A stretch of DNA of 64,000 nt from Chitinophagales bacterium 33-2 (lineage in GTDB: Bacteria > Bacteroidota > Bacteroidia > Chitinophagales > Chitinophagaceae), in the NCBI GenBank assembly GCA_002050435.1, contig MWYV01000028.1, forward strand, positions 1 through 64,000, in the 5' to 3' direction. Positions within the stretch are counted from its first letter, which is position 1. Every line of letters begins with the position of its first letter. Below the pieces are notes generated by a model that was not told the DNA's origin, ran no database searches, and worked only from the letters and a program-made list of their open reading frames with translations. The position numbers were made by a program, and so were the translations under genes. Below are positions 1 through 64,000 of this stretch, piece by piece.

Positions 1-271
1 GAACAAAAACCAGGCAAGTCATTTCCTTGACCGAATTCATTTTGATATTTGATAAAAGATGTTGGGTTTTTTTGTAATTCATCCTTTGCATAAAGAACTG
101 CCTGCCAAACGGCCTGGCGCATAACGTACTAATATACGAACATTTTTCACTATCCGAAAGTCCCGCGTTTTAGCATATAAACCTGGGGCCCAGCCTGAAA
201 TAGTTGCGTATTTTGAATTGTATAAATGGGTTTTGGGAAGATTTGAAAAATCTGATAACGGAAAAACGAAG

Positions 272-1465
272 TTACCATGGGAGCTTGTCCAGCGGGCTCT
301 GGATGGCCGTCAGGCTTTTAACACTCACATGGGTATACCGCAAAGTTGTCTTCATGCTCTGATGACCCAGTAATTCCTGTATATATCTAATATCGGTTCC
401 GCCCTCCAGTAAATGGGTGGCATAGGAATGCCGTAGCGAATGGATGCTGCCTCTCTTCTTTACTTTTGCCCTGATCTTGGCATTGGCCAGCACAATCTGC
501 GCACTCCGCGTGCCATAGGCTCCTCCTCCCACACCTTCAAATAAATAATCCTTCGGACGGTAAACTTTAAAATATTCCCTCAGCGTTTCCAGCAATACCT
601 TGCTCAGGGGAACGATCCTACTCTTCTTGCCCTTTCCCTCCCGCACATGAATCGTCATCCGCTTTGAATCAATATCCAACACTTTTAAATTAACCAGCTC
701 ACTCACCCGCAACCCAGCAGAATAAGCTGTCATCAACAAGGCCTTGTGCTTCAGATTTTCTACGCTCCTGATGATCTGTACAACCTCTTCCTCCGCCAAT
801 ATATCTGGTAGTAACTGTGGCTTTTTTGGACGTGGAAGATCATAAAATTCTACTTCCCGGTTTTCTACTTTCTCAAAAAAAAATTTAAGGGCACTCACCG
901 TGGTGTGAACATGAGTTTCACTGTATTTCTTAAATTTTAACAGCCATAATAAATAGGAGAGTACCTGCTTTTTCTCAAGATCTTGCACATTCGCCTGCCC
1001 AAGCAGCCTTAATAAATATAAAAATTCGGTTGAATAGGTCCTGATCGTATTCGGACTATAACCTTTCAACACCAACATCTCTTTAAACTCTTTAAATGCT
1101 TTTAGATTGAAATCTGAAAGCGGAAACTCAATCAGCATTTTGGATTTTACTTTCGTCAGCTTTTTTTTGCTGGATAACATCAGGTGCGGCTTCCTTTGTT
1201 CCAGGTATTTTTTTAATTCAGAAGTTTCAATAAAAACATCCTTCAAATGATTCACCAACAGCTCGTAGCTTGCCCTTTCCAGTGGTAAATACCAGACCCG
1301 GTGCGTCCTGCTCCATTTAACACCCGGAACCATCTTGATCCTATTATATAAGGCGCGGACAGAAAAATAAATACCCATATTTTCCTGGTCCCTGTGGAAA
1401 AATGGCTTTAATGCAATCATGTATCCTTTTCTCTGCAAATTTCTTAAACAGATCTTCCAAACCAT
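272..1465 (-). CDS. Tyrosine-type recombinase/integrase (XerC/D-like)
   Basis: A 397-residue site-specific recombinase that cuts and rejoins DNA through a tyrosine. All catalytic residues are visible: Arg253 in GLRVSEL, Lys in the following GKGKK beta-hairpin, HSLRH with His342 and Arg345, His368 in LLGHQ, and nucleophile Tyr377 in LRYTH. A SAM-like core-binding region spans about residues 115-205. The first ~90 residues form an unusual extra domain ending near the motif HRVWYLPL, not present in XerC/XerD, which are about 300 aa. It is isolated in the window: no excisionase, phage gene or tRNA lies beside it, and no flanking repeat was recognised. An internal Met16 is an alternative start. 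It could be a remnant of an integrated element or a chromosomal recombinase with unknown targets; the family call is secure, the substrate is not. Confidence 0.93.
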   Translation of the reverse strand: MVWKICLRNLQRKGYMIALKPFFHRDQENMGIYFSVRALYNRIKMVPGVKWSRTHRVWYLPLERASYELLVNHLKDVFIETSELKKYLEQRKPHLMLSSKKKLTKVKSKMLIEFPLSDFNLKAFKEFKEMLVLKGYSPNTIRTYSTEFLYLLRLLGQANVQDLEKKQVLSYLLWLLKFKKYSETHVHTTVSALKFFFEKVENREVEFYDLPRPKKPQLLPDILAEEEVVQIIRSVENLKHKALLMTAYSAGLRVSELVNLKVLDIDSKRMTIHVREGKGKKSRIVPLSKVLLETLREYFKVYRPKDYLFEGVGGGAYGTRSAQIVLANAKIRAKVKKRGSIHSLRHSYATHLLEGGTDIRYIQELLGHQSMKTTLRYTHVSVKSLTAIQSPLDKLPW

Positions 1466-1647
1466 GAGGCATTAACCCATTTACTGGTTATTATGATCCG
1501 TAATTGCTGTGGGATAAAACACATTTTATACGACAAATCCAGCCTGTAACTTAAAAGGATTAATGAGAACATCATTCAATATCTACATCACGTGGAAGAA
1601 AATTTATGCTGAATTCTTTCACAAGAAAAATGTATCAACTTTTGAGC

Positions 1648-1675
1648 AAAAAAAACCACCCGGAAAAGGGTGGCC
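1648..1675 (-). terminator. Rho-independent terminator after the M1 peptidase gene
   Basis: Six-base stem CCACCC/GGGTGG (1656-1673) with a six-base loop, followed on the minus strand by eight T residues. It lies about 20 nt beyond the stop codon of the M1 peptidase gene and closes the hupE-like/M1 operon. Confidence 0.85.
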
Positions 1676-1694
1676 TCATTAGCTATTCAAATAA

Positions 1695-4070
1695 TTAAAA
1701 TCCGCGTTTCTCCTGTGCTTTCTGCATTGGATTAATGCCTGAAGATTGTCCTCTACCAGCCTGTCTTGCTTTAAACACATCAAACCTTCGGGGCGGCGCA
1801 GTGGTTCCTCCCCATACATTGTTCGATTCATCAATGTCCGCTGTTTCTTTCATCGGATCAAGCAAAATTCCGGTTACCTGTTTATCCTTGCTGAAAAATT
1901 TGGTCACCCTGTTTTCATTCAGCCGCCATACCTGTGCAGGAATTTTTTCTACCTCTTTAGTTCCATCAGCATAAGTCCATTCAATAATGATGGGCATAAC
2001 CAAACCACCTTTATTCGAGAAATGCAATTCATAAAAATGTTTTTGCTGTATCTGCTGCTTTGTTGCGTCATCAACAACCTCCATCCGCGCAGGTAAATTC
2101 ACCTGGTAGAGTGATGTATCAACCGGTTCAAATCCGCGCGAATAACGCCAGTAAAAATCTCTTAACGATGTATCAATGTTCGAATAAAAACGGATCGAAG
2201 TATCCATCCTGTTTCTTTGTTTACTGATATCTTCCACTACGCGCTGGGGACCAGCAACTCTTTGCATCACCACCTGCTCGCCCAATCGCTGGGGTATGGC
2301 TGCTTCCACATTGGCTACAGCATATTTTACCGAATCCAGAGAAATGTCAACAGCATCAGTGCTGTAAAACCACCCGCGCCAGTACCAATCCAGGTCTTCC
2401 GCACTGGCATCTTCCATGGTTCTGAAAAAATCTGCTGGCGTTGGATGCTTGAACGCCCATCTTCTCGCATATTCTTTAAATGCATAATCAAACAATTCCC
2501 TGCCCATAATGGTTTCGCGTAAAATGTTCAGGGCCGTTGCCGGCTTGCCATACGCATTATTTCCAAAATGAACGATGTTCTCACTGTTGGTCATAATGGG
2601 CTCAAGTTGTTCCTTTGGCAAACGCATATAATCAACAATGCCTGCTGCCGGACCCCTGCGGGAAGGAAACCGTTCATCGAAAGTTTCCTGGGCCAGGTAT
2701 TGCACAAAAGAATTCAACCCTTCATCCATCCACGTCCATTGTCTTTCATCACTGTTGATGATCATGGGGTAGTAATTATGGCCCACTTCATGAATGATCA
2801 CACCTAGCATTCCATATTTTACATCTTCTGAATAAGATCCATCAGCATTTGTTCTTCCAAAGTTGAAACAGATCATCGGGTATTCCATACCGTTAGATGC
2901 TTCTACACTGATGGCAACCGGGTAAGGGTAGGGGATGCTGAAATCTGAATATACCTTTAAAGTGTGCGCCACTGCCTTAGTAGAATAGCGGCGATACAGG
3001 TTATAAGCTTCTTTAGGATAATAACTCATGGCCATCACCTTCTTGCCTTCCACCATTACAGGCATGGCATCCCAAATGAATTTGCGGCTGGAGGTCCAGG
3101 CAAAATCACGTACATTATCTGCTTTATAGATCCAGGTTTTTGTACCTTTTCTTTTTTGTTTTTCCGCAGCCTTTGCCTCGTTCAGTGTTACCATTTCAAC
3201 AACATCTTTTGCATTCTGTGCACGCTGCCAGCGGGCCAGTTGTGTAGGCGTAAGTACCTGTGCATAATTCAAACATTCACCTGTACTGCCCACCATGTGA
3301 TCGGCCGGTACAGTCATCTGCACCCGAAAGTTGCCAAAGGTCAAAGCAAATTCACCTCTGCCGGTAAATTGCTGGTTCTGCCATCCACCATAATCGTTGT
3401 AAACCGCCAGGCGGGGATACCATTGTGCAATTGTAAAAAGATGATTGCCATCTTCAGCAAAATATTCATATCCACCTCTGCCACCCATACTCATGCGGTC
3501 AGGGATCTTATAACTCCAGTCGCATTTAAAAATAAATTTTTGTCCTGGTTTTAATGGTTGCGGCAATTCAATACGCATCATCGTTTTATTGATGGTATAG
3601 TTCAATGGCTTGTTCAATGCATCAGTAAGTTTTGATATGATGTGCCCATATCCATTATCCGCATTCTTGTTTTGCATATTCAGCAATTGTTGCGCAGTGG
3701 CCTGTGCAGGCATGCCGTTGCTGGTTTGATAATTGGCATTATTTACCGAGCTGTGTTCATTTTCATCCAACTGCACCCAGAGGTACTTCAGTATGTCGGG
3801 TGAATTGTTATAATAAGTTACCGTTTCACTTCCAGTGATCGTTAGTTTAGTTTCATCCAAAGTGGCTTTGATATCATAATCACACCGCTGTTGCCAATAA
3901 CCTGGACCAGGCGCACCGCTGGCAGACCTGTATTGATTTGGCGTAGGCAAACTAGTGCCCAACTGTTCAAACTTATTTCCATGGTTGGAATTCGGGTTGT
4001 TTTGAATGTTTTGAGATTGCCCAACATTCATTGTTGCTACAGCAATAAAAAACAAGAAAACTTTCTTCAT
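1695..4070 (-). CDS. Secreted M1-family zinc metallopeptidase
   Basis: Aminopeptidase-type gluzincin, probably periplasmic or surface-exposed. The zinc site HEVGH is at residues 435-439 and the third ligand Glu458 in WMDEGLNSF, 19 residues on; the upstream GMEYP motif (402-406) stands where M1 enzymes have the N-terminus-binding GxMEN. (Numbering counts from an upstream in-frame codon at 4094; subtract 8 for the start used.) The ATG at 4070 is preferred because it begins directly with the signal peptide MKKVFLFFIAVATMNVGQSQ. The N-terminal beta-sandwich contains a YWQQ motif shared with the second M1 peptidase at 44.5 kb, so the two are paralogues. It follows a HupE/UreJ-like gene by 38 nt in one operon and ends in a strong terminator. 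The substrate is unknown. Confidence 0.9.
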   Translation of the reverse strand: MKKVFLFFIAVATMNVGQSQNIQNNPNSNHGNKFEQLGTSLPTPNQYRSASGAPGPGYWQQRCDYDIKATLDETKLTITGSETVTYYNNSPDILKYLWVQLDENEHSSVNNANYQTSNGMPAQATAQQLLNMQNKNADNGYGHIISKLTDALNKPLNYTINKTMMRIELPQPLKPGQKFIFKCDWSYKIPDRMSMGGRGGYEYFAEDGNHLFTIAQWYPRLAVYNDYGGWQNQQFTGRGEFALTFGNFRVQMTVPADHMVGSTGECLNYAQVLTPTQLARWQRAQNAKDVVEMVTLNEAKAAEKQKRKGTKTWIYKADNVRDFAWTSSRKFIWDAMPVMVEGKKVMAMSYYPKEAYNLYRRYSTKAVAHTLKVYSDFSIPYPYPVAISVEASNGMEYPMICFNFGRTNADGSYSEDVKYGMLGVIIHEVGHNYYPMIINSDERQWTWMDEGLNSFVQYLAQETFDERFPSRRGPAAGIVDYMRLPKEQLEPIMTNSENIVHFGNNAYGKPATALNILRETIMGRELFDYAFKEYARRWAFKHPTPADFFRTMEDASAEDLDWYWRGWFYSTDAVDISLDSVKYAVANVEAAIPQRLGEQVVMQRVAGPQRVVEDISKQRNRMDTSIRFYSNIDTSLRDFYWRYSRGFEPVDTSLYQVNLPARMEVVDDATKQQIQQKHFYELHFSNKGGLVMPIIIEWTYADGTKEVEKIPAQVWRLNENRVTKFFSKDKQVTGILLDPMKETADIDESNNVWGGTTAPPRRFDVFKARQAGRGQSSGINPMQKAQEKRGF

Positions 4071-4108
4071 GTTGTTGTATTTAGTAAGGTTCATTTTGTA
4101 TAAAACGT

Positions 4109-4750
4109 TTATGCTGATTGCTGATCATTATGCTGTTGTACAATGTGCCTGATTAAAGCCTGGTCATCTTTTTTACCCGGAATTCTCTCAATCGTCATTT
4201 GAAGTGCAAGTGCTAAGACTGCAGCTGAAAGGCAGATCACCCATTCACGGCGGTTCACACTTAAATATTTGACGAATAATTGTGCCAGCAAGAGGATCAG
4301 GAACACCACCAATACCTGTCCCAGCTCCAGTCCCACGCTGAAACTGAACATTGCAAAAGCAAAGCTCTGGTCAGATGCCAGAATCATGCGCAGCAAACTA
4401 GCAAAGGCCATCCCGTGGATCAGTCCAAAAAACAAGGCAAACATATAATTCAACCGCACGGTGCGCGGGGTAAAGGTTTTCTGAAAAAGGTTCGACAGTG
4501 CGGTTATAACAATAGTAAGTGGAACGAAAAATTCAACCCATGCTACCGGAAAAGCAATTATGTTCAGGCTGGTTAAAGCGAGCGTGATGGAGTGGCCCAG
4601 GGTAAAGGCAGTTACCAGTATCAGCACCTGTTTCCAGTCGCGAAGCATGTAAATTGCTGAAAGTACGGCTATAAAAAGCAGGTGATCGAGGGCATCGGTA
4701 CTGATGATATGATCCCATCCAAACGAAAAGTAAAACCCAAAATCATTCAT
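4109..4750 (-). CDS. HupE/UreJ-family membrane protein
   Basis: A 213-residue polytopic membrane protein with about six hydrophobic segments. Conserved polar positions inside the membrane are typical of the HupE/UreJ family (nickel/cobalt-type permeases or metallochaperone-like proteins): GWDH near residue 12, LDHLLF at 21-26, LGHS at 51-54 and LIHGMAFA at 110-117. The cytoplasmic tail is charged. It is the first gene of a probable operon with the M1 metallopeptidase and is divergent from a DUF6702 gene 135 nt away. The family's link to metals suggests a role in supplying metal to, or working with, the secreted zinc peptidase, but this is inference from context. Confidence 0.85.
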   Translation of the reverse strand: MNDFGFYFSFGWDHIISTDALDHLLFIAVLSAIYMLRDWKQVLILVTAFTLGHSITLALTSLNIIAFPVAWVEFFVPLTIVITALSNLFQKTFTPRTVRLNYMFALFFGLIHGMAFASLLRMILASDQSFAFAMFSFSVGLELGQVLVVFLILLLAQLFVKYLSVNRREWVICLSAAVLALALQMTIERIPGKKDDQALIRHIVQQHNDQQSA

Positions 4751-4884
4751 AGCAATTCCACGGAAGATGGTAAAATTGGGTCATCTTTAACCCTTCATCA
4801 TCAGCATCTTCCTGTTTTAACCTTTAAAACTGTTGATCGTTGAAAATAAGTCAGACTTTTGTAGCATAAAAAAATTCTTTGCCG

Positions 4885-5472
4885 ATGGTAGTAATATTAA
4901 ATAAGTGGTTGATGTTCGCGGGTCTGTGGTTTTTTAACGTAAGCGGAGTAGCAACACCCGGAAACAATGCACAGGTAATTGCCAATAATATATATGGAAT
5001 GAAGTCTGCCCAGGTGGTAAACGATCCAGACCTACATCCTTTTTATGTTTCTAGTTTTGAATTTAACCATAACAGCCGTGTTAATAACCTGGAGATCACC
5101 TGTAAAATTTTTGCAGACGACCTGGAAGCAGTGTTGAAGTCAAAGTTTTCTATTCCTGTTGATCTTTCTGTTGAGGCCAATAAATTAGTGAATGAAAAAT
5201 TGATCAGTGCCTATATAAAAGAGCATCTTGCTTTGTCGGTAGACGGAATATTAATGGCCATGCAATTCCTGGGTTTTGAAAAAGATAAAGATGCCGTGTA
5301 TTGCTACCTGGAGATCACTGATGTAGTTTCTTTAAAAAAGCTCGATGTCAAAAACTCCATGCTTTACGATGGATTTAAAGAGCAGGCCAATATTATGCAT
5401 GTGATTGCCAATGGCAAGCGGCAAAGCAGTAAACTTGACAATCCAAAACAGGATGTAAGCTTTCAGCTGTAA
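4885..5472 (+). CDS. DUF6702 family protein, probably exported
   Basis: About 195 residues with a hydrophobic N-terminus ending near a V-S-G-V-A stretch, so probably exported. The core begins with HPFYVSSFEFNHN, followed by a region reading LEITCKIFADDLE, which is characteristic of the DUF6702 family of Bacteroidota. No catalytic residues can be named. The ATG at 4885 is preferred over a TTG two codons earlier. The gene is divergent from the hupE-like/M1 operon. The same gene trio is, as far as I recall, frequent in Bacteroidota, which suggests a shared but uncharacterised role. Confidence 0.78.
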   Translation: MVVILNKWLMFAGLWFFNVSGVATPGNNAQVIANNIYGMKSAQVVNDPDLHPFYVSSFEFNHNSRVNNLEITCKIFADDLEAVLKSKFSIPVDLSVEANKLVNEKLISAYIKEHLALSVDGILMAMQFLGFEKDKDAVYCYLEITDVVSLKKLDVKNSMLYDGFKEQANIMHVIANGKRQSSKLDNPKQDVSFQL

Positions 5473-5492
5473 TTTGATCGCCTTAAATCTAA

Positions 5493-6818
5493 TTAGCTGC
5501 TACTGCCAGGTCGCGCTTCTTTTTGTTCTTCCATGTCGGCGATGATCTCTTCGGAAGGAATGACAAGGATCTTATCAATGCGATGTCCATCCATATCCAT
5601 AATTTCAAATTGAAAACCTTTCCACTCCAGTTTATCACTGGTTTGCGGAATTCTTTCCAGTTCATGTAAAATACAGCCGGCAAGGGTATCATAATCCTGT
5701 TCACCTTCTTCTATCAGTTCAACCTTGCAGAAAAAGCGGAGAAAATCATAAAATGGAATCTGCGCATCAATCAGGTAACTTCCGTCATCACGCAGCGTGA
5801 TCTCGTAATCTTCGGCATCATCTGGCTGGGGTACATCACCAATAATGGCCGACAAAATATCATTCAGCGTAATCATGCCCTGGATGCTTCCATATTCATC
5901 AACAATAAAACAGGAGTGGATCTTGCTTTCCCTAAACTTTTCCACCACCTGGTAGGCTGAATTATTTTCAGGAACAAAAAGCGCAGGCTTCATCAGTTCT
6001 TTAAAAGGAACTTTATCATCGGTAACATAAATATCTTTCAGTGAAACTACACCGCGCATGTTATCAATCTCCCCTTCACAAACCGGGTAAATATTATGTG
6101 GTTCATCCATGATCTTTTCGCGGATCATTTCTTCCGTATCAGAAGCATCGAACCAGATAATATCACTCCTGTGCGTCATTAAAGATGTGATGTTTCTGTC
6201 CCCAAGGTGAAAAACCCTTTCAATGATCTGGTGCTCTGCTTCCTGGATGGCGCCGTGTTCGGTACCCTCACTAATAATGGCTTTGATCTCCTCTTCCGTT
6301 ACCTGGTTGTCGTTGCTTTTTAAATTAAAAAGTTTCAGGATCACAAAGATCGACTTACTCAAAAGCCAGATAAACGGGTGAGCGATATAGCCAACGATCC
6401 GCATGGGGCGGGCCATAAATTTTGAAATGGCTTCCGGACGTGATAATCCAATTCTTTTTGGTACAAGTTCCCCGAGGATCAGGGTAAAATAGGTAACGAT
6501 GATCACTATAATGGCAGTGGCAAGTCCATTGCTGTATCTTGCCAAAGCAGGAATATCATTGAAAAATGCAATCAGGCCGCCGGAAAGTTTTTCTCCTGAA
6601 TAAATACCGGTTAAAATACCAATCAGGGTAATGCCGATTTGAACCGTGGATAAAAAATTATCAGGATGATTGGCAAGTTCCAATGCTTCTTTCGCACTTT
6701 TGTTGCCTTTGTTTGCCTGTGCTTCCAGCCGTGGTTTGCGGGCGGAAACCAGCGCAATTTCTGCCATCGAAAAAATTCCGTTCAACAAGATCAGCCCCAG
6801 CAATATAAAAATTTCCAT
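5493..6818 (-). CDS. CNNM/CBS-domain transporter-like protein (HlyC/CorC family)
   Basis: A 441-residue inner-membrane protein. The N-terminal CNNM (DUF21) domain, residues 1-190, opens with the family signature GIFSMAEIALVSARKPRLE and holds three or four membrane segments. A CBS pair follows at about 205-335 (LMTHRSDIIWFDA... and the second repeat ending in GMITLNDILSAIIGD), and a CorC_HlyC transporter-associated domain lies at 350-430 (YDTLAGCILHELERIP). The family is linked to magnesium and cobalt efflux or tolerance; the older name hemolysin is misleading. The gene begins directly after the stop codon of the PAP2 gene with no gap, so the two are probably co-transcribed. It converges with the DUF6702 gene, 20 nt apart. 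Confidence 0.92.
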   Translation of the reverse strand: MEIFILLGLILLNGIFSMAEIALVSARKPRLEAQANKGNKSAKEALELANHPDNFLSTVQIGITLIGILTGIYSGEKLSGGLIAFFNDIPALARYSNGLATAIIVIIVTYFTLILGELVPKRIGLSRPEAISKFMARPMRIVGYIAHPFIWLLSKSIFVILKLFNLKSNDNQVTEEEIKAIISEGTEHGAIQEAEHQIIERVFHLGDRNITSLMTHRSDIIWFDASDTEEMIREKIMDEPHNIYPVCEGEIDNMRGVVSLKDIYVTDDKVPFKELMKPALFVPENNSAYQVVEKFRESKIHSCFIVDEYGSIQGMITLNDILSAIIGDVPQPDDAEDYEITLRDDGSYLIDAQIPFYDFLRFFCKVELIEEGEQDYDTLAGCILHELERIPQTSDKLEWKGFQFEIMDMDGHRIDKILVIPSEEIIADMEEQKEARPGSSS

Positions 6819-7397
6819 TTATCCTTTTTGTGTGAAATTATGCCGGCCCCATCGGCGTCGGTAAACAGTGGCAGTCAACATTCCTGCCATTACACCTACA
6901 GCCGCTCCTGCCAGAACATCAATAGGATAATGTACGCCAACATAAAGTTGTGCATAAATTATACTAAATGCCCAAAGGTAAGTGAGGAAAATCCAACGGC
7001 CAACATAAGGTAATAAGGTGATGGAAGCGAATGTAGCTATTCCGAAATGATTGACAGCATGAGAGGACGTAAAACTGGAACTTATTGGACAATAGGATGC
7101 CAGTACCCTGATATACCCGATCATTTCGGCATCCCGGCAGGGTCGCAACCTGAAAACCAGGTTTTTGATGACATGACTGCTCAGCAGATCGGTTAATGCT
7201 GCAGTGCAGATGAACAGCAGTATGAACCATCCACTTTTTTTTATGTTCACGAGTGCAAAAACGCCAACGAAAAGGTAAAGTGGGATCCAGAGATTAGAGT
7301 TTCTGAGTAAAGGCATTAACTGGTCAAAAAATGAATTCTGCCATTTGTAGTTGATCAGATGTAAAACATAACGGTCGGCATCGAAAATGAACTGCAT
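6819..7397 (-). CDS. PAP2-superfamily membrane phosphatase
   Basis: A 192-residue integral membrane protein of the phosphatidic-acid phosphatase type 2 family, which dephosphorylates lipid phosphates such as undecaprenyl or phosphatidylglycerol phosphates. Motif 1 is KX6RP (K78-P86), motif 2 is SSHA (His113, in place of PSGH) and motif 3 is AQLYVGVHYPID (His156, Asp160). The arginine that normally opens motif 3 is Gln150, so phosphate binding may differ from the archetype. About six membrane spans are visible. It is the first gene of a two-gene unit with the CNNM/CBS gene and is divergent from the sulfatase gene. Confidence 0.88.
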   Translation of the reverse strand: MQFIFDADRYVLHLINYKWQNSFFDQLMPLLRNSNLWIPLYLFVGVFALVNIKKSGWFILLFICTAALTDLLSSHVIKNLVFRLRPCRDAEMIGYIRVLASYCPISSSFTSSHAVNHFGIATFASITLLPYVGRWIFLTYLWAFSIIYAQLYVGVHYPIDVLAGAAVGVMAGMLTATVYRRRWGRHNFTQKG

Positions 7398-7450
7398 GCA
7401 TAAATGCTTAGGGCGTAAAAGTAATTAATTAAATTTGAGCATTTCCAGCT

Positions 7451-9451
7451 ATGGTCAGATTGCCAAGATTAATTAAATGGACTGCTTCTGTTGTTTTTGT
7501 ACTCCTGGTTATTTTAACCATTTTTCGCCTGGTGTTTTTTCTCTGGTACCGGCCGCCCGGTTATGTATTGCCCGGATCTGCCTTCCTGATGGGATTAAGG
7601 CTTGACCTGCGCGTGGTAAGTATACTCGGGCTTTTCATGCTCCTGCTTTCAGCAATTCCATTTTTTAATCCTTTTAGAAACAGATCAACAGGCAGGTGGT
7701 GGAACATTTTTTTATCCTTTGTTTTTTTGCTGATCCTCTTTTTTTATGTGGTTGATTTTTTTCACTACGATTACCTGAAACAAAGATTAAATGCTAACAT
7801 TCTGAATTACCTGCAGGATGCTGGAATTTCCATGGGCATGGTATGGGAAACCTACCCGGTGATACCCGGAATTATTTTTATGGCTTTGCTGGTGGTGCTG
7901 GTCTATGTTTTCTTCAAAAAACTGCTTTCATTTTTTCTGCGCCGAAATCCTTTACCTCAAAAGCGCATCTGGATACGCCATGTATTGTTTGGTTTGATCC
8001 TATTCGCAGGTGTCTGGGGCTCGCTGGGACAGTTCCCGCTGCGCTGGAGTGATGTGTTTAGTTTGAAAGATGCTTTTCGTGCGCAACTGGCACTCAACCC
8101 GGTGCAAATGTTCTTCAGCACACTGTCTTTTAAGAATTCAACCTATAATGAAGCAAAGGCAAGGTCCTATTACAACCTGATGGCAGATTATCTTTCTGTT
8201 CCTGCAAGAGACAGTGCAGCCTTAAATTACCAGCGCACCCTTTACCCATCAGGCCCGATCGATCCCTCAACCAGCCCTAACGTGATTCTGGTGATCTGTG
8301 AAAGTTTCAGTTCGTATAAAAGCAGTATGTGGAATCCTCTTAATCCTTCACCTTATTTTGATTCTTTATCTGCGCAGGGAATATTTTTTGATCATTGTTT
8401 TACACCCAGTTATGGAACGGCGCGTGGGATATGGGCAACCATTACCGGCATTCCAGATGTGGAAGCCCCACGCACGGCCAGCCGTAATCCTTCCCTGGTA
8501 GATCAGCAAACCATTCTCAATGATTTCCGTAGCTACGAAAAGTATTATTTTATTGGAGGAAGCGCCAGCTGGGCCAACATGCGCGGATTGCTGGAGTTCA
8601 ATATTGAAGGATTAAAGTTGTATGAGCAGGAAGACTTCAAGTCCGAACGGGTAGATGTATGGGGCGTGAGTGATAAAAACCTTTTTCTGGAATCCAGCAA
8701 GATCCTTGCAGCGCAACAAAAACCTTTTTTTGCCATCATTCAAACTGCAGACAACCACAGGCCTTATACAATTCCTGATGCTGATCTTTCAGAATTTAAA
8801 AAGCAGCAGCTGCCAGTTGACAGCCTGAAAAAATATGGCTTTATCTCCATTGAAGAATTCAATGCCGTCAGGTACATGGATTTTTCAATCAGGAAGTTCA
8901 TGGAAGCGGCATCCAGGGAGGCTTATTTTAAGAATACGGTTTTTGTATTTATTGGCGACCATGGAATCAGGGGCGATGCGGGCACTATGTTTCCAAAAGC
9001 CTGGACAGAACAGGGCCTTACCACCGTGCATGTGCCACTGTTATTTTATTCGCCCTTACTGGAAAACGGTAAAAGACACCAGGTTTGCTCGCAACTGGAT
9101 ATTATGCCTTCCATTGCCGGATTGCTATCGGTTCCGTACACCAACACATCACTTGGAAAAAATCTTTTTGATCCTGCGTTGATGGGAAATGATTTCAAGA
9201 GTTCCAGTGCTTTTATTGCTGATCCGGATGATCATGAAAAAAAGATTGGTATGATCGCCGGAGACTATTTTTTCAGACAATCGCTTGGCAAAAATGATTA
9301 TGAACTGGTTTCTATAAGGAACAACCAGCCATTGCCGGAAGGAAGGTTTAAAGACAGTGTAAAGAATAAACTGCAGTTGTATTCAAATGCTTTTTATGAA
9401 ACCGCACGTTATATGCTGTACCATAATAAAAAAGCCGGGTCAGCACAATAA
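7451..9451 (+). CDS. LTA-synthase-like sulfatase (alkaline phosphatase superfamily)
   Basis: A 666-residue membrane-anchored enzyme. Five hydrophobic helices occupy about residues 10-190 and a periplasmic sulfatase/phosphoglycerol-transferase domain follows from about 275. Active-site features are visible: VILVICES with metal-ligand Glu284, the SYGTARG loop with the probable catalytic Thr323, and FIGDHGIRGD for the distal metal site. The architecture matches LtaS/OpgB-type enzymes. Gram-negative relatives modify periplasmic glycans or lipids with phosphoglycerol or phosphoethanolamine. The donor and acceptor cannot be read from sequence. It converges with the methyltransferase gene at 9466. 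Confidence 0.88.
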   Translation: MVRLPRLIKWTASVVFVLLVILTIFRLVFFLWYRPPGYVLPGSAFLMGLRLDLRVVSILGLFMLLLSAIPFFNPFRNRSTGRWWNIFLSFVFLLILFFYVVDFFHYDYLKQRLNANILNYLQDAGISMGMVWETYPVIPGIIFMALLVVLVYVFFKKLLSFFLRRNPLPQKRIWIRHVLFGLILFAGVWGSLGQFPLRWSDVFSLKDAFRAQLALNPVQMFFSTLSFKNSTYNEAKARSYYNLMADYLSVPARDSAALNYQRTLYPSGPIDPSTSPNVILVICESFSSYKSSMWNPLNPSPYFDSLSAQGIFFDHCFTPSYGTARGIWATITGIPDVEAPRTASRNPSLVDQQTILNDFRSYEKYYFIGGSASWANMRGLLEFNIEGLKLYEQEDFKSERVDVWGVSDKNLFLESSKILAAQQKPFFAIIQTADNHRPYTIPDADLSEFKKQQLPVDSLKKYGFISIEEFNAVRYMDFSIRKFMEAASREAYFKNTVFVFIGDHGIRGDAGTMFPKAWTEQGLTTVHVPLLFYSPLLENGKRHQVCSQLDIMPSIAGLLSVPYTNTSLGKNLFDPALMGNDFKSSSAFIADPDDHEKKIGMIAGDYFFRQSLGKNDYELVSIRNNQPLPEGRFKDSVKNKLQLYSNAFYETARYMLYHNKKAGSAQ

Positions 9452-9465
9452 CTGCAAGGATCGCA

Positions 9466-10200
9466 TCAGGCCTTCTTTGCAACAATGATCATTCTCGGCG
9501 TTTTGCGCACATCGTAACGATTCAGCTGGTAATCGCCAAAAACTTCGGTGACCTGCATTTTCTGAAAGGAAAGCATATCTGTAAAATCGCCCAGGCTGAA
9601 TTTGGCAACTTTTTCTGTAAAAGCAAAGGGTGCATCAAGTTTCGGATCTGTAAGAATGATCTTTTTATAAAAATATTTTTCATCGTGCCAGCGATGGATC
9701 TCGTAATGGGTTTCACCAATTGTTTTTTCTTCATTATGAACGAGGCGGTCTTCCACATAATGCACATTCAGGTAGTCGAACAGCAATAGTCCGGAAGGCC
9801 GGAGGCTTTGAGAAATGGTGCGCATGGCATCATCATGTTCACGGCGGGTATTGAAATATCCAAAAGAAGTAAAGAAATTAAAAGCGTAATCAAAATAGTT
9901 GATCCACGAAGGCAGTCTCATATCGTGCTGGAAAAAATGCAGGTGGTCGGTTTCAAACTGCTTGGCATAAACAATGCTTTCTCCTGAAATATCGATCCCG
10001 GTTACATCATATCCTTTCGACGCAAGAAATTTGCTGTGTCTTCCACGTCCGCAGGCAATGTCGAGCATCAGGCTGCCCGGCTTTGGCGAAAGGTGTTGCA
10101 GCAATTTATCGATGAACTGCCTTGCTTCATTTTCATCGCGTTCAAAATAAAGCTTATGATAGTATTCCGAATTGAACCAGTCTTTATACCATTCCTTCAC
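9466..10200 (-). CDS. Class I SAM-dependent methyltransferase
   Basis: A 244-residue soluble methyltransferase. SAM-binding motif I is DIACGRGRHSKFLA (about residues 48-61), followed by the acidic strand VTGIDIS and the post-motif region ending in a YLNVHYV stretch. It begins with GTG. The substrate cannot be inferred. It stands alone, convergent with the sulfatase gene and divergent from glmM, with about 90 nt between starts. Confidence 0.85.
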   Translation of the reverse strand: MKEWYKDWFNSEYYHKLYFERDENEARQFIDKLLQHLSPKPGSLMLDIACGRGRHSKFLASKGYDVTGIDISGESIVYAKQFETDHLHFFQHDMRLPSWINYFDYAFNFFTSFGYFNTRREHDDAMRTISQSLRPSGLLLFDYLNVHYVEDRLVHNEEKTIGETHYEIHRWHDEKYFYKKIILTDPKLDAPFAFTEKVAKFSLGDFTDMLSFQKMQVTEVFGDYQLNRYDVRKTPRMIIVAKKA

Positions 10201-10263
10201 ATTAATATTTTAGGCAAAAGTAGGCGCTACAGGGTCAATCTTTCCTGACAAGTATGAAAAGCC

Positions 10264-10271
10264 TATTTTTG
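10264..10271 (+). promoter_or_regulatory. Putative Bacteroidota -7 box of glmM
   Basis: TATTTTTG matches the Bacteroidota primary sigma -7 consensus TAnnTTTG. A TTTC at 10241-10244 sits 19 nt upstream where the -33 TTTG box is expected. It lies 20 nt before the GTG start of glmM. This is motif recognition only. Confidence 0.4.
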
Positions 10272-10290
10272 CTGCCCTAAATTAAGTTTT

Positions 10291-11682
10291 GTGGCATTGA
10301 TCAAAAGCATCTCCGGAATCAGGGGAACCATTGGCGGCAGGCCGGGCGAATCGCTTACAGCTATCGACATTGTGAAATTTACCGCCTCTTATGGAAACAT
10401 CATTGCTGAAAGAAGGGACGATAAATCCAAACCGGCTAAAATTGTTGTGGGCCGTGATGGCCGCATTTCCGGGCCAATGGTAAGTCAGCTAGTGATTCAT
10501 ACCCTGGTGAGCCTGGGCATGGATGTGATCGACCTTGGTCTTTCAACTACGCCAACAGTGGAACTGGCTACAAAAATGGAAGGAGCAGATGGCGGGATCA
10601 TTATTACTGCCAGTCACAACCCGAAAGAATGGAATGCGTTGAAGCTGCTGAACCGGGAAGGGGAATTTATTGATGCGGAAACCGGGGCAGAAGTGCTCGA
10701 CCGTGCAAAAAGCGAAGCGCTGGGTTTTGCAGTAGTCGATAAACTTGGGATCGTAACTACCAATGACGATTACCTTCAAAAACATATTGATCTGGTAATG
10801 GACTATCCGCTGGTCAACCAGGAAGCCATTGCAGCAAAAGGTTATAAAGTGGTGGTGGATTGCATCAATTCAACCGGCGCCCTGGTGGTTCCGCAGTTAT
10901 TGAATGCACTGGGCGTAGAAAATGTGATCGTATTGAATGGTGAGGTCAACGGAAAATTCGCACACAATCCCGAACCGGTTCCTCAACACCTTACAGAGCT
11001 CAGTAACGAAGTGGTAAAACAGAAAGCAGATTTTGGTATTGCAGTAGATCCTGATGTGGACAGGCTTTGTTTTGTTTGTGAAGATGGAAGCATGTTCGGC
11101 GAAGAGTACACACTGGTGGCAGTAGCTGATTATATATTATCCAAAAAAACCGGGAATACGGTGAGCAATATGAGCAGCACCAAAGCGCTCAAAGACGTTA
11201 CTCAAAAACGGGAGGGTAATTATTTTCCATCTGCTGTCGGTGAAGTGAACGTAGTAAAGAAAATGAAAGAAGTGGAGGCCGTAATTGGTGGGGAAGGAAA
11301 CGGTGGCATTATCGTACCTGATTTTCATTATGGAAGGGATGCGCTGATAGGAATTGCGCTTTTCCTTTCCCATTTTGCCAATTTTAAAAAAGGACTGAAA
11401 TCATTCAGGGGTAATTATCCCAATTATTTTATTTCGAAAAATAAAATTGAGCTGCAAAACGGGATTGATGTGCATACCATTTTTGACAAGATCAAAGAAA
11501 AGTACAGGAACTATCCGATCAATACAGAGGATGGACTGAAGATCGAATTTGATTCAGACTGGGTGCACCTGCGTACATCCAATACAGAGCCGATCATCAG
11601 GATCTATGCGGAAAGTAATTTTGAAACAACGGCAGATAATATTGCAAAAAGATTGATGAAGGACATTATGGAATGCAGCTGA
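10291..11682 (+). CDS. glmM: Phosphoglucosamine mutase (GlmM/phosphohexomutase)
   Basis: A 463-residue alpha-D-phosphohexomutase that interconverts glucosamine-6-phosphate and glucosamine-1-phosphate for UDP-GlcNAc, peptidoglycan and LPS synthesis. The active-site phosphoserine loop TASHNP places Ser108, the metal-binding loop DPDVDRL covers 253-259, the sugar-specificity loop GGEGNGG follows near 338-344, and the C-terminal phosphate-binding loop is RTSNTEPIIRIY. The N-terminus SISGIRGT is typical. It starts with GTG 20 nt after a TAnnTTTG box. Phosphomannomutase activity cannot be excluded in this family. Confidence 0.92.
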   Translation: MALIKSISGIRGTIGGRPGESLTAIDIVKFTASYGNIIAERRDDKSKPAKIVVGRDGRISGPMVSQLVIHTLVSLGMDVIDLGLSTTPTVELATKMEGADGGIIITASHNPKEWNALKLLNREGEFIDAETGAEVLDRAKSEALGFAVVDKLGIVTTNDDYLQKHIDLVMDYPLVNQEAIAAKGYKVVVDCINSTGALVVPQLLNALGVENVIVLNGEVNGKFAHNPEPVPQHLTELSNEVVKQKADFGIAVDPDVDRLCFVCEDGSMFGEEYTLVAVADYILSKKTGNTVSNMSSTKALKDVTQKREGNYFPSAVGEVNVVKKMKEVEAVIGGEGNGGIIVPDFHYGRDALIGIALFLSHFANFKKGLKSFRGNYPNYFISKNKIELQNGIDVHTIFDKIKEKYRNYPINTEDGLKIEFDSDWVHLRTSNTEPIIRIYAESNFETTADNIAKRLMKDIMECS

Positions 11683-11807
11683 TCATGCTCCCAGGTTTGT
11701 TGAGAAGCCTCAGTTTTCAGGTGCACCATAATTTATTTAATTTCGGGCTCTAAGGATACAACATGAAAACCGCCTTTGCTTCAGCAGCAAACAATACAGG
11801 TACTGAA

Positions 11808-12944
11808 ATGAAACAAACCCGGATCTATCTGGATAATGCAGCTACAACACCCCTTGATAAGGAAGTGCTGGAAGCCATGTTGCCTTATATGACCGATCAT
11901 TTCGGCAATCCTTCTTCAATTTATTCTTATGGCAGGGAAACCCGGCTGGCTATTGAAAATGCAAGAAAAACGGCAGCGAAGATCCTGGGGGTAAAACCCG
12001 CTAATATTTTTTTTACCAGCGGTGGCACAGAAAGCAACAATACGGCCATTGCCGCTTCCGTTCGTGATTTGAAATGCGATCATATCATTACTTCTCCAAT
12101 AGAACATCATGCAGTATTGCATACAGTGGAGCATTATGCAGCCTACAACAAAATCGAGCATAGTTTTGTAAAACTGGATGAGCATGGACATGTTGATCCA
12201 GTTGACCTGGAAAACCAGCTATCTGCCTTACAAACTTCAGGAAAAAAAGTGCTGGTAAGTTTGATGCATGCCAATAATGAAATTGGTGTGTTGCTGGATA
12301 TTAAAAAAGTGGGTGCGCTCTGCAAGGCGCATGGTGCGGTATTTCATTCTGATTGTGTGCAAACCGTAGGTCATTACCCAATGGATCTTTCTTCTGTTGA
12401 TGTTCAGTTCATTTCTGCGGCGGGACATAAATTTCATGGTCCGAAAGGGATCGGTATTTTATACGTGAGTGATGATGTGGAAATTAAACCTTTCATATTT
12501 GGGGGAGGACAGGAAAGAAATATGCGTGCAGGTACTGAAAATGTATATGGTATTGTTGGTTTTGCAAAAGCTTTGGAGATATCGGTAAGGGATCACGAAA
12601 AAGACAGTGCTTATATCCGTTCCTTAAAAGCCTACATGAAGCAGTCGCTGACTGATTCCATTGAAGGCGTTAGTTTTAACTGCACGGATAATGCATTGTA
12701 CACAGTACTCAGTGTCTGCTTTCAAAGGAATGAGCGCTCGGGATTTTTATTAATGAATCTTGATATCAATAATATCTGTGTGTCGGGAGGTAGTGCCTGC
12801 AGTTCCGGTGCCGATGCAGGCTCGCATGTGATGAAAGCCTTGAACAAAACCGATCAGCATGTAACCATTCGTTTTTCATTTAGCAAATACAATACAAAGG
12901 AAGAAATAGACAGGGTAGTGGAGCAACTGGTTGACATAATTTAA
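11808..12944 (+). CDS. Cysteine desulfurase (IscS/NifS family)
   Basis: PLP enzyme that takes sulfur from cysteine for Fe-S clusters and thio-cofactors. The N-terminus IYLDNAATTPLD is diagnostic. The PLP lysine is in AGHKFHGPKG (Lys223 counted from an upstream ATG at 11763, Lys208 from the start used). The sulfur-accepting cysteine is in SGGSACSSGA (Cys346, or Cys331). The ATG at 11808 is chosen because it directly precedes the conserved N-terminus; the upstream ATG would add 15 low-complexity residues. It lies 125 nt downstream of glmM on the same strand. No scaffold or Fe-S assembly gene adjoins it, so the assignment to IscS versus a specialised homologue is open. Confidence 0.92.
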   Translation: MKQTRIYLDNAATTPLDKEVLEAMLPYMTDHFGNPSSIYSYGRETRLAIENARKTAAKILGVKPANIFFTSGGTESNNTAIAASVRDLKCDHIITSPIEHHAVLHTVEHYAAYNKIEHSFVKLDEHGHVDPVDLENQLSALQTSGKKVLVSLMHANNEIGVLLDIKKVGALCKAHGAVFHSDCVQTVGHYPMDLSSVDVQFISAAGHKFHGPKGIGILYVSDDVEIKPFIFGGGQERNMRAGTENVYGIVGFAKALEISVRDHEKDSAYIRSLKAYMKQSLTDSIEGVSFNCTDNALYTVLSVCFQRNERSGFLLMNLDINNICVSGGSACSSGADAGSHVMKALNKTDQHVTIRFSFSKYNTKEEIDRVVEQLVDII

Positions 12945-13072
12945 GCTGCTGCCCGGAATGCTTAGTTTCAAATGCCCTACTTCTTAGGATCAGCAGTACA
13001 AAGGAAGGCACGCTGAGGAATAAAAGTTTAAGCGAAACTTTCAACTAATTATGCTGGTTCGTCCGCACGGGT

Positions 13073-13080
13073 TATTTTTG
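13073..13080 (+). promoter_or_regulatory. Putative -7 box of the dedA-like gene
   Basis: TATTTTTG matches TAnnTTTG and lies 19 nt before the ATG at 13099, the same spacing as at glmM. No convincing -33 box was seen. The location supports the internal ATG over the upstream one at 13051, which would be upstream of the box. Confidence 0.33.
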
Positions 13081-13098
13081 CGGCGATTAAATAAAAAC

Positions 13099-13749
13099 AT
13101 GGACGTTATTCAGACCATTCTTGATTTCATCTTTCATATAGACGACCATCTTGTAAGGATCGTAAGCGATTATAAAACCTGGACTTACCTGATCCTTTTC
13201 CTGATCATTTTTGCGGAAACCGGGTTTGTGATAACTCCTTTTCTTCCCGGGGATTCACTTCTGTTTGCAACCGGAGCTATCATTGCCAATCCTGAAAGCG
13301 GTCTGGATATCATGGTCATGTGTATCTTACTCATTATTGCAGCTATCCTGGGCGACCTTGTAAATTATCATATCGGAAAATATATTGGTCCCAAAGCTTT
13401 TAGTGGGAAATACCGGTTGCTCAAAAAAGAATACCTGGTAAGAACCCAGCAATTTTTTAATAAGTATGGAGGCAAAACGATTATATATGCCCGTTTTATT
13501 CCTATAGTGCGCACATTTGCGCCCTTTATTGCAGGTGTGGGAATGATGCGCTATAATAAATTTGCTTCTTACAATGTTATTGGTGGGATTTTATGGATCA
13601 CCAGTTTTCTTTTCCTTGGTTATTTCTTTGGTGGACTTCCTGTGATCAAAGACAATTTTACCTACGTGATTTTGGGGATTATTGTACTTTCTGTTTTGCC
13701 ACCAATAATTGAACTGATCCGGGAGAAAATGAAAAAATCTAAACCCTGA
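13099..13749 (+). CDS. DedA/SNARE-associated family membrane protein
   Basis: A 216-residue inner-membrane protein of the DedA family, involved in lipid-carrier or phospholipid flipping and membrane homeostasis. Family signatures are FAETGFVITPFLPGDSLLF near the N-terminus, GDLVNYHIGKYIG (re-entrant region) and RFIPIVRTFAPFIAGVG near the centre, with conserved acidic and arginine residues. About four or five hydrophobic segments. The start is taken at the ATG preceded by a candidate promoter box. It is monocistronic as far as can be seen. Confidence 0.9.
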   Translation: MDVIQTILDFIFHIDDHLVRIVSDYKTWTYLILFLIIFAETGFVITPFLPGDSLLFATGAIIANPESGLDIMVMCILLIIAAILGDLVNYHIGKYIGPKAFSGKYRLLKKEYLVRTQQFFNKYGGKTIIYARFIPIVRTFAPFIAGVGMMRYNKFASYNVIGGILWITSFLFLGYFFGGLPVIKDNFTYVILGIIVLSVLPPIIELIREKMKKSKP

Positions 13750-13763
13750 ATATTTTGTTGTTT

Positions 13764-13789
13764 TGCCGCAAAGGCGCGAAGACACAAAG
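13764..13789. repeat. Intergenic GC-AAAG motif repeat
   Basis: A 26-base tract with the recurring unit GCAAAGGCGC / GACACAAAG. I recall similar GCAAAGGCGCAAAGACGCAAAG-like tracts in intergenic DNA of Bacteroidota. Only one copy occurs in this window. Confidence 0.35.
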
Positions 13790-13850
13790 TGATTGAAGCA
13801 CGAAGTCAAAGGAAGCTTGAGGCGGATCTGCCCTAGCCCCTAACCCATAA

Positions 13851-14072
13851 CTACAAGTACCTCAAAGGATTTCTTCTTGCAGAAAGGATATATCTTTTCA
13901 TATTCATCCAGAAAGCAATGATCATATAAATGATCAGGGGAGAGCCAAGTGTTAGGAAGGAAATATACATGAACCACATGCGAATCCTTGATGTGGCAAT
14001 GCCTAAACGTTCACCAATGGCGGCGCAAACCCCAAAAGCCTGCCACTCGATAAAATTTTTTAGGCGATTCAT
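13851..14072 (-). CDS. PspC-domain small membrane protein
   Basis: A 73-residue protein with the PspC fold: an N-terminal amphipathic part reading AFGVCAAIGERLGI (residues 12-25), then RIRMWFMYISFLTLG and a second hydrophobic helix. PspC-type proteins respond to envelope stress; free-standing versions like this are common in Bacteroidota. No psp operon surrounds it. It faces the aconitase gene divergently. Confidence 0.82.
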   Translation of the reverse strand: MNRLKNFIEWQAFGVCAAIGERLGIATSRIRMWFMYISFLTLGSPLIIYMIIAFWMNMKRYILSARRNPLRYL

Positions 14073-14198
14073 TCCACTAATTTATATTTTTTTACTAAAA
14101 ACCAGCTCAGCACTGGCAGGAAACTTTCCCTGTTTTAGTTAACTTCGCGTCACTTTGAAGGGCAGCAAAAGCGATGCCTTATTTTAAATTTATGAATT

Positions 14199-16466
14199 AT
14201 GCTATTTGATCTGGATTTGATAAAGAAAGTTTATAGCGAATTGCCCGCAAAGGTTCTTGCTGCACGTAAGTTACTGAACCGTCCCATGACTCTGGCAGAA
14301 AAAATATTGTATTCCCATTCTTATACGCCTGCTACCAAAAAACTTGAAAGAGGAAAAGACTATGTAGATTTTGCACCGGACCGCGTGGCTATGCAGGACG
14401 CTACGGCCCAAATGGCACTTTTACAGTTTGATACCTGTGGCCGCGACAGGGTAGCGGTACCTTCATCTGTTCACTGCGACCACCTGATCCAGGCGAAAAT
14501 GGGTGCCGATGAAGATCTCACTGCGGCCATTGATACCAACCGCGAGGTTTACGATTTCCTGGCTTCCATCTCCAATAAATATGGGATCGACTTCTGGAAA
14601 CCGGGTGCAGGAATTATTCACTCTGTAGTTCAGGAAAACTATGCCTTTCCCGGCGGTATGATGGTCGGTACAGACTCTCATACGCCCAATGCAGGCGGAG
14701 TGGGTATGATCGCCATTGGTGTGGGCGGTGCCGATGCGGTGGATGTAATGGCGGGACTACCATGGGAATTGAAAATGCCTAAACTCATTGGTGTAAAACT
14801 TATAGGTAAATTAAGCGGTTGGACAGCCCCTAAAGACGTTATTTTGAAAGTGGCTGGCATACTTACCGTTAAAGGGGGTACTGGTGCTATTGTTGAATAC
14901 TTTGGTGAAGGTGCAGATTCCATCAGTTGTACCGGTAAATCAACCATCTGTAACATGGGTGCGGAAATCGGCGCCACCTGTTCCTTGTTTGCCTATGATG
15001 ATAAAATGGCCGATTACTTACGTGCCACAGAAAGGGAAAAAGTGGCAAAAGCTGCCGATGATGTAAGAGAGCACCTGCGCCCTGATGAAGAAGTGTATCT
15101 CAAGCCTGAAAAGTATTACGACCAGGTGATCGAGATCAACCTGAGCGAACTGGAGCCACATGTGAATGGTCCGTTTACACCGGATCTTGCTACACCCATT
15201 TCTGAAATGGCAAATGCCGTTGCGGAAAATGGATGGCCTGATGAAATTGAAGTGGCATTGATCGGTTCTTGTACCAACTCAAGTTATGAAGACATCAGCC
15301 GTTCTGCTTCAATAGCGATTCAGGCCACAAAAAAAGGACTGAAAGTCAAAAGCGAATTCACTGTAACTCCAGGATCTGAACTGATTCGATACACTATTAA
15401 TAAAGATGGTTACCTGAAAACGTTTGAAGATATCGGAGGTGTGTTGCTGGCCAACGCCTGTGGTCCATGTATTGGACAATGGGCCCGGCATATAGATGAT
15501 CCTAACAGGAAAAATACGATTGTTACTTCTTTCAACAGGAATTTTGCAAAAAGAAACGACGGACTGGCTTCCACACATGCATTCGTGGCCTCTCCGGAAA
15601 TTGTTACCGCATATGCTATTGCAGGCAGACTTTCTTTTAATCCTTTAAAAGATACACTGCGGAATGATAATGGCGAAGAGGTGATGCTGGATGAACCTTC
15701 CGGTTTTGAATTGCCCCCTAAAGGTTTTTCTGTTGGTGATCCAGGATTCCAGGCCCCTGCAAAGGATGGAAAAAACGTTGAGGTGGTCGTAAGTCCTACT
15801 TCACAGCGTTTGCAATTGCTGAGTCCATTTCCTGCATGGGATGGGATGGATTTGCGCGGACTGAAACTGCTGATCAAAGCAAAGGGAAAGTGCACTACTG
15901 ATCATATTTCAATGGCTGGTCCCTGGTTAAAATACCGTGGTCACCTGGATAATATTTCAAACAATCTTTTGATTGGTGCGATTAACTATTTTAATAACCA
16001 GACCGACAGTGTAAAGAATCAAATAACCGGAGCGTATGGTCCTGTGCCTGCCACTCAGCGTGATTACAAAGCACATGGTTTTGGGTCAGTGGTGGTGGGA
16101 GATGAAAATTATGGTGAAGGATCATCCAGGGAGCACGCGGCCATGGAACCAAGACATCTTGGTGTTCGCGCCATTGTTGTGAAAAGCTTTGCGCGGATTC
16201 ATGAAACCAATCTGAAAAAGCAGGGCATGCTTGGGCTAACATTCAACAACAAAGAGGATTATGATAAGGTCCTTGAAGATGATGTAATCGATTTTAATGG
16301 TTTGATCGGATTTGCTCCTGGCAGTTCCATTATCATGGTTTTAAATCATGCAGATGGAACCTGTGATAAGGTCAAATTGAATCATACCTATAACGAACAG
16401 CAGATCGAGTGGTTCAAAGCTGGAAGTGCCCTGAATTTGATCAGGAAGCAGTTTGGGAAGGGATAG
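14199..16466 (+). CDS. acn: Aconitate hydratase (mitochondrial-type)
   Basis: A 755-residue TCA-cycle enzyme that isomerises citrate to isocitrate with a [4Fe-4S] cluster. The cluster ligands are Cys358 in GSCTN and Cys421/Cys424 in NACGPCIGQ, the same numbering as in the mature pig mitochondrial enzyme. Substrate-binding motifs are present: [10 protein letters not shown] (158-167), [12 protein letters not shown], and [11 protein letters not shown] in the C-terminal swivel domain. Length and domain order fit the compact mitochondrial type rather than AcnA (~890 aa) or AcnB (~865 aa). It is a single gene; the downstream intergenic DNA contains repeats. With sucC and dihydrolipoyl dehydrogenase it is one of three TCA-related genes here, though they are not clustered. 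Confidence 0.95.
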
Positions 16467-16480
16467 TTGGGGGGAATGTG

Positions 16481-16540
16481 GTTGAAGATGGTTGAAGATG
16501 GTTGAATATTGTTGAAAGTGGTTGAACATTGTTGAACCCT
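16481..16540. repeat. Six-copy tandem repeat with exact 10-bp period
   Basis: Six consecutive 10-mers, each starting GTTGAA and mostly of the form GTTGAANRTK; the last unit degenerates to GTTGAACCCT. It begins 15 nt after the aconitase stop codon. Confidence 0.9.
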
Positions 16541-16543
16541 TCT

Positions 16544-16620
16544 CTACCGCGTAGCGGTAAAATATCGGTAGCACGGAAATATCATTAAAATGAACCCATG
16601 CCCTGTAGGGGCATCACCTT
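16544..16620. repeat. Palindromic intergenic repeat, copy A
   Basis: A 77-bp unit containing two hairpins: TACCGC-GTA-GCGGTA and ATGCCC-TGTAG-GGGCAT, separated by AATATCGGTAGCACGGAA. It is nearly identical to copy B at 16765-16842, in the same orientation. No coding potential. It resembles REP/BIME-type intergenic repeats. Confidence 0.85.
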
Positions 16621-16653
16621 TTCTCCCGATTATACGCACCGCCCATATTGTTT

Positions 16654-16747
16654 CGCCCCTACAGGGCGAAAAATGATTTCGATCTATGGTTGCTACCGAT
16701 ATTGACCCGCCGCTGGCGGGCGGGTTCATTTCAGATCCGGTATTCAT
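16654..16747. repeat. Inverted partner segments between repeat copies A and B
   Basis: Here motifs of copy A recur in the opposite orientation: GCCCCTACAGGGCG (inverse of the CCTGTAGGGGC hairpin), TGCTACCGATATT (inverse of AATATCGGTAGCA) and GGGTTCATTT (inverse of AAATGAACCC). An additional GC-rich palindrome, CCGCCGCTGGCGGGCGG, is inserted. Copy A and this segment thus form a large imperfect inverted repeat. Confidence 0.7.
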
Positions 16748-16764
16748 TTTTATTAGGAAGAAAC

Positions 16765-16842
16765 CTACCGCGTAGCGGCAAAATATCGGTAGCACGGAAA
16801 TTATCAATATAATGAACCCATGCCCTGTAGGGGCATCACCTT
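16765..16842. repeat. Palindromic intergenic repeat, copy B
   Basis: Same 77-78 bp unit as copy A with a few substitutions and one inserted T. It ends four bases before the stop codon of ubiX, so it may also serve as that gene's 3' structure. Confidence 0.85.
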
Positions 16843-16846
16843 ATTT

Positions 16847-17404
16847 CTATTTCCCCCAGCGGTAGCTTCCTGCTTCCAATCCTGCAAGATCGATCACACG
16901 ATCCACCACAGTGGCGGCGACTTCTTCAATGGTGGTGGGGTTTGAATAAAACGAAGGGGTAGCCGGACAAATAATACCGCCTGCCAGTGTAATCGTTTCC
17001 ATGTTTTTTATATGAACCAGGTTATAAGGTGTGTCCCTGATCACGAGGATCAGTTTTTTCCGCTCCTTCAGCATCACATCTGCTCCGCGTGTTACAAGGT
17101 CATTGGAAATACCTGCTGCAATCCTGCCAAGTGTTCCCATGCTGCAGGGAATAATGATCAGCGCATCATATTTTGCAGAACCGGATGCAAAAGGAGCCGT
17201 AAAATCATTTTTTGTAAAATAGCGGCCCTTAAAGCCACCATAGGTTTCATCTCCAATTTCTGTTTTCCAGACAAATTTTGCATTGTCGGAGATCACTATA
17301 GAAAGTTCGCTGATCTGCTCACTCAGACTTTCCATTTTCTGCAGCAGCAATTTTGCATATATTGAGCCGCTTGCTCCTGTAATGGCAACCGCGATCTTTT
17401 TCAT
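16847..17404 (-). CDS. ubiX: UbiX-family flavin prenyltransferase
   Basis: Makes prenylated FMN, the cofactor of UbiD-type decarboxylases in quinone and aromatic metabolism. The sequence begins KKIAVAITGASGSIYA (the FMN/prenyl-phosphate binding loop) and contains IIPCSMGTLGRIAAGISNDL and the C-terminal half motif LVIRDTPYNLVHIKNM. From the ATG at 17404 the protein is about 185 residues, the family's usual length; ATG codons at 17422 and 17443 are alternatives. No ubiD gene is present in the window. It starts downstream of the frameshifted response regulator gene on the same strand. Confidence 0.92.
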   Translation of the reverse strand: MKKIAVAITGASGSIYAKLLLQKMESLSEQISELSIVISDNAKFVWKTEIGDETYGGFKGRYFTKNDFTAPFASGSAKYDALIIIPCSMGTLGRIAAGISNDLVTRGADVMLKERKKLILVIRDTPYNLVHIKNMETITLAGGIICPATPSFYSNPTTIEEVAATVVDRVIDLAGLEAGSYRWGK

Positions 17405-17489
17405 ATCTTTTTTATCTGCCATTAAATTTTTTATCAAAACCAATTTGCTCCCTAATAAATTCTAATTCATTACATAACCCATGAGTGAT

Positions 17490-17884
17490 TCATCCTTCAG
17501 CAACCTCCAACCAATATTTAAAAAAGGTCATGATCTTTTCTTTGGTTGTCTCCATATTCTTTGGCTTGGAAATTACCGATGCTGCTCCTGCCGCATAACA
17601 TTTTTTCTAGGTTCCGGATAACTGTGCTCTGTAAGTATAACAACAGGCAGGTTGGAAATGTTGCTATCCGATTTTATTTTTTTCAAAACCTCAAATCCAT
17701 TTGCCGGACTGGAGTTATAATCCACCAATACAAGTGCCGGCATTTCCATGAAGATATGCTCCATCAATTTTTCACTGCTGGTAAAATAGAAGATGGAAAA
17801 CTCCAATCCTGATTCTGAAATGATCTCTTCTATAATGTAACGATCATCAGCATCGTCCTCAAGCATATAAATTTTCTTATCCAT
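17490..17884 (-). pseudogene. Single-domain response regulator, frameshifted
   Basis: A CheY/Rcp1-like receiver domain. The 0 frame runs from the ATG at 17884 to a TAA at 17573 (103 aa). It has the acidic pair Asp10/Asp11, phospho-acceptor Asp55 in LVLVDYNS, and the switch region VVILTEHS, but lacks the conserved lysine. The lysine motif and last helix lie in the -1 frame immediately after: YAAGAASVISKPKN, ending in TFFKYWLEVAEG before a TGA at 17490. The frames join at a run of six T (17601-17606; A6 on the coding strand). One extra base would restore a 131-residue receiver, matching the 133-residue paralogue at 26 kb. Possible causes are a real mutation, a sequencing or assembly error at the homopolymer, or -1 frameshifting at A-AAA-AAT. 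Confidence 0.85.
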
Positions 17885-17914
17885 TTCCCCTGCTTTCTTT
17901 AAAAATACTGCTTT

Positions 17915-17942
17915 AAAAACAAAAAGAGAGGCCGAAGCTCTC
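17915..17942 (-). terminator. Rho-independent terminator after the DPP4-like gene
   Basis: Stem GAGAG/CTCTC with a stabilising cTTCGg loop (17926-17942), followed on the minus strand by TTTTTGTTTTT. It sits 20 nt past the peptidase stop codon and separates it from the response regulator gene. Confidence 0.85.
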
Positions 17943-17962
17943 CTGTAATAATTAGTTTTTAT

Positions 17963-20137
17963 TTAAAATGATTTTTTGGGATCATTCACCGCAGATCCCA
18001 CCTTACTCTTATTCACGTTTTCATTTCCCAGGTTTTGCAATATCCAGTTGGTTACTTTGGACCACAAATGATAACTGGTATTATCCGCCATTCCAGAAAT
18101 ACCATGATTCTTGTTTGGATAATACATGGTTTCAAAATCTACATTGGCTTTTACCAGGGCGGTTACCATTTGTACACTGTTCTGAAAATGCACATTGTCA
18201 TCCGCAGAACCATGCACCAGCAAATATTTTCCCCTGATGTCCTTTACAAAATTTATGGGCGCCGTTTCATCATATCCTTTGGGGTTTTCCTGTGGTGTTC
18301 GCATGAACCGTTCAGTATAAATATTATCATAATACCTCCAGGAAGTCACCGGTGCCACCGCAACGCCGGCAGTAAATACATCAGCCCCTTTTGTAACTGC
18401 GAGGGAACTCATAAATCCACCAAAACTGTGTCCCCAGTGACCAATATTATTTCCATCAACAAATGACATTTTGCGCAACCATTTTGCCGCATCGATCTGG
18501 TCTTCAATTTCTAACTGTCCTAAACGCAAATAAGTTTTTTTCTTGAACTCTTCTCCGCGGTAACCCGTACCTGTATTGTCAACCGACACAAGGATAAAAC
18601 CTTTTTGCGCCATCATCTGGTGCCAGAAATTTACAGCACCAAACCTGTTGGCCACCTGCTGCGATCCCGGACCGCCATAGTTCACAAAAAGAACCGGGTA
18701 TTTTTTATGTGCATTAAAATTGGGAGGCTTCAGCATCCATCCATTCAATGTATCACCCTTTGTGTTGGGAACACGGATGAACTCAGGTTTTGATAATGCA
18801 TAATCAGCAATTACCGTTTTCAAAGCACTGTTGTCATTCACTATTTTGTTCTGAATGGCTGTCACAACATTTTTGTTCTTCCGGATATCATACAGTGTTA
18901 CCGTTTGCGGTGTGTGGATGTTGGAGTAATAGTCGTAGAATTTTGTGTGGTCCGCATTCATTTCAATCCGGTGAAACCCGCTGCCACTGGTCAGTTGCCT
19001 CGTGTTTTTTCCGTCGAAATCGGTCACAAATAAATTTCGGTCCATAGGAGTGGGGTAAGCAAGTGTGTAATACACCAGCCTGTTTTTTTCATCCACTCCA
19101 TTTACGGAAGCAATGTCATTCTGATGTTTGGTCAGCTCAGTCTTTCTTTTCCCTTCAATGCTGTATAAATACAACCTGTACCAGCCGTTCATTTCAGAAC
19201 CAAAAACAAAATGTTTTCCATCATTCAAAAACCACCAGTCGTCATTGATGTCCACATAATATTTGTTCTGTTCTTCATACATGGTTGTGGCTGCGCCGGT
19301 TTTTGCATCTGTGAGCAAAAGTTTCAGATGATTCTGCAGGCGGTTCATCCAGAATACAACAAGTTTATTGTCATCTTGTGTCCACTTGATACGGGGAATA
19401 TAAATATCACCTTGTTCAAAATTTGCTTTAGCAGTATTGCCCGTTTTCAGATCATAAATATGAATGGTAACCGTTGAATTGCTGTCACCGGCTTTGGGAT
19501 ACTTATAGCGGTAATCTTTATTGTAACTGTCATCATAAATCGTCATGTTGTATTCCTTCACACGGGTTTCATCGAATTTATAATAGGCCAGGTAGTTGCC
19601 TTTGGGACTCCATTGGTATGCTTTTGTAAAACTGAATTCTTCTTCATAAACCCAGTCGGCATTGCCATTGATAATGAAATTCCATTTCCCATCAGTTGTT
19701 ATGGCTTTGCTGATGCCTGAGGCTACATCATATAAATAAAGATTGTTGTCAAAAACATAAGCAATGGTATTTCCATCGGGTGAAAAACCTGGATGTAAAA
19801 TTTTTCCTTTGTTTAGCGGAACCAGTTTTTTTGTGGCCACATCATAAATATGTGCGGTTGACCTGGAAGAATGGCGGTAGATCGGTTCGCGACCTGTGAA
19901 AAAAATAATTCTTTTTTTATCGGCACTCACCATATAATCAGCACTCTTCATCACTTTGCCTGTTTCATCTTTGATATCCTGCGGATTAAATAAACCACTG
20001 TTGTCTTCTTCGGCAAAACCGGGTACAAAAGCGTTACGGAATGTGCCTTTTTTATACAGGTCATCAAGTGTGATCTCTTTTTGCTGGGCCTTAACAATAA
20101 AGGGCAGGTAAAAAAACAACAGGAACAGGATCCTCAT
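17963..20137 (-). CDS. S9 prolyl oligopeptidase, dipeptidyl-peptidase IV type
   Basis: A 724-residue secreted serine exopeptidase with signal peptide MRILFLLFFYLPFIVKAQQ. An eight-bladed propeller (DPPIV_N, about 100-440) includes WVYEEEFSFTKAYQWSP, whose paired glutamates bind the substrate N-terminus in DPP4. The C-terminal alpha/beta-hydrolase has the triad Ser571 (GHSFGG), Asp646 (HGSADDNVH) and His678 (KNHGI). The residue before the nucleophile is His rather than the usual Trp of DPP4 (GWSYGG). Expected activity is release of X-Pro dipeptides in the periplasm. It is monocistronic with its own terminator. Confidence 0.93.
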   Translation of the reverse strand: MRILFLLFFYLPFIVKAQQKEITLDDLYKKGTFRNAFVPGFAEEDNSGLFNPQDIKDETGKVMKSADYMVSADKKRIIFFTGREPIYRHSSRSTAHIYDVATKKLVPLNKGKILHPGFSPDGNTIAYVFDNNLYLYDVASGISKAITTDGKWNFIINGNADWVYEEEFSFTKAYQWSPKGNYLAYYKFDETRVKEYNMTIYDDSYNKDYRYKYPKAGDSNSTVTIHIYDLKTGNTAKANFEQGDIYIPRIKWTQDDNKLVVFWMNRLQNHLKLLLTDAKTGAATTMYEEQNKYYVDINDDWWFLNDGKHFVFGSEMNGWYRLYLYSIEGKRKTELTKHQNDIASVNGVDEKNRLVYYTLAYPTPMDRNLFVTDFDGKNTRQLTSGSGFHRIEMNADHTKFYDYYSNIHTPQTVTLYDIRKNKNVVTAIQNKIVNDNSALKTVIADYALSKPEFIRVPNTKGDTLNGWMLKPPNFNAHKKYPVLFVNYGGPGSQQVANRFGAVNFWHQMMAQKGFILVSVDNTGTGYRGEEFKKKTYLRLGQLEIEDQIDAAKWLRKMSFVDGNNIGHWGHSFGGFMSSLAVTKGADVFTAGVAVAPVTSWRYYDNIYTERFMRTPQENPKGYDETAPINFVKDIRGKYLLVHGSADDNVHFQNSVQMVTALVKANVDFETMYYPNKNHGISGMADNTSYHLWSKVTNWILQNLGNENVNKSKVGSAVNDPKKSF

Positions 20138-20249
20138 GGTAAAAAATTTAGTCAGTAAATGTAAAGTATTGCGTCTAAAGATCTTTGCCGTTGGTGGATT
20201 AGCCCTGTTAAATTGCGGAAGATTATTCTAATCAATTCTATATAAAGAA

Positions 20250-20288
20250 CAAAAAAAAGAGGCTGTCTCAAAAGTCTGTGCCAGCCTC
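20250..20288 (-). terminator. Terminator downstream of the toxin-antitoxin genes
   Basis: Perfect seven-base stem GAGGCTG (20259-20265)/CAGCCTC (20282-20288) with eight T residues on the minus strand after it. It lies about 115 nt past the toxin stop codon. An AT-rich stretch also follows the stem on the plus strand, but no plus-strand gene reads into it. Confidence 0.75.
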
Positions 20289-20401
20289 CTTTTATTCGCG
20301 CGTTTTTATAAAAGCCAATTTCTGAAGTTGAATCCTATTCTACAACTGAAGGGGCAGGTTCTTTGGCTTGGGTTTTGCCAACCCGTTATTGTGCGTTCGC
20401 C

Positions 20402-20731
20402 TTAGTAAAAGTTTAAAGACCGAATAATATTCTTGAGTGCTTTGTCGTCAACGTTCTCAAACTCAGACTTATCGTAGATGGTCAGCAGATAAACTTCTTT
20501 ATTGTCTTTTACCACAGGTAATAATTCGTCCGCCACCGCTCTTTCCTTTTCCTTTACTTTTGATGGCAAGTCTGATTTTATATATGTCGTTTCCCAATGG
20601 TGTTCCTGACATTGGCTGTTTGACAAGGTTTCACTCAGTTCAGCCAGGTCCTCTTTTGGCGATGGATATTTTTTGGAAAGTCTCTTAGCTTCTTTTTTGA
20701 ATTTGTCGGAAGGAATAACACTAAAGCCCAT
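20402..20731 (-). CDS. RelE/ParE-superfamily toxin-like protein
   Basis: A 109-residue basic protein. The C-terminal segment VYLLTIYDKSEFENVDD is the signature strand and loop of a RelE-like toxin group. The middle, where relatives usually have a conserved GGxR segment, reads KEKERAVADELLP, so catalytic residues are not certain. It overlaps the upstream antitoxin-like gene by 11 nt, the normal order for antitoxin-toxin pairs. It is predicted to act on mRNA at the ribosome. Degeneration to a non-toxic form is possible. Confidence 0.75.
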   Translation of the reverse strand: MGFSVIPSDKFKKEAKRLSKKYPSPKEDLAELSETLSNSQCQEHHWETTYIKSDLPSKVKEKERAVADELLPVVKDNKEVYLLTIYDKSEFENVDDKALKNIIRSLNFY

Positions 20732-20939
20732 TTATAAAGTGGGTTAGTGTCTGTTTACGTCCTTTCTGCTTTTTAAGAAGTGCAACCTGGTCAAAGGCTT
20801 CACTTAAATCAGAGCGTAGTTTTAGAGCCTGTTCATATTTTTTTAGCTTGTTCAGCACTTTCTCCCACTCCGTGAGGACCAATTGAACCGCTTGTGTATT
20901 ACCATTTATATCATTCACATATTGAAGTGCAATTTTCAT
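20721..20939 (-). CDS. Antitoxin-like protein of the RelE-type pair
   Basis: A 72-residue protein opening with a short strand region (ALQYVNDINGNTQAVQLVLTE) followed by a WEKVLNKLKKYEQAL helix and a C-terminal FINGL. This matches the layout of small Bacteroidota antitoxins: an N-terminal dimerisation part, the motif EWE, and a C-terminal toxin-binding tail. It overlaps the toxin gene by 11 nt and begins only 30 nt after the stop of the oxoamine synthase gene, so the pair may also be read from that gene's promoter. Confidence 0.7.
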   Translation of the reverse strand: MKIALQYVNDINGNTQAVQLVLTEWEKVLNKLKKYEQALKLRSDLSEAFDQVALLKKQKGRKQTLTHFINGL

Positions 20940-20969
20940 GTCTCAAATTTTTGATCAACTGTATTGCTT

Positions 20970-22229
20970 CTACCTTGCATCTGCCATATCCGGAATAAAT
21001 TCCGCCTTGTAAGCGCCTGAATTCAGTTTTTCTTTGGTCTGACTGAATGCTTCCAGTGTAGCTTCAATATCTGCATCGGTATGCGAAGCGGTTGGTATCA
21101 GCCTATAAATAATATGTCCTTTTGGAATTACAGGGTAAACTACAATAGAACAGAAGATTCCATAGTTTTCGCGCAGGTCCATCACCATTGCGGATGCTTC
21201 TTCAACACCGCCTTTCATATACACAGGCGTTACCATAGTATCTGTTTTGCCAATGTCAAAACCACGGTCTTTCAATCCCTGCTGAAGTTTTAAGGCGTTG
21301 TTCCAGAGTTTCTCTCTCATTTCCGGCATGGTGCGCAACATTTCCAGTCTTTTAAGGTTGCCGATCACAATAGGCATCGGCAGACTTTTTGCAAAGATCT
21401 GGCTGCGGATATTATACCTTATATAATCAATAATCGCTTTGTCGCCGCCAAGGAAAGCGCCAATGGAAGCCATTGATTTAGCAAAAGTTGAAAAGTACAG
21501 ATCGATATCATCCTGCACCCCTTGAGCTTCGCCTGCACCGGCACCCGTATCACCCAATGTTCCAAAACCATGGGCATCATCTACCAGCAAACGAAAGGCA
21601 AATTTATTTTTAAGTGCAGCGATCTCTTTTAATTTACCCTGGTCGCCTGCCATTCCAAAAACACCTTCGGTGATAACAAGAATTCCACCCTTGCCCTGTT
21701 TTTCAATCAGGTTAGTGGCACGCTGCATCTGCTTTTCAAAATCTTCGATATCGTTATGTTTGAAAACATACCTGTGGCCGGGATGTAAACGGATGCCATC
21801 TATAATACAGGCATGGCTTTCGGCATCATACACCACTACATCATGCCTGCTGCAAAGGGCATCAATAATGCTCACCATTCCCTGGTAACCAAAATTTAAA
21901 AGGATGGCATCTTCTTTACTTACAAATGCAGCCAGTTCTCTTTCCAGTTGTTCATGATAATTACTGTTTCCGCTCATAATGCGTGCACCCATGGGATAAG
22001 CAAGTCCGAATTCCTGAGCGGCATCTGCATCTGCTTTACGGATATCAGGATGATTGGCCAGGGCCAGGTAATTGTTAAGGCTCCACACCACCACATCTTT
22101 TCCGCGGAACTGCATTCTTGTACCAATTTCTCCCTCTAGCTTTGGGAAGGAAAAATACCCATGAGCTCTTTCTCTGTGTTGTCCTAAGGGACCATAGTTT
22201 TTTAAGAGACGTTCAAAAAGATCTGCCAT
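20970..22229 (-). CDS. Alpha-oxoamine synthase (serine palmitoyltransferase-like PLP enzyme)
   Basis: A 419-residue PLP-dependent acyl-CoA:amino-acid condensing enzyme. The PLP lysine is Lys251 in TFAKSMASIGAF. The stacking histidine is His139 in AESHACIIDG, and the phosphate/PLP aspartate motif DDAHGFG covers 217-223. An additional N-terminal segment, YGPLGQHRERAHGYFSFPK, precedes the common fold. The family includes serine palmitoyltransferase (sphingolipids), 2-amino-3-ketobutyrate CoA ligase and cysteate acyltransferase (sulfonolipids). It does not open like the KBL type. A lipid-forming role is favoured since Bacteroidota make sphingolipids and sulfonolipids, but specificity cannot be read here. 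Confidence 0.85.
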   Translation of the reverse strand: MADLFERLLKNYGPLGQHRERAHGYFSFPKLEGEIGTRMQFRGKDVVVWSLNNYLALANHPDIRKADADAAQEFGLAYPMGARIMSGNSNYHEQLERELAAFVSKEDAILLNFGYQGMVSIIDALCSRHDVVVYDAESHACIIDGIRLHPGHRYVFKHNDIEDFEKQMQRATNLIEKQGKGGILVITEGVFGMAGDQGKLKEIAALKNKFAFRLLVDDAHGFGTLGDTGAGAGEAQGVQDDIDLYFSTFAKSMASIGAFLGGDKAIIDYIRYNIRSQIFAKSLPMPIVIGNLKRLEMLRTMPEMREKLWNNALKLQQGLKDRGFDIGKTDTMVTPVYMKGGVEEASAMVMDLRENYGIFCSIVVYPVIPKGHIIYRLIPTASHTDADIEATLEAFSQTKEKLNSGAYKAEFIPDMADAR

Positions 22230-22386
22230 GTTTAAATTTATATTTCAAATTGAATATTAGGGTTCCGGCTAGGGTAAGCCGCGCCTGCGGCAGGCGCAAA
22301 AATAAGCAATTCGGTTTTAATTTGGGTTTACACTTGATCTTCAGTTACATTTTCATTAATTCGTAATTGCTTAGTTCCTGACCAAG

Positions 22387-22394
22387 TAAATTTG
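22387..22394 (+). promoter_or_regulatory. Putative -7 box of the PafA-like gene
   Basis: TAAATTTG fits TAnnTTTG exactly, with an ATTG about 20 nt upstream as a weak -33 box. It lies 15 nt before the ATG at 22410 and overlaps an upstream TTG codon, which supports the ATG as start. Confidence 0.42.
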
Positions 22395-22409
22395 CCTAAA
22401 CCTTGGAAA

Positions 22410-24023
22410 ATGAAGCGTTTGCTATTAATGATATTTTGTTTTTGGATGATCAGCGCCTCAGCACAGGAATTGAAACGCCCAAAGCTGGTTGTTGGACTGG
22501 TAATCGACCAGATGCGCTGGGATTATCTTTACCGTTATTTCGACCGGTATGCAGAAGGAGGTTTTAAAAGACTATTAAAAGAAGGATTCAGCTGCGAGAA
22601 TACCCATTTGAATCATTTACCTACATATACGGGTGCGGGCCATGCAACAATTTTTACCGGCAGCGTACCAGCCATTCATGGCATCATAGGCAATTCCTGG
22701 TACGACCGCAAGCTGAAAAGAATCGTTTATTGTACAGAGGACTCTTCCGTAACAAGTGTGGGCACTTCAGCCGCTTCAGGAAAAATGTCACCCAAAAATA
22801 TGTGGGGCACTTCCATAACTGATGAATTAAGGTTGGCAACCAATTTTAAAAGCAAAACGATAGCGATTTCCCTAAAAGACCGCGGATCAATTTTTCCTGG
22901 AGGGCATACTGCAAATGGCGCTTACTGGTTTGATAACGCATCTGCAGGCTGGATCACCAGTAGTTTTTATATGCCGCAACTGCCTGCCTGGGTACAGGAT
23001 TTCAATAATAAAAAATTGCCTGAGGTTTATTTATCCCAGGACTGGAATACACTGTACGCTATTTCAACCTATACCCAAAGCACGGCCGACAGCAACCGTT
23101 ATGAAACAAGACTCGGAGGTGGCGGTATCACTTTTCCCCACATCACAAAAAACCTGGGTAATAATAAATATGAAGTGTTCAGGTACCTGCCGGCATCCAA
23201 TTCCTATTGTTTTGAATTTGCCAAAGCAGCTTTGAAGGCCGAGCAGCTTGGTAAAAGAGGCACAACTGATTTTCTTTCTTTGAGTCTTTCTCAACCAGAT
23301 TACAGTGGTCATAGCTTTGCGCCCAATTCCATTGAAATGGAAGACACTTACCTGAGGCTTGACAGAGATCTGGCTGCTTTCCTTAAACATCTTGATGCTA
23401 CCATTGGAAAGGACCAGTACCTGTTGTTTCTTTCTTCCGATCATGGCGCAGCACTCAATCCCATTTTTGTTGCTGATCATAAAATACAGGCCGGTGTATT
23501 TGAAGAGTCCAGGGTGCGAACCGAGTTGAATGCACTGCTTGAAAAACAGTTTGGAACCAAAGGAATTATTGAAAAATGGATCAATTACCAGATCTATCTT
23601 GATCATGACCTGATCGCGCGCAACAAGCTCGATAAAAAAACAATTTCAGATCTCATTATAGCCTATCTGATCATGGAGCCGGGTATTTCCAATGCGGTTG
23701 ACCTGGATGCACAGAAGGATGCCAGGGTGCATCAAAAAATCAATACAATGATCGTTAATGGATACAACCCGCGACTCAGTGGTGATGTGCAGTATATTTT
23801 GAGGCCTCAATGGTTTGAGACCTGGCGAACTGGAACCACCCATGGTTCGTGGTATCCTTACGACACCCATATTCCTTTGATCTTTATGGGCTGGAATATA
23901 AAGCCGGGAAAACTGTACCGCGAAGTGCATATGCAGGATATCGCGCCTACAATTGCGGCCCTGCTTAAAATTCAAATGCCCAATGCAAGTATAGGAGAGG
24001 TGATTGGGGAAGTAGTAAGGTAG
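22410..24023 (+). CDS. PafA-like alkaline phosphatase / phosphodiesterase family protein
   Basis: A 537-residue secreted enzyme of the alkaline phosphatase superfamily. The signal peptide MKRLLLMIFCFWMISASAQ is followed by VVGLVIDQMRWDYL (metal ligand Asp), the nucleophile loop TYTGAGHATIFTG with a catalytic threonine, LSQPDYSGHSF (metal ligands Asp and His), LSSDHGAAL and TTHGSWYPYD. The layout is that of PafA of Flavobacteriia, a periplasmic phosphate-monoester hydrolase with a threonine nucleophile. Phosphodiesterase activity in the same fold is the main alternative. The ATG directly before the signal peptide was chosen. Confidence 0.9.
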   Translation: MKRLLLMIFCFWMISASAQELKRPKLVVGLVIDQMRWDYLYRYFDRYAEGGFKRLLKEGFSCENTHLNHLPTYTGAGHATIFTGSVPAIHGIIGNSWYDRKLKRIVYCTEDSSVTSVGTSAASGKMSPKNMWGTSITDELRLATNFKSKTIAISLKDRGSIFPGGHTANGAYWFDNASAGWITSSFYMPQLPAWVQDFNNKKLPEVYLSQDWNTLYAISTYTQSTADSNRYETRLGGGGITFPHITKNLGNNKYEVFRYLPASNSYCFEFAKAALKAEQLGKRGTTDFLSLSLSQPDYSGHSFAPNSIEMEDTYLRLDRDLAAFLKHLDATIGKDQYLLFLSSDHGAALNPIFVADHKIQAGVFEESRVRTELNALLEKQFGTKGIIEKWINYQIYLDHDLIARNKLDKKTISDLIIAYLIMEPGISNAVDLDAQKDARVHQKINTMIVNGYNPRLSGDVQYILRPQWFETWRTGTTHGSWYPYDTHIPLIFMGWNIKPGKLYREVHMQDIAPTIAALLKIQMPNASIGEVIGEVVR

Positions 24024-24110
24024 GTAAGCGGATAGCTGGTATCGGTAAGGAAAGGGTTCAAGTTGCAAGGCAATGAAAGCAAGCCAACTGCCAACTGCAA
24101 CAGTAGACTT

Positions 24111-24719
24111 TTATTTTTTAATAACTGATTTACCTATAAAAAGGAACAAAGCTGAAATTATTAAAAATATGAGCAATAAAACTGCCGAATTTATAAGTGC
24201 TTTTGTCAAACCTAAATTTGTAACATCAACAAAAGGGTATGGATAGAAATTAGAAAAACTTCCCCGGACCAAGATAAAAATTAAGAATATTAAAGGGTAA
24301 ATGGCCCATTTCAAAATTTGCGAATATTTTACTGACCTGGTTGTTTCATACATAAACCAAAATATGGTTACTAAAATCGGCATAATCGAATGAAGTAATT
24401 CGTCCACAACCATTTGTATTCCCTTTGGCTGCCAAATCTGTCTTAAAGCAATTTGATAAACTGAACCAACCATTATAATGTACATTGTTATTGCTGTAAG
24501 TAATCCGGGTTTATTAATTGCTTTTTCTTGATTTTTAATAAAAACAATGCAAGTAAAATAGATTGCAACCAGCGTATTAGTTAAAATCGTAAAAAAACTA
24601 AAAAATCTAATGATAGCTTCAGGAATAGATGTTATGCGGTTTTCAATCAGTAAGACGAATTGGGTTATTACTGCAAACCATCCTACTAGAGCAAACAATA
24701 CAGCTAAGTTTTTTTTCAT
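24111..24719 (-). CDS. Pr6Pr family membrane protein
   Basis: About 202 residues with six predicted membrane helices. Features of the Pr6Pr (FAR-17a/AIG1-like) family are visible: RFFSFFTILTNTLVAIYF near residue 40, then a conserved LLHSIMPILVTIFWFMYE and a terminal YPYPFVDVTNLG. Function is unknown. The ATG at 24719 begins directly with a membrane helix (MKKNLAVLFALVGWF); an open frame continues 126 nt upstream but looks non-coding. The gene is more AT-rich than its neighbours, as is the following YkvA gene. Confidence 0.85.
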   Translation of the reverse strand: MKKNLAVLFALVGWFAVITQFVLLIENRITSIPEAIIRFFSFFTILTNTLVAIYFTCIVFIKNQEKAINKPGLLTAITMYIIMVGSVYQIALRQIWQPKGIQMVVDELLHSIMPILVTIFWFMYETTRSVKYSQILKWAIYPLIFLIFILVRGSFSNFYPYPFVDVTNLGLTKALINSAVLLLIFLIISALFLFIGKSVIKK

Positions 24720-25101
24720 AACGTAATGTTGTTTAAATTTCCTTAAACGGTTTGGATAATGCCAAAGTGCAGGAAATAGAATACTGCCAGCCCGGCTAAC
24801 TGAATCCCAATGTATAAATAAAAGTTGAAAGACACATTCCATCAACCTGCATTTGGAAATACCCTGTTAGCGTTATACCCTTCCTCGGGTGTGTCCCCTG
24901 AAGGTTTGTGTCAACTGTAATAAGAATTGCAGGCTTTGGAGAAAAATACATGCTTTTGCAAGTTTGCTTTTGTGGCAGACTTTGTGGTCTTGCAAAATGT
25001 GTTTGTTTTTGTGAGTTGGCAGTTTCGTTATGGCAGCCAGAGACAGATCGTACAATTCTCAGGTGCTTGTTTTAATTTGCCTCCTGATATTTTTTATGCA
25101 C
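24720..25101. other. Gene-free AT-rich spacer
   Basis: No credible gene. A CCTTCCTCGGG / CCCTGAAGG imperfect inverted pair lies at about 24879-24905 and T/G-rich sequence follows. Nothing further is recognised. Confidence 0.5.
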
Positions 25102-25488
25102 TTAAAAATATTTTCCTACCGCTCTTGCAATTCCGATAAGTGCTAAAATCCATATTGCTATAATTATCAAAGCAAAAATCCAATTAGTTTTGTTTAATTT
25201 TTGCGGGTTGGATTTGATCGTTCCTCTTGCCTCATTTAATACAGTTTCTGGGATTAAATTAATTGAGGCAGTAATTAATAATGGAACGATTATTAAATCA
25301 TCTAGAAGACCCAATACAGGTATAAAATCTGGTATCAAATCAATTGGACTTAACAAATAACCTACAGTAATGCCTATTAGTATTTTTGCTGATAATGGTG
25401 TTCGTGTGTCCTTATAGGCAATTATTAAAACCTGGGCTTCGGATTTTAATTGTCTTGCCTTTTGTTTCAATTTAGCTAATAGCCTCAC
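25102..25488 (-). CDS. YkvA family (DUF1232) membrane protein
   Basis: A 128-residue protein with the DUF1232 core: TPLSAKILIGITVGYLLSPIDLIPDFIPVLGLLDDLIIVPLL (about residues 30-70), whose SPIDLIPDF motif is diagnostic, plus a C-terminal membrane helix. Function is unknown. It starts with GTG. It is AT-rich relative to the window and solitary. Confidence 0.85.
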   Translation of the reverse strand: MRLLAKLKQKARQLKSEAQVLIIAYKDTRTPLSAKILIGITVGYLLSPIDLIPDFIPVLGLLDDLIIVPLLITASINLIPETVLNEARGTIKSNPQKLNKTNWIFALIIIAIWILALIGIARAVGKYF

Positions 25489-25952
25489 GCTAATGATATT
25501 TAAGCATTTTTACAAATCATCTGTTTCTATATGCAGCATACTTGAAGGAGATCGAAGCACCTTTTGTAACAATCTTTGTGTATTGGGCTTTATTCTTCAA
25601 GTTATTGATACTTACGCTAATTCTTCTAGACGGGTTATCATATCAATCATTTTAAAACGATGCTTTTCAACAAAACTTATTTTTGTTTGCTTCTTTATCA
25701 TCTGCATCTCTTTTGAAGGATTCATTTTCTAAGCCTTCAAAAACAAAAATGTATGACTTGTTGTTTGCTTTTCAATTGCAACTTTTGAAATTGCCGATAC
25801 TAAGGGTAAAAAGCGTTGTTCAGTTCCAGTATATTGAAGTGGGTAGCAAAATGATCAAACCACAGCCTTAGTAGAAGCTTTGGGGTAAAAAATTTCCTTC
25901 CATTCCTTTTATCGAAAATCGGAACAACCAAGGCCATTGAATACCCTTCATG
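25489..25952. other. Gene-free AT-rich spacer with one possible micro-ORF
   Basis: No recognisable gene. On the minus strand an ATG at 25725 opens a 37-codon frame to a TAA at 25612, giving a basic helical peptide that includes FVEKHRFKMIDMITRLEELA. It could be a real small protein or a degraded gene end; nothing similar was recognised. The rest looks like decayed sequence. Confidence 0.35.
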
Positions 25953-25977
25953 AAAAAAGGCATCAAATAATAATGCC
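25953..25977 (-). terminator. Terminator of the kinase/response-regulator operon
   Basis: Stem GGCAT/ATGCC (25959-25977) followed on the minus strand by six T residues. It lies three bases past the response regulator stop codon. Confidence 0.75.
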
Positions 25978-25979
25978 AG

Positions 25980-26381
25980 CTAGGGAAGCCAAAGTTTGCT
26001 GACGCATGAAGCAAATTCTACCAGCTTATTAAAAGTGTCTGGTTTACTGATAAAGCAATTGGCGCCAAATTCATAAGCCAGCCTGCGGTCGCGCGGTGAG
26101 GAGGATGTTGTAAAGATCAGTATTGGAATATGACAATATCTTTTATCTGATTTGAGTTCTTTTAATGTTTCTCTTCCATCTTTTCCGGGCATGTTCAGGT
26201 CGAGCAAAATCAGCCCGGGAGGTGCCGTCTCGATGTGTCTAATTAAATGTTCGAGCAGCTGATCACCGTTTTCAAGTAAAATATATTCAAAATCTGGATG
26301 CCCTGTAAGGAAAGCATCTCTTAAAATCTCCCTGTCGTCATTATCATCATCAACAATATAAATGAACTGTTTTTTAATCAT
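25980..26381 (-). CDS. Single-domain response regulator (Rcp1-like)
   Basis: A 133-residue stand-alone receiver domain without an output domain. Acidic pocket Asp11-Asp12-Asp13, phospho-acceptor Asp61 in LLDLNMPGKDG, switch Thr in IFTTSS, and Lys113 in ISKPDT. It overlaps the end of the seven-PAS kinase gene by 8 nt, so the two are translationally coupled and this is the kinase's likely phosphoryl acceptor. With no DNA-binding domain it probably passes the signal on by phosphotransfer or protein contact. It is paralogous to the frameshifted receiver at 17.5 kb. Confidence 0.92.
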   Translation of the reverse strand: MIKKQFIYIVDDDNDDREILRDAFLTGHPDFEYILLENGDQLLEHLIRHIETAPPGLILLDLNMPGKDGRETLKELKSDKRYCHIPILIFTTSSSPRDRRLAYEFGANCFISKPDTFNKLVEFASCVSKLWLP

Positions 26382-29300
26382 ACGGTAAAATTATAGTAAA
26401 AGTAGCGCCTGTATCCAGGCTGCCTTCAGCATAGATAACGCCACCATGGTGTTCAACAATTTTTTTGCAAATGGCAAGACCGATACCAGATCCTTCATAT
26501 TCACTTCTCCCATGTAAGCGTTGAAATATGGCGAAAATTTTTCCTGCAAATTCATTTTCAAACCCAATTCCATTATCGCTGAAAACAATTTTGGAATACG
26601 TATCAGCAGGGGAGAGCTGGTAATGCACGATATCTTTTTCCTTTAAAAAACTATGGGTAATCGAGATCACCGGCTGCACGCCTGGTTGAACAAATTTCAG
26701 GGAGTTGCTTAGCAGGTTTTGAAACAACTGCCTGAACTGGGATGGAATGATCTGCGCTTCCGGTAACAGATCGTGACGAATGACAGCATTTTGCTGTTCA
26801 ATTTTATATTCCAGTGTCTGAATAGTGTCGTCGAGTATTTGTTGGAGACTGAATTTTTCAAACGACCGGTTGCCGGTGATCATGGAAATGGAAAGCAGGT
26901 CGCTGATCATGGTTTGCATCCGGTTTGATGCATCAAGGATCTTGTTCAGATATATTTTTCCATCAGGTGACAATATTTCCAGTTGCGAAGCAGCAAGCCT
27001 GTCGCCAAAGGTGGAGATCTTTCTTAATGGTTCTTTCAAGTCATGGCTGGCTACGTAGGCAAATTCTTCAAGACTTGAATTGGATTGCTCCAGCAATAAG
27101 GTATTCTGCAAAATGGTTTTTTCCATTTCCTTACGCCGGTTAATATCCAGAGCAGCGCCCAATATCTGGCAGATATTTCCTTCGCTGTCAGATTTAAATA
27201 CAATCTCACGTACAAGAAACCAACGGTATTCTCCATCCTTGCTTTTTACCCTGCATTCGTATTGGATCATGGAATCTACCTGGCTGAAATTTTTTTGGCT
27301 TTCACTTCTTGCCGGTAACAAATGATAGTCTTCCGGGTGATACAGCATGGAAGTGACCTTATTTCCAGCCTTTATGATCTCATCAGGATGGTGGCCAAGC
27401 ACAAAGAAAATTTCCCTGTTGATGTAAACAATACTTTGTTTTTCTACATCGTAGAGATAGAGTATGGTAGGAGAGGCATCAGCGATCTGCTGGATAAAAT
27501 GTTCCTGTTCCTTGATTTTCTGGATTGCCGTTTTTTGTTCTGTGATATCAAGTGCAATGTTCAATACATGTTCCACTTTGCCCTGCGCATTCCGGTCGAA
27601 AATTGTTCCATAGGTATTGTACCACCTGAATCCATCTTTTTTATGCTTGATCCTGAATGAAAATTCAATGATCAGCTCCTTTAAATGTGGGTTGGCATTG
27701 GCTTCTTCAAGTGCTTTGTTGGTTTTCTCCATCATGTCCTGAAGGTCTTCCGGATGGATGATGTCTATAAAAAATTTCAATCCTTTTTCCATGGCCTCAC
27801 CTGTCTTATATCCCAGCAGTTTTTCCAATCCTTCATTAATAAAAACGAATGCGCCTGAATGAACATTATACGTGGTAATGATAGATGGAGTGGCATCGGT
27901 GATCTTACGAATGAAATTCTGATTTTCATTCAGTTCCTGTTGTACCTGTTCGATTTCGGTTACTTCCTGGGTAGTGCCAACCAGCTTGTCAGGTTTGCCA
28001 TTTGCTTTTACAATTTCTGCACGCCTGTGCACAACCTTTTCCCTGCCGTTTCTTAATACAATGCGGTGTCTTTTATCATAGATCTTTTTCTCCCTGATAC
28101 ATTCAGCCAGGTAATTTAAAACTTCAGTCTTGTCTTCCGGATGAATGAATTCAGTTACCACATCATACGTAATTTTTTCAGAAGGGTCGAGCTCATAAAT
28201 AGTATAAACTTCATCTGACCATTCCACCGTATCGGTATCCATTTCCCAGGTCCAGTTACCGATGCGGGCAAGTGCCTGGGCCTGTTTGTACAACTGTTCA
28301 CTTTTCTGCAACCTTTCAATCAGCAGCTGTCTTTCAGTTACATCCTGCGAAGTGCCCATCATTTTTACAACTTCCCCTGCTTCATTACGAATCACTTCCC
28401 CTGTTCCATACACATATTTTAATTCGCCATTACCAGTGATCACACGATGGGTGAATTCCCATGGCTGCCCCGATTTTCCTGATGCCGAAATGGTTTCTGT
28501 GACCAGCGCAACATCCTCCGGATGGATTCTTTCAATGTACCTATCAAAATTGATGTTATGCTCAGGATTCAGTCCGAAGATCCTGTACACTTCATCTGAC
28601 CAGAATATTTCGTTGCTCATTACATCCCAGGTCCAGTTACCTACATGTGCTAGTGCCTGCGCCTGTTTGTACAAATTTTCGCTTTGCCTGAGTGAATGAA
28701 CCAGTGAATATTTTTCGGTTACATCTCTCTCGGTACCGATTACGCTAACAGGTTCACCCTGTTCGTTTTTTTCCACCTGCGCAATGGAACGGATAAACTT
28801 TTCCTGGCCGCTACGGCTGCGTATTCTGAAGTTCTGGTCGGATGTGGTCACTTCACTGATGGATTGCACACCATTTCTTACCATGTCCAGGTCTTCGGGA
28901 TGAATGAACGACAGGAATTTATCAATCGTGATCTGTTCCTCTGCAGGATCAATACCATAAATTCTGTAGAGATTATCAGACCATTGCAGCGCATTTTTTT
29001 TCAGATCCCAGGTCCAGTTACCCATATTCGCCAGCTCTTCAATCCGCTGATAGATTTTCTCCTGGTGGCGGAGTTGCTGAATCAGTATTTGCTTTTCAGT
29101 AATATCCATGATTGTACCGTTCAGGTACAAAGGCGCATCTTCTTTATAATGCATGATACCGCGCATCCATAGAATCTTTTCTTCACTGTTTCCTTTGAAA
29201 CGAAATTCACATTCAAATGCTCCTGTGGTCTGCGCCTGATCGAATGCCTGTTTTACCCGCGCAAGATCTTCTTCATGTATTTTATTAAAGAACACCTGCT

Positions 29301-30309
29301 GATCATTAAAATCAATACCAAGGATGGCTTTTAATTGAGGGGAACCTTCCGGCCCTCCGTTCACATTCCATGTGAAACTTCCAATCCTTGCTATTTCCTG
29401 TGCTTCCAGTAATTCTGCTTCTCTTTTTTCCAGTTTTTCCGACATCACCTTCTGGTCGTGTACGTCTATGGAAATGCCTATTTTTTCAATGACCTGCCCA
29501 TCTGAATTTCTTTTAAAAACGGTTTCAAAACTCCGCATCCACCTGTATTCCCCCTTCCCGTTTTTCAGCCTTACCCTAATGCTTTTTATTTCGTTATCAA
29601 CTGTTTTATCAAATTCATTATTGTGCCTTTCCAGGAATTCAAGATCATCGGGATATACATAGTCTTCCGGTTGGTTTGCATTTATTTTTTCATCTTCATA
29701 GCCAAGAAATATTGCCAGCGGCTTGTTGATATATACCAGCTTTTTTGCTACCATATCAAATACGTAGATCAATCCAGGCGAAGTATGGGTGATTTTTTCA
29801 ATGAAGTGCGCATTTTCGTTAATGCTGTTTTTCAATATTTGAATATAGAGTTGCGTTATCTGCGCCTGGAATTGTAAAAGGTAAAGATCGATCTCCCTGA
29901 GAATTTCAACCAGTTTTTCTGTATCCGAAGTGAAATCAGTAATAAAATGTAAAAATGTTTGGCGACGAACGAACACCGAAAGGTTGATGTCTTCTGCTGC
30001 TACATCTTCTCTTGTAACAACAGGCAACAGGTTGTCCTGGTATTTCTTTAATGTCTGGTCAATGTGTTTTTGAGCTTTATTATTTGCCAGGGCATCCAGC
30101 ATATCGATAGCTGATTGCCTGAAGATCTTTTTAAGTTCTTCCTTAGGGAGTTCACTAAAAAATCTAAGAAGCGGCAGTTGAACTTCCGTGCTGAGGTGCA
30201 ATTGAGTATCCACCCACTCTTCGAGTTTATGGTCTCGCAGAAACCGGGCAAATGATGGCAGGCAGACCAGGTTGTCAATATTGGTTTTTAATGCTGTATT
30301 AGCTTGCAC
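26374..30309 (-). CDS. Multi-PAS sensor histidine kinase
   Basis: A 1311-residue cytosolic kinase with no signal peptide or membrane helix. An all-helical N-terminal region (1-160) is followed by seven PAS/PAC units at about 165-285, 295-405, 415-540, 545-670, 675-800, 805-935 and 940-1065. Units 3-5 share the opening (A)xxGNWTW, and units 1, 6 and 7 share (T/S)P(G/S/T)xI. The HisKA domain has phospho-acceptor His1089 in ASHDLKEPLRK. HATPase_c has N-box NLLSNSLKFV near 1198, DNGIGF at 1245 and GSGIGLAICKKIVEHHGG. It begins with GTG and overlaps the response regulator gene by 8 nt. The family resembles phytochrome-like or light/redox kinases, but no cofactor cysteine or haem motif stands out; the ligands are unknown. 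Confidence 0.93.
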   Translation of the reverse strand: MQANTALKTNIDNLVCLPSFARFLRDHKLEEWVDTQLHLSTEVQLPLLRFFSELPKEELKKIFRQSAIDMLDALANNKAQKHIDQTLKKYQDNLLPVVTREDVAAEDINLSVFVRRQTFLHFITDFTSDTEKLVEILREIDLYLLQFQAQITQLYIQILKNSINENAHFIEKITHTSPGLIYVFDMVAKKLVYINKPLAIFLGYEDEKINANQPEDYVYPDDLEFLERHNNEFDKTVDNEIKSIRVRLKNGKGEYRWMRSFETVFKRNSDGQVIEKIGISIDVHDQKVMSEKLEKREAELLEAQEIARIGSFTWNVNGGPEGSPQLKAILGIDFNDQQVFFNKIHEEDLARVKQAFDQAQTTGAFECEFRFKGNSEEKILWMRGIMHYKEDAPLYLNGTIMDITEKQILIQQLRHQEKIYQRIEELANMGNWTWDLKKNALQWSDNLYRIYGIDPAEEQITIDKFLSFIHPEDLDMVRNGVQSISEVTTSDQNFRIRSRSGQEKFIRSIAQVEKNEQGEPVSVIGTERDVTEKYSLVHSLRQSENLYKQAQALAHVGNWTWDVMSNEIFWSDEVYRIFGLNPEHNINFDRYIERIHPEDVALVTETISASGKSGQPWEFTHRVITGNGELKYVYGTGEVIRNEAGEVVKMMGTSQDVTERQLLIERLQKSEQLYKQAQALARIGNWTWEMDTDTVEWSDEVYTIYELDPSEKITYDVVTEFIHPEDKTEVLNYLAECIREKKIYDKRHRIVLRNGREKVVHRRAEIVKANGKPDKLVGTTQEVTEIEQVQQELNENQNFIRKITDATPSIITTYNVHSGAFVFINEGLEKLLGYKTGEAMEKGLKFFIDIIHPEDLQDMMEKTNKALEEANANPHLKELIIEFSFRIKHKKDGFRWYNTYGTIFDRNAQGKVEHVLNIALDITEQKTAIQKIKEQEHFIQQIADASPTILYLYDVEKQSIVYINREIFFVLGHHPDEIIKAGNKVTSMLYHPEDYHLLPARSESQKNFSQVDSMIQYECRVKSKDGEYRWFLVREIVFKSDSEGNICQILGAALDINRRKEMEKTILQNTLLLEQSNSSLEEFAYVASHDLKEPLRKISTFGDRLAASQLEILSPDGKIYLNKILDASNRMQTMISDLLSISMITGNRSFEKFSLQQILDDTIQTLEYKIEQQNAVIRHDLLPEAQIIPSQFRQLFQNLLSNSLKFVQPGVQPVISITHSFLKEKDIVHYQLSPADTYSKIVFSDNGIGFENEFAGKIFAIFQRLHGRSEYEGSGIGLAICKKIVEHHGGVIYAEGSLDTGATFTIILPYD

Positions 30310-30390
30310 GGAAAAAGATCTTTATTATTCAGCCTCAATCAGGTTGAATAATAAAGTTACTGGATATAAATGAATCCATAAAAGCCGGCA

Positions 30391-30819
30391 TCAATTCTTA
30401 ACCAGGATCATGATCTTTCTTTTGGTGATGCCTTTTCTCCTGTTGGCAAGAAAAGCGTAGATCTCTTCGGGTGATTTTAATTCTATGGTTCCTGCTGGGG
30501 ATTTAATTTTAAGTGCTTCCAGTCTTTCTGTAATCAGGGCAAGATCTTCGGGTTTCCATGAACCGATTCCAAAGGTCATATTTACTTCATTCAGTGGTTT
30601 TTCTGGTTTCAGATTAAATGAAAGCGTTTTGGAATTACTGATAAAAAAATCGCTTTTGTATGAACTGTCACGGTCATTTAATTTCCAGGTGATCTCCACA
30701 TCGCCGCCGGAAGCATTTTTCATATCGATCCGGCGCATGGGATTGCAACCCACCATCAGCAGGAGGATGCATCCCATACCAAAGAAAACAAAAGGAGTAA
30801 AATTTGGTTGCTTAACCAT
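30391..30819 (-). CDS. Small lipoprotein of unknown function
   Basis: 142 residues from the ATG at 30819. This gives a lipoprotein signal ending in LLLMVGC with Cys25 as the lipidated residue. The mature part is mostly beta, then helical and very basic at the end (RRKGITKRKIMILVKN). ATG codons at 30840 and 30876 are alternatives; the last overlaps the upstream gene by 8 nt. No family was recognised. It is probably co-transcribed with the disordered protein gene upstream. Confidence 0.65.
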   Translation of the reverse strand: MVKQPNFTPFVFFGMGCILLLMVGCNPMRRIDMKNASGGDVEITWKLNDRDSSYKSDFFISNSKTLSFNLKPEKPLNEVNMTFGIGSWKPEDLALITERLEALKIKSPAGTIELKSPEEIYAFLANRRKGITKRKIMILVKN

Positions 30820-30868
30820 TTTCCGCCCTGATTCAGGCATGGACCGGATGGCGAAGTTTATTTTAGTG

Positions 30869-31333
30869 TTATACATTGTCTTTTTCTGAATGGCTACCGG
30901 GAAGATCGTCCTTGTTATCCAGATCTTCATTGGAAACATTATGAGGTTTTCCAATTTCATTGTTCCTGGAATTCAAATTAGACAATTCTTCACTTTCCTT
31001 AATCAGCCTTTTGGAAACCTCCTGGTTTGAACCCGAATCCTCGTTATTGGAACTTTTTTCACCTGGTCTTTTCTGTTCCTTGAGAAAACGCTCGTTCACA
31101 CCTGAATCATTTTGGCTGGAGGGAATATTTTCCACATCAAGGTCCATTCTGTGCGATTCCGTTTTCTGATTCATGATGTCCTCTTTGGCGGGGTAATGAG
31201 GGTAACCGGGTAGGTCCTGGTCTATCTTTTCATCATTGGATTGGTCCACTTCTTTCCTGCTATCCATTGCTTTGGACGGATCATAGTCGGGAATATTATT
31301 CCTGCCTTTATTATTATTATTAGATTCCTCCAT
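30869..31333 (-). CDS. Hydrophilic low-complexity protein
   Basis: A 154-residue, Asn/Asp/Glu/Ser-rich protein with no hydrophobic segment, predicted to be disordered. The stretch LPGYPHYPAKEDIMN in the middle is the only ordered-looking motif; I recall similar motifs in hypothetical proteins of related Bacteroidota. The ATG at 31333 is chosen because the frame upstream is unlike protein. The function is unknown; the sequence resembles stress-related hydrophilic proteins only in composition. Confidence 0.65.
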   Translation of the reverse strand: MEESNNNNKGRNNIPDYDPSKAMDSRKEVDQSNDEKIDQDLPGYPHYPAKEDIMNQKTESHRMDLDVENIPSSQNDSGVNERFLKEQKRPGEKSSNNEDSGSNQEVSKRLIKESEELSNLNSRNNEIGKPHNVSNEDLDNKDDLPGSHSEKDNV

Positions 31334-31407
31334 AGTTGTGTTTATATGATTAATGAAAATGTTGTGCCGATGCCTTAAAAAACTCCCAAAAGGCAGATCG
31401 ATCCCAC

Positions 31408-31430
31408 AAAAAAGCCTCCGGGGGAGGCCA
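31408..31430 (-). terminator. Terminator of the PBP1A gene
   Basis: Stem GCCTCC/GGAGGC (31414-31428) followed by six T residues on the minus strand, immediately after the PBP stop codon at 31434. Confidence 0.85.
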
Positions 31431-31433
31431 AAT

Positions 31434-33869
31434 TCATTGCTGATCTTCATTTTCTTTTTTGCCAAATATTTTCCGGAAAATGCCCTTTTTTTCCTTTTTT
31501 TCATCAGGAGGGGGCGCCTGACCTATTTTAGGTGTCTTTTTCGTTGTGTCCTTTTTATTGTTGTTGTTTCCGTCTTTTTTAATATTAGTTCCGTCTTTCT
31601 TTTCATCATCAGCCGGGGGTTTTGATTCAGCTGGTATCCGGTAGGAGGTATCCAGAGAATAATCATCTGCACTGTTGCCCCATTCTTCATCAACGGGTTG
31701 CGGTTCATCAATAATGCGCATCATATCGGCATTGTTGATCTCATTTTCAAGATCTGCCGGTTTTATGAATTCTGCATTCCTGTCAATACCCAATGTTTTA
31801 TCATCAAACACTTTCTTGAAAAAAGACTGCCAGATCGGTCTTGCAGCCGTACCTCCATAAAAAGAATTGTTTTCTATCCTGATGAACCGGTCATCGCAAC
31901 CAACCCAGACACCTGCAAGCAATTGTGGAGTGAAACCAATAAACCAGAAATCTGAATTATCATTGGTAGTTCCTGTCTTTCCTGCCATTTCCTTTGCTCC
32001 TAAAGCCTGCATCAACCCGGCGGCGGTTCCTTTTGTTACCGGGCCTTCCATCATTTTCGTCATCTTGTACGCGGTTACTTCGCTTACTGCTTCCTTCCTG
32101 TTGGCACCATAGTCAAATCTTTTAATAACGTTTCCATTCCTGTCTTCAACGCGTACAATAAAATTGGGTTTGGTTGAAAATCCCTGTCCGCCAAAAATGG
32201 AGTAACCCCACATCATTTCAAACAAGGAAAGATCGGATGAACCAAGTGCAATGGAGGGATATGGTTCCAGTTTTGTTGGAATATTCAGTCGCTCCATAAA
32301 ATTGGCAAATTGTGCAGCTCCTACCTGTTTCATAATATAAGCCGTAGCGCAGTTCCTCGACCATGCCAGTGCGGATGCCATGGTAACGGTACGCCCGGTA
32401 CAGGTTTTTCCTGTTGCAGGTACCAGCTGGTCTTTTCCAAACGATTGCTGTACGTCCTCTACCATGGATTCCGGTGTTAAACCTCTTTCTTCCATGGCCT
32501 GTGTATATAACAGTGGTTTTATTGTTGATCCTACCTGGCGTTTTGTCCGAAGGTTAGCGTGATCGAGCTTCCATGTTTTAAAGTTGATGCCACCCACCCA
32601 GGCTCTTACTTCACCGGTTACAGGGTCCATCACCATAAAAGCGGATTGAACCATTTGCCTGTGGTATTTGATGGAATCCATTGGGGTCATCACTGTATCA
32701 GTTTCCCTTTTTGCATTCCATGCAAAAATTTTCATGTTCACTTTTTGCTGGAAGTTCTTTTTGATCTGCGCATCTGTAAGTCCATCCTGTTTCAGATTTT
32801 TCCATCGGTCGCTGTTCTTCATCGCGGCTTCCAGAACATTCTCATGCGTTTTCCATACGCTCCCGGTTTTAATATTGCGCTGGTTGTTCAATGCACGCTG
32901 CAATATCGGCATTTGCTGTGCCTGTGCTTCTTCGGCATACTGCTGCATTTTTGGATTGATCGTGGTATAGATCTTTAAACCATCATCATAAATATTATAT
33001 GGTTCACCATCAGAACGGGTAAGTCCCTTCAGCGCTTCATCCACTTCATTGCGGAGCACTTCGCGGAAATAAGGAGCATAACCGGTATTCTCGTCCAGCT
33101 TTTTGTAATTCAGTACAATGGGTGCAGTTTTAAATTTTGATGCTTCTGCGGCTGTGATGTATTTATTTTTTTCCATCTGCCCGATCACAATATTCTTCCG
33201 GTCAAAGGAAGCTTTATAATGAACACGTGGATTGTAAATGTAATTTCCTTTCAGCATGCCCACCAGCACGGCAGCTTCCACTGCATTTAAACGATCGGGT
33301 TCTTTTTGAAAAAATGTGCGTGCTGCCATTTTGATCCCATACACATTGTCACCATACGGAACTGCGTTCAGGTAAAGGGAAATGATCTCTTCTTTCGTAA
33401 AGTTTCTTTCCAGTCTTATTGCAACAATATATTCTTTAAATTTTTCAATCACACGCCAGGCACGGTTGCGGCTTCCCTGGGCCAGCAGGGCCTTGGCCAG
33501 TTGCTGTGTGATGGTGGATCCACCACCTTCCTTGCCAAACAGAAAAACTGCCCGCATGGTTGATTTTACATCAATCCCCGAATGGTTATAAAAACGTTCG
33601 TCTTCCGTAGCCACCAGCGCGTGAATTACATGTGGTGAAATGTCGCGGTAATTCGCATTACTCCTGTTACCTCTTTCGCGATAGAATTTTCCCATGAGGG
33701 TTCCATCAGTTGCATATACTTCAGAGGATTGAAGTATGCTTGGATTTTCAAGTTCTTTCAGAGAAGGTAGTTTGCCAAAGATCCCCATCATGCAGAAGAT
33801 GATCACCAGGAGAAATGAACCAAAAGCAGATAAAAAAACAATCCAGAAGATTCGAACTTTTCTTTTCAT
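31434..33869 (-). CDS. Class A penicillin-binding protein (PBP1A-type)
   Basis: An 811-residue bifunctional peptidoglycan synthase anchored by one N-terminal helix (8-30). The GT51 glycosyltransferase domain has catalytic Glu89 in ATEDERFYNH and the motif GGSTITQQLAK (116-126). The transpeptidase has Ser448-Lys451 (STIK), SRN at 504-506 and KTGT at 631-634. The C-terminal ~90 residues are Lys/Asp/Asn/Pro-rich low complexity, ending in a basic GIFRKIFGKK segment. It has its own terminator and lies downstream of the PorW-like gene on the same strand. Confidence 0.95.
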   Translation of the reverse strand: MKRKVRIFWIVFLSAFGSFLLVIIFCMMGIFGKLPSLKELENPSILQSSEVYATDGTLMGKFYRERGNRSNANYRDISPHVIHALVATEDERFYNHSGIDVKSTMRAVFLFGKEGGGSTITQQLAKALLAQGSRNRAWRVIEKFKEYIVAIRLERNFTKEEIISLYLNAVPYGDNVYGIKMAARTFFQKEPDRLNAVEAAVLVGMLKGNYIYNPRVHYKASFDRKNIVIGQMEKNKYITAAEASKFKTAPIVLNYKKLDENTGYAPYFREVLRNEVDEALKGLTRSDGEPYNIYDDGLKIYTTINPKMQQYAEEAQAQQMPILQRALNNQRNIKTGSVWKTHENVLEAAMKNSDRWKNLKQDGLTDAQIKKNFQQKVNMKIFAWNAKRETDTVMTPMDSIKYHRQMVQSAFMVMDPVTGEVRAWVGGINFKTWKLDHANLRTKRQVGSTIKPLLYTQAMEERGLTPESMVEDVQQSFGKDQLVPATGKTCTGRTVTMASALAWSRNCATAYIMKQVGAAQFANFMERLNIPTKLEPYPSIALGSSDLSLFEMMWGYSIFGGQGFSTKPNFIVRVEDRNGNVIKRFDYGANRKEAVSEVTAYKMTKMMEGPVTKGTAAGLMQALGAKEMAGKTGTTNDNSDFWFIGFTPQLLAGVWVGCDDRFIRIENNSFYGGTAARPIWQSFFKKVFDDKTLGIDRNAEFIKPADLENEINNADMMRIIDEPQPVDEEWGNSADDYSLDTSYRIPAESKPPADDEKKDGTNIKKDGNNNNKKDTTKKTPKIGQAPPPDEKKEKKGIFRKIFGKKENEDQQ

Positions 33870-33928
33870 GGAATAGATTTAGGGCTTAAGAGCAGTTCCA
33901 AAGCTATAAAATACGCTGTTATAGATGA

Positions 33929-36900
33929 TTAAAATTTACCGGGCAGGTTTTTTTCCAGAAACTTGCGGTAAAGTGTCAGGTCCTTGTTTTCTTTTAAAAC
34001 AGGAAGATTCAACGTGGAAAGGATCAGGAAGCCGTACTTATCCGCTTTCAGCCATGGAATAATTTCTGATGGCGCAAGGCGTTTAACCAGGTCCATATAA
34101 TCCACTGCCTCCTGGGCATTCAAAAACGGACCAATCATCACCAGCTTTTTATCTGCACTTAATTCCACTGCGTCCATGCCAATCGTTTTTGCCGAATGTT
34201 TGTCCCTGTTGTAACGGTTGAAAGCATTGCGTGCTTCACCGCTAAACACCACATCAACCTTATCGAGCACCAGCAAAACAAGGTGGGCGTCATTGGGATC
34301 AAAACTATAACCATACATCGTAGGTCGCTGTAATATGGCTACCGGTCTTTTGCTTAATGTATCCGTGGGCGTAGTGACCGGGTTGATGGTTATTGGTTGT
34401 TTTTTCTCCCTGCTGATGTTATCATTCTTTACAACCAGCGAAGGAGGTTGTGTTTCCTGAACAACAGGTTCTGTTTTCTTTACACTGTCTATAGTTTGAA
34501 CAGGGGGCACCACAGTTGTTTTTACAAGATCCCTAATGGTGATCATGGTATCTTCTGCTGGTCTTTCTACACGAAGATTTTTTAATTCCTCTTCAATTTC
34601 TTTTCTTCTTTGCAATACCTGGATCATCGTGGTTGCCTTTTCTGCAAGCGGGGATCCCTGGTTTTGCTGGTAAAGTGTCTGCAATAATTGTATAGCAACA
34701 CTGTCCTCTCTTTGTTTTACATGGTACACCGCTTCAATATACAGCAACTGGGGTTGCCAGTAATTGGTCTGGTAAGTGCTGTCAGCAATTTTTTTCGCCT
34801 GTTTGGCTGCATCAAATTTCCCCTCAAGGAACATATCATAAATCGCCTCGTAATCTTTTGTTGATTGAGGGTTGATCTTTGGTTTAGCCTCGGGATCTTT
34901 TCCTGTGTTTACGATAGCAGTAAACCTGGACCCTGCGTGTTTTTGTGCAAGTAAATTTTTGATTTGCGCTGCTTTTCCATGATCGCCTGCTTTTGTGTAA
35001 GCATAGTAAAGGTGGAACAATGCTTCATCGGTTTTTGCAAATGAAGGAAACCTGGATAAAAGCGTTTCCAATGCATCAATCGCAGAAGGATAATCTTCCA
35101 GGTCATTAATGAAAACCACTCCAAGGTTAAAGAGGGCGTTCATTATGGAATCATCGGACTTGTATTTAGAAGAAGGATCAATCGGAAGTTTGCTTAGAAG
35201 AGCAGTATAACTTAATTCTTCTTCATCACCCAGTTCAGCTGATGTATTGGTCAGTGGCGCAACATCCCTGGAATTGTTTGCATTTGTTTTTGCTATAAGC
35301 TGTGATGAAACAGAAGAAAATCTTCTCCAGTTATCAGTATTGGGGCGATTGCCCCAGGTTTGTTTAAACTGGTTTTGTCCCTGTGTTTTCAGCGTTGCAT
35401 TATAAAAATACCAGTCGCCCTTTGCCTGGTTGTCAAATAAATTGGGCCCAGTAGTGGTGTTATTCGATACGCGGCCTCCGGTTACCACATTGTTGTCATC
35501 TTTCAATCCCTGCTGTTTCCTGAGTTCTTTTACCAGTTTATTGATGTAGGCATTTCTTTCTTCTTCAGGCATGGCAGCGATTCTTTGCAGACTGTCCTGT
35601 CTTGCAAGAATACTTTCATGGCGGATCACTTTTGCAAGTCCTGCCTTTCTTTCATTCACTCTTTTAATTTCAGCTGAAGACAATTCAACCACCTGTAGGG
35701 AATCATAGTAAGCGGCGGCCTGTATATAATCTTTCTGGTCATAAGCCAGATCTGCAATCTGCAAAAAACTGTTGTTGCGCGAAGCAAGATTGCCGTTGTT
35801 GTATTGCGTTGCTTTTAAGAGGTATTCTTTTGCGGCAGGAAAATTCTTTCTTTCCAGTTCCATTTGCGCAGCCATATAATAGATCACATCGCGGTAATCT
35901 TCATATTTGCTTCGTTTGGCCATTTTAACCAATTCGCCAATGTTTTTATCCAGGTCGCCTGCTTCCTGGTCATTCAGCCTCACCAGGTTCATTCTTGCAT
36001 ATACATCCATTACCGGATCGGTAGCATGTGCTCTTGCATCGGCATAAAGGCCATGTGCAAGCGCAGGTTTCCCGGCCCTTTCAAACATTTGCGCTGCCAG
36101 GTACTCCCAGCGCGCTTTTTCCTGTTTGGATTTGGCCTGCGACAGTGCTTTCACCAGGTGCGTGGCAGAGCTGTCCCAGATATTTTGTTTATAAAACCAG
36201 TAAGCCTGCACTTCTTCCAGATCATTGTGCAGTCTTTCAGGAAACAGGGGATCGTTTTTTAAAGTGGCGATCAGGCTGCCTGCATAGGTAAGATTGCCCA
36301 TCTGGATCAGGCTCCTGATCTGCCAGATAAAGGCTTCATTCCTGCTGGGAGAGGTGGTAAATGCTTTTTTAAAAAATCCATCATCTTCTTTTGTGGAAAT
36401 GCTGAGGGCATTATTTCCATCCATACGGCTGCCAATGTATTTGTAGTAACCATCTTTTTCCTTTTCGGCAAAGGCATAGTTAATGAACTGGAACATAAGT
36501 GAAGCCGAGTCAAATTCTTGCAGAAAATAATAGGAAGCGCCCCAGAGCATATACATATTATCGATCCAGTCGTTTCGGAGATCATGCATCACTATGGCTG
36601 TCTGTGATTTATAGATCACGGAATCCAGCTGCATTTTTTCCCCGGCAGTGGCATCCAGACTATAATTATAAAAAGGAAGCAACTCCGCATAATCATCAAC
36701 ATGAGAAGCTTTGGCCCTGTTTATAACTTCATTCAGCTTGTTATTTGCGTTGAAATAGTAATTGTAGTGGGTAGTGAGGTTCTGAAAAAATTTTTTATGG
36801 ACCTTTAATTTTTTGTCACCTGTCTTTTCCGCCTTTAGAACCCTGTCTTCATAAGGCGGCGGTTTTTTAACATCCAGGTCAAATCCCAGCTGGGCATAAA

Positions 36901-36967
36901 GCGGCTGAAAGGCAGCACCAACCAGCACCAGAATCAGGCAAAAACGAATTAAGCGGCTTTTTCTCAT
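33929..36967 (-). CDS. TPR protein resembling T9SS component PorW/SprE
   Basis: 1012 residues from the ATG at 36967, with signal peptide MRKSRLIRFCLILVLVGAAFQPLYAQ. The N-terminal conserved segment FFQNLTTHYNYYFNAN is a hallmark of PorW/SprE, the type IX secretion and gliding protein. Several TPR-like helical repeats follow to about residue 700, then a Pro/Thr-rich linker and a C-terminal domain. PorW/SprE proteins are usually lipoproteins; here no cysteine follows the signal sequence. The secreted M43 protease at 59.7 kb is consistent with an active T9SS. The call rests on the N-terminal motif and architecture. Confidence 0.72.
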   Translation of the reverse strand: MRKSRLIRFCLILVLVGAAFQPLYAQLGFDLDVKKPPPYEDRVLKAEKTGDKKLKVHKKFFQNLTTHYNYYFNANNKLNEVINRAKASHVDDYAELLPFYNYSLDATAGEKMQLDSVIYKSQTAIVMHDLRNDWIDNMYMLWGASYYFLQEFDSASLMFQFINYAFAEKEKDGYYKYIGSRMDGNNALSISTKEDDGFFKKAFTTSPSRNEAFIWQIRSLIQMGNLTYAGSLIATLKNDPLFPERLHNDLEEVQAYWFYKQNIWDSSATHLVKALSQAKSKQEKARWEYLAAQMFERAGKPALAHGLYADARAHATDPVMDVYARMNLVRLNDQEAGDLDKNIGELVKMAKRSKYEDYRDVIYYMAAQMELERKNFPAAKEYLLKATQYNNGNLASRNNSFLQIADLAYDQKDYIQAAAYYDSLQVVELSSAEIKRVNERKAGLAKVIRHESILARQDSLQRIAAMPEEERNAYINKLVKELRKQQGLKDDNNVVTGGRVSNNTTTGPNLFDNQAKGDWYFYNATLKTQGQNQFKQTWGNRPNTDNWRRFSSVSSQLIAKTNANNSRDVAPLTNTSAELGDEEELSYTALLSKLPIDPSSKYKSDDSIMNALFNLGVVFINDLEDYPSAIDALETLLSRFPSFAKTDEALFHLYYAYTKAGDHGKAAQIKNLLAQKHAGSRFTAIVNTGKDPEAKPKINPQSTKDYEAIYDMFLEGKFDAAKQAKKIADSTYQTNYWQPQLLYIEAVYHVKQREDSVAIQLLQTLYQQNQGSPLAEKATTMIQVLQRRKEIEEELKNLRVERPAEDTMITIRDLVKTTVVPPVQTIDSVKKTEPVVQETQPPSLVVKNDNISREKKQPITINPVTTPTDTLSKRPVAILQRPTMYGYSFDPNDAHLVLLVLDKVDVVFSGEARNAFNRYNRDKHSAKTIGMDAVELSADKKLVMIGPFLNAQEAVDYMDLVKRLAPSEIIPWLKADKYGFLILSTLNLPVLKENKDLTLYRKFLEKNLPGKF

Positions 36968-37156
36968 TGTTAGGGCTCGCAAGCTAAACCGTTAATAACT
37001 GAAATTCAAAAGTTTTAGTATAAATACGGTGGAGTTTTTTTTGAAAAACTGCAGGGTGCGACTGAATGTTAATTATTAGGGAGATGATTGAACAGATAAA
37101 AGCACCTTATGCCGGATTAGACACCGCCTTCCTTAACTTAGCCGCAAATTCTATCT

Positions 37157-37552
37157 ATGGGCAAACTGGAAGCCGGTTCCACTCTGGAAAGGCTCAGAAA
37201 CCGTTACCGGCTGGTTGTCATGAACGACGATACCTATGAAGAGGTAGTAACCTTCCGCCTTTCGCGGTTAAGCGTTTATATCGCCCTGAGTACCATTTTT
37301 GTGCTGCTGGTGGGCCTGACCGTTGCCCTGATCGTATTTACCCCGGTGAAATATTACATCCCGGGTTATGGAAATGTAAAGATGGACCGGGAATACCGCC
37401 AGTTGAAATACATGACGGATTCCCTGGCAAGACAGGTAAATTACCAGAATCAGTATATCGATGGTTTACGCAGAGTGATGGGTGGAGATGTCGATCTTAA
37501 GCTGGATACTACGCTACTTCAGGTTCCGGGTGAGGAAATCTCAAATGATTGA
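37157..37552 (+). CDS. Membrane-anchored protein resembling the N-terminus of M23 peptidases
   Basis: 131 residues: a basic cytoplasmic part reading LRNRYRLVVMNDDTYEEV, one membrane helix (residues 38-62), the motif VFTPVKYYIPGYG, and a short periplasmic coiled-coil-like tail. In Flavobacteriia this N-terminal layout leads into a LytM/M23 endopeptidase domain. Here the frame stops, and bactofilin begins 28 nt later, so the peptidase domain is absent. It may anchor or regulate cell-wall enzymes with the bactofilin. No frameshifted peptidase remnant is visible downstream. Confidence 0.7.
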   Translation: MGKLEAGSTLERLRNRYRLVVMNDDTYEEVVTFRLSRLSVYIALSTIFVLLVGLTVALIVFTPVKYYIPGYGNVKMDREYRQLKYMTDSLARQVNYQNQYIDGLRRVMGGDVDLKLDTTLLQVPGEEISND

Positions 37553-37579
37553 TTATTTTTAGGAACTAAAACCAATCCT

Positions 37580-37993
37580 ATGTTTAAAAAAGAAAAAGAT
37601 TCCTTTACGCCAGGAGTCGGAACCAGTGCTACGCTTATTAGTCCCGGTACAGTACTTAAGGGCGACATTATCAGCGAAAATGATATCAGGATCGACGGAA
37701 CCATTCATGGAGATGTCAACAGTTCCTCAAAGATCATTGTGGGCCCTTCAGGTTTTGTTACAGGAAACATTAATGGGAAGCATGCGGATATTCATGGGAA
37801 GGTTTCAGGCAACATCGCGGTAGAAGAAGCATTACAGCTTCGTGCCGAATGCAATGTAACCGGCAACCTGAAAGCTGCCAATTTACAGGTCGATCCGAAT
37901 GCTGTCTTTAACGGGCAATGCCAGATGGGCACTTCCACCAATAACGTGGTTCTAATGAGTACAGGTGATGAACAGGTTGCAGAAGCCAACTAA
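37580..37993 (+). CDS. Bactofilin (polymer-forming cytoskeletal protein)
   Basis: A 137-residue beta-helix protein: TLISPGTVLKGDIISENDIRIDG followed by repeats such as GDVNSS, GNINGK, GKVSGN and GNLKAA that build the triangular beta-helix. It polymerises at the membrane to position cell-wall enzymes. It follows a membrane anchor by 28 nt and overlaps the AtpZ-like gene by 26 nt. Confidence 0.93.
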   Translation: MFKKEKDSFTPGVGTSATLISPGTVLKGDIISENDIRIDGTIHGDVNSSSKIIVGPSGFVTGNINGKHADIHGKVSGNIAVEEALQLRAECNVTGNLKAANLQVDPNAVFNGQCQMGTSTNNVVLMSTGDEQVAEAN

Positions 37994-38204
37994 AAGTCCA
38001 AATGAATTGATGCGGTATGCAGGCTGGGGCACCCAGCTGTTTGTGATGCTTGGATTGGGGGTTTATGGCGGGTACCAGGCCGATAAATTCCTTGAACTCC
38101 GGTTGCCATTATTTACCCTGCTCATTCCCTTCATTATTTTATTGGTAATGATCATCCAGCTCATTAAAAACACGTCCAAAAGAAAATCAGAACATGACAA
38201 GTGA
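37968..38204 (+). CDS. AtpZ/AtpI family small membrane protein
   Basis: A 78-residue two-helix protein with YAGWGTQLFVMLGLGVYGGYQADK in the first helix (the glycine-rich AtpI/AtpZ pattern) and LPLFTLLIPFIILLVMIIQL in the second. Relatives help assemble the ATP-synthase c-ring or carry magnesium. A GTG one codon upstream is an alternative start. It overlaps bactofilin by 26 nt and the next gene by 11 nt. No ATP-synthase genes follow. Confidence 0.85.
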   Translation: MNRLQKPTKSPNELMRYAGWGTQLFVMLGLGVYGGYQADKFLELRLPLFTLLIPFIILLVMIIQLIKNTSKRKSEHDK

Positions 38205-38592
38205 TAAAATGAAATTGTTTTTTCCGGTAATTGGTTTATTCAGTGCACTCACCGGATTATTTTTTGTTGCCAGAACAAGGTTTGAAAATATGGGTGTTGA
38301 TGCGGATGTGGTATTGATCGGCAACCTCCTGTTGTTCTTTATCACCTTCCTTTCTTTTTACCTGGGTGTAAAAGGTTTAAAAAATCCAAACCCTCATGCT
38401 TTTGTACGCTCCCTTTATATGAGCATTATGATCAAATTTTTTCTCTGCATCATTGCAGCAGTAATTTATATCGCTACTTATAAATCAGGACTGAATAAAC
38501 CGGCGCTTTTTATTTGCATGGGTTTGTATTTGCTTTATACTTTCATTGAGGTAAGTGTGTTAACGAAAATGCTGAGACGTAAAGAACAATGA
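38194..38592 (+). CDS. Four-helix membrane protein of unknown function
   Basis: 132 residues with four membrane helices. It overlaps the AtpZ-like gene by 11 nt and the SprT-like gene by 4 nt, so it is translationally coupled to both. In other Bacteroidota a protein of this size lies between AtpZ and atpB, and it may be an AtpI-like companion; there is no motif to confirm this. Confidence 0.72.
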   Translation: MTSDKMKLFFPVIGLFSALTGLFFVARTRFENMGVDADVVLIGNLLLFFITFLSFYLGVKGLKNPNPHAFVRSLYMSIMIKFFLCIIAAVIYIATYKSGLNKPALFICMGLYLLYTFIEVSVLTKMLRRKEQ

Positions 38593-39209
38593 GCCGGAAT
38601 GAAGCACCCATCACTCAGTTAAACCATTATCTTCCTGAAGGAACCTTTGATCTCGTTGTTCAGTTTCTTGAACATTTTAAAGTACACCTTACCGTTGCCA
38701 GGGAAAGAAAATCGATTCTTGGTGATTACAGGCACCGCACAGGCAACCGCAACCACAGGATCAGCGTGAATGGTAACCTGAACCAATTTGCATTTTTGAT
38801 CACGCTTCTGCACGAACTGGCGCATTTACTCACTTTTGAAAAATACGGGAATGCGGTGCAGTCGCATGGAAAAGAATGGAAGCATGTATTTGGGCACCTG
38901 CTCGCAAAATTTATCGAACAAAAAGTTTTTCCTGAAGATATCCGTGCTGCTCTCATGCACTCTTTGCATAATCCTGCAGCATCAAGTTGTGCTGATGAAG
39001 TTTTATTAAGAACACTTAAACTTTATGACCAGCAGCAGAACAGTTTGATTTTTGTTGAAGACATTCCCGATGGTGCATATTTTAAAACGCATGATGGCCG
39101 GATCTTTCAGAAAGGAGAAAAGCTCCGGAAACGCTTTCGCTGTATTGAAGTGAAAACAAAAAGAATTTATTTGTTCAGTCCTGTATATGAAGCGGAACTG
39201 GTCAGCTGA
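38589..39209 (+). CDS. SprT-like zinc metallopeptidase domain protein
   Basis: A 206-residue protein with the SprT zinc motif HELAH (75-79) in LITLLHELAHLLTFEKYG and the third-ligand region HGKEWKHVF (from His93). The family includes bacterial SprT and eukaryotic SPRTN, which degrades DNA-protein crosslinks; bacterial roles are poorly defined. Starts inside the previous gene (ATGA overlap) and converges with the GNAT gene by 8 nt. Confidence 0.88.
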   Translation: MSRNEAPITQLNHYLPEGTFDLVVQFLEHFKVHLTVARERKSILGDYRHRTGNRNHRISVNGNLNQFAFLITLLHELAHLLTFEKYGNAVQSHGKEWKHVFGHLLAKFIEQKVFPEDIRAALMHSLHNPAASSCADEVLLRTLKLYDQQQNSLIFVEDIPDGAYFKTHDGRIFQKGEKLRKRFRCIEVKTKRIYLFSPVYEAELVS

Positions 39210-39714
39210 TATCCTTCATCATCCATAACCCGCATCCAAAATGACCAGTGGCGCCCATTGGTCCGTCAAGATAATGGAATCCAAATTTTTCATAGGTCTT
39301 TAAAGCCTGTTTCAATTGCGGCATGCTTTCGAGGTAAACTTTTTTAAACCCTTGATCCTTAGCTGCCGAAAGTGATCTTTCAATCAGCGTTTTTCCCAGG
39401 CCAATTCCTCTTGCCTTTTTCAGCAGGTACATTTTAACCAGTTCGCAGGTGTCTTCAGGCAGTCCGGGTGAGGGGAAAATGCCACCCCCACCAACAATTT
39501 CCTGGTCAATAGTGGCAACGAAATATACAGAGCGGGGATCGCTTTTAAATAATTCAAACAAAGCATCGGTGGTAGGGTCATAATAAACCGTGCCTGGAAG
39601 GTGGGCTCCAAATTCTTCCAGCGTATTCCTGATCACATTTGCAAGAGCGTGATTGTCTTCCTTCCGGATGTTCCTGATAACAGAATTTTCTATGGTCGGC
39701 GGAATCTTTTCCAT
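39202..39714 (-). CDS. GNAT family N-acetyltransferase
   Basis: A 170-residue acetyltransferase with the acetyl-CoA motif ARGIGLGKTLIERSL (motif A) and KVYLESMPQLKQALKTYEKFGFHYL (motif B). The substrate is unknown. Its start is separated from the displaced sucC end by a strong hairpin terminator. Confidence 0.88.
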   Translation of the reverse strand: MEKIPPTIENSVIRNIRKEDNHALANVIRNTLEEFGAHLPGTVYYDPTTDALFELFKSDPRSVYFVATIDQEIVGGGGIFPSPGLPEDTCELVKMYLLKKARGIGLGKTLIERSLSAAKDQGFKKVYLESMPQLKQALKTYEKFGFHYLDGPMGATGHFGCGLWMMKDIS

Positions 39715-39715
39715 A

Positions 39716-39743
39716 AATAAAAATGTCCCGCCAGGCGGGACAT
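39716..39743 (-). terminator. Terminator behind the displaced sucC 3' end
   Basis: Nine-base stem ATGTCCCGC/GCGGGACAT (39723-39743) followed on the minus strand by TTTTTATTT. It lies 23 nt past the TGA of the truncated sucC copy and is probably the original sucC terminator. Confidence 0.8.
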
Positions 39744-39765
39744 CGAAATTATCATTTTTTCTGCA

Positions 39766-39861
39766 TCAGGCAGCAGCTACGGCTTTATTTACCAATTCTG
39801 CAGCTTCGCTTAACTGAATGGCCGACTGCACTTTCAATCCGCTTTCATCAATCAGCTTCAT
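39766..39861 (-). pseudogene. sucC: Displaced 3' end of sucC
   Basis: The last 30 codons of sucC, read from AAG (Lys) to a TGA stop at 39766, preceded by a chance ATG. The 68 bases at 39791-39858 equal 42300-42367 of sucC exactly. The remaining codons encode the same V-N-K-A-V-A-A-A end, but the first seven all differ at the third base, and the stop is TGA rather than TAG. The fragment keeps a terminator of its own. This fits a gene end displaced by insertion of the intervening DNA. A tandem duplication followed by loss is the main alternative. Confidence 0.9.
39791..39858 (-). repeat. 68-bp perfect direct repeat, distal copy (candidate att site)
   Basis: Identical over 68 bp and in the same orientation as 42300-42367 in sucC. 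Covers codons Lys-Leu-Ile-Asp through Glu-Leu plus two bases of the next codon. Confidence 0.95.
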
Positions 39862-40079
39862 TTAACGCCGTTGTTGGTAGGAGGCTTAAGCAATTTGCTT
39901 TGGTGCCAACACCATACAAACTTTTAGGAAGGTTATTTATTTTTTGCATCTCTTACAGAGTGAAACATCTACAACAGCGTCAAAAATTAAGTCCTGATGG
40001 ATAAATAAAATAAATTAACCCTGAAATTTTGACAGCGTTTTTTTATGATCAGCATTTACAGGGCACCTCCAACTGATAT

Positions 40080-41351
40080 TTAATCTTCCTTAGGATAAAT
40101 CATTGGTGGCATGTTTAAAATATGCCTCACCACAGTCTCCACCGGCTTAAATTTAAAATCACCCAACAGTTTGCCGTTAATAAACACGGAAGGTGTTTCC
40201 AGTATTCCCAATTGCTTTGCCTGTGCCACAGTTCTGGCAATTTTATTCCTTGCAGCTTCACTTGTACGGTAAATTTCAAACTGGTTGTGATTCAGCTTCA
40301 GACTGTCAGCAATAGAACAAACAGTAACAAGTCCCTTATCAAGATTATAGCGGAATGCGGAGTCATGAAATTCCCAGAACTTTCCCTGTTGCCTTGCAGC
40401 TTCGGCAGCCCATGCCACTTCGCAGCCTCTTGGGTGCATATCCGTTTCAATGGTATTATTACAGGCAATATTCAAAGGAAAGTATTTATAAACAGTATGT
40501 ACTTTGCCTGGGTATCTTTTATGGATTTCCCGTACTACTGCTGAAAAATAGTTGCAACCGCTGCATTGAAAATCACTGAACACAATTATCTCCACCGCCG
40601 AATTTCGTTCTCCTAATACAGGATCATCATCACCAACGGAGATTTCTTGTACGGAGGTATTATTATAGCCCGCTAAAAATTTTTGTGCGTCAAATTCCCG
40701 GCTTGTATTTATAGCATTCTGGCTAAAAAGATAAAGTCCTGAGTAAAGCATAGCTGCTAACAATAATACACTGCCAAGGGCAAGTCTTTTATAATTTGCT
40801 TCCTTTCCTCTTTTTGTGAAAACAAGCTTTCCCTCTTGTTTCAATTGATTGAAAAACTCATCCTGGGTATTGTTTACAAATTTGACAAGGCTCATAAAAA
40901 GCAAAAGGTTGAGCACATGCAGCGCAACACAGAAAGGGCAGAATAATTGCGGGTCAATGATCATCATGATTAACAAGGTGATGCTGGCAAGGCACCCTAA
41001 AAAAGAAAGCAGCAATAATAAAACAGGTGAAGCAGATTGGAAAGAACGCCAAATTCTTCCAGCAACAAGCAAAGCTAAAAGGGAAGCATAATACAGCAAT
41101 CCCCATGCTGCCAGCGGTAATCCTAATTGATTGGATACATCATTTTTCAATGCTGAGTCACAACCTTTACCAAATACTGCTGAACAAACATCTGTATTCA
41201 CCGCCTGGCCGGAAGCCAAAAGCCAGTAGCGGTAAAGGAGGTAGGCAGAAATTAAAATTCCAAGAGATAGGAGCAGATAAATTATAAGCTTTGCTAAAGA
41301 GAACCCTGTTTTTTGTTGGGGCAATATATTGTAAGCAGTTATTTGTTCCAT
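40080..41351 (-). CDS. VKOR-DsbA fusion disulfide-generating enzyme
   Basis: 423 residues from the ATG at 41351 (a TTG three codons upstream is possible). The N-terminal vitamin K epoxide reductase domain has about five membrane helices, loop cysteines Cys56 and Cys64 (VCSAVFGKGC), the GLPLAAWG segment, and the active-site CPFC (138-141). A periplasmic thioredoxin/DsbA-like domain follows, with CSGC (263-266) in FSDFQCSGCNYF and a cis-Pro loop at ETPSVFING. The fusion oxidises thiols in exported proteins and passes electrons to quinones. It is downstream of a secreted four-cysteine protein, separated by a strong hairpin. Confidence 0.92.
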   Translation of the reverse strand: MEQITAYNILPQQKTGFSLAKLIIYLLLSLGILISAYLLYRYWLLASGQAVNTDVCSAVFGKGCDSALKNDVSNQLGLPLAAWGLLYYASLLALLVAGRIWRSFQSASPVLLLLLSFLGCLASITLLIMMIIDPQLFCPFCVALHVLNLLLFMSLVKFVNNTQDEFFNQLKQEGKLVFTKRGKEANYKRLALGSVLLLAAMLYSGLYLFSQNAINTSREFDAQKFLAGYNNTSVQEISVGDDDPVLGERNSAVEIIVFSDFQCSGCNYFSAVVREIHKRYPGKVHTVYKYFPLNIACNNTIETDMHPRGCEVAWAAEAARQQGKFWEFHDSAFRYNLDKGLVTVCSIADSLKLNHNQFEIYRTSEAARNKIARTVAQAKQLGILETPSVFINGKLLGDFKFKPVETVVRHILNMPPMIYPKED

Positions 41352-41395
41352 AGATTCCAATTAAAAATTTCAATCAAAAAAGTACCGATAAAAGG

Positions 41396-41427
41396 AAAAC
41401 TGCGGCGTATCTAAACACCGCAGTTTT
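41396..41427. terminator. Bidirectional-type hairpin between the secreted-protein and VKOR genes
   Basis: Perfect ten-base inverted repeat AAAACTGCGG/CCGCAGTTTT (41396-41405 and 41418-41427) with a 12-base loop. The T-rich 3' arm suits termination on either strand. It lies 60 nt past the stop of the 113-aa gene, so it probably reduces read-through into the VKOR gene. Confidence 0.78.
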
Positions 41428-41489
41428 AAAAAAGTCCTTACTTTATTTAACCGGAAATCCATAACAGAAGCCCGGGGAATTGGCAGGTA

Positions 41490-41831
41490 TTAATGCACCT
41501 TGCAAGTGAGTGTTGCTTGTCCACTTGGAGTAACTACTTTATGCGTATCATCAGTTATTCCTAAAAATGTAGAGCACAAAAACCCACTTGCTTTCCAAAC
41601 CTTACCTGTAGAATTACTCACACCGGAAGCATGGCACTTCAAGATGCTATTTCCTGATGAAGTAACCACAGAGTGAGATTCATCAGTAAATTGAAAACCA
41701 TCAGGACCTGTAATGCCGCAAGTAAAATCTTTGATTACATCTGCGGACTCCATAGCAGTATTGCTTCTCCAGCTAACTAAACTGATAGCGATAACAAATA
41801 GCGCAATGAAAGGGATAATTAATTTTTTCAT
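41490..41831 (-). CDS. Small secreted four-cysteine protein with internal repeat
   Basis: 113 residues with a signal peptide (1-~22). The mature protein is a two-fold pseudo-repeat, residues 36-70 and 84-113. Each half fits F-x-C-x(7-10)-T-D-[DE]-[ST]-H-x-V-V-T-x-S-G-x(3)-L-x-C, giving Cys38/Cys66 and Cys86/Cys110. Paired cysteines in an exported protein next to a disulfide-forming enzyme suggest that they form disulfides. I recall similar small proteins annotated as hypothetical in other bacteria; no function is known to me. It is the first gene of the two-gene cargo. Confidence 0.8.
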   Translation of the reverse strand: MKKLIIPFIALFVIAISLVSWRSNTAMESADVIKDFTCGITGPDGFQFTDESHSVVTSSGNSILKCHASGVSNSTGKVWKASGFLCSTFLGITDDTHKVVTPSGQATLTCKVH

Positions 41832-42208
41832 GATTTACGTTTTTAAATTGTTTTGGTAAATTGATTTTTGAAAAACATGGGGTTGAAGATCAACCTCTGA
41901 TTGATATAACAAGTGAAGGACTTTTAAATAGAAAGGCACTTTCATTGTAGAAAGTATTAAATAAAGAATTAAGAAAAGTAGGGCAGGTTAGACTAAGAGG
42001 TAATAACAAGGATATAAAACAAATTGGGGCTTTTCAATAATACTGTGTCCGAAGCAAAGATTACATAGGGGCAATGAGTGAGATTAGATAGGGTGGTTTT
42101 GGTTGATGTTTGTTTAAGGTAGACAATTGAATAATACCTCCCAATTTTTTTTTCATTTATTGCAAATTTTTTTTTTCAAAAAATATAAACTGTTGACAGT
42201 TAGTACAT
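41832..42208. other. Gene-free AT-rich segment inside the putative element
   Basis: Upstream region of the secreted-protein gene. It contains A/T homopolymers (around 42140-42185) and no open frame of note. Promoter elements of the TAnnTTTG type were not recognised. Confidence 0.5.
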
Positions 42209-42239
42209 AAAAAAGCTACAAGTAAATCACCTGTAGCTT
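42209..42239 (-). terminator. Terminator of the intact sucC
   Basis: Stem GCTACA/TGTAGC (42215-42237) with six T residues following on the minus strand. It differs entirely from the terminator behind the displaced sucC end. Confidence 0.75.
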
Positions 42240-42274
42240 CAATATTAAATATTCAATCTAAAATTCTAGATTTC

Positions 42275-43492
42275 CTAGGCTGCTGCCACCGCCTTGTTCA
42301 CCAATTCTGCAGCTTCGCTTAACTGAATGGCCGACTGCACTTTCAATCCGCTTTCATCAATCAGCTTTTTTGCTTCCACAGCATTGGTGCCCTGCAGCCT
42401 TACAATAATAGGAATGTTGATATTGCCCATGTTTTTATAAGCATCGATCACCCCTTGTGCTACGCGGTCGCAACGCACAATGCCTCCAAAAATATTGATA
42501 AGAATGGCTTTTACTTTAGGGTCTTTCATAATGATGCGAAAACCTGCTTCCACTGTCTGCGCGTTTGCAGTTCCACCTACATCCAGAAAGTTGGCTGGTT
42601 CACCGCCACTCAGTTGGATCATATCCATGGTGGCCATGGCCAGTCCGGCGCCATTCACCATACATCCTACATTGCCATCAAGTTTTACAAAGTTCAGGTT
42701 GTGCTTTCCAGCTTCCACTTCCGTGGGGTCTTCTTCAGCAACATCTCTCATTGCAGCCAGATCGGGATGACGCATAAGCGCGTTGTCATCTATGCTCATT
42801 TTACAGTCCACTGCAACCACTTTGTTATCCGCTGCTTTAAACAATGGATTGATCTCGAGCATGGCGCAGTCGAGACTGATATAGGCCTGGTAAAGGTTGG
42901 TAACAAACTTCACCATATTTTTAAATGCATTGCCTTTCAAGCCAAAATTGAAAGCGATCTTTCTTGCCTGGTATCCCTGCAAGGCACCACCAGGGTGTAC
43001 CCACTCTTTAAAAATTTTATCAGGTGTGTTGTGTGCTACTTCTTCTATATCCATTCCACCTTCGGTGCTGTACATGATCACGTTCGTACCAGTTGCGCGG
43101 TCGAGCAGGATAGATAAATAAAACTCCTGACGCTCACTGTCTCCTTCATAATACATGTCCTGGGCAACCAGGATCTTGTTAACCACCTTTCCCGCTTCGC
43201 CGGTTTGAATGGTTACGAGTGTACCATTCAGCATTTTCTGGGCAACATCTGAAACCTCATCAAGCGATTTCACCACCTTCACTCCATTAACCCCAGTTTC
43301 ACGGATCTTTCCTTTACCCCGGCCACCCGCGTGGATCTGGGCTTTAATTACCGCAAAGCTGCTCCCGTACTGGGTTTTGATCTGCCTGTAGGCTTCTTCC
43401 GCTTCGTGGGCTGTGCTGGCCGCCATGCCTTCCTGCACCGGGACATTAAATTTCTTAAGTAGTTCTTTTGCCTGATATTCGTGCAAATTCAT
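42275..43492 (-). CDS. sucC: ADP-forming succinate-CoA ligase subunit beta
   Basis: 405-residue ATP-grasp subunit that couples succinyl-CoA cleavage to ATP formation in the TCA cycle. Motifs: MNLHEYQAKELLKKF at the start, HAGGRGKG (52-59), DCAMLEINPLF, and NIFGGIVRCDRVAQG in the C-terminal CoA-ligase domain. Length is typical. The alpha subunit (sucD) is not adjacent. Its last codons and terminator appear to have been supplied by the inserted DNA, with the protein sequence unchanged. Confidence 0.96.
   Translation of the reverse strand: MNLHEYQAKELLKKFNVPVQEGMAASTAHEAEEAYRQIKTQYGSSFAVIKAQIHAGGRGKGKIRETGVNGVKVVKSLDEVSDVAQKMLNGTLVTIQTGEAGKVVNKILVAQDMYYEGDSERQEFYLSILLDRATGTNVIMYSTEGGMDIEEVAHNTPDKIFKEWVHPGGALQGYQARKIAFNFGLKGNAFKNMVKFVTNLYQAYISLDCAMLEINPLFKAADNKVVAVDCKMSIDDNALMRHPDLAAMRDVAEEDPTEVEAGKHNLNFVKLDGNVGCMVNGAGLAMATMDMIQLSGGEPANFLDVGGTANAQTVEAGFRIIMKDPKVKAILINIFGGIVRCDRVAQGVIDAYKNMGNINIPIIVRLQGTNAVEAKKLIDESGLKVQSAIQLSEAAELVNKAVAAA
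42300..42367 (-). repeat. 68-bp perfect direct repeat, sucC-internal copy (candidate att site)
   Basis: Partner of 39791-39858. It lies within the sucC coding sequence, ending two bases into the first of the seven synonymously altered codons. Confidence 0.95.
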
Positions 43493-43588
43493 GTATCCAA
43501 AATTTGCGGCAAAGATAATGGGGTGCGCTGATATTCAGCCACCACCCTGGCCATCCTCATGAGCTTAGGTTTCTCTTCAGTTATCTGT

Positions 43589-44500
43589 TCAATTCTTCGC
43601 CCATTTCATCCACCAGGGCAGTCTGTTCCATTTTAGCGAAGCATATCTTTCTTCTTTAGCACCAAAGCTGCTGTAGAAGAATGCAAGGTTACGCAGGTCA
43701 CTTCCTTCAAAATCCAGTGTCATGGGAAGCGTTGCATGATCTTTTATAAATGCATCGATCAGGCTGTGCGATGCACCAAGTGTTCTGCCGTTGGGATGAT
43801 TGCCTACAAGAATATAATACGCACGATGGTGCGAATAAAAATAAACACAGGAAGCCAGCAGTTCATTTTTACCGGAAACCACACCATAAATCCGCGCCTG
43901 CTGATTTTTTTCCAATTCAAAAAAAAGGTTCCGGAAATTTTTAAAATCTTCTGAACTTGTATTTCCTTTTTCCTGCATGGCCGCAAGTTCAATCACCGCA
44001 TCTATCTCAACCTGTTTTTGTATGGTGCATCCGTATTGAATGCTTTTCTTTATGTTCCTTTTAATATTATCGCGGTAATGTGCCGAAATTTTTTCATACT
44101 CCGGTTCAAGGTCCAGTACATAATTCACTCTTTCCTGTACTTTATAGTTGTCATTTGGAGGAATGAACTGCAGAAAGGAAAGATCCAGGTATTTGAACTT
44201 TTTTGGGATAGCTGATAAAAATAATTTTATGGCTGCAACATCCGGTTTTCCGAAAATACCCAGTTGGGCGATAAACGCCGGCTGATAAATATAATGAATC
44301 CCGTATTTTTTTCGCCAGGGTAGCGGCATTACCGATTCATAATCACCCATCACCAGTGCATCCCAGTTATCACACATGTGATCGAGGTAATTACTGTAGG
44401 CATAGATCCTTCCACCAGGATCATTTTCTATGCAGGAATTCCATTTATTGATATCAATGGCAGGTCGCGGTAAATATTGAATTTGATTTGCCAGCATCAT
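43589..44500 (-). CDS. GNAT/FemAB-like acyltransferase-fold protein
   Basis: A 303-residue soluble protein. The segment YRDNIKRNIKKSIQYGC and the C-terminal LDFEGSDLRNLAFFYSSFGAKEE pattern are typical of FemAB-like GNAT proteins found in Bacteroidota. FemAB enzymes transfer amino acids to peptidoglycan; this version lacks a diagnostic feature for that activity. It overlaps the M1 peptidase stop codon by one base (TAATG), so the two are translationally coupled. Confidence 0.7.
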   Translation of the reverse strand: MMLANQIQYLPRPAIDINKWNSCIENDPGGRIYAYSNYLDHMCDNWDALVMGDYESVMPLPWRKKYGIHYIYQPAFIAQLGIFGKPDVAAIKLFLSAIPKKFKYLDLSFLQFIPPNDNYKVQERVNYVLDLEPEYEKISAHYRDNIKRNIKKSIQYGCTIQKQVEIDAVIELAAMQEKGNTSSEDFKNFRNLFFELEKNQQARIYGVVSGKNELLASCVYFYSHHRAYYILVGNHPNGRTLGASHSLIDAFIKDHATLPMTLDFEGSDLRNLAFFYSSFGAKEERYASLKWNRLPWWMKWAKN

Positions 44501-47322
44501 TAAAATTCCAGTTCACGGTTTATTTTTTTCAATCCTTTATTATTGAAGAAATCAATGCTAAATGAAATGGTCTTCAAAAATCTTTTATCAGGAATGGTTG
44601 ATTTAATGTAGTCGCCAAACACTTTGTTATAGGCAATGGGAATATAAATATGAAGGCTTTCCCCGAAAAGTGACAATTGCAGTCCCGCATTGTACAGAAA
44701 CCTGTCCTCTTCTGAACCCTTTTGCCATGGTTCGGCGTAAGTGCCCAGGTCAAAAAATACGTGCAACGGGATTTTGAATGGCAGCACATTCAGGGGATTC
44801 AGGTGTTCCGGAACCGAGGATTTTAAATTGAAAGCAACCAGCCAGTCATCCGTTTTACCGATCTTGTTGGCAAGAAGATCGGTGCGTACTTTAAAGCCTC
44901 CGTCCCTGATCATGATCTGCTGACTGGGCATGCCTTCAAATTCGCTTCGGCCAATGAAATAATTACTGTAGGTATAATCTTCATAACCATTAGGCCCGGT
45001 GAGGTTTAAGTGGTACCGCTCGTTGCCAAATTGTTTGAAAATGGTTTTTTCCCCCAGGTAAATAAATTTGCCTGCGAAAAACCGTAGCGATAACCCTCCT
45101 TTTTTCGCATAATTAAAGAAATGATTTGTGGTCAGGGTTGGGCGGATGAATTCTTTTGCATGTTCTACCTGCAATTGTATATGAAAAGGATACAATGCCC
45201 GCTGGTCTTCTATAACAAATTTTAACTGGTTGATGAAACGGTTTTCCTTTGGTTTTAAATACCTCAGGAATAAACTGGTGTCACTTGCCTGTATCAATGT
45301 ATCCGGGCGAATACTCAATGAGGTTTCACCTATTAAAAATGTTTTCCACTGCAGGTATTTTCTTACAGAACTTTTGGCATTTGCTTCCCTGAATGTCAAC
45401 CTCAAACCAGGTACTAATTTCTGGAAATTAAAATGAATCTTTCTTCCGGCAGTATCGGCAAAATCATCTCTGGAAAATGTGGATGCATTAAAAAAAACAT
45501 CCGTTTTCCTGATCCATCCGCCTGAACTGATGCTGTAATTTAATTTTCCTAAACCAACAAACTTCTTTGAACCAAAAGCATACATGGGCACAACCAGGTA
45601 ATTAAATTTTGAAGGGGGCAATTTATAATTGGTGAATAATGCACCCAACATAAACTTATCGTAATGATTAGAACCTATGGCCGGGGATACAAAAAGAATT
45701 TCTTTTGAAGGCTGGTATAAGAAATTTCTGATCGAGTTCTTTTTAAATGGCGAAACGATTTTAAAACCAGTAAGACGCTGACCTGGCAAGATCCCTTTTG
45801 AATATAACAACCCAAGTTGTTCTGTACTGTCTGCTCCCAATCCTTCAGCGATAATGGAAGTCAGATCCACGGGTTGCGGATGTTTAAATTTCCATGAGTC
45901 ATAATAAGACTGCATCATACTTCGGAATGCTGTAGGGCCTATTATTGTTTCAATTCCTTCCAGCCACACAGCAGTTTTGTAGTAAGCAACGATACCATAA
46001 TTAACAGCAGAAAAATCTTCAGAAGTAGTGATCATTGGCTGATCTGTTCTTCTTTTAGCTTTTGTCTGAAAAAACAATTCCGCTTCCATGGATTGGGGAC
46101 CATACTTTGCGCGTTCATATTTTCTTTCATAAAATGAATTCAGGCCTTCATCCATCCATGGATGTGCTCTTTCATTGGAACCAAGAATGCCATAAAACCA
46201 GTTGTGGCCTATTTCATGGGCAATCACCACATCAAGCAACTGACCTTTAACCTCCTGGTCAATAATGGTAATAGTGGGATATTCCATTCCACCATTGTAG
46301 CCTTCAGGTCCCTGAACCACGCTCACCACTTCAAACGGATACTGGCCTACCTGTTGCGAATAAAATTTTATGGCATCTTTTGCATAATTCGTTGTAGCCT
46401 TCCATTCTTTTTGCGCTTCGTTGCGGAAAAAGGAAAAGATTTCAATGGTTTGTTCATTGAGTTGCAAAGTGTCCGAAACCACCACAAAATCCCTGCTGGC
46501 AAACCATGCAAAATCATGCACCCGGTCCTGAACATATTGAAGGGTTTTAATTTCAGTTGTGAAGGTTTTTGTTTCGGTTTTTTTCTTTTTGTTTTTTATT
46601 GAAGTAGATCCGCCTGTTTTTTTTACTTTAATAATTTCTGATGGCATCCTGGTTTTCAGCCATAGTTTTTCTTCTTTGTTTTGAAGATTGCCTGTGGCAG
46701 CAACTACCATGTCTTTAGGCACCGTAATATGCACGTCGAAACTTCCAAACTCACTATAAAATTCTCCCTGGTCTAAATAGGGCATGGGATGCCAGCCCTC
46801 TGCATCATAGACGGCTGGCTTAGGATACCATTGCGTAATCTGGAAGCTGTTGGAAGCATATCCGCTTCTTGAAAAAATAGGTGGCAGTTTAACATGAAAG
46901 GGAGTTGTAATGGTGGCTTTTGTTCCGGGAACAAGTGGTTTTGGCAATAGCACCTTTATAATATCCAGGTGTTCCGGATGATCTTCGATCCTGGCGGTAA
47001 CCCCGTCAATTTTAAAATCCAGGCGGTTGATATATCCTTTCTGTTCCCTTGAGGAAAAATAAAATTCGGTGTTGTCGTTTTTTAATAACTGTTCGCTGAA
47101 TGCGGTCTTGTCATTCCTGTATGCGTTGGGCCAGAGATGAAACCAGATAAACTTTAGTGTGTCGGGCGAATTGTTTGAATAGACCAGGCGCTCAAATCCT
47201 TGCAATGTTTTTTCTTTTTCATTCAGCTGCACATCGATCCTGTAGTCTACATGTTGTTGCCAGTATTGCCCATGTGCTGAATAGGATATGGAAAAAATTA
47301 AAATGGGGATCAGGTATTTCAC
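44500..47322 (-). CDS. Large secreted M1-family metallopeptidase
   Basis: 940 residues from the GTG at 47322, which starts directly with signal peptide MKYLIPILIFSISYSAHGQ (a TTG nine codons upstream is less likely). Zinc site HEIGH at 369-373 with third ligand Glu392 in WMDEGLNSF, and NGGMEYPT before it. The C-terminal ~400 residues are rich in alternating beta-strands (for example GGLSLRFFAGKFIYLGEKT), unlike classic M1 enzymes, and might form a beta-domain or barrel. It is paralogous to the protein at 1.7 kb. It is coupled to the downstream GNAT/FemAB-like gene. Confidence 0.88.
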   Translation of the reverse strand: MKYLIPILIFSISYSAHGQYWQQHVDYRIDVQLNEKEKTLQGFERLVYSNNSPDTLKFIWFHLWPNAYRNDKTAFSEQLLKNDNTEFYFSSREQKGYINRLDFKIDGVTARIEDHPEHLDIIKVLLPKPLVPGTKATITTPFHVKLPPIFSRSGYASNSFQITQWYPKPAVYDAEGWHPMPYLDQGEFYSEFGSFDVHITVPKDMVVAATGNLQNKEEKLWLKTRMPSEIIKVKKTGGSTSIKNKKKKTETKTFTTEIKTLQYVQDRVHDFAWFASRDFVVVSDTLQLNEQTIEIFSFFRNEAQKEWKATTNYAKDAIKFYSQQVGQYPFEVVSVVQGPEGYNGGMEYPTITIIDQEVKGQLLDVVIAHEIGHNWFYGILGSNERAHPWMDEGLNSFYERKYERAKYGPQSMEAELFFQTKAKRRTDQPMITTSEDFSAVNYGIVAYYKTAVWLEGIETIIGPTAFRSMMQSYYDSWKFKHPQPVDLTSIIAEGLGADSTEQLGLLYSKGILPGQRLTGFKIVSPFKKNSIRNFLYQPSKEILFVSPAIGSNHYDKFMLGALFTNYKLPPSKFNYLVVPMYAFGSKKFVGLGKLNYSISSGGWIRKTDVFFNASTFSRDDFADTAGRKIHFNFQKLVPGLRLTFREANAKSSVRKYLQWKTFLIGETSLSIRPDTLIQASDTSLFLRYLKPKENRFINQLKFVIEDQRALYPFHIQLQVEHAKEFIRPTLTTNHFFNYAKKGGLSLRFFAGKFIYLGEKTIFKQFGNERYHLNLTGPNGYEDYTYSNYFIGRSEFEGMPSQQIMIRDGGFKVRTDLLANKIGKTDDWLVAFNLKSSVPEHLNPLNVLPFKIPLHVFFDLGTYAEPWQKGSEEDRFLYNAGLQLSLFGESLHIYIPIAYNKVFGDYIKSTIPDKRFLKTISFSIDFFNNKGLKKINRELEF

Positions 47323-47412
47323 GCGACTAAAATAAGCAGCAAGTTTCAAGTTACAAGCATTCTTTAAAGAACCGGCAAGAAAGCGTCGTTTGCATACTAA
47401 GCAACTAAAGAT

Positions 47413-48807
47413 TTATTTTCCTTTTCCCAGGAAAATGATCCTTAGTGTGTGCAACATGATTTTGAAGTCCAGCAGCAAAGAAATGTTCTCGATATATACG
47501 AGGTCAAATTTGCTTCTGTCGATCATCGACTCCACGTTTTCGGCGTAGCCATATTGTACCATTCCCCACGAAGTGAGGCCAGGCTTAACTTTCAACAGGT
47601 ATTTGTAGTAAGGGAAACGTTGTACGATCTGCCGGATGTAAAATTGTCTTTCCGGTCTGGGCCCCACAAGGCTCATCTCACCCAGCAGGATATTGAGTAG
47701 CTGAGGCAATTCATCAAATCGCCATTTACGCATTACCTTTCCCCAGGGAGTGATCCTTTTGTCATGATCTGAAGAAAGTGCAGGGCCGTCTTTTTCTGCA
47801 TCGGTGTGCATCGACCGGAACTTAAACATCCTGAAAGGCTTCCCTTTATAACCAATTCTTTCCTGAGAATAGAATATAGGTCCTTTCGAAGAGCGTCTTA
47901 CTTTAACGGCCAGGTAAACCAGGAAGGGGAGCAGCAGTACAAGTGATAAGAAGGCAAAAATTACGTCTATCACTCTTTTGATATGCTGTTGCCATTCCGG
48001 CATCAGGCCCGTGTGCAGGTCGATCAGTACGGCTCCCAGAACATTGCTCGTTCTTACCGAACCTGCAAGAATATCCAGTGTGTTGGCCTGGATCTTAATG
48101 GCCACATCTTTTTCAGAAAGGCGGTCAATCACCTGCTCAATGAGTTTTTGTTCTGTTTTATCTATGGCAATGATCACCAGTTCTGCCCGTTGCTGGTCAA
48201 TGATCTTTTCAAGGTTATTGAGGTCACCCAGCTTCGGAAGCTTTACGTTCTGTGCTTTGTCTTCTCCAACTGCAATATATCCATCCACATAATAGCCGGA
48301 ATGTTCAAGTTTGTGTTCCGCATCCCTGAAGATTTTCTTTGCATTTTCCTGCCTTCCAATGATGATACAGGAAAATCGAACTTTTTTATTTTTTATATGA
48401 CTTTTCGCAATAGTGAGAATGATCAGTCTTCCGAGAAATGTAAAAAGAAACTGGAAGGCAAGCAGCAGGCTGAATGCGATGTAGTAATAACTGTAGTTGG
48501 TCTGGTGATCATCCAGCAGGAAAAGGAAAAACAGTATGATGCAACCGATCATACTTATTATAAATGTTTTGGTGAATTCTGTGAGCCGGGATTTTTTATA
48601 TATGGAATTGTAGCTGCCAACCAATGCATAAAGCAGCACCCACCCTGAGGGGATAAAAATAACACCCATCCAGAAGGTAGCATCAACAGAAAATTCTTCG
48701 TTAAGCACCTCTTTTCTTACAAAATAAAAAATGGTCCAGGCAACCGCAGCCGAAAAAAAATCAGCGATTGCATACCATGAAGCACTCATATATTTTTTGT
48801 CCTGCAT
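47413..48807 (-). CDS. Polyprenyl-phosphate sugar phosphotransferase (WcaJ-like)
   Basis: A 464-residue initiating glycosyltransferase for exopolysaccharide or O-antigen that transfers a sugar-phosphate to undecaprenyl phosphate. Four or five N-terminal membrane helices (to ~135), a CoA-binding-like domain (CIIIGRQENAKK, ~148), a fifth membrane segment (RVIDVIFAFLSLVLLLPFL) and the catalytic domain with FKFRSMHTDAE, RKWRFDELPQLLNILLGEMS and LVGPRPE. Overlaps the preceding oxidoreductase stop by one base. No other polysaccharide genes are adjacent. Confidence 0.92.
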   Translation of the reverse strand: MQDKKYMSASWYAIADFFSAAVAWTIFYFVRKEVLNEEFSVDATFWMGVIFIPSGWVLLYALVGSYNSIYKKSRLTEFTKTFIISMIGCIILFFLFLLDDHQTNYSYYYIAFSLLLAFQFLFTFLGRLIILTIAKSHIKNKKVRFSCIIIGRQENAKKIFRDAEHKLEHSGYYVDGYIAVGEDKAQNVKLPKLGDLNNLEKIIDQQRAELVIIAIDKTEQKLIEQVIDRLSEKDVAIKIQANTLDILAGSVRTSNVLGAVLIDLHTGLMPEWQQHIKRVIDVIFAFLSLVLLLPFLVYLAVKVRRSSKGPIFYSQERIGYKGKPFRMFKFRSMHTDAEKDGPALSSDHDKRITPWGKVMRKWRFDELPQLLNILLGEMSLVGPRPERQFYIRQIVQRFPYYKYLLKVKPGLTSWGMVQYGYAENVESMIDRSKFDLVYIENISLLLDFKIMLHTLRIIFLGKGK

Positions 48808-49781
48808 CAGGAACTGCTAAGGTTTTTGTTGATCTTATAAAGGATCTGGTGTGCCACTTCCATTGCCCTGTAACCATCGATCTCATTTACTATGGGTGAG
48901 GTATTATTTTTTATGGCGGCAACAAATGCCTCGAGCTCTAATTTAATGGCGTTCACATCGGGCGTTTCCGGACTGAAAATTGAAATGGTTTTTTTGCCTT
49001 TGTTGGTTTCTATATCAAAAGAAAAAACATTTTCCTGCGGTGCGGTCTGTATCCTGATCACCTCTGTTTTCTTTTCCAGGAAGTCGATCCCTATATAGGC
49101 ATCTTTCTGGAACAGGCGGATCTTTCTCATTTTCTTCATAGAGATCCTGCTGGAAGTAAGGTTGGCTACGCAGCCGTTGTTGAACTCAATTCGCACGTTG
49201 GCGATATCAGGTGTATCGGTCATCACTGCAACGCCATTGGCCGAAATGGATTTTACTTCGCTTTTCACCAGGCTTAAAATCACATCAATATCATGAATCA
49301 TTAGGTCGAGGATCACACTTACCTCGGTGCCGCGGGGATTGAATTGCGCCAGGCGGTGCACTTCAATAAACATGGGATTCAATTGAAGATCTTTTGCTGC
49401 CAGGAATGCCGGGTTGAAACGCTCTACATGTCCGACCTGGAATTTTACCTTTGATTCTTTCGCCAGTTTTACAAGTTCCTCGGCCTCCTTCATCGTATTG
49501 GCCATTGGCTTTTCAACAAAAACATGTTTCCCTTTTCTCAGTGCTTTCACACAAAGATCAAAATGGAACTGTGTGGGCGTTACAATGTCAACTGCATCAA
49601 CAGCATCAAGGAGCGCTTCTTCTGAAGTAAAACGAGGGATCCCATATATTTCCTGGATGGATGCGGCTGTTTGATCATCTGGGTCAAAAAAACCTGTAAG
49701 GACCACCCCTTCTAATTCTTTCCAGTTGTTTAAATGAAATTTTCCCAGGTGCCCGGTACCAAATACACCAATTTTAAGCAT
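48807..49781 (-). CDS. Gfo/Idh/MocA family NAD(P)-dependent oxidoreductase
   Basis: 324 residues from the ATG at 49781. The Rossmann motif GVFGTGHLGKFH opens the protein, and the catalytic-lysine motif FVEKPMANT follows near residue 95. The typical C-terminal beta-sheet domain follows. Coupling to the sugar transferase (TGATG overlap) suggests a nucleotide-sugar dehydrogenase or sugar-modifying step of the same pathway, such as UDP-N-acetylglucosamine-type oxidation. Specificity is not readable. Confidence 0.9.
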   Translation of the reverse strand: MLKIGVFGTGHLGKFHLNNWKELEGVVLTGFFDPDDQTAASIQEIYGIPRFTSEEALLDAVDAVDIVTPTQFHFDLCVKALRKGKHVFVEKPMANTMKEAEELVKLAKESKVKFQVGHVERFNPAFLAAKDLQLNPMFIEVHRLAQFNPRGTEVSVILDLMIHDIDVILSLVKSEVKSISANGVAVMTDTPDIANVRIEFNNGCVANLTSSRISMKKMRKIRLFQKDAYIGIDFLEKKTEVIRIQTAPQENVFSFDIETNKGKKTISIFSPETPDVNAIKLELEAFVAAIKNNTSPIVNEIDGYRAMEVAHQILYKINKNLSSS

Positions 49782-49898
49782 GTGCAAAGATAAAGGCATA
49801 AGCAGTTGTAATCAGGAATGAACCAAATGTTTTACCATTGGCTTTTCCGGGCCACTGCGCTTTTGCTATATTTATTCCCTGTTCATAAATAATAATAC

Positions 49899-51269
49899 AT
49901 GAAGCATATACTGGTCCTGTTTTCTTTTTTCTTTACTTTTTTTTCCATAAATGCACAGGAGGTTGGTATACGGCTATCCCGTGCATTTGCACAATTTGAA
50001 AATGATGCACAATTAAAAAATGGCATCGCATCCCTTCATGTAATTGATGCGAAGACAGGTAAAATCATATTTACAAAGCATGCAGGTATCGGGCTAGCGC
50101 CGGCATCCACCCAAAAAATCATAACCAGTGCAACCGCTTATGAATTGCTTGGAACAGATTTCAGGTATGCCACTGAGATCGGTATTGGGAAAGCAGGCGG
50201 ACAAACCCATATTTATATTAAAGGTTCCGGCGATCCTACGCTGGGCAGCTGGCGGTGGAAAAACCATTCGGAATCTGAAGTGATGTCGAGGATCACCCAA
50301 TCGATAAGAAGGTCGGGTGTCAGCAGTGTCGGGCAAATATTCATGGATGATAAAAAATGGCAGGCAGAACTTGTGCCGGATGGATGGATCTGGCAGGACG
50401 TGGGAAATTATTATGGTGCGGGTCCGGAAGTATTGAACTGGCGTGAAAACCAGTATGACCTTGTTTTGCGGTCAGGCTCAAATCTTGGTGATCCTGTTTC
50501 TGTGGTTTCCACAAAACCTTTTTTATATCATTACAGTTTTCAGTCCTATGTTACATCGGCTGCCAAAGGCTCCGGCGACCAATCCTATATTTATCTTCCA
50601 CTCGGAGGTTTGGAGGGAACGGTAAGAGGTACAATACCCATAAATGAAAATGGTTTTGTGATCTCCGGTGCTATGCCTTCTCCCCGAAAACAATTTATCG
50701 CAACCCTTTCCGATTCACTGTCCGCATATTCTATTGCTGTTACTAATAATAAAACGACTTCATCATCCGATAGTGTGCGCATCATTCACCGCGAAAATTC
50801 GCCTTCGCTTGACAGTATTATTTACTGGTTCCTGCGAAAAAGCATTAATTTATATGGAGAAGCGCTTGCAAAATCTTTTGCCTTCCAGGCGAATGACTAT
50901 GCCAGTATTACAAACGGAGTAAAGCGTTTAAAGGATTTCTGGGTGCAGCAGGGCATTGCAAAAACCGAATTGAATATGTATGATGGATCCGGACTTTCGC
51001 CACTCAACAGGGTCACTACAAATGCCCAGGTGAAAGTGCTTCAATATGCGCGTTCCAGGCCATGGTATAAAGGATTTTATGATGGTTTCCCTGAATTCAA
51101 CGGAATGAAAATGAAAAGTGGAACAATTAGCGGGGCTAAGGGATTTTGCGGTTATCACCGGTCGAATTCCGGGCAGGAATATATTTTTTCCTTTATAGTA
51201 AACAATTACAATGGCGGTGCATCGGCACTGGTGCAAAAAATGTATAAGGTGCTGGACGAACTAAAATAG
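49899..51269 (+). CDS. dacB: D-alanyl-D-alanine carboxypeptidase/endopeptidase (PBP4)
   Basis: 456 residues with signal peptide MKHILVLFSFFFTFFSINAQ. Serine penicillin-binding motifs: Ser70-Thr-Gln-Lys73 (SxxK), DGSGLSPLNR for SxN, and MKSGTISGAKGF replacing KTG. The domain inserted between SxxK and SxN is typical of the PBP4/DacB class. It trims or cleaves peptidoglycan crosslinks in the periplasm. Confidence 0.9.
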   Translation: MKHILVLFSFFFTFFSINAQEVGIRLSRAFAQFENDAQLKNGIASLHVIDAKTGKIIFTKHAGIGLAPASTQKIITSATAYELLGTDFRYATEIGIGKAGGQTHIYIKGSGDPTLGSWRWKNHSESEVMSRITQSIRRSGVSSVGQIFMDDKKWQAELVPDGWIWQDVGNYYGAGPEVLNWRENQYDLVLRSGSNLGDPVSVVSTKPFLYHYSFQSYVTSAAKGSGDQSYIYLPLGGLEGTVRGTIPINENGFVISGAMPSPRKQFIATLSDSLSAYSIAVTNNKTTSSSDSVRIIHRENSPSLDSIIYWFLRKSINLYGEALAKSFAFQANDYASITNGVKRLKDFWVQQGIAKTELNMYDGSGLSPLNRVTTNAQVKVLQYARSRPWYKGFYDGFPEFNGMKMKSGTISGAKGFCGYHRSNSGQEYIFSFIVNNYNGGASALVQKMYKVLDELK

Positions 51270-51396
51270 CAAAACGATATGGAAAAATCTTTATGGGGTT
51301 TGACCATTGACCCTTCACCATTCACCCTTCCCCCTGCACAAATCTATACGTCATTTTATTCTTAACATTGCAAATTAACTTCTCCAAAAGCGGAAC

Positions 51397-51825
51397 ATGA
51401 AAGAACAAAATCTCAAAAACCACACTAGGATCCACAAGGGTTATCTTCTCGTAACAGGGTTTGCCCTCCTTGCACTGATTATTGGAGCTGCAAGGAATGT
51501 AATGGACACAGAAGATTCCAATCTTTATTCCGCCTCCTTGATCCTGCTTGCCTCCCTGATCCTGCTGAGCATTTTTTTGTATGCACGCAGTTTTGCACTG
51601 AAGGCGCAGGACAGGGCCATCCGGGCGGAAGAAAATCTGCGCTTTTTTATTTTGACCGGTAAAAGGATGGAGCCCCGCATTACTATTCAGCAGATCATTG
51701 CCCTACGCTTTGCAGGTGATGAAGAGTTTCCTTCACTGGTACAAAAAGCAGCCGATGAAGGGTGGTCAGCAAAAGAGATCAAAACCAGGATCAGGAACTG
51801 GAAGGCAGACCATTACAGGGTTTAG
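51397..51825 (+). CDS. DUF6526 family membrane protein
   Basis: 142 residues: two membrane helices (about 18-35 and 45-65) followed by ARSFALKAQDRAIRAEENLRFF and the segment LTGKRMEPRITIQQIIALRFAGDEEF, which defines DUF6526. The function is unknown. It converges with the DoxX-like gene at a 6-nt gap. Confidence 0.83.
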   Translation: MKEQNLKNHTRIHKGYLLVTGFALLALIIGAARNVMDTEDSNLYSASLILLASLILLSIFLYARSFALKAQDRAIRAEENLRFFILTGKRMEPRITIQQIIALRFAGDEEFPSLVQKAADEGWSAKEIKTRIRNWKADHYRV

Positions 51826-51831
51826 CAATAT

Positions 51832-52251
51832 TTATTTTGCTATGAACCGGTCAAGGCTCCATTTTCCGGGTCCTGCAACAAGGATCACAAGAAATATGAA
51901 AAGAAACAGCAAGGCCAGTTCCCCGCCACCTGGACCACCGCGGTAGTTTCCGTTATTTATAATGAAAAAAGCAACGCCCATTGCAATGATCAATGGAATG
52001 GCAGCCAGCCGGGTAAATAAACCCAAGATGATAAAGGCGGCACAGAAGAATTCAGCAAATACCAGGAGGGATAGGGAAGTGGTCGGTCCAATATGAAAAG
52101 GGTCAGCGAATTTGGGTGATTTCTGAGCAAAATGCATGATCTTATCGAGCCCATGATTTAGCAGCATAAGCAACCCTGCGCCGACTCTCAGGATGAGTAA
52201 AGAAAATGAAAGTGCGTTTTCTGATGTTCTTGTACTGAAGATTTTTTTCAT
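51832..52251 (-). CDS. DoxX family membrane protein
   Basis: 139 residues from the ATG at 52251, with four membrane helices and the DoxX pattern LLILRVGAGLLMLLNHGLDKI, FAEFFCAAFIILGLFTRLAAIPL and a final helix. The DoxX family is associated with sulfur or redox functions, but the individual role is unknown. An in-frame ATG at 52275 is possible. It overlaps no gene and diverges from the TPR gene. Confidence 0.88.
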   Translation of the reverse strand: MKKIFSTRTSENALSFSLLILRVGAGLLMLLNHGLDKIMHFAQKSPKFADPFHIGPTTSLSLLVFAEFFCAAFIILGLFTRLAAIPLIIAMGVAFFIINNGNYRGGPGGGELALLFLFIFLVILVAGPGKWSLDRFIAK

Positions 52252-52430
52252 TGGATTTATATTATGCGAGCACAATTTTACTAAACTATTTCAATTCAGC
52301 CTTTACAGAATTTTTGTTAAAGCTGGGGTGTGATTCAAATTTTATATTGTTCTTTGGAAGGATGTTTGGCATCCCTCAAAATATTTCGAATATTTACAAC
52401 GTTATCATTTTACCGGTTAAAGGACTTTCT

Positions 52431-55400
52431 ATGAAGAGAATCTGCGTATCGTTCGCATTACTATTAATTGCAAGTTTCAGTTTTTCCCAGCAATCAACAT
52501 TCTTCAAGGAACCACATGAAAAATTCAATGAAGCAAAGGAATACTTTCAAAAAGAACAATACAGCCTTGCCTATCCTTTATTCAAGGAGTTATATACATC
52601 TTTAAGAGAGAAAGACAGGATCAACAACCCGGTTCAATCCCAGGAAATTGAATATTATACGATCGTCAGTGCCCTGAAGCAAAATGAATCCCGCGCAGAA
52701 CTCGATGCGCGGCAGTTCATCAATGTCTCTAAGAATAATGCAAGGGTGCAAATGATGAATTTCCATCTCGCGGAATATTTTTTCAGGATGCAGCAATTCA
52801 CTAATGCAGTGCAATTGTACGAGAACGCCAATATTGCCAACCTCAGTAATACTGAAGTGGCTGACCTGAAATTCCACCAGGGCTATGCTTATTTCACCAT
52901 GCAGCAATTTGCGCGTGCCAAACCATTGCTCGATGCGATCAGGCAGATGAAAACCGATCCGAATTACATCGACGCCAATTATTATTATGGATTCATTGCT
53001 TTTCGCGACAGGAACTATAACGAAGCGCTTCAAAGTTTTCGCATTGTTGAAAATGAACCCAACTATGAAGCCATAGTTCCTTATTATATTGCGCAGATCT
53101 ATTATGTGCAGGGTAAGAAGGACGAAGCGATTGCCTATGCCGAGAACAAGATCAAGCAAGGCAAAACGCAGTATTATGATCTCGAGTTGAAGCAATTACT
53201 GGGACATGCTTATTTTGAAAAGCGCCAGTACGACAAGGCATTGCCTTACCTGGAAGACTATGTGAACCGCTCAAACAAAGTGCGCCGGGAAGATCTTTAT
53301 GAACTTTCCTATTCTTATTACCAGGCAAACAATTACAATAAAGCGATTGAAGGTTTTCGCCAGTTGAGTGGCAAGGACGATTCGCTGAGCCAGCATGCTA
53401 TGTATCTTTTGGGAGATGCTTACCTGAAAACAAATCAGAAAGCCAATGCAAGAAATGCATTTCTTTTTGGTTCTTCCAACAACTCCAACCAGCAACAAAG
53501 AGAGATCTCGCGTTTCAATTATGCAAAACTTTCTTACGAACTGGGCTACCAGGATGAAGCGCTGAACAATTTGAAAAGTTTTTTAAATGATTATCCCGCT
53601 TCCACCTACAGGGCCGAGGCAACTGAATTGCTTGTTGGCGCACTGGCCAATACAAACAACTACCGGGATGCACTGACACTGCTGGAAGGCATCCAGAACC
53701 CCACAGCAGGCGTTAGAAGATTATTGCCACGCATACTTTATGGCAGGGCTACAGAGCTGGTAAATGATGGAAGACTGGCTGAAGCAGATGCCTTGCTTGA
53801 CCGTGGGCTAAAAGATCCAAACAACAGCACTGTTTTGCCAATGATCAATTTCTGGAAAGGCGAGATCGCCTACAGGAGCAACCGTATTGATGATGCGATC
53901 ATATTTTATCATAAATACCTAAATGCAGGTGCGCCTGCTTCCGGTGAAGCGAATGATAGAAATGTTCGATACAACCTGGGATATGCCTATTTCAGAAAGG
54001 AGAATTACCCGGTTGCCCGAACGTATTTTGAACCACTTTCTTCACGTGCTTCATTGAGCTCAGATGCCATCACGCAGGATGCTTATGTGCGTACAGCAGA
54101 TGTATTGTACATGAACCGGAATTATGCACAGGCGCGCACCATGTATGATAATGTGATCAATTATTCATGGTCATCTGAAGATTATGCCACTTTTCAGAAA
54201 GCAATGATCGCCGGCATAACAAATTCCAGTGAAAAGATCAGTTTACTGAATACCATGATGCGGAAGTTCCCAGGTTCGAACCTGGTAGGCGATGCGAATT
54301 TTGAAATTGCCAATACCTACCTTGGAGAAGAAAAATACCGGGAAGCGATCCCATTCCTCAATAATATTATCAGTGCCACTTCCAATAGCAGCTTAAAGCC
54401 ACAATCGCATCTTAAACTGGGTATTGCCTATTATAATTTGAACAATGCGGACAATGCTATTGTTCAATATAAATTACTGCTGCAGCGCTATCCAGATTCT
54501 GAAGAGGCGGAAGCAGCCCTTGAAAGTTTGAAAGCCATTTATGTGGAGCAGGGAAGGCCGGGTGAATTTGCAGATGTGGCACGTGATGCAGGAAGACCTA
54601 TTTCTGTTAGCGCTGAAGATTCGCTCACTTTCGCCGCAGCAGAACTAAGGTATGAAAGTGGAAATATGAATGCGGCACTTGAAGCATTAAATACGTATTT
54701 GCAGCGCTTCCCTACAGGAGCGAATGCGATCCAGGCTCATTATATGAGGGCAGAGATCTATGGTGTAAGAAAAGATTTTACGAATGCCCTTACAAATTAT
54801 GCCGTAGTTGCCGAAAGAGCTCCAAATCCTTTCGCGGAAAGATCCGTATTGCAGGCAGCCAGGATCAGCTTTTTTGAAATTAAGAATTACACTGAAGCTG
54901 AAAAATATTATGCACAGTTAAAGCAGATCACGGCAAGCCAGGAAAACAGGCTGGAAGCCATGCGCGGTTTGTTGAGAAGCCAGTACCAATTAAAAAAGTG
55001 GACAGAAACCGTTGCGAATGCCAAAGACCTGATCGCGCAAAAAGGAAGCAGCTCTGATGACAAGGCACTGGCAAATATGGCCATAGGTAAATCTGCACAA
55101 GTCAATGGAGAATATGATGTAGCCATCAATTCATTTAAACAGGTGGTGGCTGTAAATAAAGCAGCACTTGCAGCTGAAGCAAGGTATGAGATCGCCAACA
55201 GCTGGTTAATTGTAAACAGGCTTGGTGATGCAGAAAAAGCTGCCTTTGAAGTGATCAACAAATCCGGTTCTTACGATTGGTGGGTAACAAAATCCTATAT
55301 ACTGCTGGGAGATATCTTCCTCAGGCAAAAAGATTATTTCAATGCAAAAGCAACTTTCCAAAGCATTGTTGACAATACATTAAATATGGAACTCAAGGCC

Positions 55401-55466
55401 GAAGCCCAATCGAAACTTGATAAAGTCATCGAAGAAGAATCGAGGAGCAGCAAGGTTGGCATGTAA
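52431..55466 (+). CDS. Secreted TPR-repeat protein, large
   Basis: 1011 residues from the ATG at 52431, with signal peptide MKRICVSFALLLIASFSFSQ. More than a dozen TPR-like units follow, for example AYFTMQQFARAKPLLDA and HLKLGIAYYNLNNADNAI. TPR repeats are protein-interaction scaffolds; periplasmic location is expected. An open frame extends upstream to 52251 but begins inside the DoxX gene. It lies 31 nt before a beta-barrel gene on the same strand and is probably co-transcribed. Confidence 0.88.
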   Translation: MKRICVSFALLLIASFSFSQQSTFFKEPHEKFNEAKEYFQKEQYSLAYPLFKELYTSLREKDRINNPVQSQEIEYYTIVSALKQNESRAELDARQFINVSKNNARVQMMNFHLAEYFFRMQQFTNAVQLYENANIANLSNTEVADLKFHQGYAYFTMQQFARAKPLLDAIRQMKTDPNYIDANYYYGFIAFRDRNYNEALQSFRIVENEPNYEAIVPYYIAQIYYVQGKKDEAIAYAENKIKQGKTQYYDLELKQLLGHAYFEKRQYDKALPYLEDYVNRSNKVRREDLYELSYSYYQANNYNKAIEGFRQLSGKDDSLSQHAMYLLGDAYLKTNQKANARNAFLFGSSNNSNQQQREISRFNYAKLSYELGYQDEALNNLKSFLNDYPASTYRAEATELLVGALANTNNYRDALTLLEGIQNPTAGVRRLLPRILYGRATELVNDGRLAEADALLDRGLKDPNNSTVLPMINFWKGEIAYRSNRIDDAIIFYHKYLNAGAPASGEANDRNVRYNLGYAYFRKENYPVARTYFEPLSSRASLSSDAITQDAYVRTADVLYMNRNYAQARTMYDNVINYSWSSEDYATFQKAMIAGITNSSEKISLLNTMMRKFPGSNLVGDANFEIANTYLGEEKYREAIPFLNNIISATSNSSLKPQSHLKLGIAYYNLNNADNAIVQYKLLLQRYPDSEEAEAALESLKAIYVEQGRPGEFADVARDAGRPISVSAEDSLTFAAAELRYESGNMNAALEALNTYLQRFPTGANAIQAHYMRAEIYGVRKDFTNALTNYAVVAERAPNPFAERSVLQAARISFFEIKNYTEAEKYYAQLKQITASQENRLEAMRGLLRSQYQLKKWTETVANAKDLIAQKGSSSDDKALANMAIGKSAQVNGEYDVAINSFKQVVAVNKAALAAEARYEIANSWLIVNRLGDAEKAAFEVINKSGSYDWWVTKSYILLGDIFLRQKDYFNAKATFQSIVDNTLNMELKAEAQSKLDKVIEEESRSSKVGM

Positions 55467-55497
55467 AGCATTAAAGAAGCACAACAAAGAATTTATA

Positions 55498-57123
55498 ATG
55501 AAGAAGATCACCATATTGTTATCGATATTTCTTGCTGCTGGTTTTGTTGCTGAAGCGCAGGATACCATCAGGAGAAGAGAAGTGAATATTACTTCTACGT
55601 TTAAGCCAAGCCTGAAGGAAGCTGCAAAGATCAACATCAATGCCACCCCTCCAACACCGGACAGTACCACTCCAAGGCTGCAATACAACCTTCCGAATCA
55701 GAATCTTTTATTCAGTTTTCAGCCGGGTTCTTTAAAGCCCCTCGCACTTGATGTGGATTCAGGTGGCCACTGGGGAAATGACAGCTATGTGAAACTGGGT
55801 TATGGCAATTTGAAAACACCTTTTGTACAGGCAGGTTTTTCAATGGGTGATGGAAAATCAGTTGGCGTGAATGCTTATGTGAAACATTTCTCTTCCCAGG
55901 GTAAGATCGAACACCAGGACGTTAGCCATACCAATATCGATCTGAATGCATTCTTTAAAACCGCAGGCAACCTGGAATGGAATGCCAGGCTGGGTGGAAA
56001 ACGCGAGCAGTATAAAAAATTTGGTTATGAACCCAAAGGAATCGATGTGCCGGAAGATTCATTAAAAGTGAGGTTTCAGACATGGAGAGGCCGAATTGGA
56101 TTTCATAACATCAACAGAACCGAACTGGGTTTGTCTTTTGCACCGGAAGTACGTGTGGATGCTTTCAGCGACCGGCTTGGGACTTCTGAAAGCATCAGCT
56201 ATTTCTTCTTGCCATTAAAAAAATCTTTAGGAACAGAATTCCAGGCAGATTTCGGACTCGAAGCAAACATTGCACGCTTTTCTCCTGAAGGAAAAGACAG
56301 AGTCACCAACAATTTCTTTATTTTTTCTCCGTCAGTACATTATAAATCCCCGGCATTTTCTATTCAGGCCGGAGTAAGGCCTTCATGGGATAACGGGAAT
56401 TTTAAATTGTTTCCAAACCTGATGGCAGAAGTGGCAACACCAGATAAAAAATTTTCTGTGCAGGCAGGTTGGACCGGCTATTACAGGTATTCGGGTTACC
56501 AGTACCAGGCAGAAATGAATCCGTGGATCTGGTCACCTGAAACAACATTTAATTCTGCTATTGAAGAACGTTTTGCGGGCTTGAAAGGTACTGTGGGCGA
56601 TCATGTTAGTTATGGTGCCAAACTTGGATTCAATACCATCACCAACCAGCCACTGTTTATTAATGATACCATGACAGGAAAATCTTTTCTTGTGGTGAAT
56701 GAGCCTAAACTGAATGTTTTGAACATTGGAGGAGAACTCGGTTATACCCTTGGAGAAAAAGTTTCACTGATTACTTCTGTGGCCTTTAACAGGTTTAAAA
56801 CAGAATTAAATGATAAGGCCTGGGGGCTGATCCCGGTTGAATTCAATTCAAGGTTAAGGGTTCAGGTGATGAAGGACCTTTATTTAAATGCAAATGTTTA
56901 CGCATTTGACGGTCCTATGTCGCTTGATAAAAATGGTACATCCAATTTGCAGGGCGGCTTAGACTTAAGCGGAGGACTGGAATTCAAGATTGTTCCAAGG
57001 ATTAAGCTTTGGCTTCAGTTCAACAATATATTAAACAAGGAATACCAGCGCTGGAACCAATATCCAAATTATGGCTTGAATATTCTGGGTGGTGTTGTAT
57101 TTTCGTTCGCTCAAAATAAATAG
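55498..57123 (+). CDS. Outer-membrane beta-barrel protein
   Basis: 541 residues from the ATG at 55498, with signal peptide MKKITILLSIFLAAGFVAEAQ. The following residues, DTIRRREVNITSTFKPSLKEAAK, are a conserved start of TonB-receptor-like proteins in Bacteroidota. The rest is amphipathic beta-strands ending with a terminal strand IKLWLQFNNILNKEYQ...FSFAQNK, typical of outer-membrane barrels. A plug domain was not recognised. It pairs with the preceding TPR protein, a combination that could form an outer-membrane complex. An upstream in-frame codon at 55417 is unlikely to be the start. Confidence 0.8.
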   Translation: MKKITILLSIFLAAGFVAEAQDTIRRREVNITSTFKPSLKEAAKININATPPTPDSTTPRLQYNLPNQNLLFSFQPGSLKPLALDVDSGGHWGNDSYVKLGYGNLKTPFVQAGFSMGDGKSVGVNAYVKHFSSQGKIEHQDVSHTNIDLNAFFKTAGNLEWNARLGGKREQYKKFGYEPKGIDVPEDSLKVRFQTWRGRIGFHNINRTELGLSFAPEVRVDAFSDRLGTSESISYFFLPLKKSLGTEFQADFGLEANIARFSPEGKDRVTNNFFIFSPSVHYKSPAFSIQAGVRPSWDNGNFKLFPNLMAEVATPDKKFSVQAGWTGYYRYSGYQYQAEMNPWIWSPETTFNSAIEERFAGLKGTVGDHVSYGAKLGFNTITNQPLFINDTMTGKSFLVVNEPKLNVLNIGGELGYTLGEKVSLITSVAFNRFKTELNDKAWGLIPVEFNSRLRVQVMKDLYLNANVYAFDGPMSLDKNGTSNLQGGLDLSGGLEFKIVPRIKLWLQFNNILNKEYQRWNQYPNYGLNILGGVVFSFAQNK

Positions 57124-57124
57124 C

Positions 57125-57715
57125 TTGCTTTCAGTTCTTACCAGATACCTCCTTATGTATAAAAGGCTATGTATTCCAGGCCTTGGAACTTTTGAAGTGG
57201 TTCAGCATGCGCCGGAATTTAATGTGGTAGATAAACTGGTTTTCCCCCCGGTTTACCGGATTAATTTAAAGAATGAGGAAAACCTTTCCGATCACCAGCT
57301 TCGGTTTTTAACTGCAAATGATACAGGCAGCAGTGAATCAATTCCAAATAAATTAAAGGCGATTGGCCGGCAGATCGGTCAACAGGCCGCGAAAGGTGGT
57401 TTTCAATGGAATGGTATCGGTAGGATCAGTTTTAGCAACAACCATTTTGTTTTGCAGGATCAATATGATGGCAATTTCGGGTTAATGCCTGTGGCAGCTC
57501 ATCGTGTGCTCAGGGAAAATGTGGCGCATTCAAGACTTGTTGGCGACAGGGAAATAACAACCGCAGAACAGGGAAAAACTTTTATTAAAAAAAGATCACT
57601 GAATGTTATTATAGGATGGTGCCTGTTGGTCATTGCGTTTTTGCTCATCCTCTTTTTTCTTTACAAGTCGGGTTTTGAACCTATAGGAGCAGGTTTGCGC
57701 CTGCCGGTCAATTGA
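57125..57715 (+). CDS. HU-CCDC81-like domain membrane protein
   Basis: A membrane protein with an N-terminal HU-CCDC81-like domain (SLLSVLTRYLLMYKRLCIPGLGTF) and a single C-terminal membrane helix (WCLLVIAFLLILFFLYKSGF). The family often carries SPOR or membrane segments and may contact DNA or peptidoglycan. The start is uncertain: TTG at 57125 directly follows the barrel stop, GTG at 57089 overlaps it, and ATG at 57155 would cut off the first helix. It follows the TPR/barrel pair. Confidence 0.7.
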   Translation: MLSVLTRYLLMYKRLCIPGLGTFEVVQHAPEFNVVDKLVFPPVYRINLKNEENLSDHQLRFLTANDTGSSESIPNKLKAIGRQIGQQAAKGGFQWNGIGRISFSNNHFVLQDQYDGNFGLMPVAAHRVLRENVAHSRLVGDREITTAEQGKTFIKKRSLNVIIGWCLLVIAFLLILFFLYKSGFEPIGAGLRLPVN

Positions 57716-57756
57716 TTCCTCCAAACCATTTTCATTGATTATTTTGCATCCTTCTT

Positions 57757-58650
57757 ATGAGTTCAATCCATTATGCAGATTGCCCGGTTTGTAAAAGCAG
57801 GCAGATAGATCCATTGATGACGATCAGGGACCATTCAGTGAGTAAAGAAAACTTTGTGATCTGGCAATGCAGGAACTGCACACTAAGATTTACCCAGGAT
57901 GCCCCGGAAGAAAATGAAATAGGAAGATATTATCAGTCGCAGGAATACATATCCCACACCAACACGCAAAAGGGTTTATTGAATAAGATCTACCAGCGTG
58001 TAAGAAAGATCACATTAAAACAAAAGGCTGATTTTATTATAAAACAAACGCAGGAAACCGGCAGCCTGTTGGATGTAGGAGCCGGCATTGGAGCATTTGC
58101 CAGCGTCATGAAACAGCGTGGTTGGCGTGTAACCGGAGTGGAGCCAGACCCCGGCGCGCGCCAGCAGTCTGAAAAGCTTTTTGGCGAACGTTTGATTCCT
58201 TCCATGGAAGATGGGAATTTAAGGAATAGCAGTTTTGATGCCATCAGCCTTTGGCATGTTATGGAACACGTTCATGCCTTGCATGAATACGTTGAAAAGC
58301 TGAAAGGATTATTAAAGCCAGAGGGAAAATTATTTATCGCAGTTCCAAATTATACCGCAATGGATGCAGACATCTATAAAACCTGGTGGGCAGCTTATGA
58401 TGTTCCCCGCCATCTGTATCATTTTTCACCGCTATCAATGCAAAAGCTGCTTGAGCTGCATGGATTGAAATTGCAATCCACACATCGCATGATGTTCGAT
58501 AGTTATTATATCAGTCTCCTAAGTTCAAAATATAAAAAAGGAAAACCCTCCTGGATCGGTGCTGGATTGAGCGGGTTGCGGTCGAATGCCAATGCCCTGT
58601 TGAATAAAGACCGTTGCAGTTCCCTTCTTTATGTGGTTTCAAAGTTCTAA
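57757..58650 (+). CDS. Zinc-ribbon class I methyltransferase
   Basis: A 297-residue SAM methyltransferase with an N-terminal CPVC...CRNC zinc-binding pair (residues 9-41), then motif I LLDVGAGIGAFASVMKQ and a W-H-V-M-E-H-V-H motif typical of methyltransferase type 11/23 groups. The zinc-finger family acts on sugars, polyketides or lipids. The substrate is unknown. It converges with the glutaminyl-cyclase gene with a 4-nt overlap. Confidence 0.87.
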   Translation: MSSIHYADCPVCKSRQIDPLMTIRDHSVSKENFVIWQCRNCTLRFTQDAPEENEIGRYYQSQEYISHTNTQKGLLNKIYQRVRKITLKQKADFIIKQTQETGSLLDVGAGIGAFASVMKQRGWRVTGVEPDPGARQQSEKLFGERLIPSMEDGNLRNSSFDAISLWHVMEHVHALHEYVEKLKGLLKPEGKLFIAVPNYTAMDADIYKTWWAAYDVPRHLYHFSPLSMQKLLELHGLKLQSTHRMMFDSYYISLLSSKYKKGKPSWIGAGLSGLRSNANALLNKDRCSSLLYVVSKF

Positions 58651-59456
58651 GGCAACAGCTCCACCTCGTATGCTTTTGGCCAGAGTTTCCCCGTAATAAA
58701 AAATTTCTTTGAAGATGGTTCGTAGGCAATTCCATTTAAAACGGCATTGTTACGTGTATCAAGAAATGGATTTTCATTCTGAACGTTTTTCACAAGGTCA
58801 GAGAAGTCATATTTTGCAACCACCGCCCCGGAAGCCGGATCGATTTTCAGGATATAATGGTATTGCCATTGGTTGGCATATATAAATCCTTCAGCATATT
58901 CGAGTTCATTTAAATTAACAGCAGGAACGCCTGCTTCGGTTACCGCAACTTGTTTTATCAGCCGGAAACCATTGGGTTCATAAAAATAGAGCTGGTTCGA
59001 TCCATTGGTGGTAATAATGTAGTTGCCATCATTAGTAGCGCCCCAACCTTCATTCTGTATGGCAGTCTCCCGGATCTTTTTCAGGTCTTTTGCATTATAA
59101 ATATGCACCAGGTTTTCTTTCCAGGTTAACTGGTAAATGGTATCGTTCAGTACAGTTACCCCTTCTCCAAAATCTTTCGCTGCAAGTTGAACCTGTTGCA
59201 GGATTTTACCAGACCTTGGCTCCACTTTTAATATTTTTGATTTACCATAATTACCGGTTCCAATAAGTAAAGCGCCATTATAAAATTCATATCCCTGGGT
59301 AAAGTAGGATGTGTCGTGGGGAATTGAGGAAATGATGCTCCATGTTTTTACAGGAACGGCCGGACGGTCATTCATTGTGGAATCATTTCCATTATCGTTA
59401 CAAGCAGTATTCATGATCAATAAAACACATATGAACCAGGGTCGGGACAATTTCAT
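58647..59456 (-). CDS. Glutaminyl-peptide cyclotransferase, beta-propeller type
   Basis: A 269-residue lipoprotein with signal ending at Cys19 (MNTAC). The fold is the five-bladed beta-propeller QC family (Glu_cyclase_2): FTQGYEFYNGALLIGTGNYGKS, WKENLVHIYN and LNELEYAEGFIYANQWQY are characteristic. It converts N-terminal Gln to pyroglutamate on periplasmic proteins, which Bacteroidota commonly need because signal-peptide cleavage exposes Gln (the A-Q ends noted across this window). Confidence 0.9.
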   Translation of the reverse strand: MKLSRPWFICVLLIMNTACNDNGNDSTMNDRPAVPVKTWSIISSIPHDTSYFTQGYEFYNGALLIGTGNYGKSKILKVEPRSGKILQQVQLAAKDFGEGVTVLNDTIYQLTWKENLVHIYNAKDLKKIRETAIQNEGWGATNDGNYIITTNGSNQLYFYEPNGFRLIKQVAVTEAGVPAVNLNELEYAEGFIYANQWQYHYILKIDPASGAVVAKYDFSDLVKNVQNENPFLDTRNNAVLNGIAYEPSSKKFFITGKLWPKAYEVELLP

Positions 59457-59707
59457 CAGGCAAATGTAACCGGAACGAATTTTTTTAAAGAATATTAAAA
59501 CATAAAATTGGAATATCTAAAAGGGCATATTATATTTGGTATTCCTTCTCATATCTTAAGAAATTCTTCCTAATCTCAAATCCGATTCTCTAAAAAAGGC
59601 GCTTCATATGCCGGGAATGATCCTTGCATAATTCATTGTTCCTCCAATTCCTCTGGATATCCTTTCCAACCTGTGCCCGACCTCAACCCAACCCAACCCT
59701 TGGAACT

Positions 59708-60949
59708 ATGAGGATTTATATTTTAGGAATTGTTTTATTGCTTTCATCCCTGGCTTCAGCTCAACGTGATTGTGCAAGCGCTGAATACCTGGATCTTCAA
59801 AAAGCAGCCACACCCGGATTAAAGGATAAAATTTCATCTATTGAAACTTTTATTGCCGGTCAGCAAATCTCCCTTCAAACAAATAGTGTTGATGCGCCCA
59901 ATGCGGTTCCTATTATACGCATTCCAGTGGTTGTACATGTATTATATAGCCGGCAGGAACAAAATCTTTCCATTGAAAGGATCAACAGCCAGATCGCAGT
60001 GCTGAATGATGATTTCAGAAGAACGAATGCCGATACGGTAAGGACTCCTCAAAGGTTTCGACCATTTGCAGCCGATGTTCAGATCGAATTTTACCTGGCT
60101 ACTTCTGATCCTTCCGGGAGGCCAACAAATGGTATCGTGAGAAAAGCCACTTCAATTGCTAATTTCAGAGCAGATGATAAAATTAAATTTTCATCCCTTG
60201 GTGGAAGTGATGCCTGGGATAGCAGGTATTACCTGAATATCTGGGTAGGAAATTTACAGTCCATTATTGGTTATTCCAGTGTGCCGGGTGCTCCTGCCGA
60301 TCGTGATGGAATTGTTGTTTCAACAGCTGTTTTCGGAGTACTCAATAATCATTCAGCATATAATATGGGAAGAACTGCCGTGCATGAAGCAGGTCACTGG
60401 CTGGGATTGAAACATATATGGGGCGACCAGTATTGTGGTGATGATCATGTGGATGATACGCCTGCCCAGGGAAATTTTACACCCGGCTGTCCCACAGCAT
60501 TCAGAACTTCCTGCAGTAACGGAACTACGGGGGATATGTATATGAATTACATGGATTATACCAGCGATGCCTGCGTAAATTTGTTTACGCTGGGACAAAA
60601 ACAAAGAATGCGTGCGTTGTTTGCGCAGGGCGGACCCAGAAATACACTGGTTGAAAGCAAAGGGCTTTCAGTTCCATGGAATTATACACCTGCAGCAATT
60701 GAAGTTGGTCCCGAGGTTACAGCAAAGGTATTTCCAAATCCTGCTTTGAATGAAATTACAGTAAACCTGGAACCATGCTGGATCGGCAAAATAGTGCGCA
60801 TTCACGCACTCGATGGAAGCATCGTTTCAAGGACTATAATTAAAGAGGCAAAGCAAAAAATAGTTGTGGAAGCCCTGAATCCAGGTATTTATTTTATTGC
60901 CGGGGAAAATAATAATGAAAGACTCCGGGTAAAATTCATCAAGCTTTAG
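59708..60949 (+). CDS. Secreted M43-family metalloprotease with T9SS-type C-terminus
   Basis: 413 residues from the ATG at 59708 (signal peptide MRIYILGIVLLLSSLASAQ; an open frame upstream is unlikely to be coding). The M43 (pappalysin-like) zinc site is HEAGHWLGLKHIWGD, with His226, Glu227, His230 and His236. The Met-turn follows at YMNYMDYTSDACVNLF. The C-terminal ~80 residues, with VFPNPALNEITVNL and GIYFIAG, form a type IX secretion sorting domain. This protein is therefore a likely T9SS cargo. It converges with the oxidoreductase gene by 4 nt. Confidence 0.9.
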   Translation: MRIYILGIVLLLSSLASAQRDCASAEYLDLQKAATPGLKDKISSIETFIAGQQISLQTNSVDAPNAVPIIRIPVVVHVLYSRQEQNLSIERINSQIAVLNDDFRRTNADTVRTPQRFRPFAADVQIEFYLATSDPSGRPTNGIVRKATSIANFRADDKIKFSSLGGSDAWDSRYYLNIWVGNLQSIIGYSSVPGAPADRDGIVVSTAVFGVLNNHSAYNMGRTAVHEAGHWLGLKHIWGDQYCGDDHVDDTPAQGNFTPGCPTAFRTSCSNGTTGDMYMNYMDYTSDACVNLFTLGQKQRMRALFAQGGPRNTLVESKGLSVPWNYTPAAIEVGPEVTAKVFPNPALNEITVNLEPCWIGKIVRIHALDGSIVSRTIIKEAKQKIVVEALNPGIYFIAGENNNERLRVKFIKL

Positions 60950-62085
60950 TCCATCATCATTTTAGCTACTTCCTGTCCAACAACAGGCGCTAAAGCAACG
61001 CCCATTCCGCTCATTCTTACAGCACAAAACAAGTTGTCGCCCAGGTTTTTCACCAATGGCATTTTTTCACTTCCCATTGCCATGATGCCGGCCCACCGGT
61101 GTTCTATTGTATAGGCATTTTTGTGTTCGGGCAATACCACACGCTCAAGGTAATGCTCCAGTTGCTGCTGTATGAAATTTGATGTTTCCATTACTGTGGT
61201 GGTTTCATTTTCCAAAGCAAGATTTCTTGCTCCACCAAGCAACACACGTTCACCAAGATTTCTGAAATAATAATAACCTTCATCCGAATGAAAGGCCCCG
61301 GACCAATTCAGTCCTTTTATTGGAGAAGTAAGGATCACCTGCCCACGCGCAGGAACCACATCCAGTTCGGGCAACAGCATTCTTGTAAAAGCATTGGTAC
61401 AAAGCAGCAGTTTTGATGTTTGAAATTCATGCAACTGGTTGGTATGCACCATCACGCCGTTGGAGTTGCTTTCAATAGAAGTGACTTCAACAGAGGTCAT
61501 TACCTGAACGCCCATACCCTGAACGCGATGCAATAGCGCAGTTAAAAGTTTTCCGGAATGTAGCACGCCTTCCAGGTTGTTTTTTACCAGGTGCTTTGTA
61601 TTTCCAAAACCAAATGTTGAAATGGAATCATCAATAAGCCGGTAAGTTTTTTTTGTGCCTGTGAAAGTTTTGAACAAAGAATTAATGTAATCAATATTAT
61701 AGGATAGTTCGGCGGTCGTTGTTTTGTCCTGATGGCTGTAAAGTTCGTATCCGCCACAGAGTTCAAAATCGATCATGGCGTCTTTAAAATGTTTTTGGAT
61801 TCTCTCCAATCCTTTATAGCGCATTTCAACGAGTTCCAGCATGCGGTCGGTTCCCAGTGTTTTGCCATCGGAAACAACCTCGCTGAGGCTTCCAAAACAG
61901 GCAAAACCTGCATTTCTTGTACTGGCGCCGGTAGGAATGAAACCCTGGTCCAGGATCGTGATTTTAAGCCTTGGATTATTTTTTTTGAGGTAAAACGCCG
62001 ACCAGAGACCTACAAAACCACTTCCAACTATGATAACATCCTGCGGCGCAAAGAATGTTTCTTTTTCCCAGATTGAAACCTGCAT
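60946..62085 (-). CDS. FAD-dependent oxidoreductase (DAO family)
   Basis: 379 residues from the ATG at 62085. The FAD-binding motif is VIIVGSGFVGLWSAFYLKK, and the segment PTGASTRNAGFACFGS resembles the sequence around the flavin in glycine oxidase/sarcosine oxidase enzymes. A beta-barrel substrate domain follows, and a C-terminal GMGVALAPVVGQEVAK completes the FAD site. The substrate could be an amino acid or related amine. An upstream TTG at 62091 is less likely. Confidence 0.88.
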   Translation of the reverse strand: MQVSIWEKETFFAPQDVIIVGSGFVGLWSAFYLKKNNPRLKITILDQGFIPTGASTRNAGFACFGSLSEVVSDGKTLGTDRMLELVEMRYKGLERIQKHFKDAMIDFELCGGYELYSHQDKTTTAELSYNIDYINSLFKTFTGTKKTYRLIDDSISTFGFGNTKHLVKNNLEGVLHSGKLLTALLHRVQGMGVQVMTSVEVTSIESNSNGVMVHTNQLHEFQTSKLLLCTNAFTRMLLPELDVVPARGQVILTSPIKGLNWSGAFHSDEGYYYFRNLGERVLLGGARNLALENETTTVMETSNFIQQQLEHYLERVVLPEHKNAYTIEHRWAGIMAMGSEKMPLVKNLGDNLFCAVRMSGMGVALAPVVGQEVAKMMMD

Positions 62086-62206
62086 AAGCAAATATAAGCG
62101 TAAGATTTCCTTCCAAAAAGGTGCCTATAAACGTTACATGCGTAGGTAAATGCTGCTGAAACCGATTTTAACCCCTTCTTAAGTCTGTAGCGCTTAAATT
62201 CGGAGA

Positions 62207-62962
62207 ATGAAAAAATTATTACTTATTTGTTCCGTGGTGTTGATCACGGTTTCATTAAATGCCCAGGGATTAAAAGGGGTTTTTAAAGAGGTCACAAAAA
62301 AGGATAGTTCAAAGCAGTCCGGACTTGAAAAGATTATTAGTAAGCCAGGCGCCGCATCTGCATTGTCAACTGAAGATATTGTAAGTGGATTGAAAGAAGC
62401 TTTAAGTGTGGGCGCTTTGAATGCCTCTCAAAAGCTATCATCACCTGACGGGTTTTTTAAGGACGCTGTGTTAAAGATCCTTATGCCGGAAGAAGCGAAA
62501 AAAGTGGAAACCAGGCTTCGATCCATGGGAATGGGAAAGCAGGTGGATAACGCCATACTTTCCATGAACCGCGCCGCCGAAGATGCTTCCAAAGAAATTG
62601 TTCCCATATTCGTTGCTGCAATTAAGGGCATGACGATCCAGGATGCTGCCGGCATATTAAAAGGAGGCGATCATGCAGCCACCAATTACCTTAAGGGAAA
62701 AACAACAACATCTCTGACAGAAACTTTCCGTCCGATAATAGAAAACTCGCTAAAAAAAGTTGATGCCACCAAACACTGGAATACGGTGTTTACTACCTAT
62801 AACCAGTTCAGCACAGAAAAGGTCAATACCGACCTTGTAGCTTACGTTACAGAAAGAGCACTTTCAGGTGTGTTTCACCAGGTAGCGCTTGAAGAACAAA
62901 AAATCCGCAAAGATCCTTTGGCCAGAACTTCGGATATTTTGAAGAAAGTTTTTGGACAGTAG
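62207..62962 (+). CDS. DUF4197 domain protein, exported
   Basis: 251 residues with signal peptide MKKLLLICSVVLITVSLNAQ. DUF4197 is recognisable from VSGLKEALSVGALNA, the motif LMPEEAKKVETRLRSMGMG and a repeat-rich helical body. The function is unknown; it is monocistronic. Confidence 0.85.
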   Translation: MKKLLLICSVVLITVSLNAQGLKGVFKEVTKKDSSKQSGLEKIISKPGAASALSTEDIVSGLKEALSVGALNASQKLSSPDGFFKDAVLKILMPEEAKKVETRLRSMGMGKQVDNAILSMNRAAEDASKEIVPIFVAAIKGMTIQDAAGILKGGDHAATNYLKGKTTTSLTETFRPIIENSLKKVDATKHWNTVFTTYNQFSTEKVNTDLVAYVTERALSGVFHQVALEEQKIRKDPLARTSDILKKVFGQ

Positions 62963-63101
62963 AGGATGGGTTAGGGTTTAGGGGTTAGGGATCCTTAGTG
63001 CTAAACGTTCCTCTAACAATTAAGGCTACACGTAAATTATTTAATTGCTGCGATATGCCAATAACTAACAGCCAAAAGCTATTGGCTCTTCACTGCTTCC
63101 C

Positions 63102-64000
63102 CTACAAATGAATCGCTTCACCATATGCAACCTCAATAGCATCTTTGATGCTTTCGCTGATGGTGGGATGCGGGTGAATGGCGTTTAACACTTCGTGATG
63201 CGTGGTTTCCAGCTTTCTAGCCACCACCGTTTCGGCAATCAGCTCTGTTACGTTATAGCCGATCATATGGGCGCCCAGCCACTCTCCGTATTTGGCATCG
63301 AAAATTACTTTTACAAAGCCTTCTCCATGACCCGATGCGGAGGCTTTTCCTGAAGCGCTTAATGGAAATTTACCCACCTTAATTTCATAGCCCGCTTCCT
63401 TTGCTTTGGCTTCAGTGAATCCAACAGAAGCAATTTCGGGAGAACAATAGGTACAACCAGGTACATTGCCATAATCAAGCGGTTCAGGCTGATGGTTGTA
63501 TTTTTTATCTGCATGTGCAAAATGCTCAACGCAAATCACAGCCTCTTTTGATGCTACGTGTGCGAGTGCCTGCCCGGGAACACAATCGCCAATAGCATAA
63601 ATGCCCGGAACACTGGTCTGGTAAAATTTATCCACGGAAACCAGGCCTTTTTCTGTTTTTATTCCAGCAGCTTCCAGTCCCATGTTTTCTATGTTGGCAG
63701 CAACCCCCACTGCACTTAAGAGTACATCGGCTTCCAGTGTAACCTCACCGTTTGCTGTTTTTACCGTGGCCTTTACTCCATTGCCTGCCGTATCTACTTT
63801 GGTCACTTCCGAGGAAGTCATGATTTCAATTCCTTGTTTCTTAAAATTCTTTTCCAGTTCTTTTGAAATTTCTTCATCCTCAACCGGAACGATCCTCGGC
63901 ATAAATTCAACGATGGTTACTTTTGTTCCCATGGAATTATAGAAATAACCAAATTCAACTCCTATTGCACCGCTACCCACAATGATCATGGATTTAGGTT
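63102..64000 (-). CDS. lpdA: Dihydrolipoyl dehydrogenase, partial (C-terminal part)
   Basis: The last ~300 codons of the E3 subunit of 2-oxoacid dehydrogenase complexes; the gene runs off the right end of the window (N-terminal FAD domain missing). Visible are the NAD-binding motif MIIVGSGAIGVEFGYF, YAIGDC in the second FAD loop, and the catalytic His-Glu pair in HPHPTISESIKDAI. The enzyme regenerates lipoamide with NAD+. The start used here is the window edge, not a real start. Confidence 0.93.
   Translation of the reverse strand, partial: PKSMIIVGSGAIGVEFGYFYNSMGTKVTIVEFMPRIVPVEDEEISKELEKNFKKQGIEIMTSSEVTKVDTAGNGVKATVKTANGEVTLEADVLLSAVGVAANIENMGLEAAGIKTEKGLVSVDKFYQTSVPGIYAIGDCVPGQALAHVASKEAVICVEHFAHADKKYNHQPEPLDYGNVPGCTYCSPEIASVGFTEAKAKEAGYEIKVGKFPLSASGKASASGHGEGFVKVIFDAKYGEWLGAHMIGYNVTELIAETVVARKLETTHHEVLNAIHPHPTISESIKDAIEVAYGEAIHL

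Follow-up and report, generated by a model that had tools for sequence, protein, structure and literature searches.

The 3' end of the succinyl-CoA synthetase gene sucC is present twice in the genome of Chitinophagales bacterium 33-2, once at the end of the intact gene and once behind two accessory genes that lie between sucC and a gene that neighbors it elsewhere in the genus. The explanation that we favor, and to which we would give an even chance of being right, is a recombination anchored by homology in sucC, with an illegitimate junction at the far end and displacement of the old gene end. All positions are those of the window, that is, the whole stretch of 64,000 nucleotides that was analyzed. 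The locus is read on the minus strand, where the order is sucC, terminator, S113, VKOR-DsbA, displaced sucC end, terminator, and GNAT. Its features are as follows.

42275-43492, minus strand: sucC, succinyl-CoA synthetase beta chain, an intact open reading frame of 405 aa with 87-90% amino acid identity to sucC of the same genus.
42300-42367, minus strand: 68-bp block, gene copy (codons 376-397 and two bases of codon 398), identical to 39791-39858.
42275-42299, minus strand: tail A of sucC, with a TAG stop and seven synonymous changes relative to tail B.
42212-42240, minus strand: terminator-like hairpin behind sucC, in a flank homologous to the sucC 3' flanks of relative G003 and of contig C203 (assembly G337).
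41490-41831, minus strand: S113, an open reading frame of 113 aa, its N-terminus signal-peptide-like by eye.
41396-41427, minus strand: hairpin between S113 and the VKOR-DsbA gene, a possible attenuator.
40080-41360, minus strand: VKOR-DsbA (Thioredoxin_4) fusion, 426 aa (PF07884, 6e-17; PF13462, 3e-16; PF01323, 3e-10).
39791-39858, minus strand: 68-bp block, displaced copy, identical to the gene copy.
39766-39790, minus strand: tail B, displaced, with a TGA stop.
39722-39744, minus strand: GC-rich terminator-like hairpin between the displaced sucC end and GNAT.
39202-39714, minus strand: GNAT acetyltransferase (PF00583, 4e-18), which follows sucC in 8 of 16 loci of the genus.
39859-42299, no strand assigned: segment of 2441 bp that would have been inserted under the favored explanation, judged by the absence of S113 and VKOR-DsbA beside sucC in 16 relatives.

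The duplication described in the earlier note was confirmed base for base: 39791-39858 and 42300-42367 are identical at 68 of 68 positions, in the same orientation and with an offset of 2509. The repeat extends imperfectly to 91 nt (39768-39858 versus 42277-42367, 92% identity), and the displaced copy comprises the last 30 codons and the stop of sucC (39766-39858). Inside the block, which is in frame, all 22 complete codons are the same in both ends. Past it, and again as reported earlier, seven consecutive codons vary at the third base alone, the eighth (GCC) is shared, and the stop reads TAG in the gene and TGA in the displaced copy; the difference in codon divergence (0/22 in the block versus 7/8 in the tail) has a Fisher p of about 4e-6. 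A comparison of the 68-mer with other sucC sequences, with a filter that kept up to 24 mismatches, placed the nearest of 38 distinct sequences at nine mismatches, which rules out a match by chance. Each end is followed by a terminator-like hairpin of its own (42212-42240 and 39722-39744), the second of which had previously been placed at 39716-39743; there are eight such sites in the region versus 3.3 expected. The GNAT start codon lies 7 nt past the hairpin 39722-39744.

The origin of the intervening genes can be judged from the neighborhood of sucC in the genus, represented by 17 other genomes. We found sucC in 16 of them and examined the surrounding stretches in all 16. GNAT comes after sucC in eight of these loci, seven of which have no cargo in the gap; the shortest gap is 30 nt (G017), and the other six (G009, G010, G011, G007, G015, and G012) range from 373 to 784 nt. 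In the eighth locus (G013) the gap of 2.65 kb holds other genes, which by eye are a WYL-type regulator and DinB-like and VOC-like genes. No match to GNAT was detected within 9 to 12 kb downstream of sucC in G002, G004, G005, G006, G008, and G014, and in two relatives the downstream sequence is short, the contig ending after 0.8 kb in G003 and after 0.3 kb in G016. Within the stretches examined, neither S113 nor VKOR-DsbA occurs near sucC in any of the 16 relatives. The G+C content is 37% for 39859-42274 versus 47% for sucC.

Since GNAT follows sucC in half of the relatives, and in seven of them at most 0.8 kb away and without cargo, the cargo is, by gene order, an insertion, and the displaced copy sits where the old sucC-GNAT junction is expected. 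The exact junction is not visible, because no relative belongs to the same species and even the nearest share only 75-78% of their sucC DNA sequence with the window. The tails and terminators of these relatives match neither copy; the insert-free G010 has a TGA stop, but different tail codons and a different terminator. A tandem duplication of the whole region is disfavored, because nothing beyond the 91-nt repeat is clearly common to its two sides.

The sequences behind the two stop codons differ in their affinities. Flank A, the first 100 nt after the present stop, can be aligned with the sucC flank of G003 at a z of 5.7 (0/500 shuffles as good), with runs in common on either side of the hairpin, and with that of C203, a contig with a relative's sucC in the mixed assembly G337, at a z of 4.3 (0/500 shuffles). 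Weaker matches in G013 and G011 (4/500 each) and G002 (6/500) fail after allowing for 17 flanks. Flank B, the 53 nt behind the displaced stop, has no clear match among these flanks, the best being G012 (7/500). Given the homology of flank A to the sucC flanks of two relatives, tail A looks like a genuine sucC end, and its probable source is a real sucC locus within the genus. As the nearest other sucC differs from the block at nine positions, the donor of tail A should differ there too, and the step from 0/68 bases to 7/8 codons looks like a recombination junction. On the simplest reading, the host itself contributed both 68-bp blocks, and the junction would lie at 42299/42300.

The 80 nt before the displaced block were also compared with the window's own sucC. 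Shuffled sequences were as good in 6 of 1000 cases under loose scoring, 35 under strict scoring, and 126 when anchored, and 17 of 6224 window 80-mers matched as well; the similarity was weaker over 150 and 215 nt. Against 39 other sucC genes, 104/500 shuffles and 442/1284 window 80-mers did as well. A decayed piece of sucC upstream of the displaced block is thus suggested by the host's own gene and unsupported by the 39 others.

Under the favored explanation, the incoming segment would have carried tail A with its terminator, as the 3' end of a sucC from this genus, together with the S113/VKOR-DsbA operon, and it would have entered between sucC and its old neighbor GNAT without an element-borne recombinase. 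Homology to the 3' end of sucC would have anchored one of its ends, and the other would have been joined illegitimately in front of base 39858, presumably in a single event. The outcome would be the host's own 68 bp on both sides, with the old tail, stop, and terminator displaced 2.4 kb downstream. The anchor at one end is supported by an in-frame junction within sucC and a sucC-like flank behind it. A donor with seven of eight tail codons changed is unlikely to match at 68 of 68 positions; host sequence on two sides of a junction would explain the repeat without an extra assumption.

Two negative results support this explanation. As previously remarked, the insert has no recombinase of its own: neither a tyrosine or serine recombinase nor a relaxase is encoded by its two genes. 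Secondly, outside the window genome no true displaced sucC end was detected in about 680 Chitinophagales genomes (G000-G679), a search that ends much shorter or more diverged than the window's would escape; the same junction with other cargo, for which a search had been suggested, thus has no second case there. The query was sucC or its last 41 codons, and the genomes formed three overlapping sets of 58, 394, and 396, with sucC matches in 54, 377, and 378 genomes and none in 4, 17, and 18, respectively. Five other assemblies (G255, G337, G357, G524, and G595) contain a second sucC C-terminus, and all five were rejected. Strain variants account for the ones in G255 (97% identical and collinear past the gene) and G524 (93%), those in G357 (80%) and G337 combine pieces from different lineages, and that of G595 is a 141-bp overlap at a contig end. 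G039 also has two sucC matches, the extra piece being N-terminal rather than C-terminal.

There are precedents for the proposed mechanism. In its available part, PMC5361080 proposes homology-facilitated illegitimate recombination for displaced effector genes of V. cholerae and mentions the same idea for Rhs genes. According to the accessible text of PMC3240628, 56 of 60 unexpected recombinant clones of E. coli gave the product expected of a duplication of the lacZ end; the 14 that were sequenced had 109-950 bp, which was attributed to a single crossover involving a truncated circle, and true illegitimate events were rare. In what is available of both papers homology-facilitated illegitimate recombination is a rare process, and this counts against the favored explanation. 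Several other observations count against it as well. None of the loci examined qualifies as a donor, with S113/VKOR-DsbA behind its sucC, and flank A lacks notable similarity to 12 of the 17 flanks from relatives. The hint of sucC similarity before the displaced block also makes a lack of homology at the far junction less than certain. An in-frame junction that rebuilds the end of a core gene is typical of site-specific elements. The version with a single crossover needs either a donor that matches over the 68 bp or heteroduplex repair.

The donor has been sought among genomes carrying the cargo. S113 has no family match in Pfam, NCBIfam, PHROGs, or PADLOC, and the VKOR-DsbA protein has matches at 1e-25 or better in 5 of 394 genomes (G000, which is the window genome, G002, G391, G313, and G411), with an S113 gene preceding it in all five. 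With S113 as the query, 396 genomes yielded G661 in addition, again with a VKOR-DsbA gene next to it, and the two genes are thus adjacent in all six genomes with a clear S113. Matches to S113 in G029, G481, and G548 were discarded, being weak and short, located inside larger reading frames, and lacking a VKOR neighbor. Cys38, Cys66, and Cys110 of S113 are invariant across six homologous sequences; S113 is likely a secreted, disulfide-bonded protein, inferred to have its own oxidizing enzyme. The pair of secreted protein and VKOR-DsbA is a separate lead. A scan of the genome contigs with the VKOR protein yielded 69 distant loci, which play no part in these counts.

Within the genus, the pair, searched by the VKOR-DsbA protein, occurs only in G002, at a different location. 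No long direct repeat surrounds the G002 operon among the largest 5 of 15 families (the longest has 27 nt, 81%), and the non-coding flanks of the two operons share only short matches. We did not find sucC beside the pair in the other five genomes, within at most about 1.5 kb on each side and 18 kb in G002; in G391, G313, G411, and G661 the check went by the listed reading frames near the pair. Nothing was found with sucC and S113 as queries against viral contigs, and Rfam gave two matches, both below the gathering score.

The main rival to recombination anchored in sucC is a decayed integrase-borne element. More generally, a site-specific integrative element at the 3' end of sucC, with its recombinase lost or acting in trans (a cis-mobilizable element, CIME, or a recombinase-less satellite), seems to us possible rather than probable. 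It would account well for the 68-bp direct repeats (91 bp if imperfect) at a gene end, the restored reading frame and terminator, the AT-rich accessory cargo, and the insertion between genes that adjoin each other elsewhere in the genus (sucC and GNAT without cargo in 7 of 16 loci). However, its attP would have to equal the species' own sequence over 68 bp and yet be saturated with synonymous changes alongside, and the flank past the stop is sucC-like. The best inverted repeat in the block that could serve as a recombinase core site has 7/11 matching positions, and 181 of 300 shuffles are equally good, a comparison in which weak real sites are undetectable. No second instance is found in the genomes searched. 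Of the claim in the earlier note that the region is an integrative element, the part concerning an insertion of cargo at the old sucC-GNAT junction holds, whereas the integrative nature itself seems no more than possible.

The distribution of recombinases also speaks against such an element. The 16 relatives have from 2 to 16 tyrosine recombinase matches each, but the first 44 kb downstream of sucC on its contig contain none in any of them, five contigs (G003, G006, G007, G016, and G017) ending sooner, at 0.3 to 22 kb; the nearest downstream ones are those in G010, G011, G009, and G014. In the 90% complete assembly of the window genome there are only two such matches, at C5:60606 and at 272-1465 of the window. 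The latter is 41 kb away and scores with Xer and integron-integrase models. It is about 400 aa long, a size also seen among the matches in several relatives.

Comparison with known systems points to both likenesses and differences. The e14 element in icd targets the 3' end of its gene, whose end is replaced synonymously while the old one is displaced. The sucC locus shares this replacement and displacement, but an integrase, a second case, and a core inverted repeat above chance are all lacking here. CIMEs, in the available part of PMC5704250, have lost their integration and transfer genes and kept attL and attR. The present locus likewise has att-like direct repeats at a gene end with cargo enclosed by them, and no recombination or transfer genes; unlike a CIME, it has no related ICE or IME found at sucC, no trace of a former recombinase, a sucC-like flank past the stop, and a mosaic repeat. 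In the T6SS effector/immunity modules of V. cholerae and the Rhs C-termini, as presented in the available part of PMC5361080, a new gene end enters with cargo and the old part comes to lie downstream, as here; in contrast, our locus involves the end of a housekeeping gene, leaves the protein of that gene unaltered, and contains an exact duplication of 68 bp. We found no description of sucC as an integration target among the titles and abstracts listed in literature searches, nor a target list naming it in the available part of PMC12884075. The more specific proposal, that the sucC 3' end is the attachment site of a recombinase-less Bacteroidota satellite carrying the secreted-protein/VKOR-DsbA operon, with the host end copied into its attP and movement by a helper in trans, appears unlikely.

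The direction of the exchange could also be the reverse, tail A being native and tail B the newcomer. In such a scenario, which we regard as quite improbable, tail A and its terminator were always at the locus, the S113/VKOR-DsbA genes were acquired downstream of them, and an exchange on the GNAT side brought, or was accompanied by, the displaced 68 bp together with tail B and terminator B. G013, the sister of the window genome (G000) in the sucC tree (support 0.985), has a similar terminator directly behind sucC, with GNAT 2.65 kb further, and flank A could accordingly be native, which is a further point against the favored direction. It is also flank A that resembles G003 and C203, while flank B clearly resembles none. 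On the other hand, the cargo and the displaced end would need separate explanations, a tree of four neighboring proteins supports the sisterhood of G000 and G013 at only 0.285, and in the sucC tree a genome of another genus falls within this one. An assembly artefact joining two genomes across the repeat is least credible: the genome is in 76 contigs and 90% complete, and the second sucC C-termini in the five other assemblies were overlaps or strain mixtures, but some genome must, by reasoning alone, still run from 39859 into the 68-mer, so that the duplication would exist somewhere.

The scar at sucC is genuine. It stands as a single case, however, and neither an enzyme nor relatives identify it as a mobile element. 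Direct repeats at a gene end are by themselves no proof of such an element. Should an integrase come to light, sucC would be an integration site without a description among the titles and abstracts listed, and nearly all genomes searched have the gene (377 of 394). The locus illustrates cleanly how a core gene can have its end rebuilt with silent changes while accessory genes enter behind it.

The gene for S113, a small, probably secreted protein of 113 amino acids which has three invariant cysteines and matched no known family, adjoins the VKOR-DsbA fusion gene in all six genomes with a clear S113 homologue (40080-41831 in the window). Two of the genomes with this pair each carry an extra small protein with a signal-peptide-like start: the one in G391 has 160 aa and is located upstream of the pair on the same strand, and the one in G002, a relative of the same genus, has 165 aa and lies beyond the VKOR gene on the opposite strand.

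Extra small proteins beside the pair (coordinates in stretches from the two genomes)
L112:6262-8681; L152:2732-3797

The window also encodes a tyrosine recombinase, whose N-terminus is longer by approximately 120 residues; several relatives have matches similar to it in size.

272-1465, tyrosine recombinase, 397 aa, scores with XerA/integron-integrase models

Positions 39859-39940, preceding the displaced copy of the 68-bp sucC block, demonstrated weak collinear similarity (29 of 40 aligned columns) to the window's own sucC just upstream of the block, and comparison with other sucC sequences gave this similarity no support. In G013, another same-genus relative, the interval between sucC and the GNAT acetyltransferase gene (L122:9873-12486) contains a gene set different from that of the window, and thus this interval may be a place of repeated gene gain.
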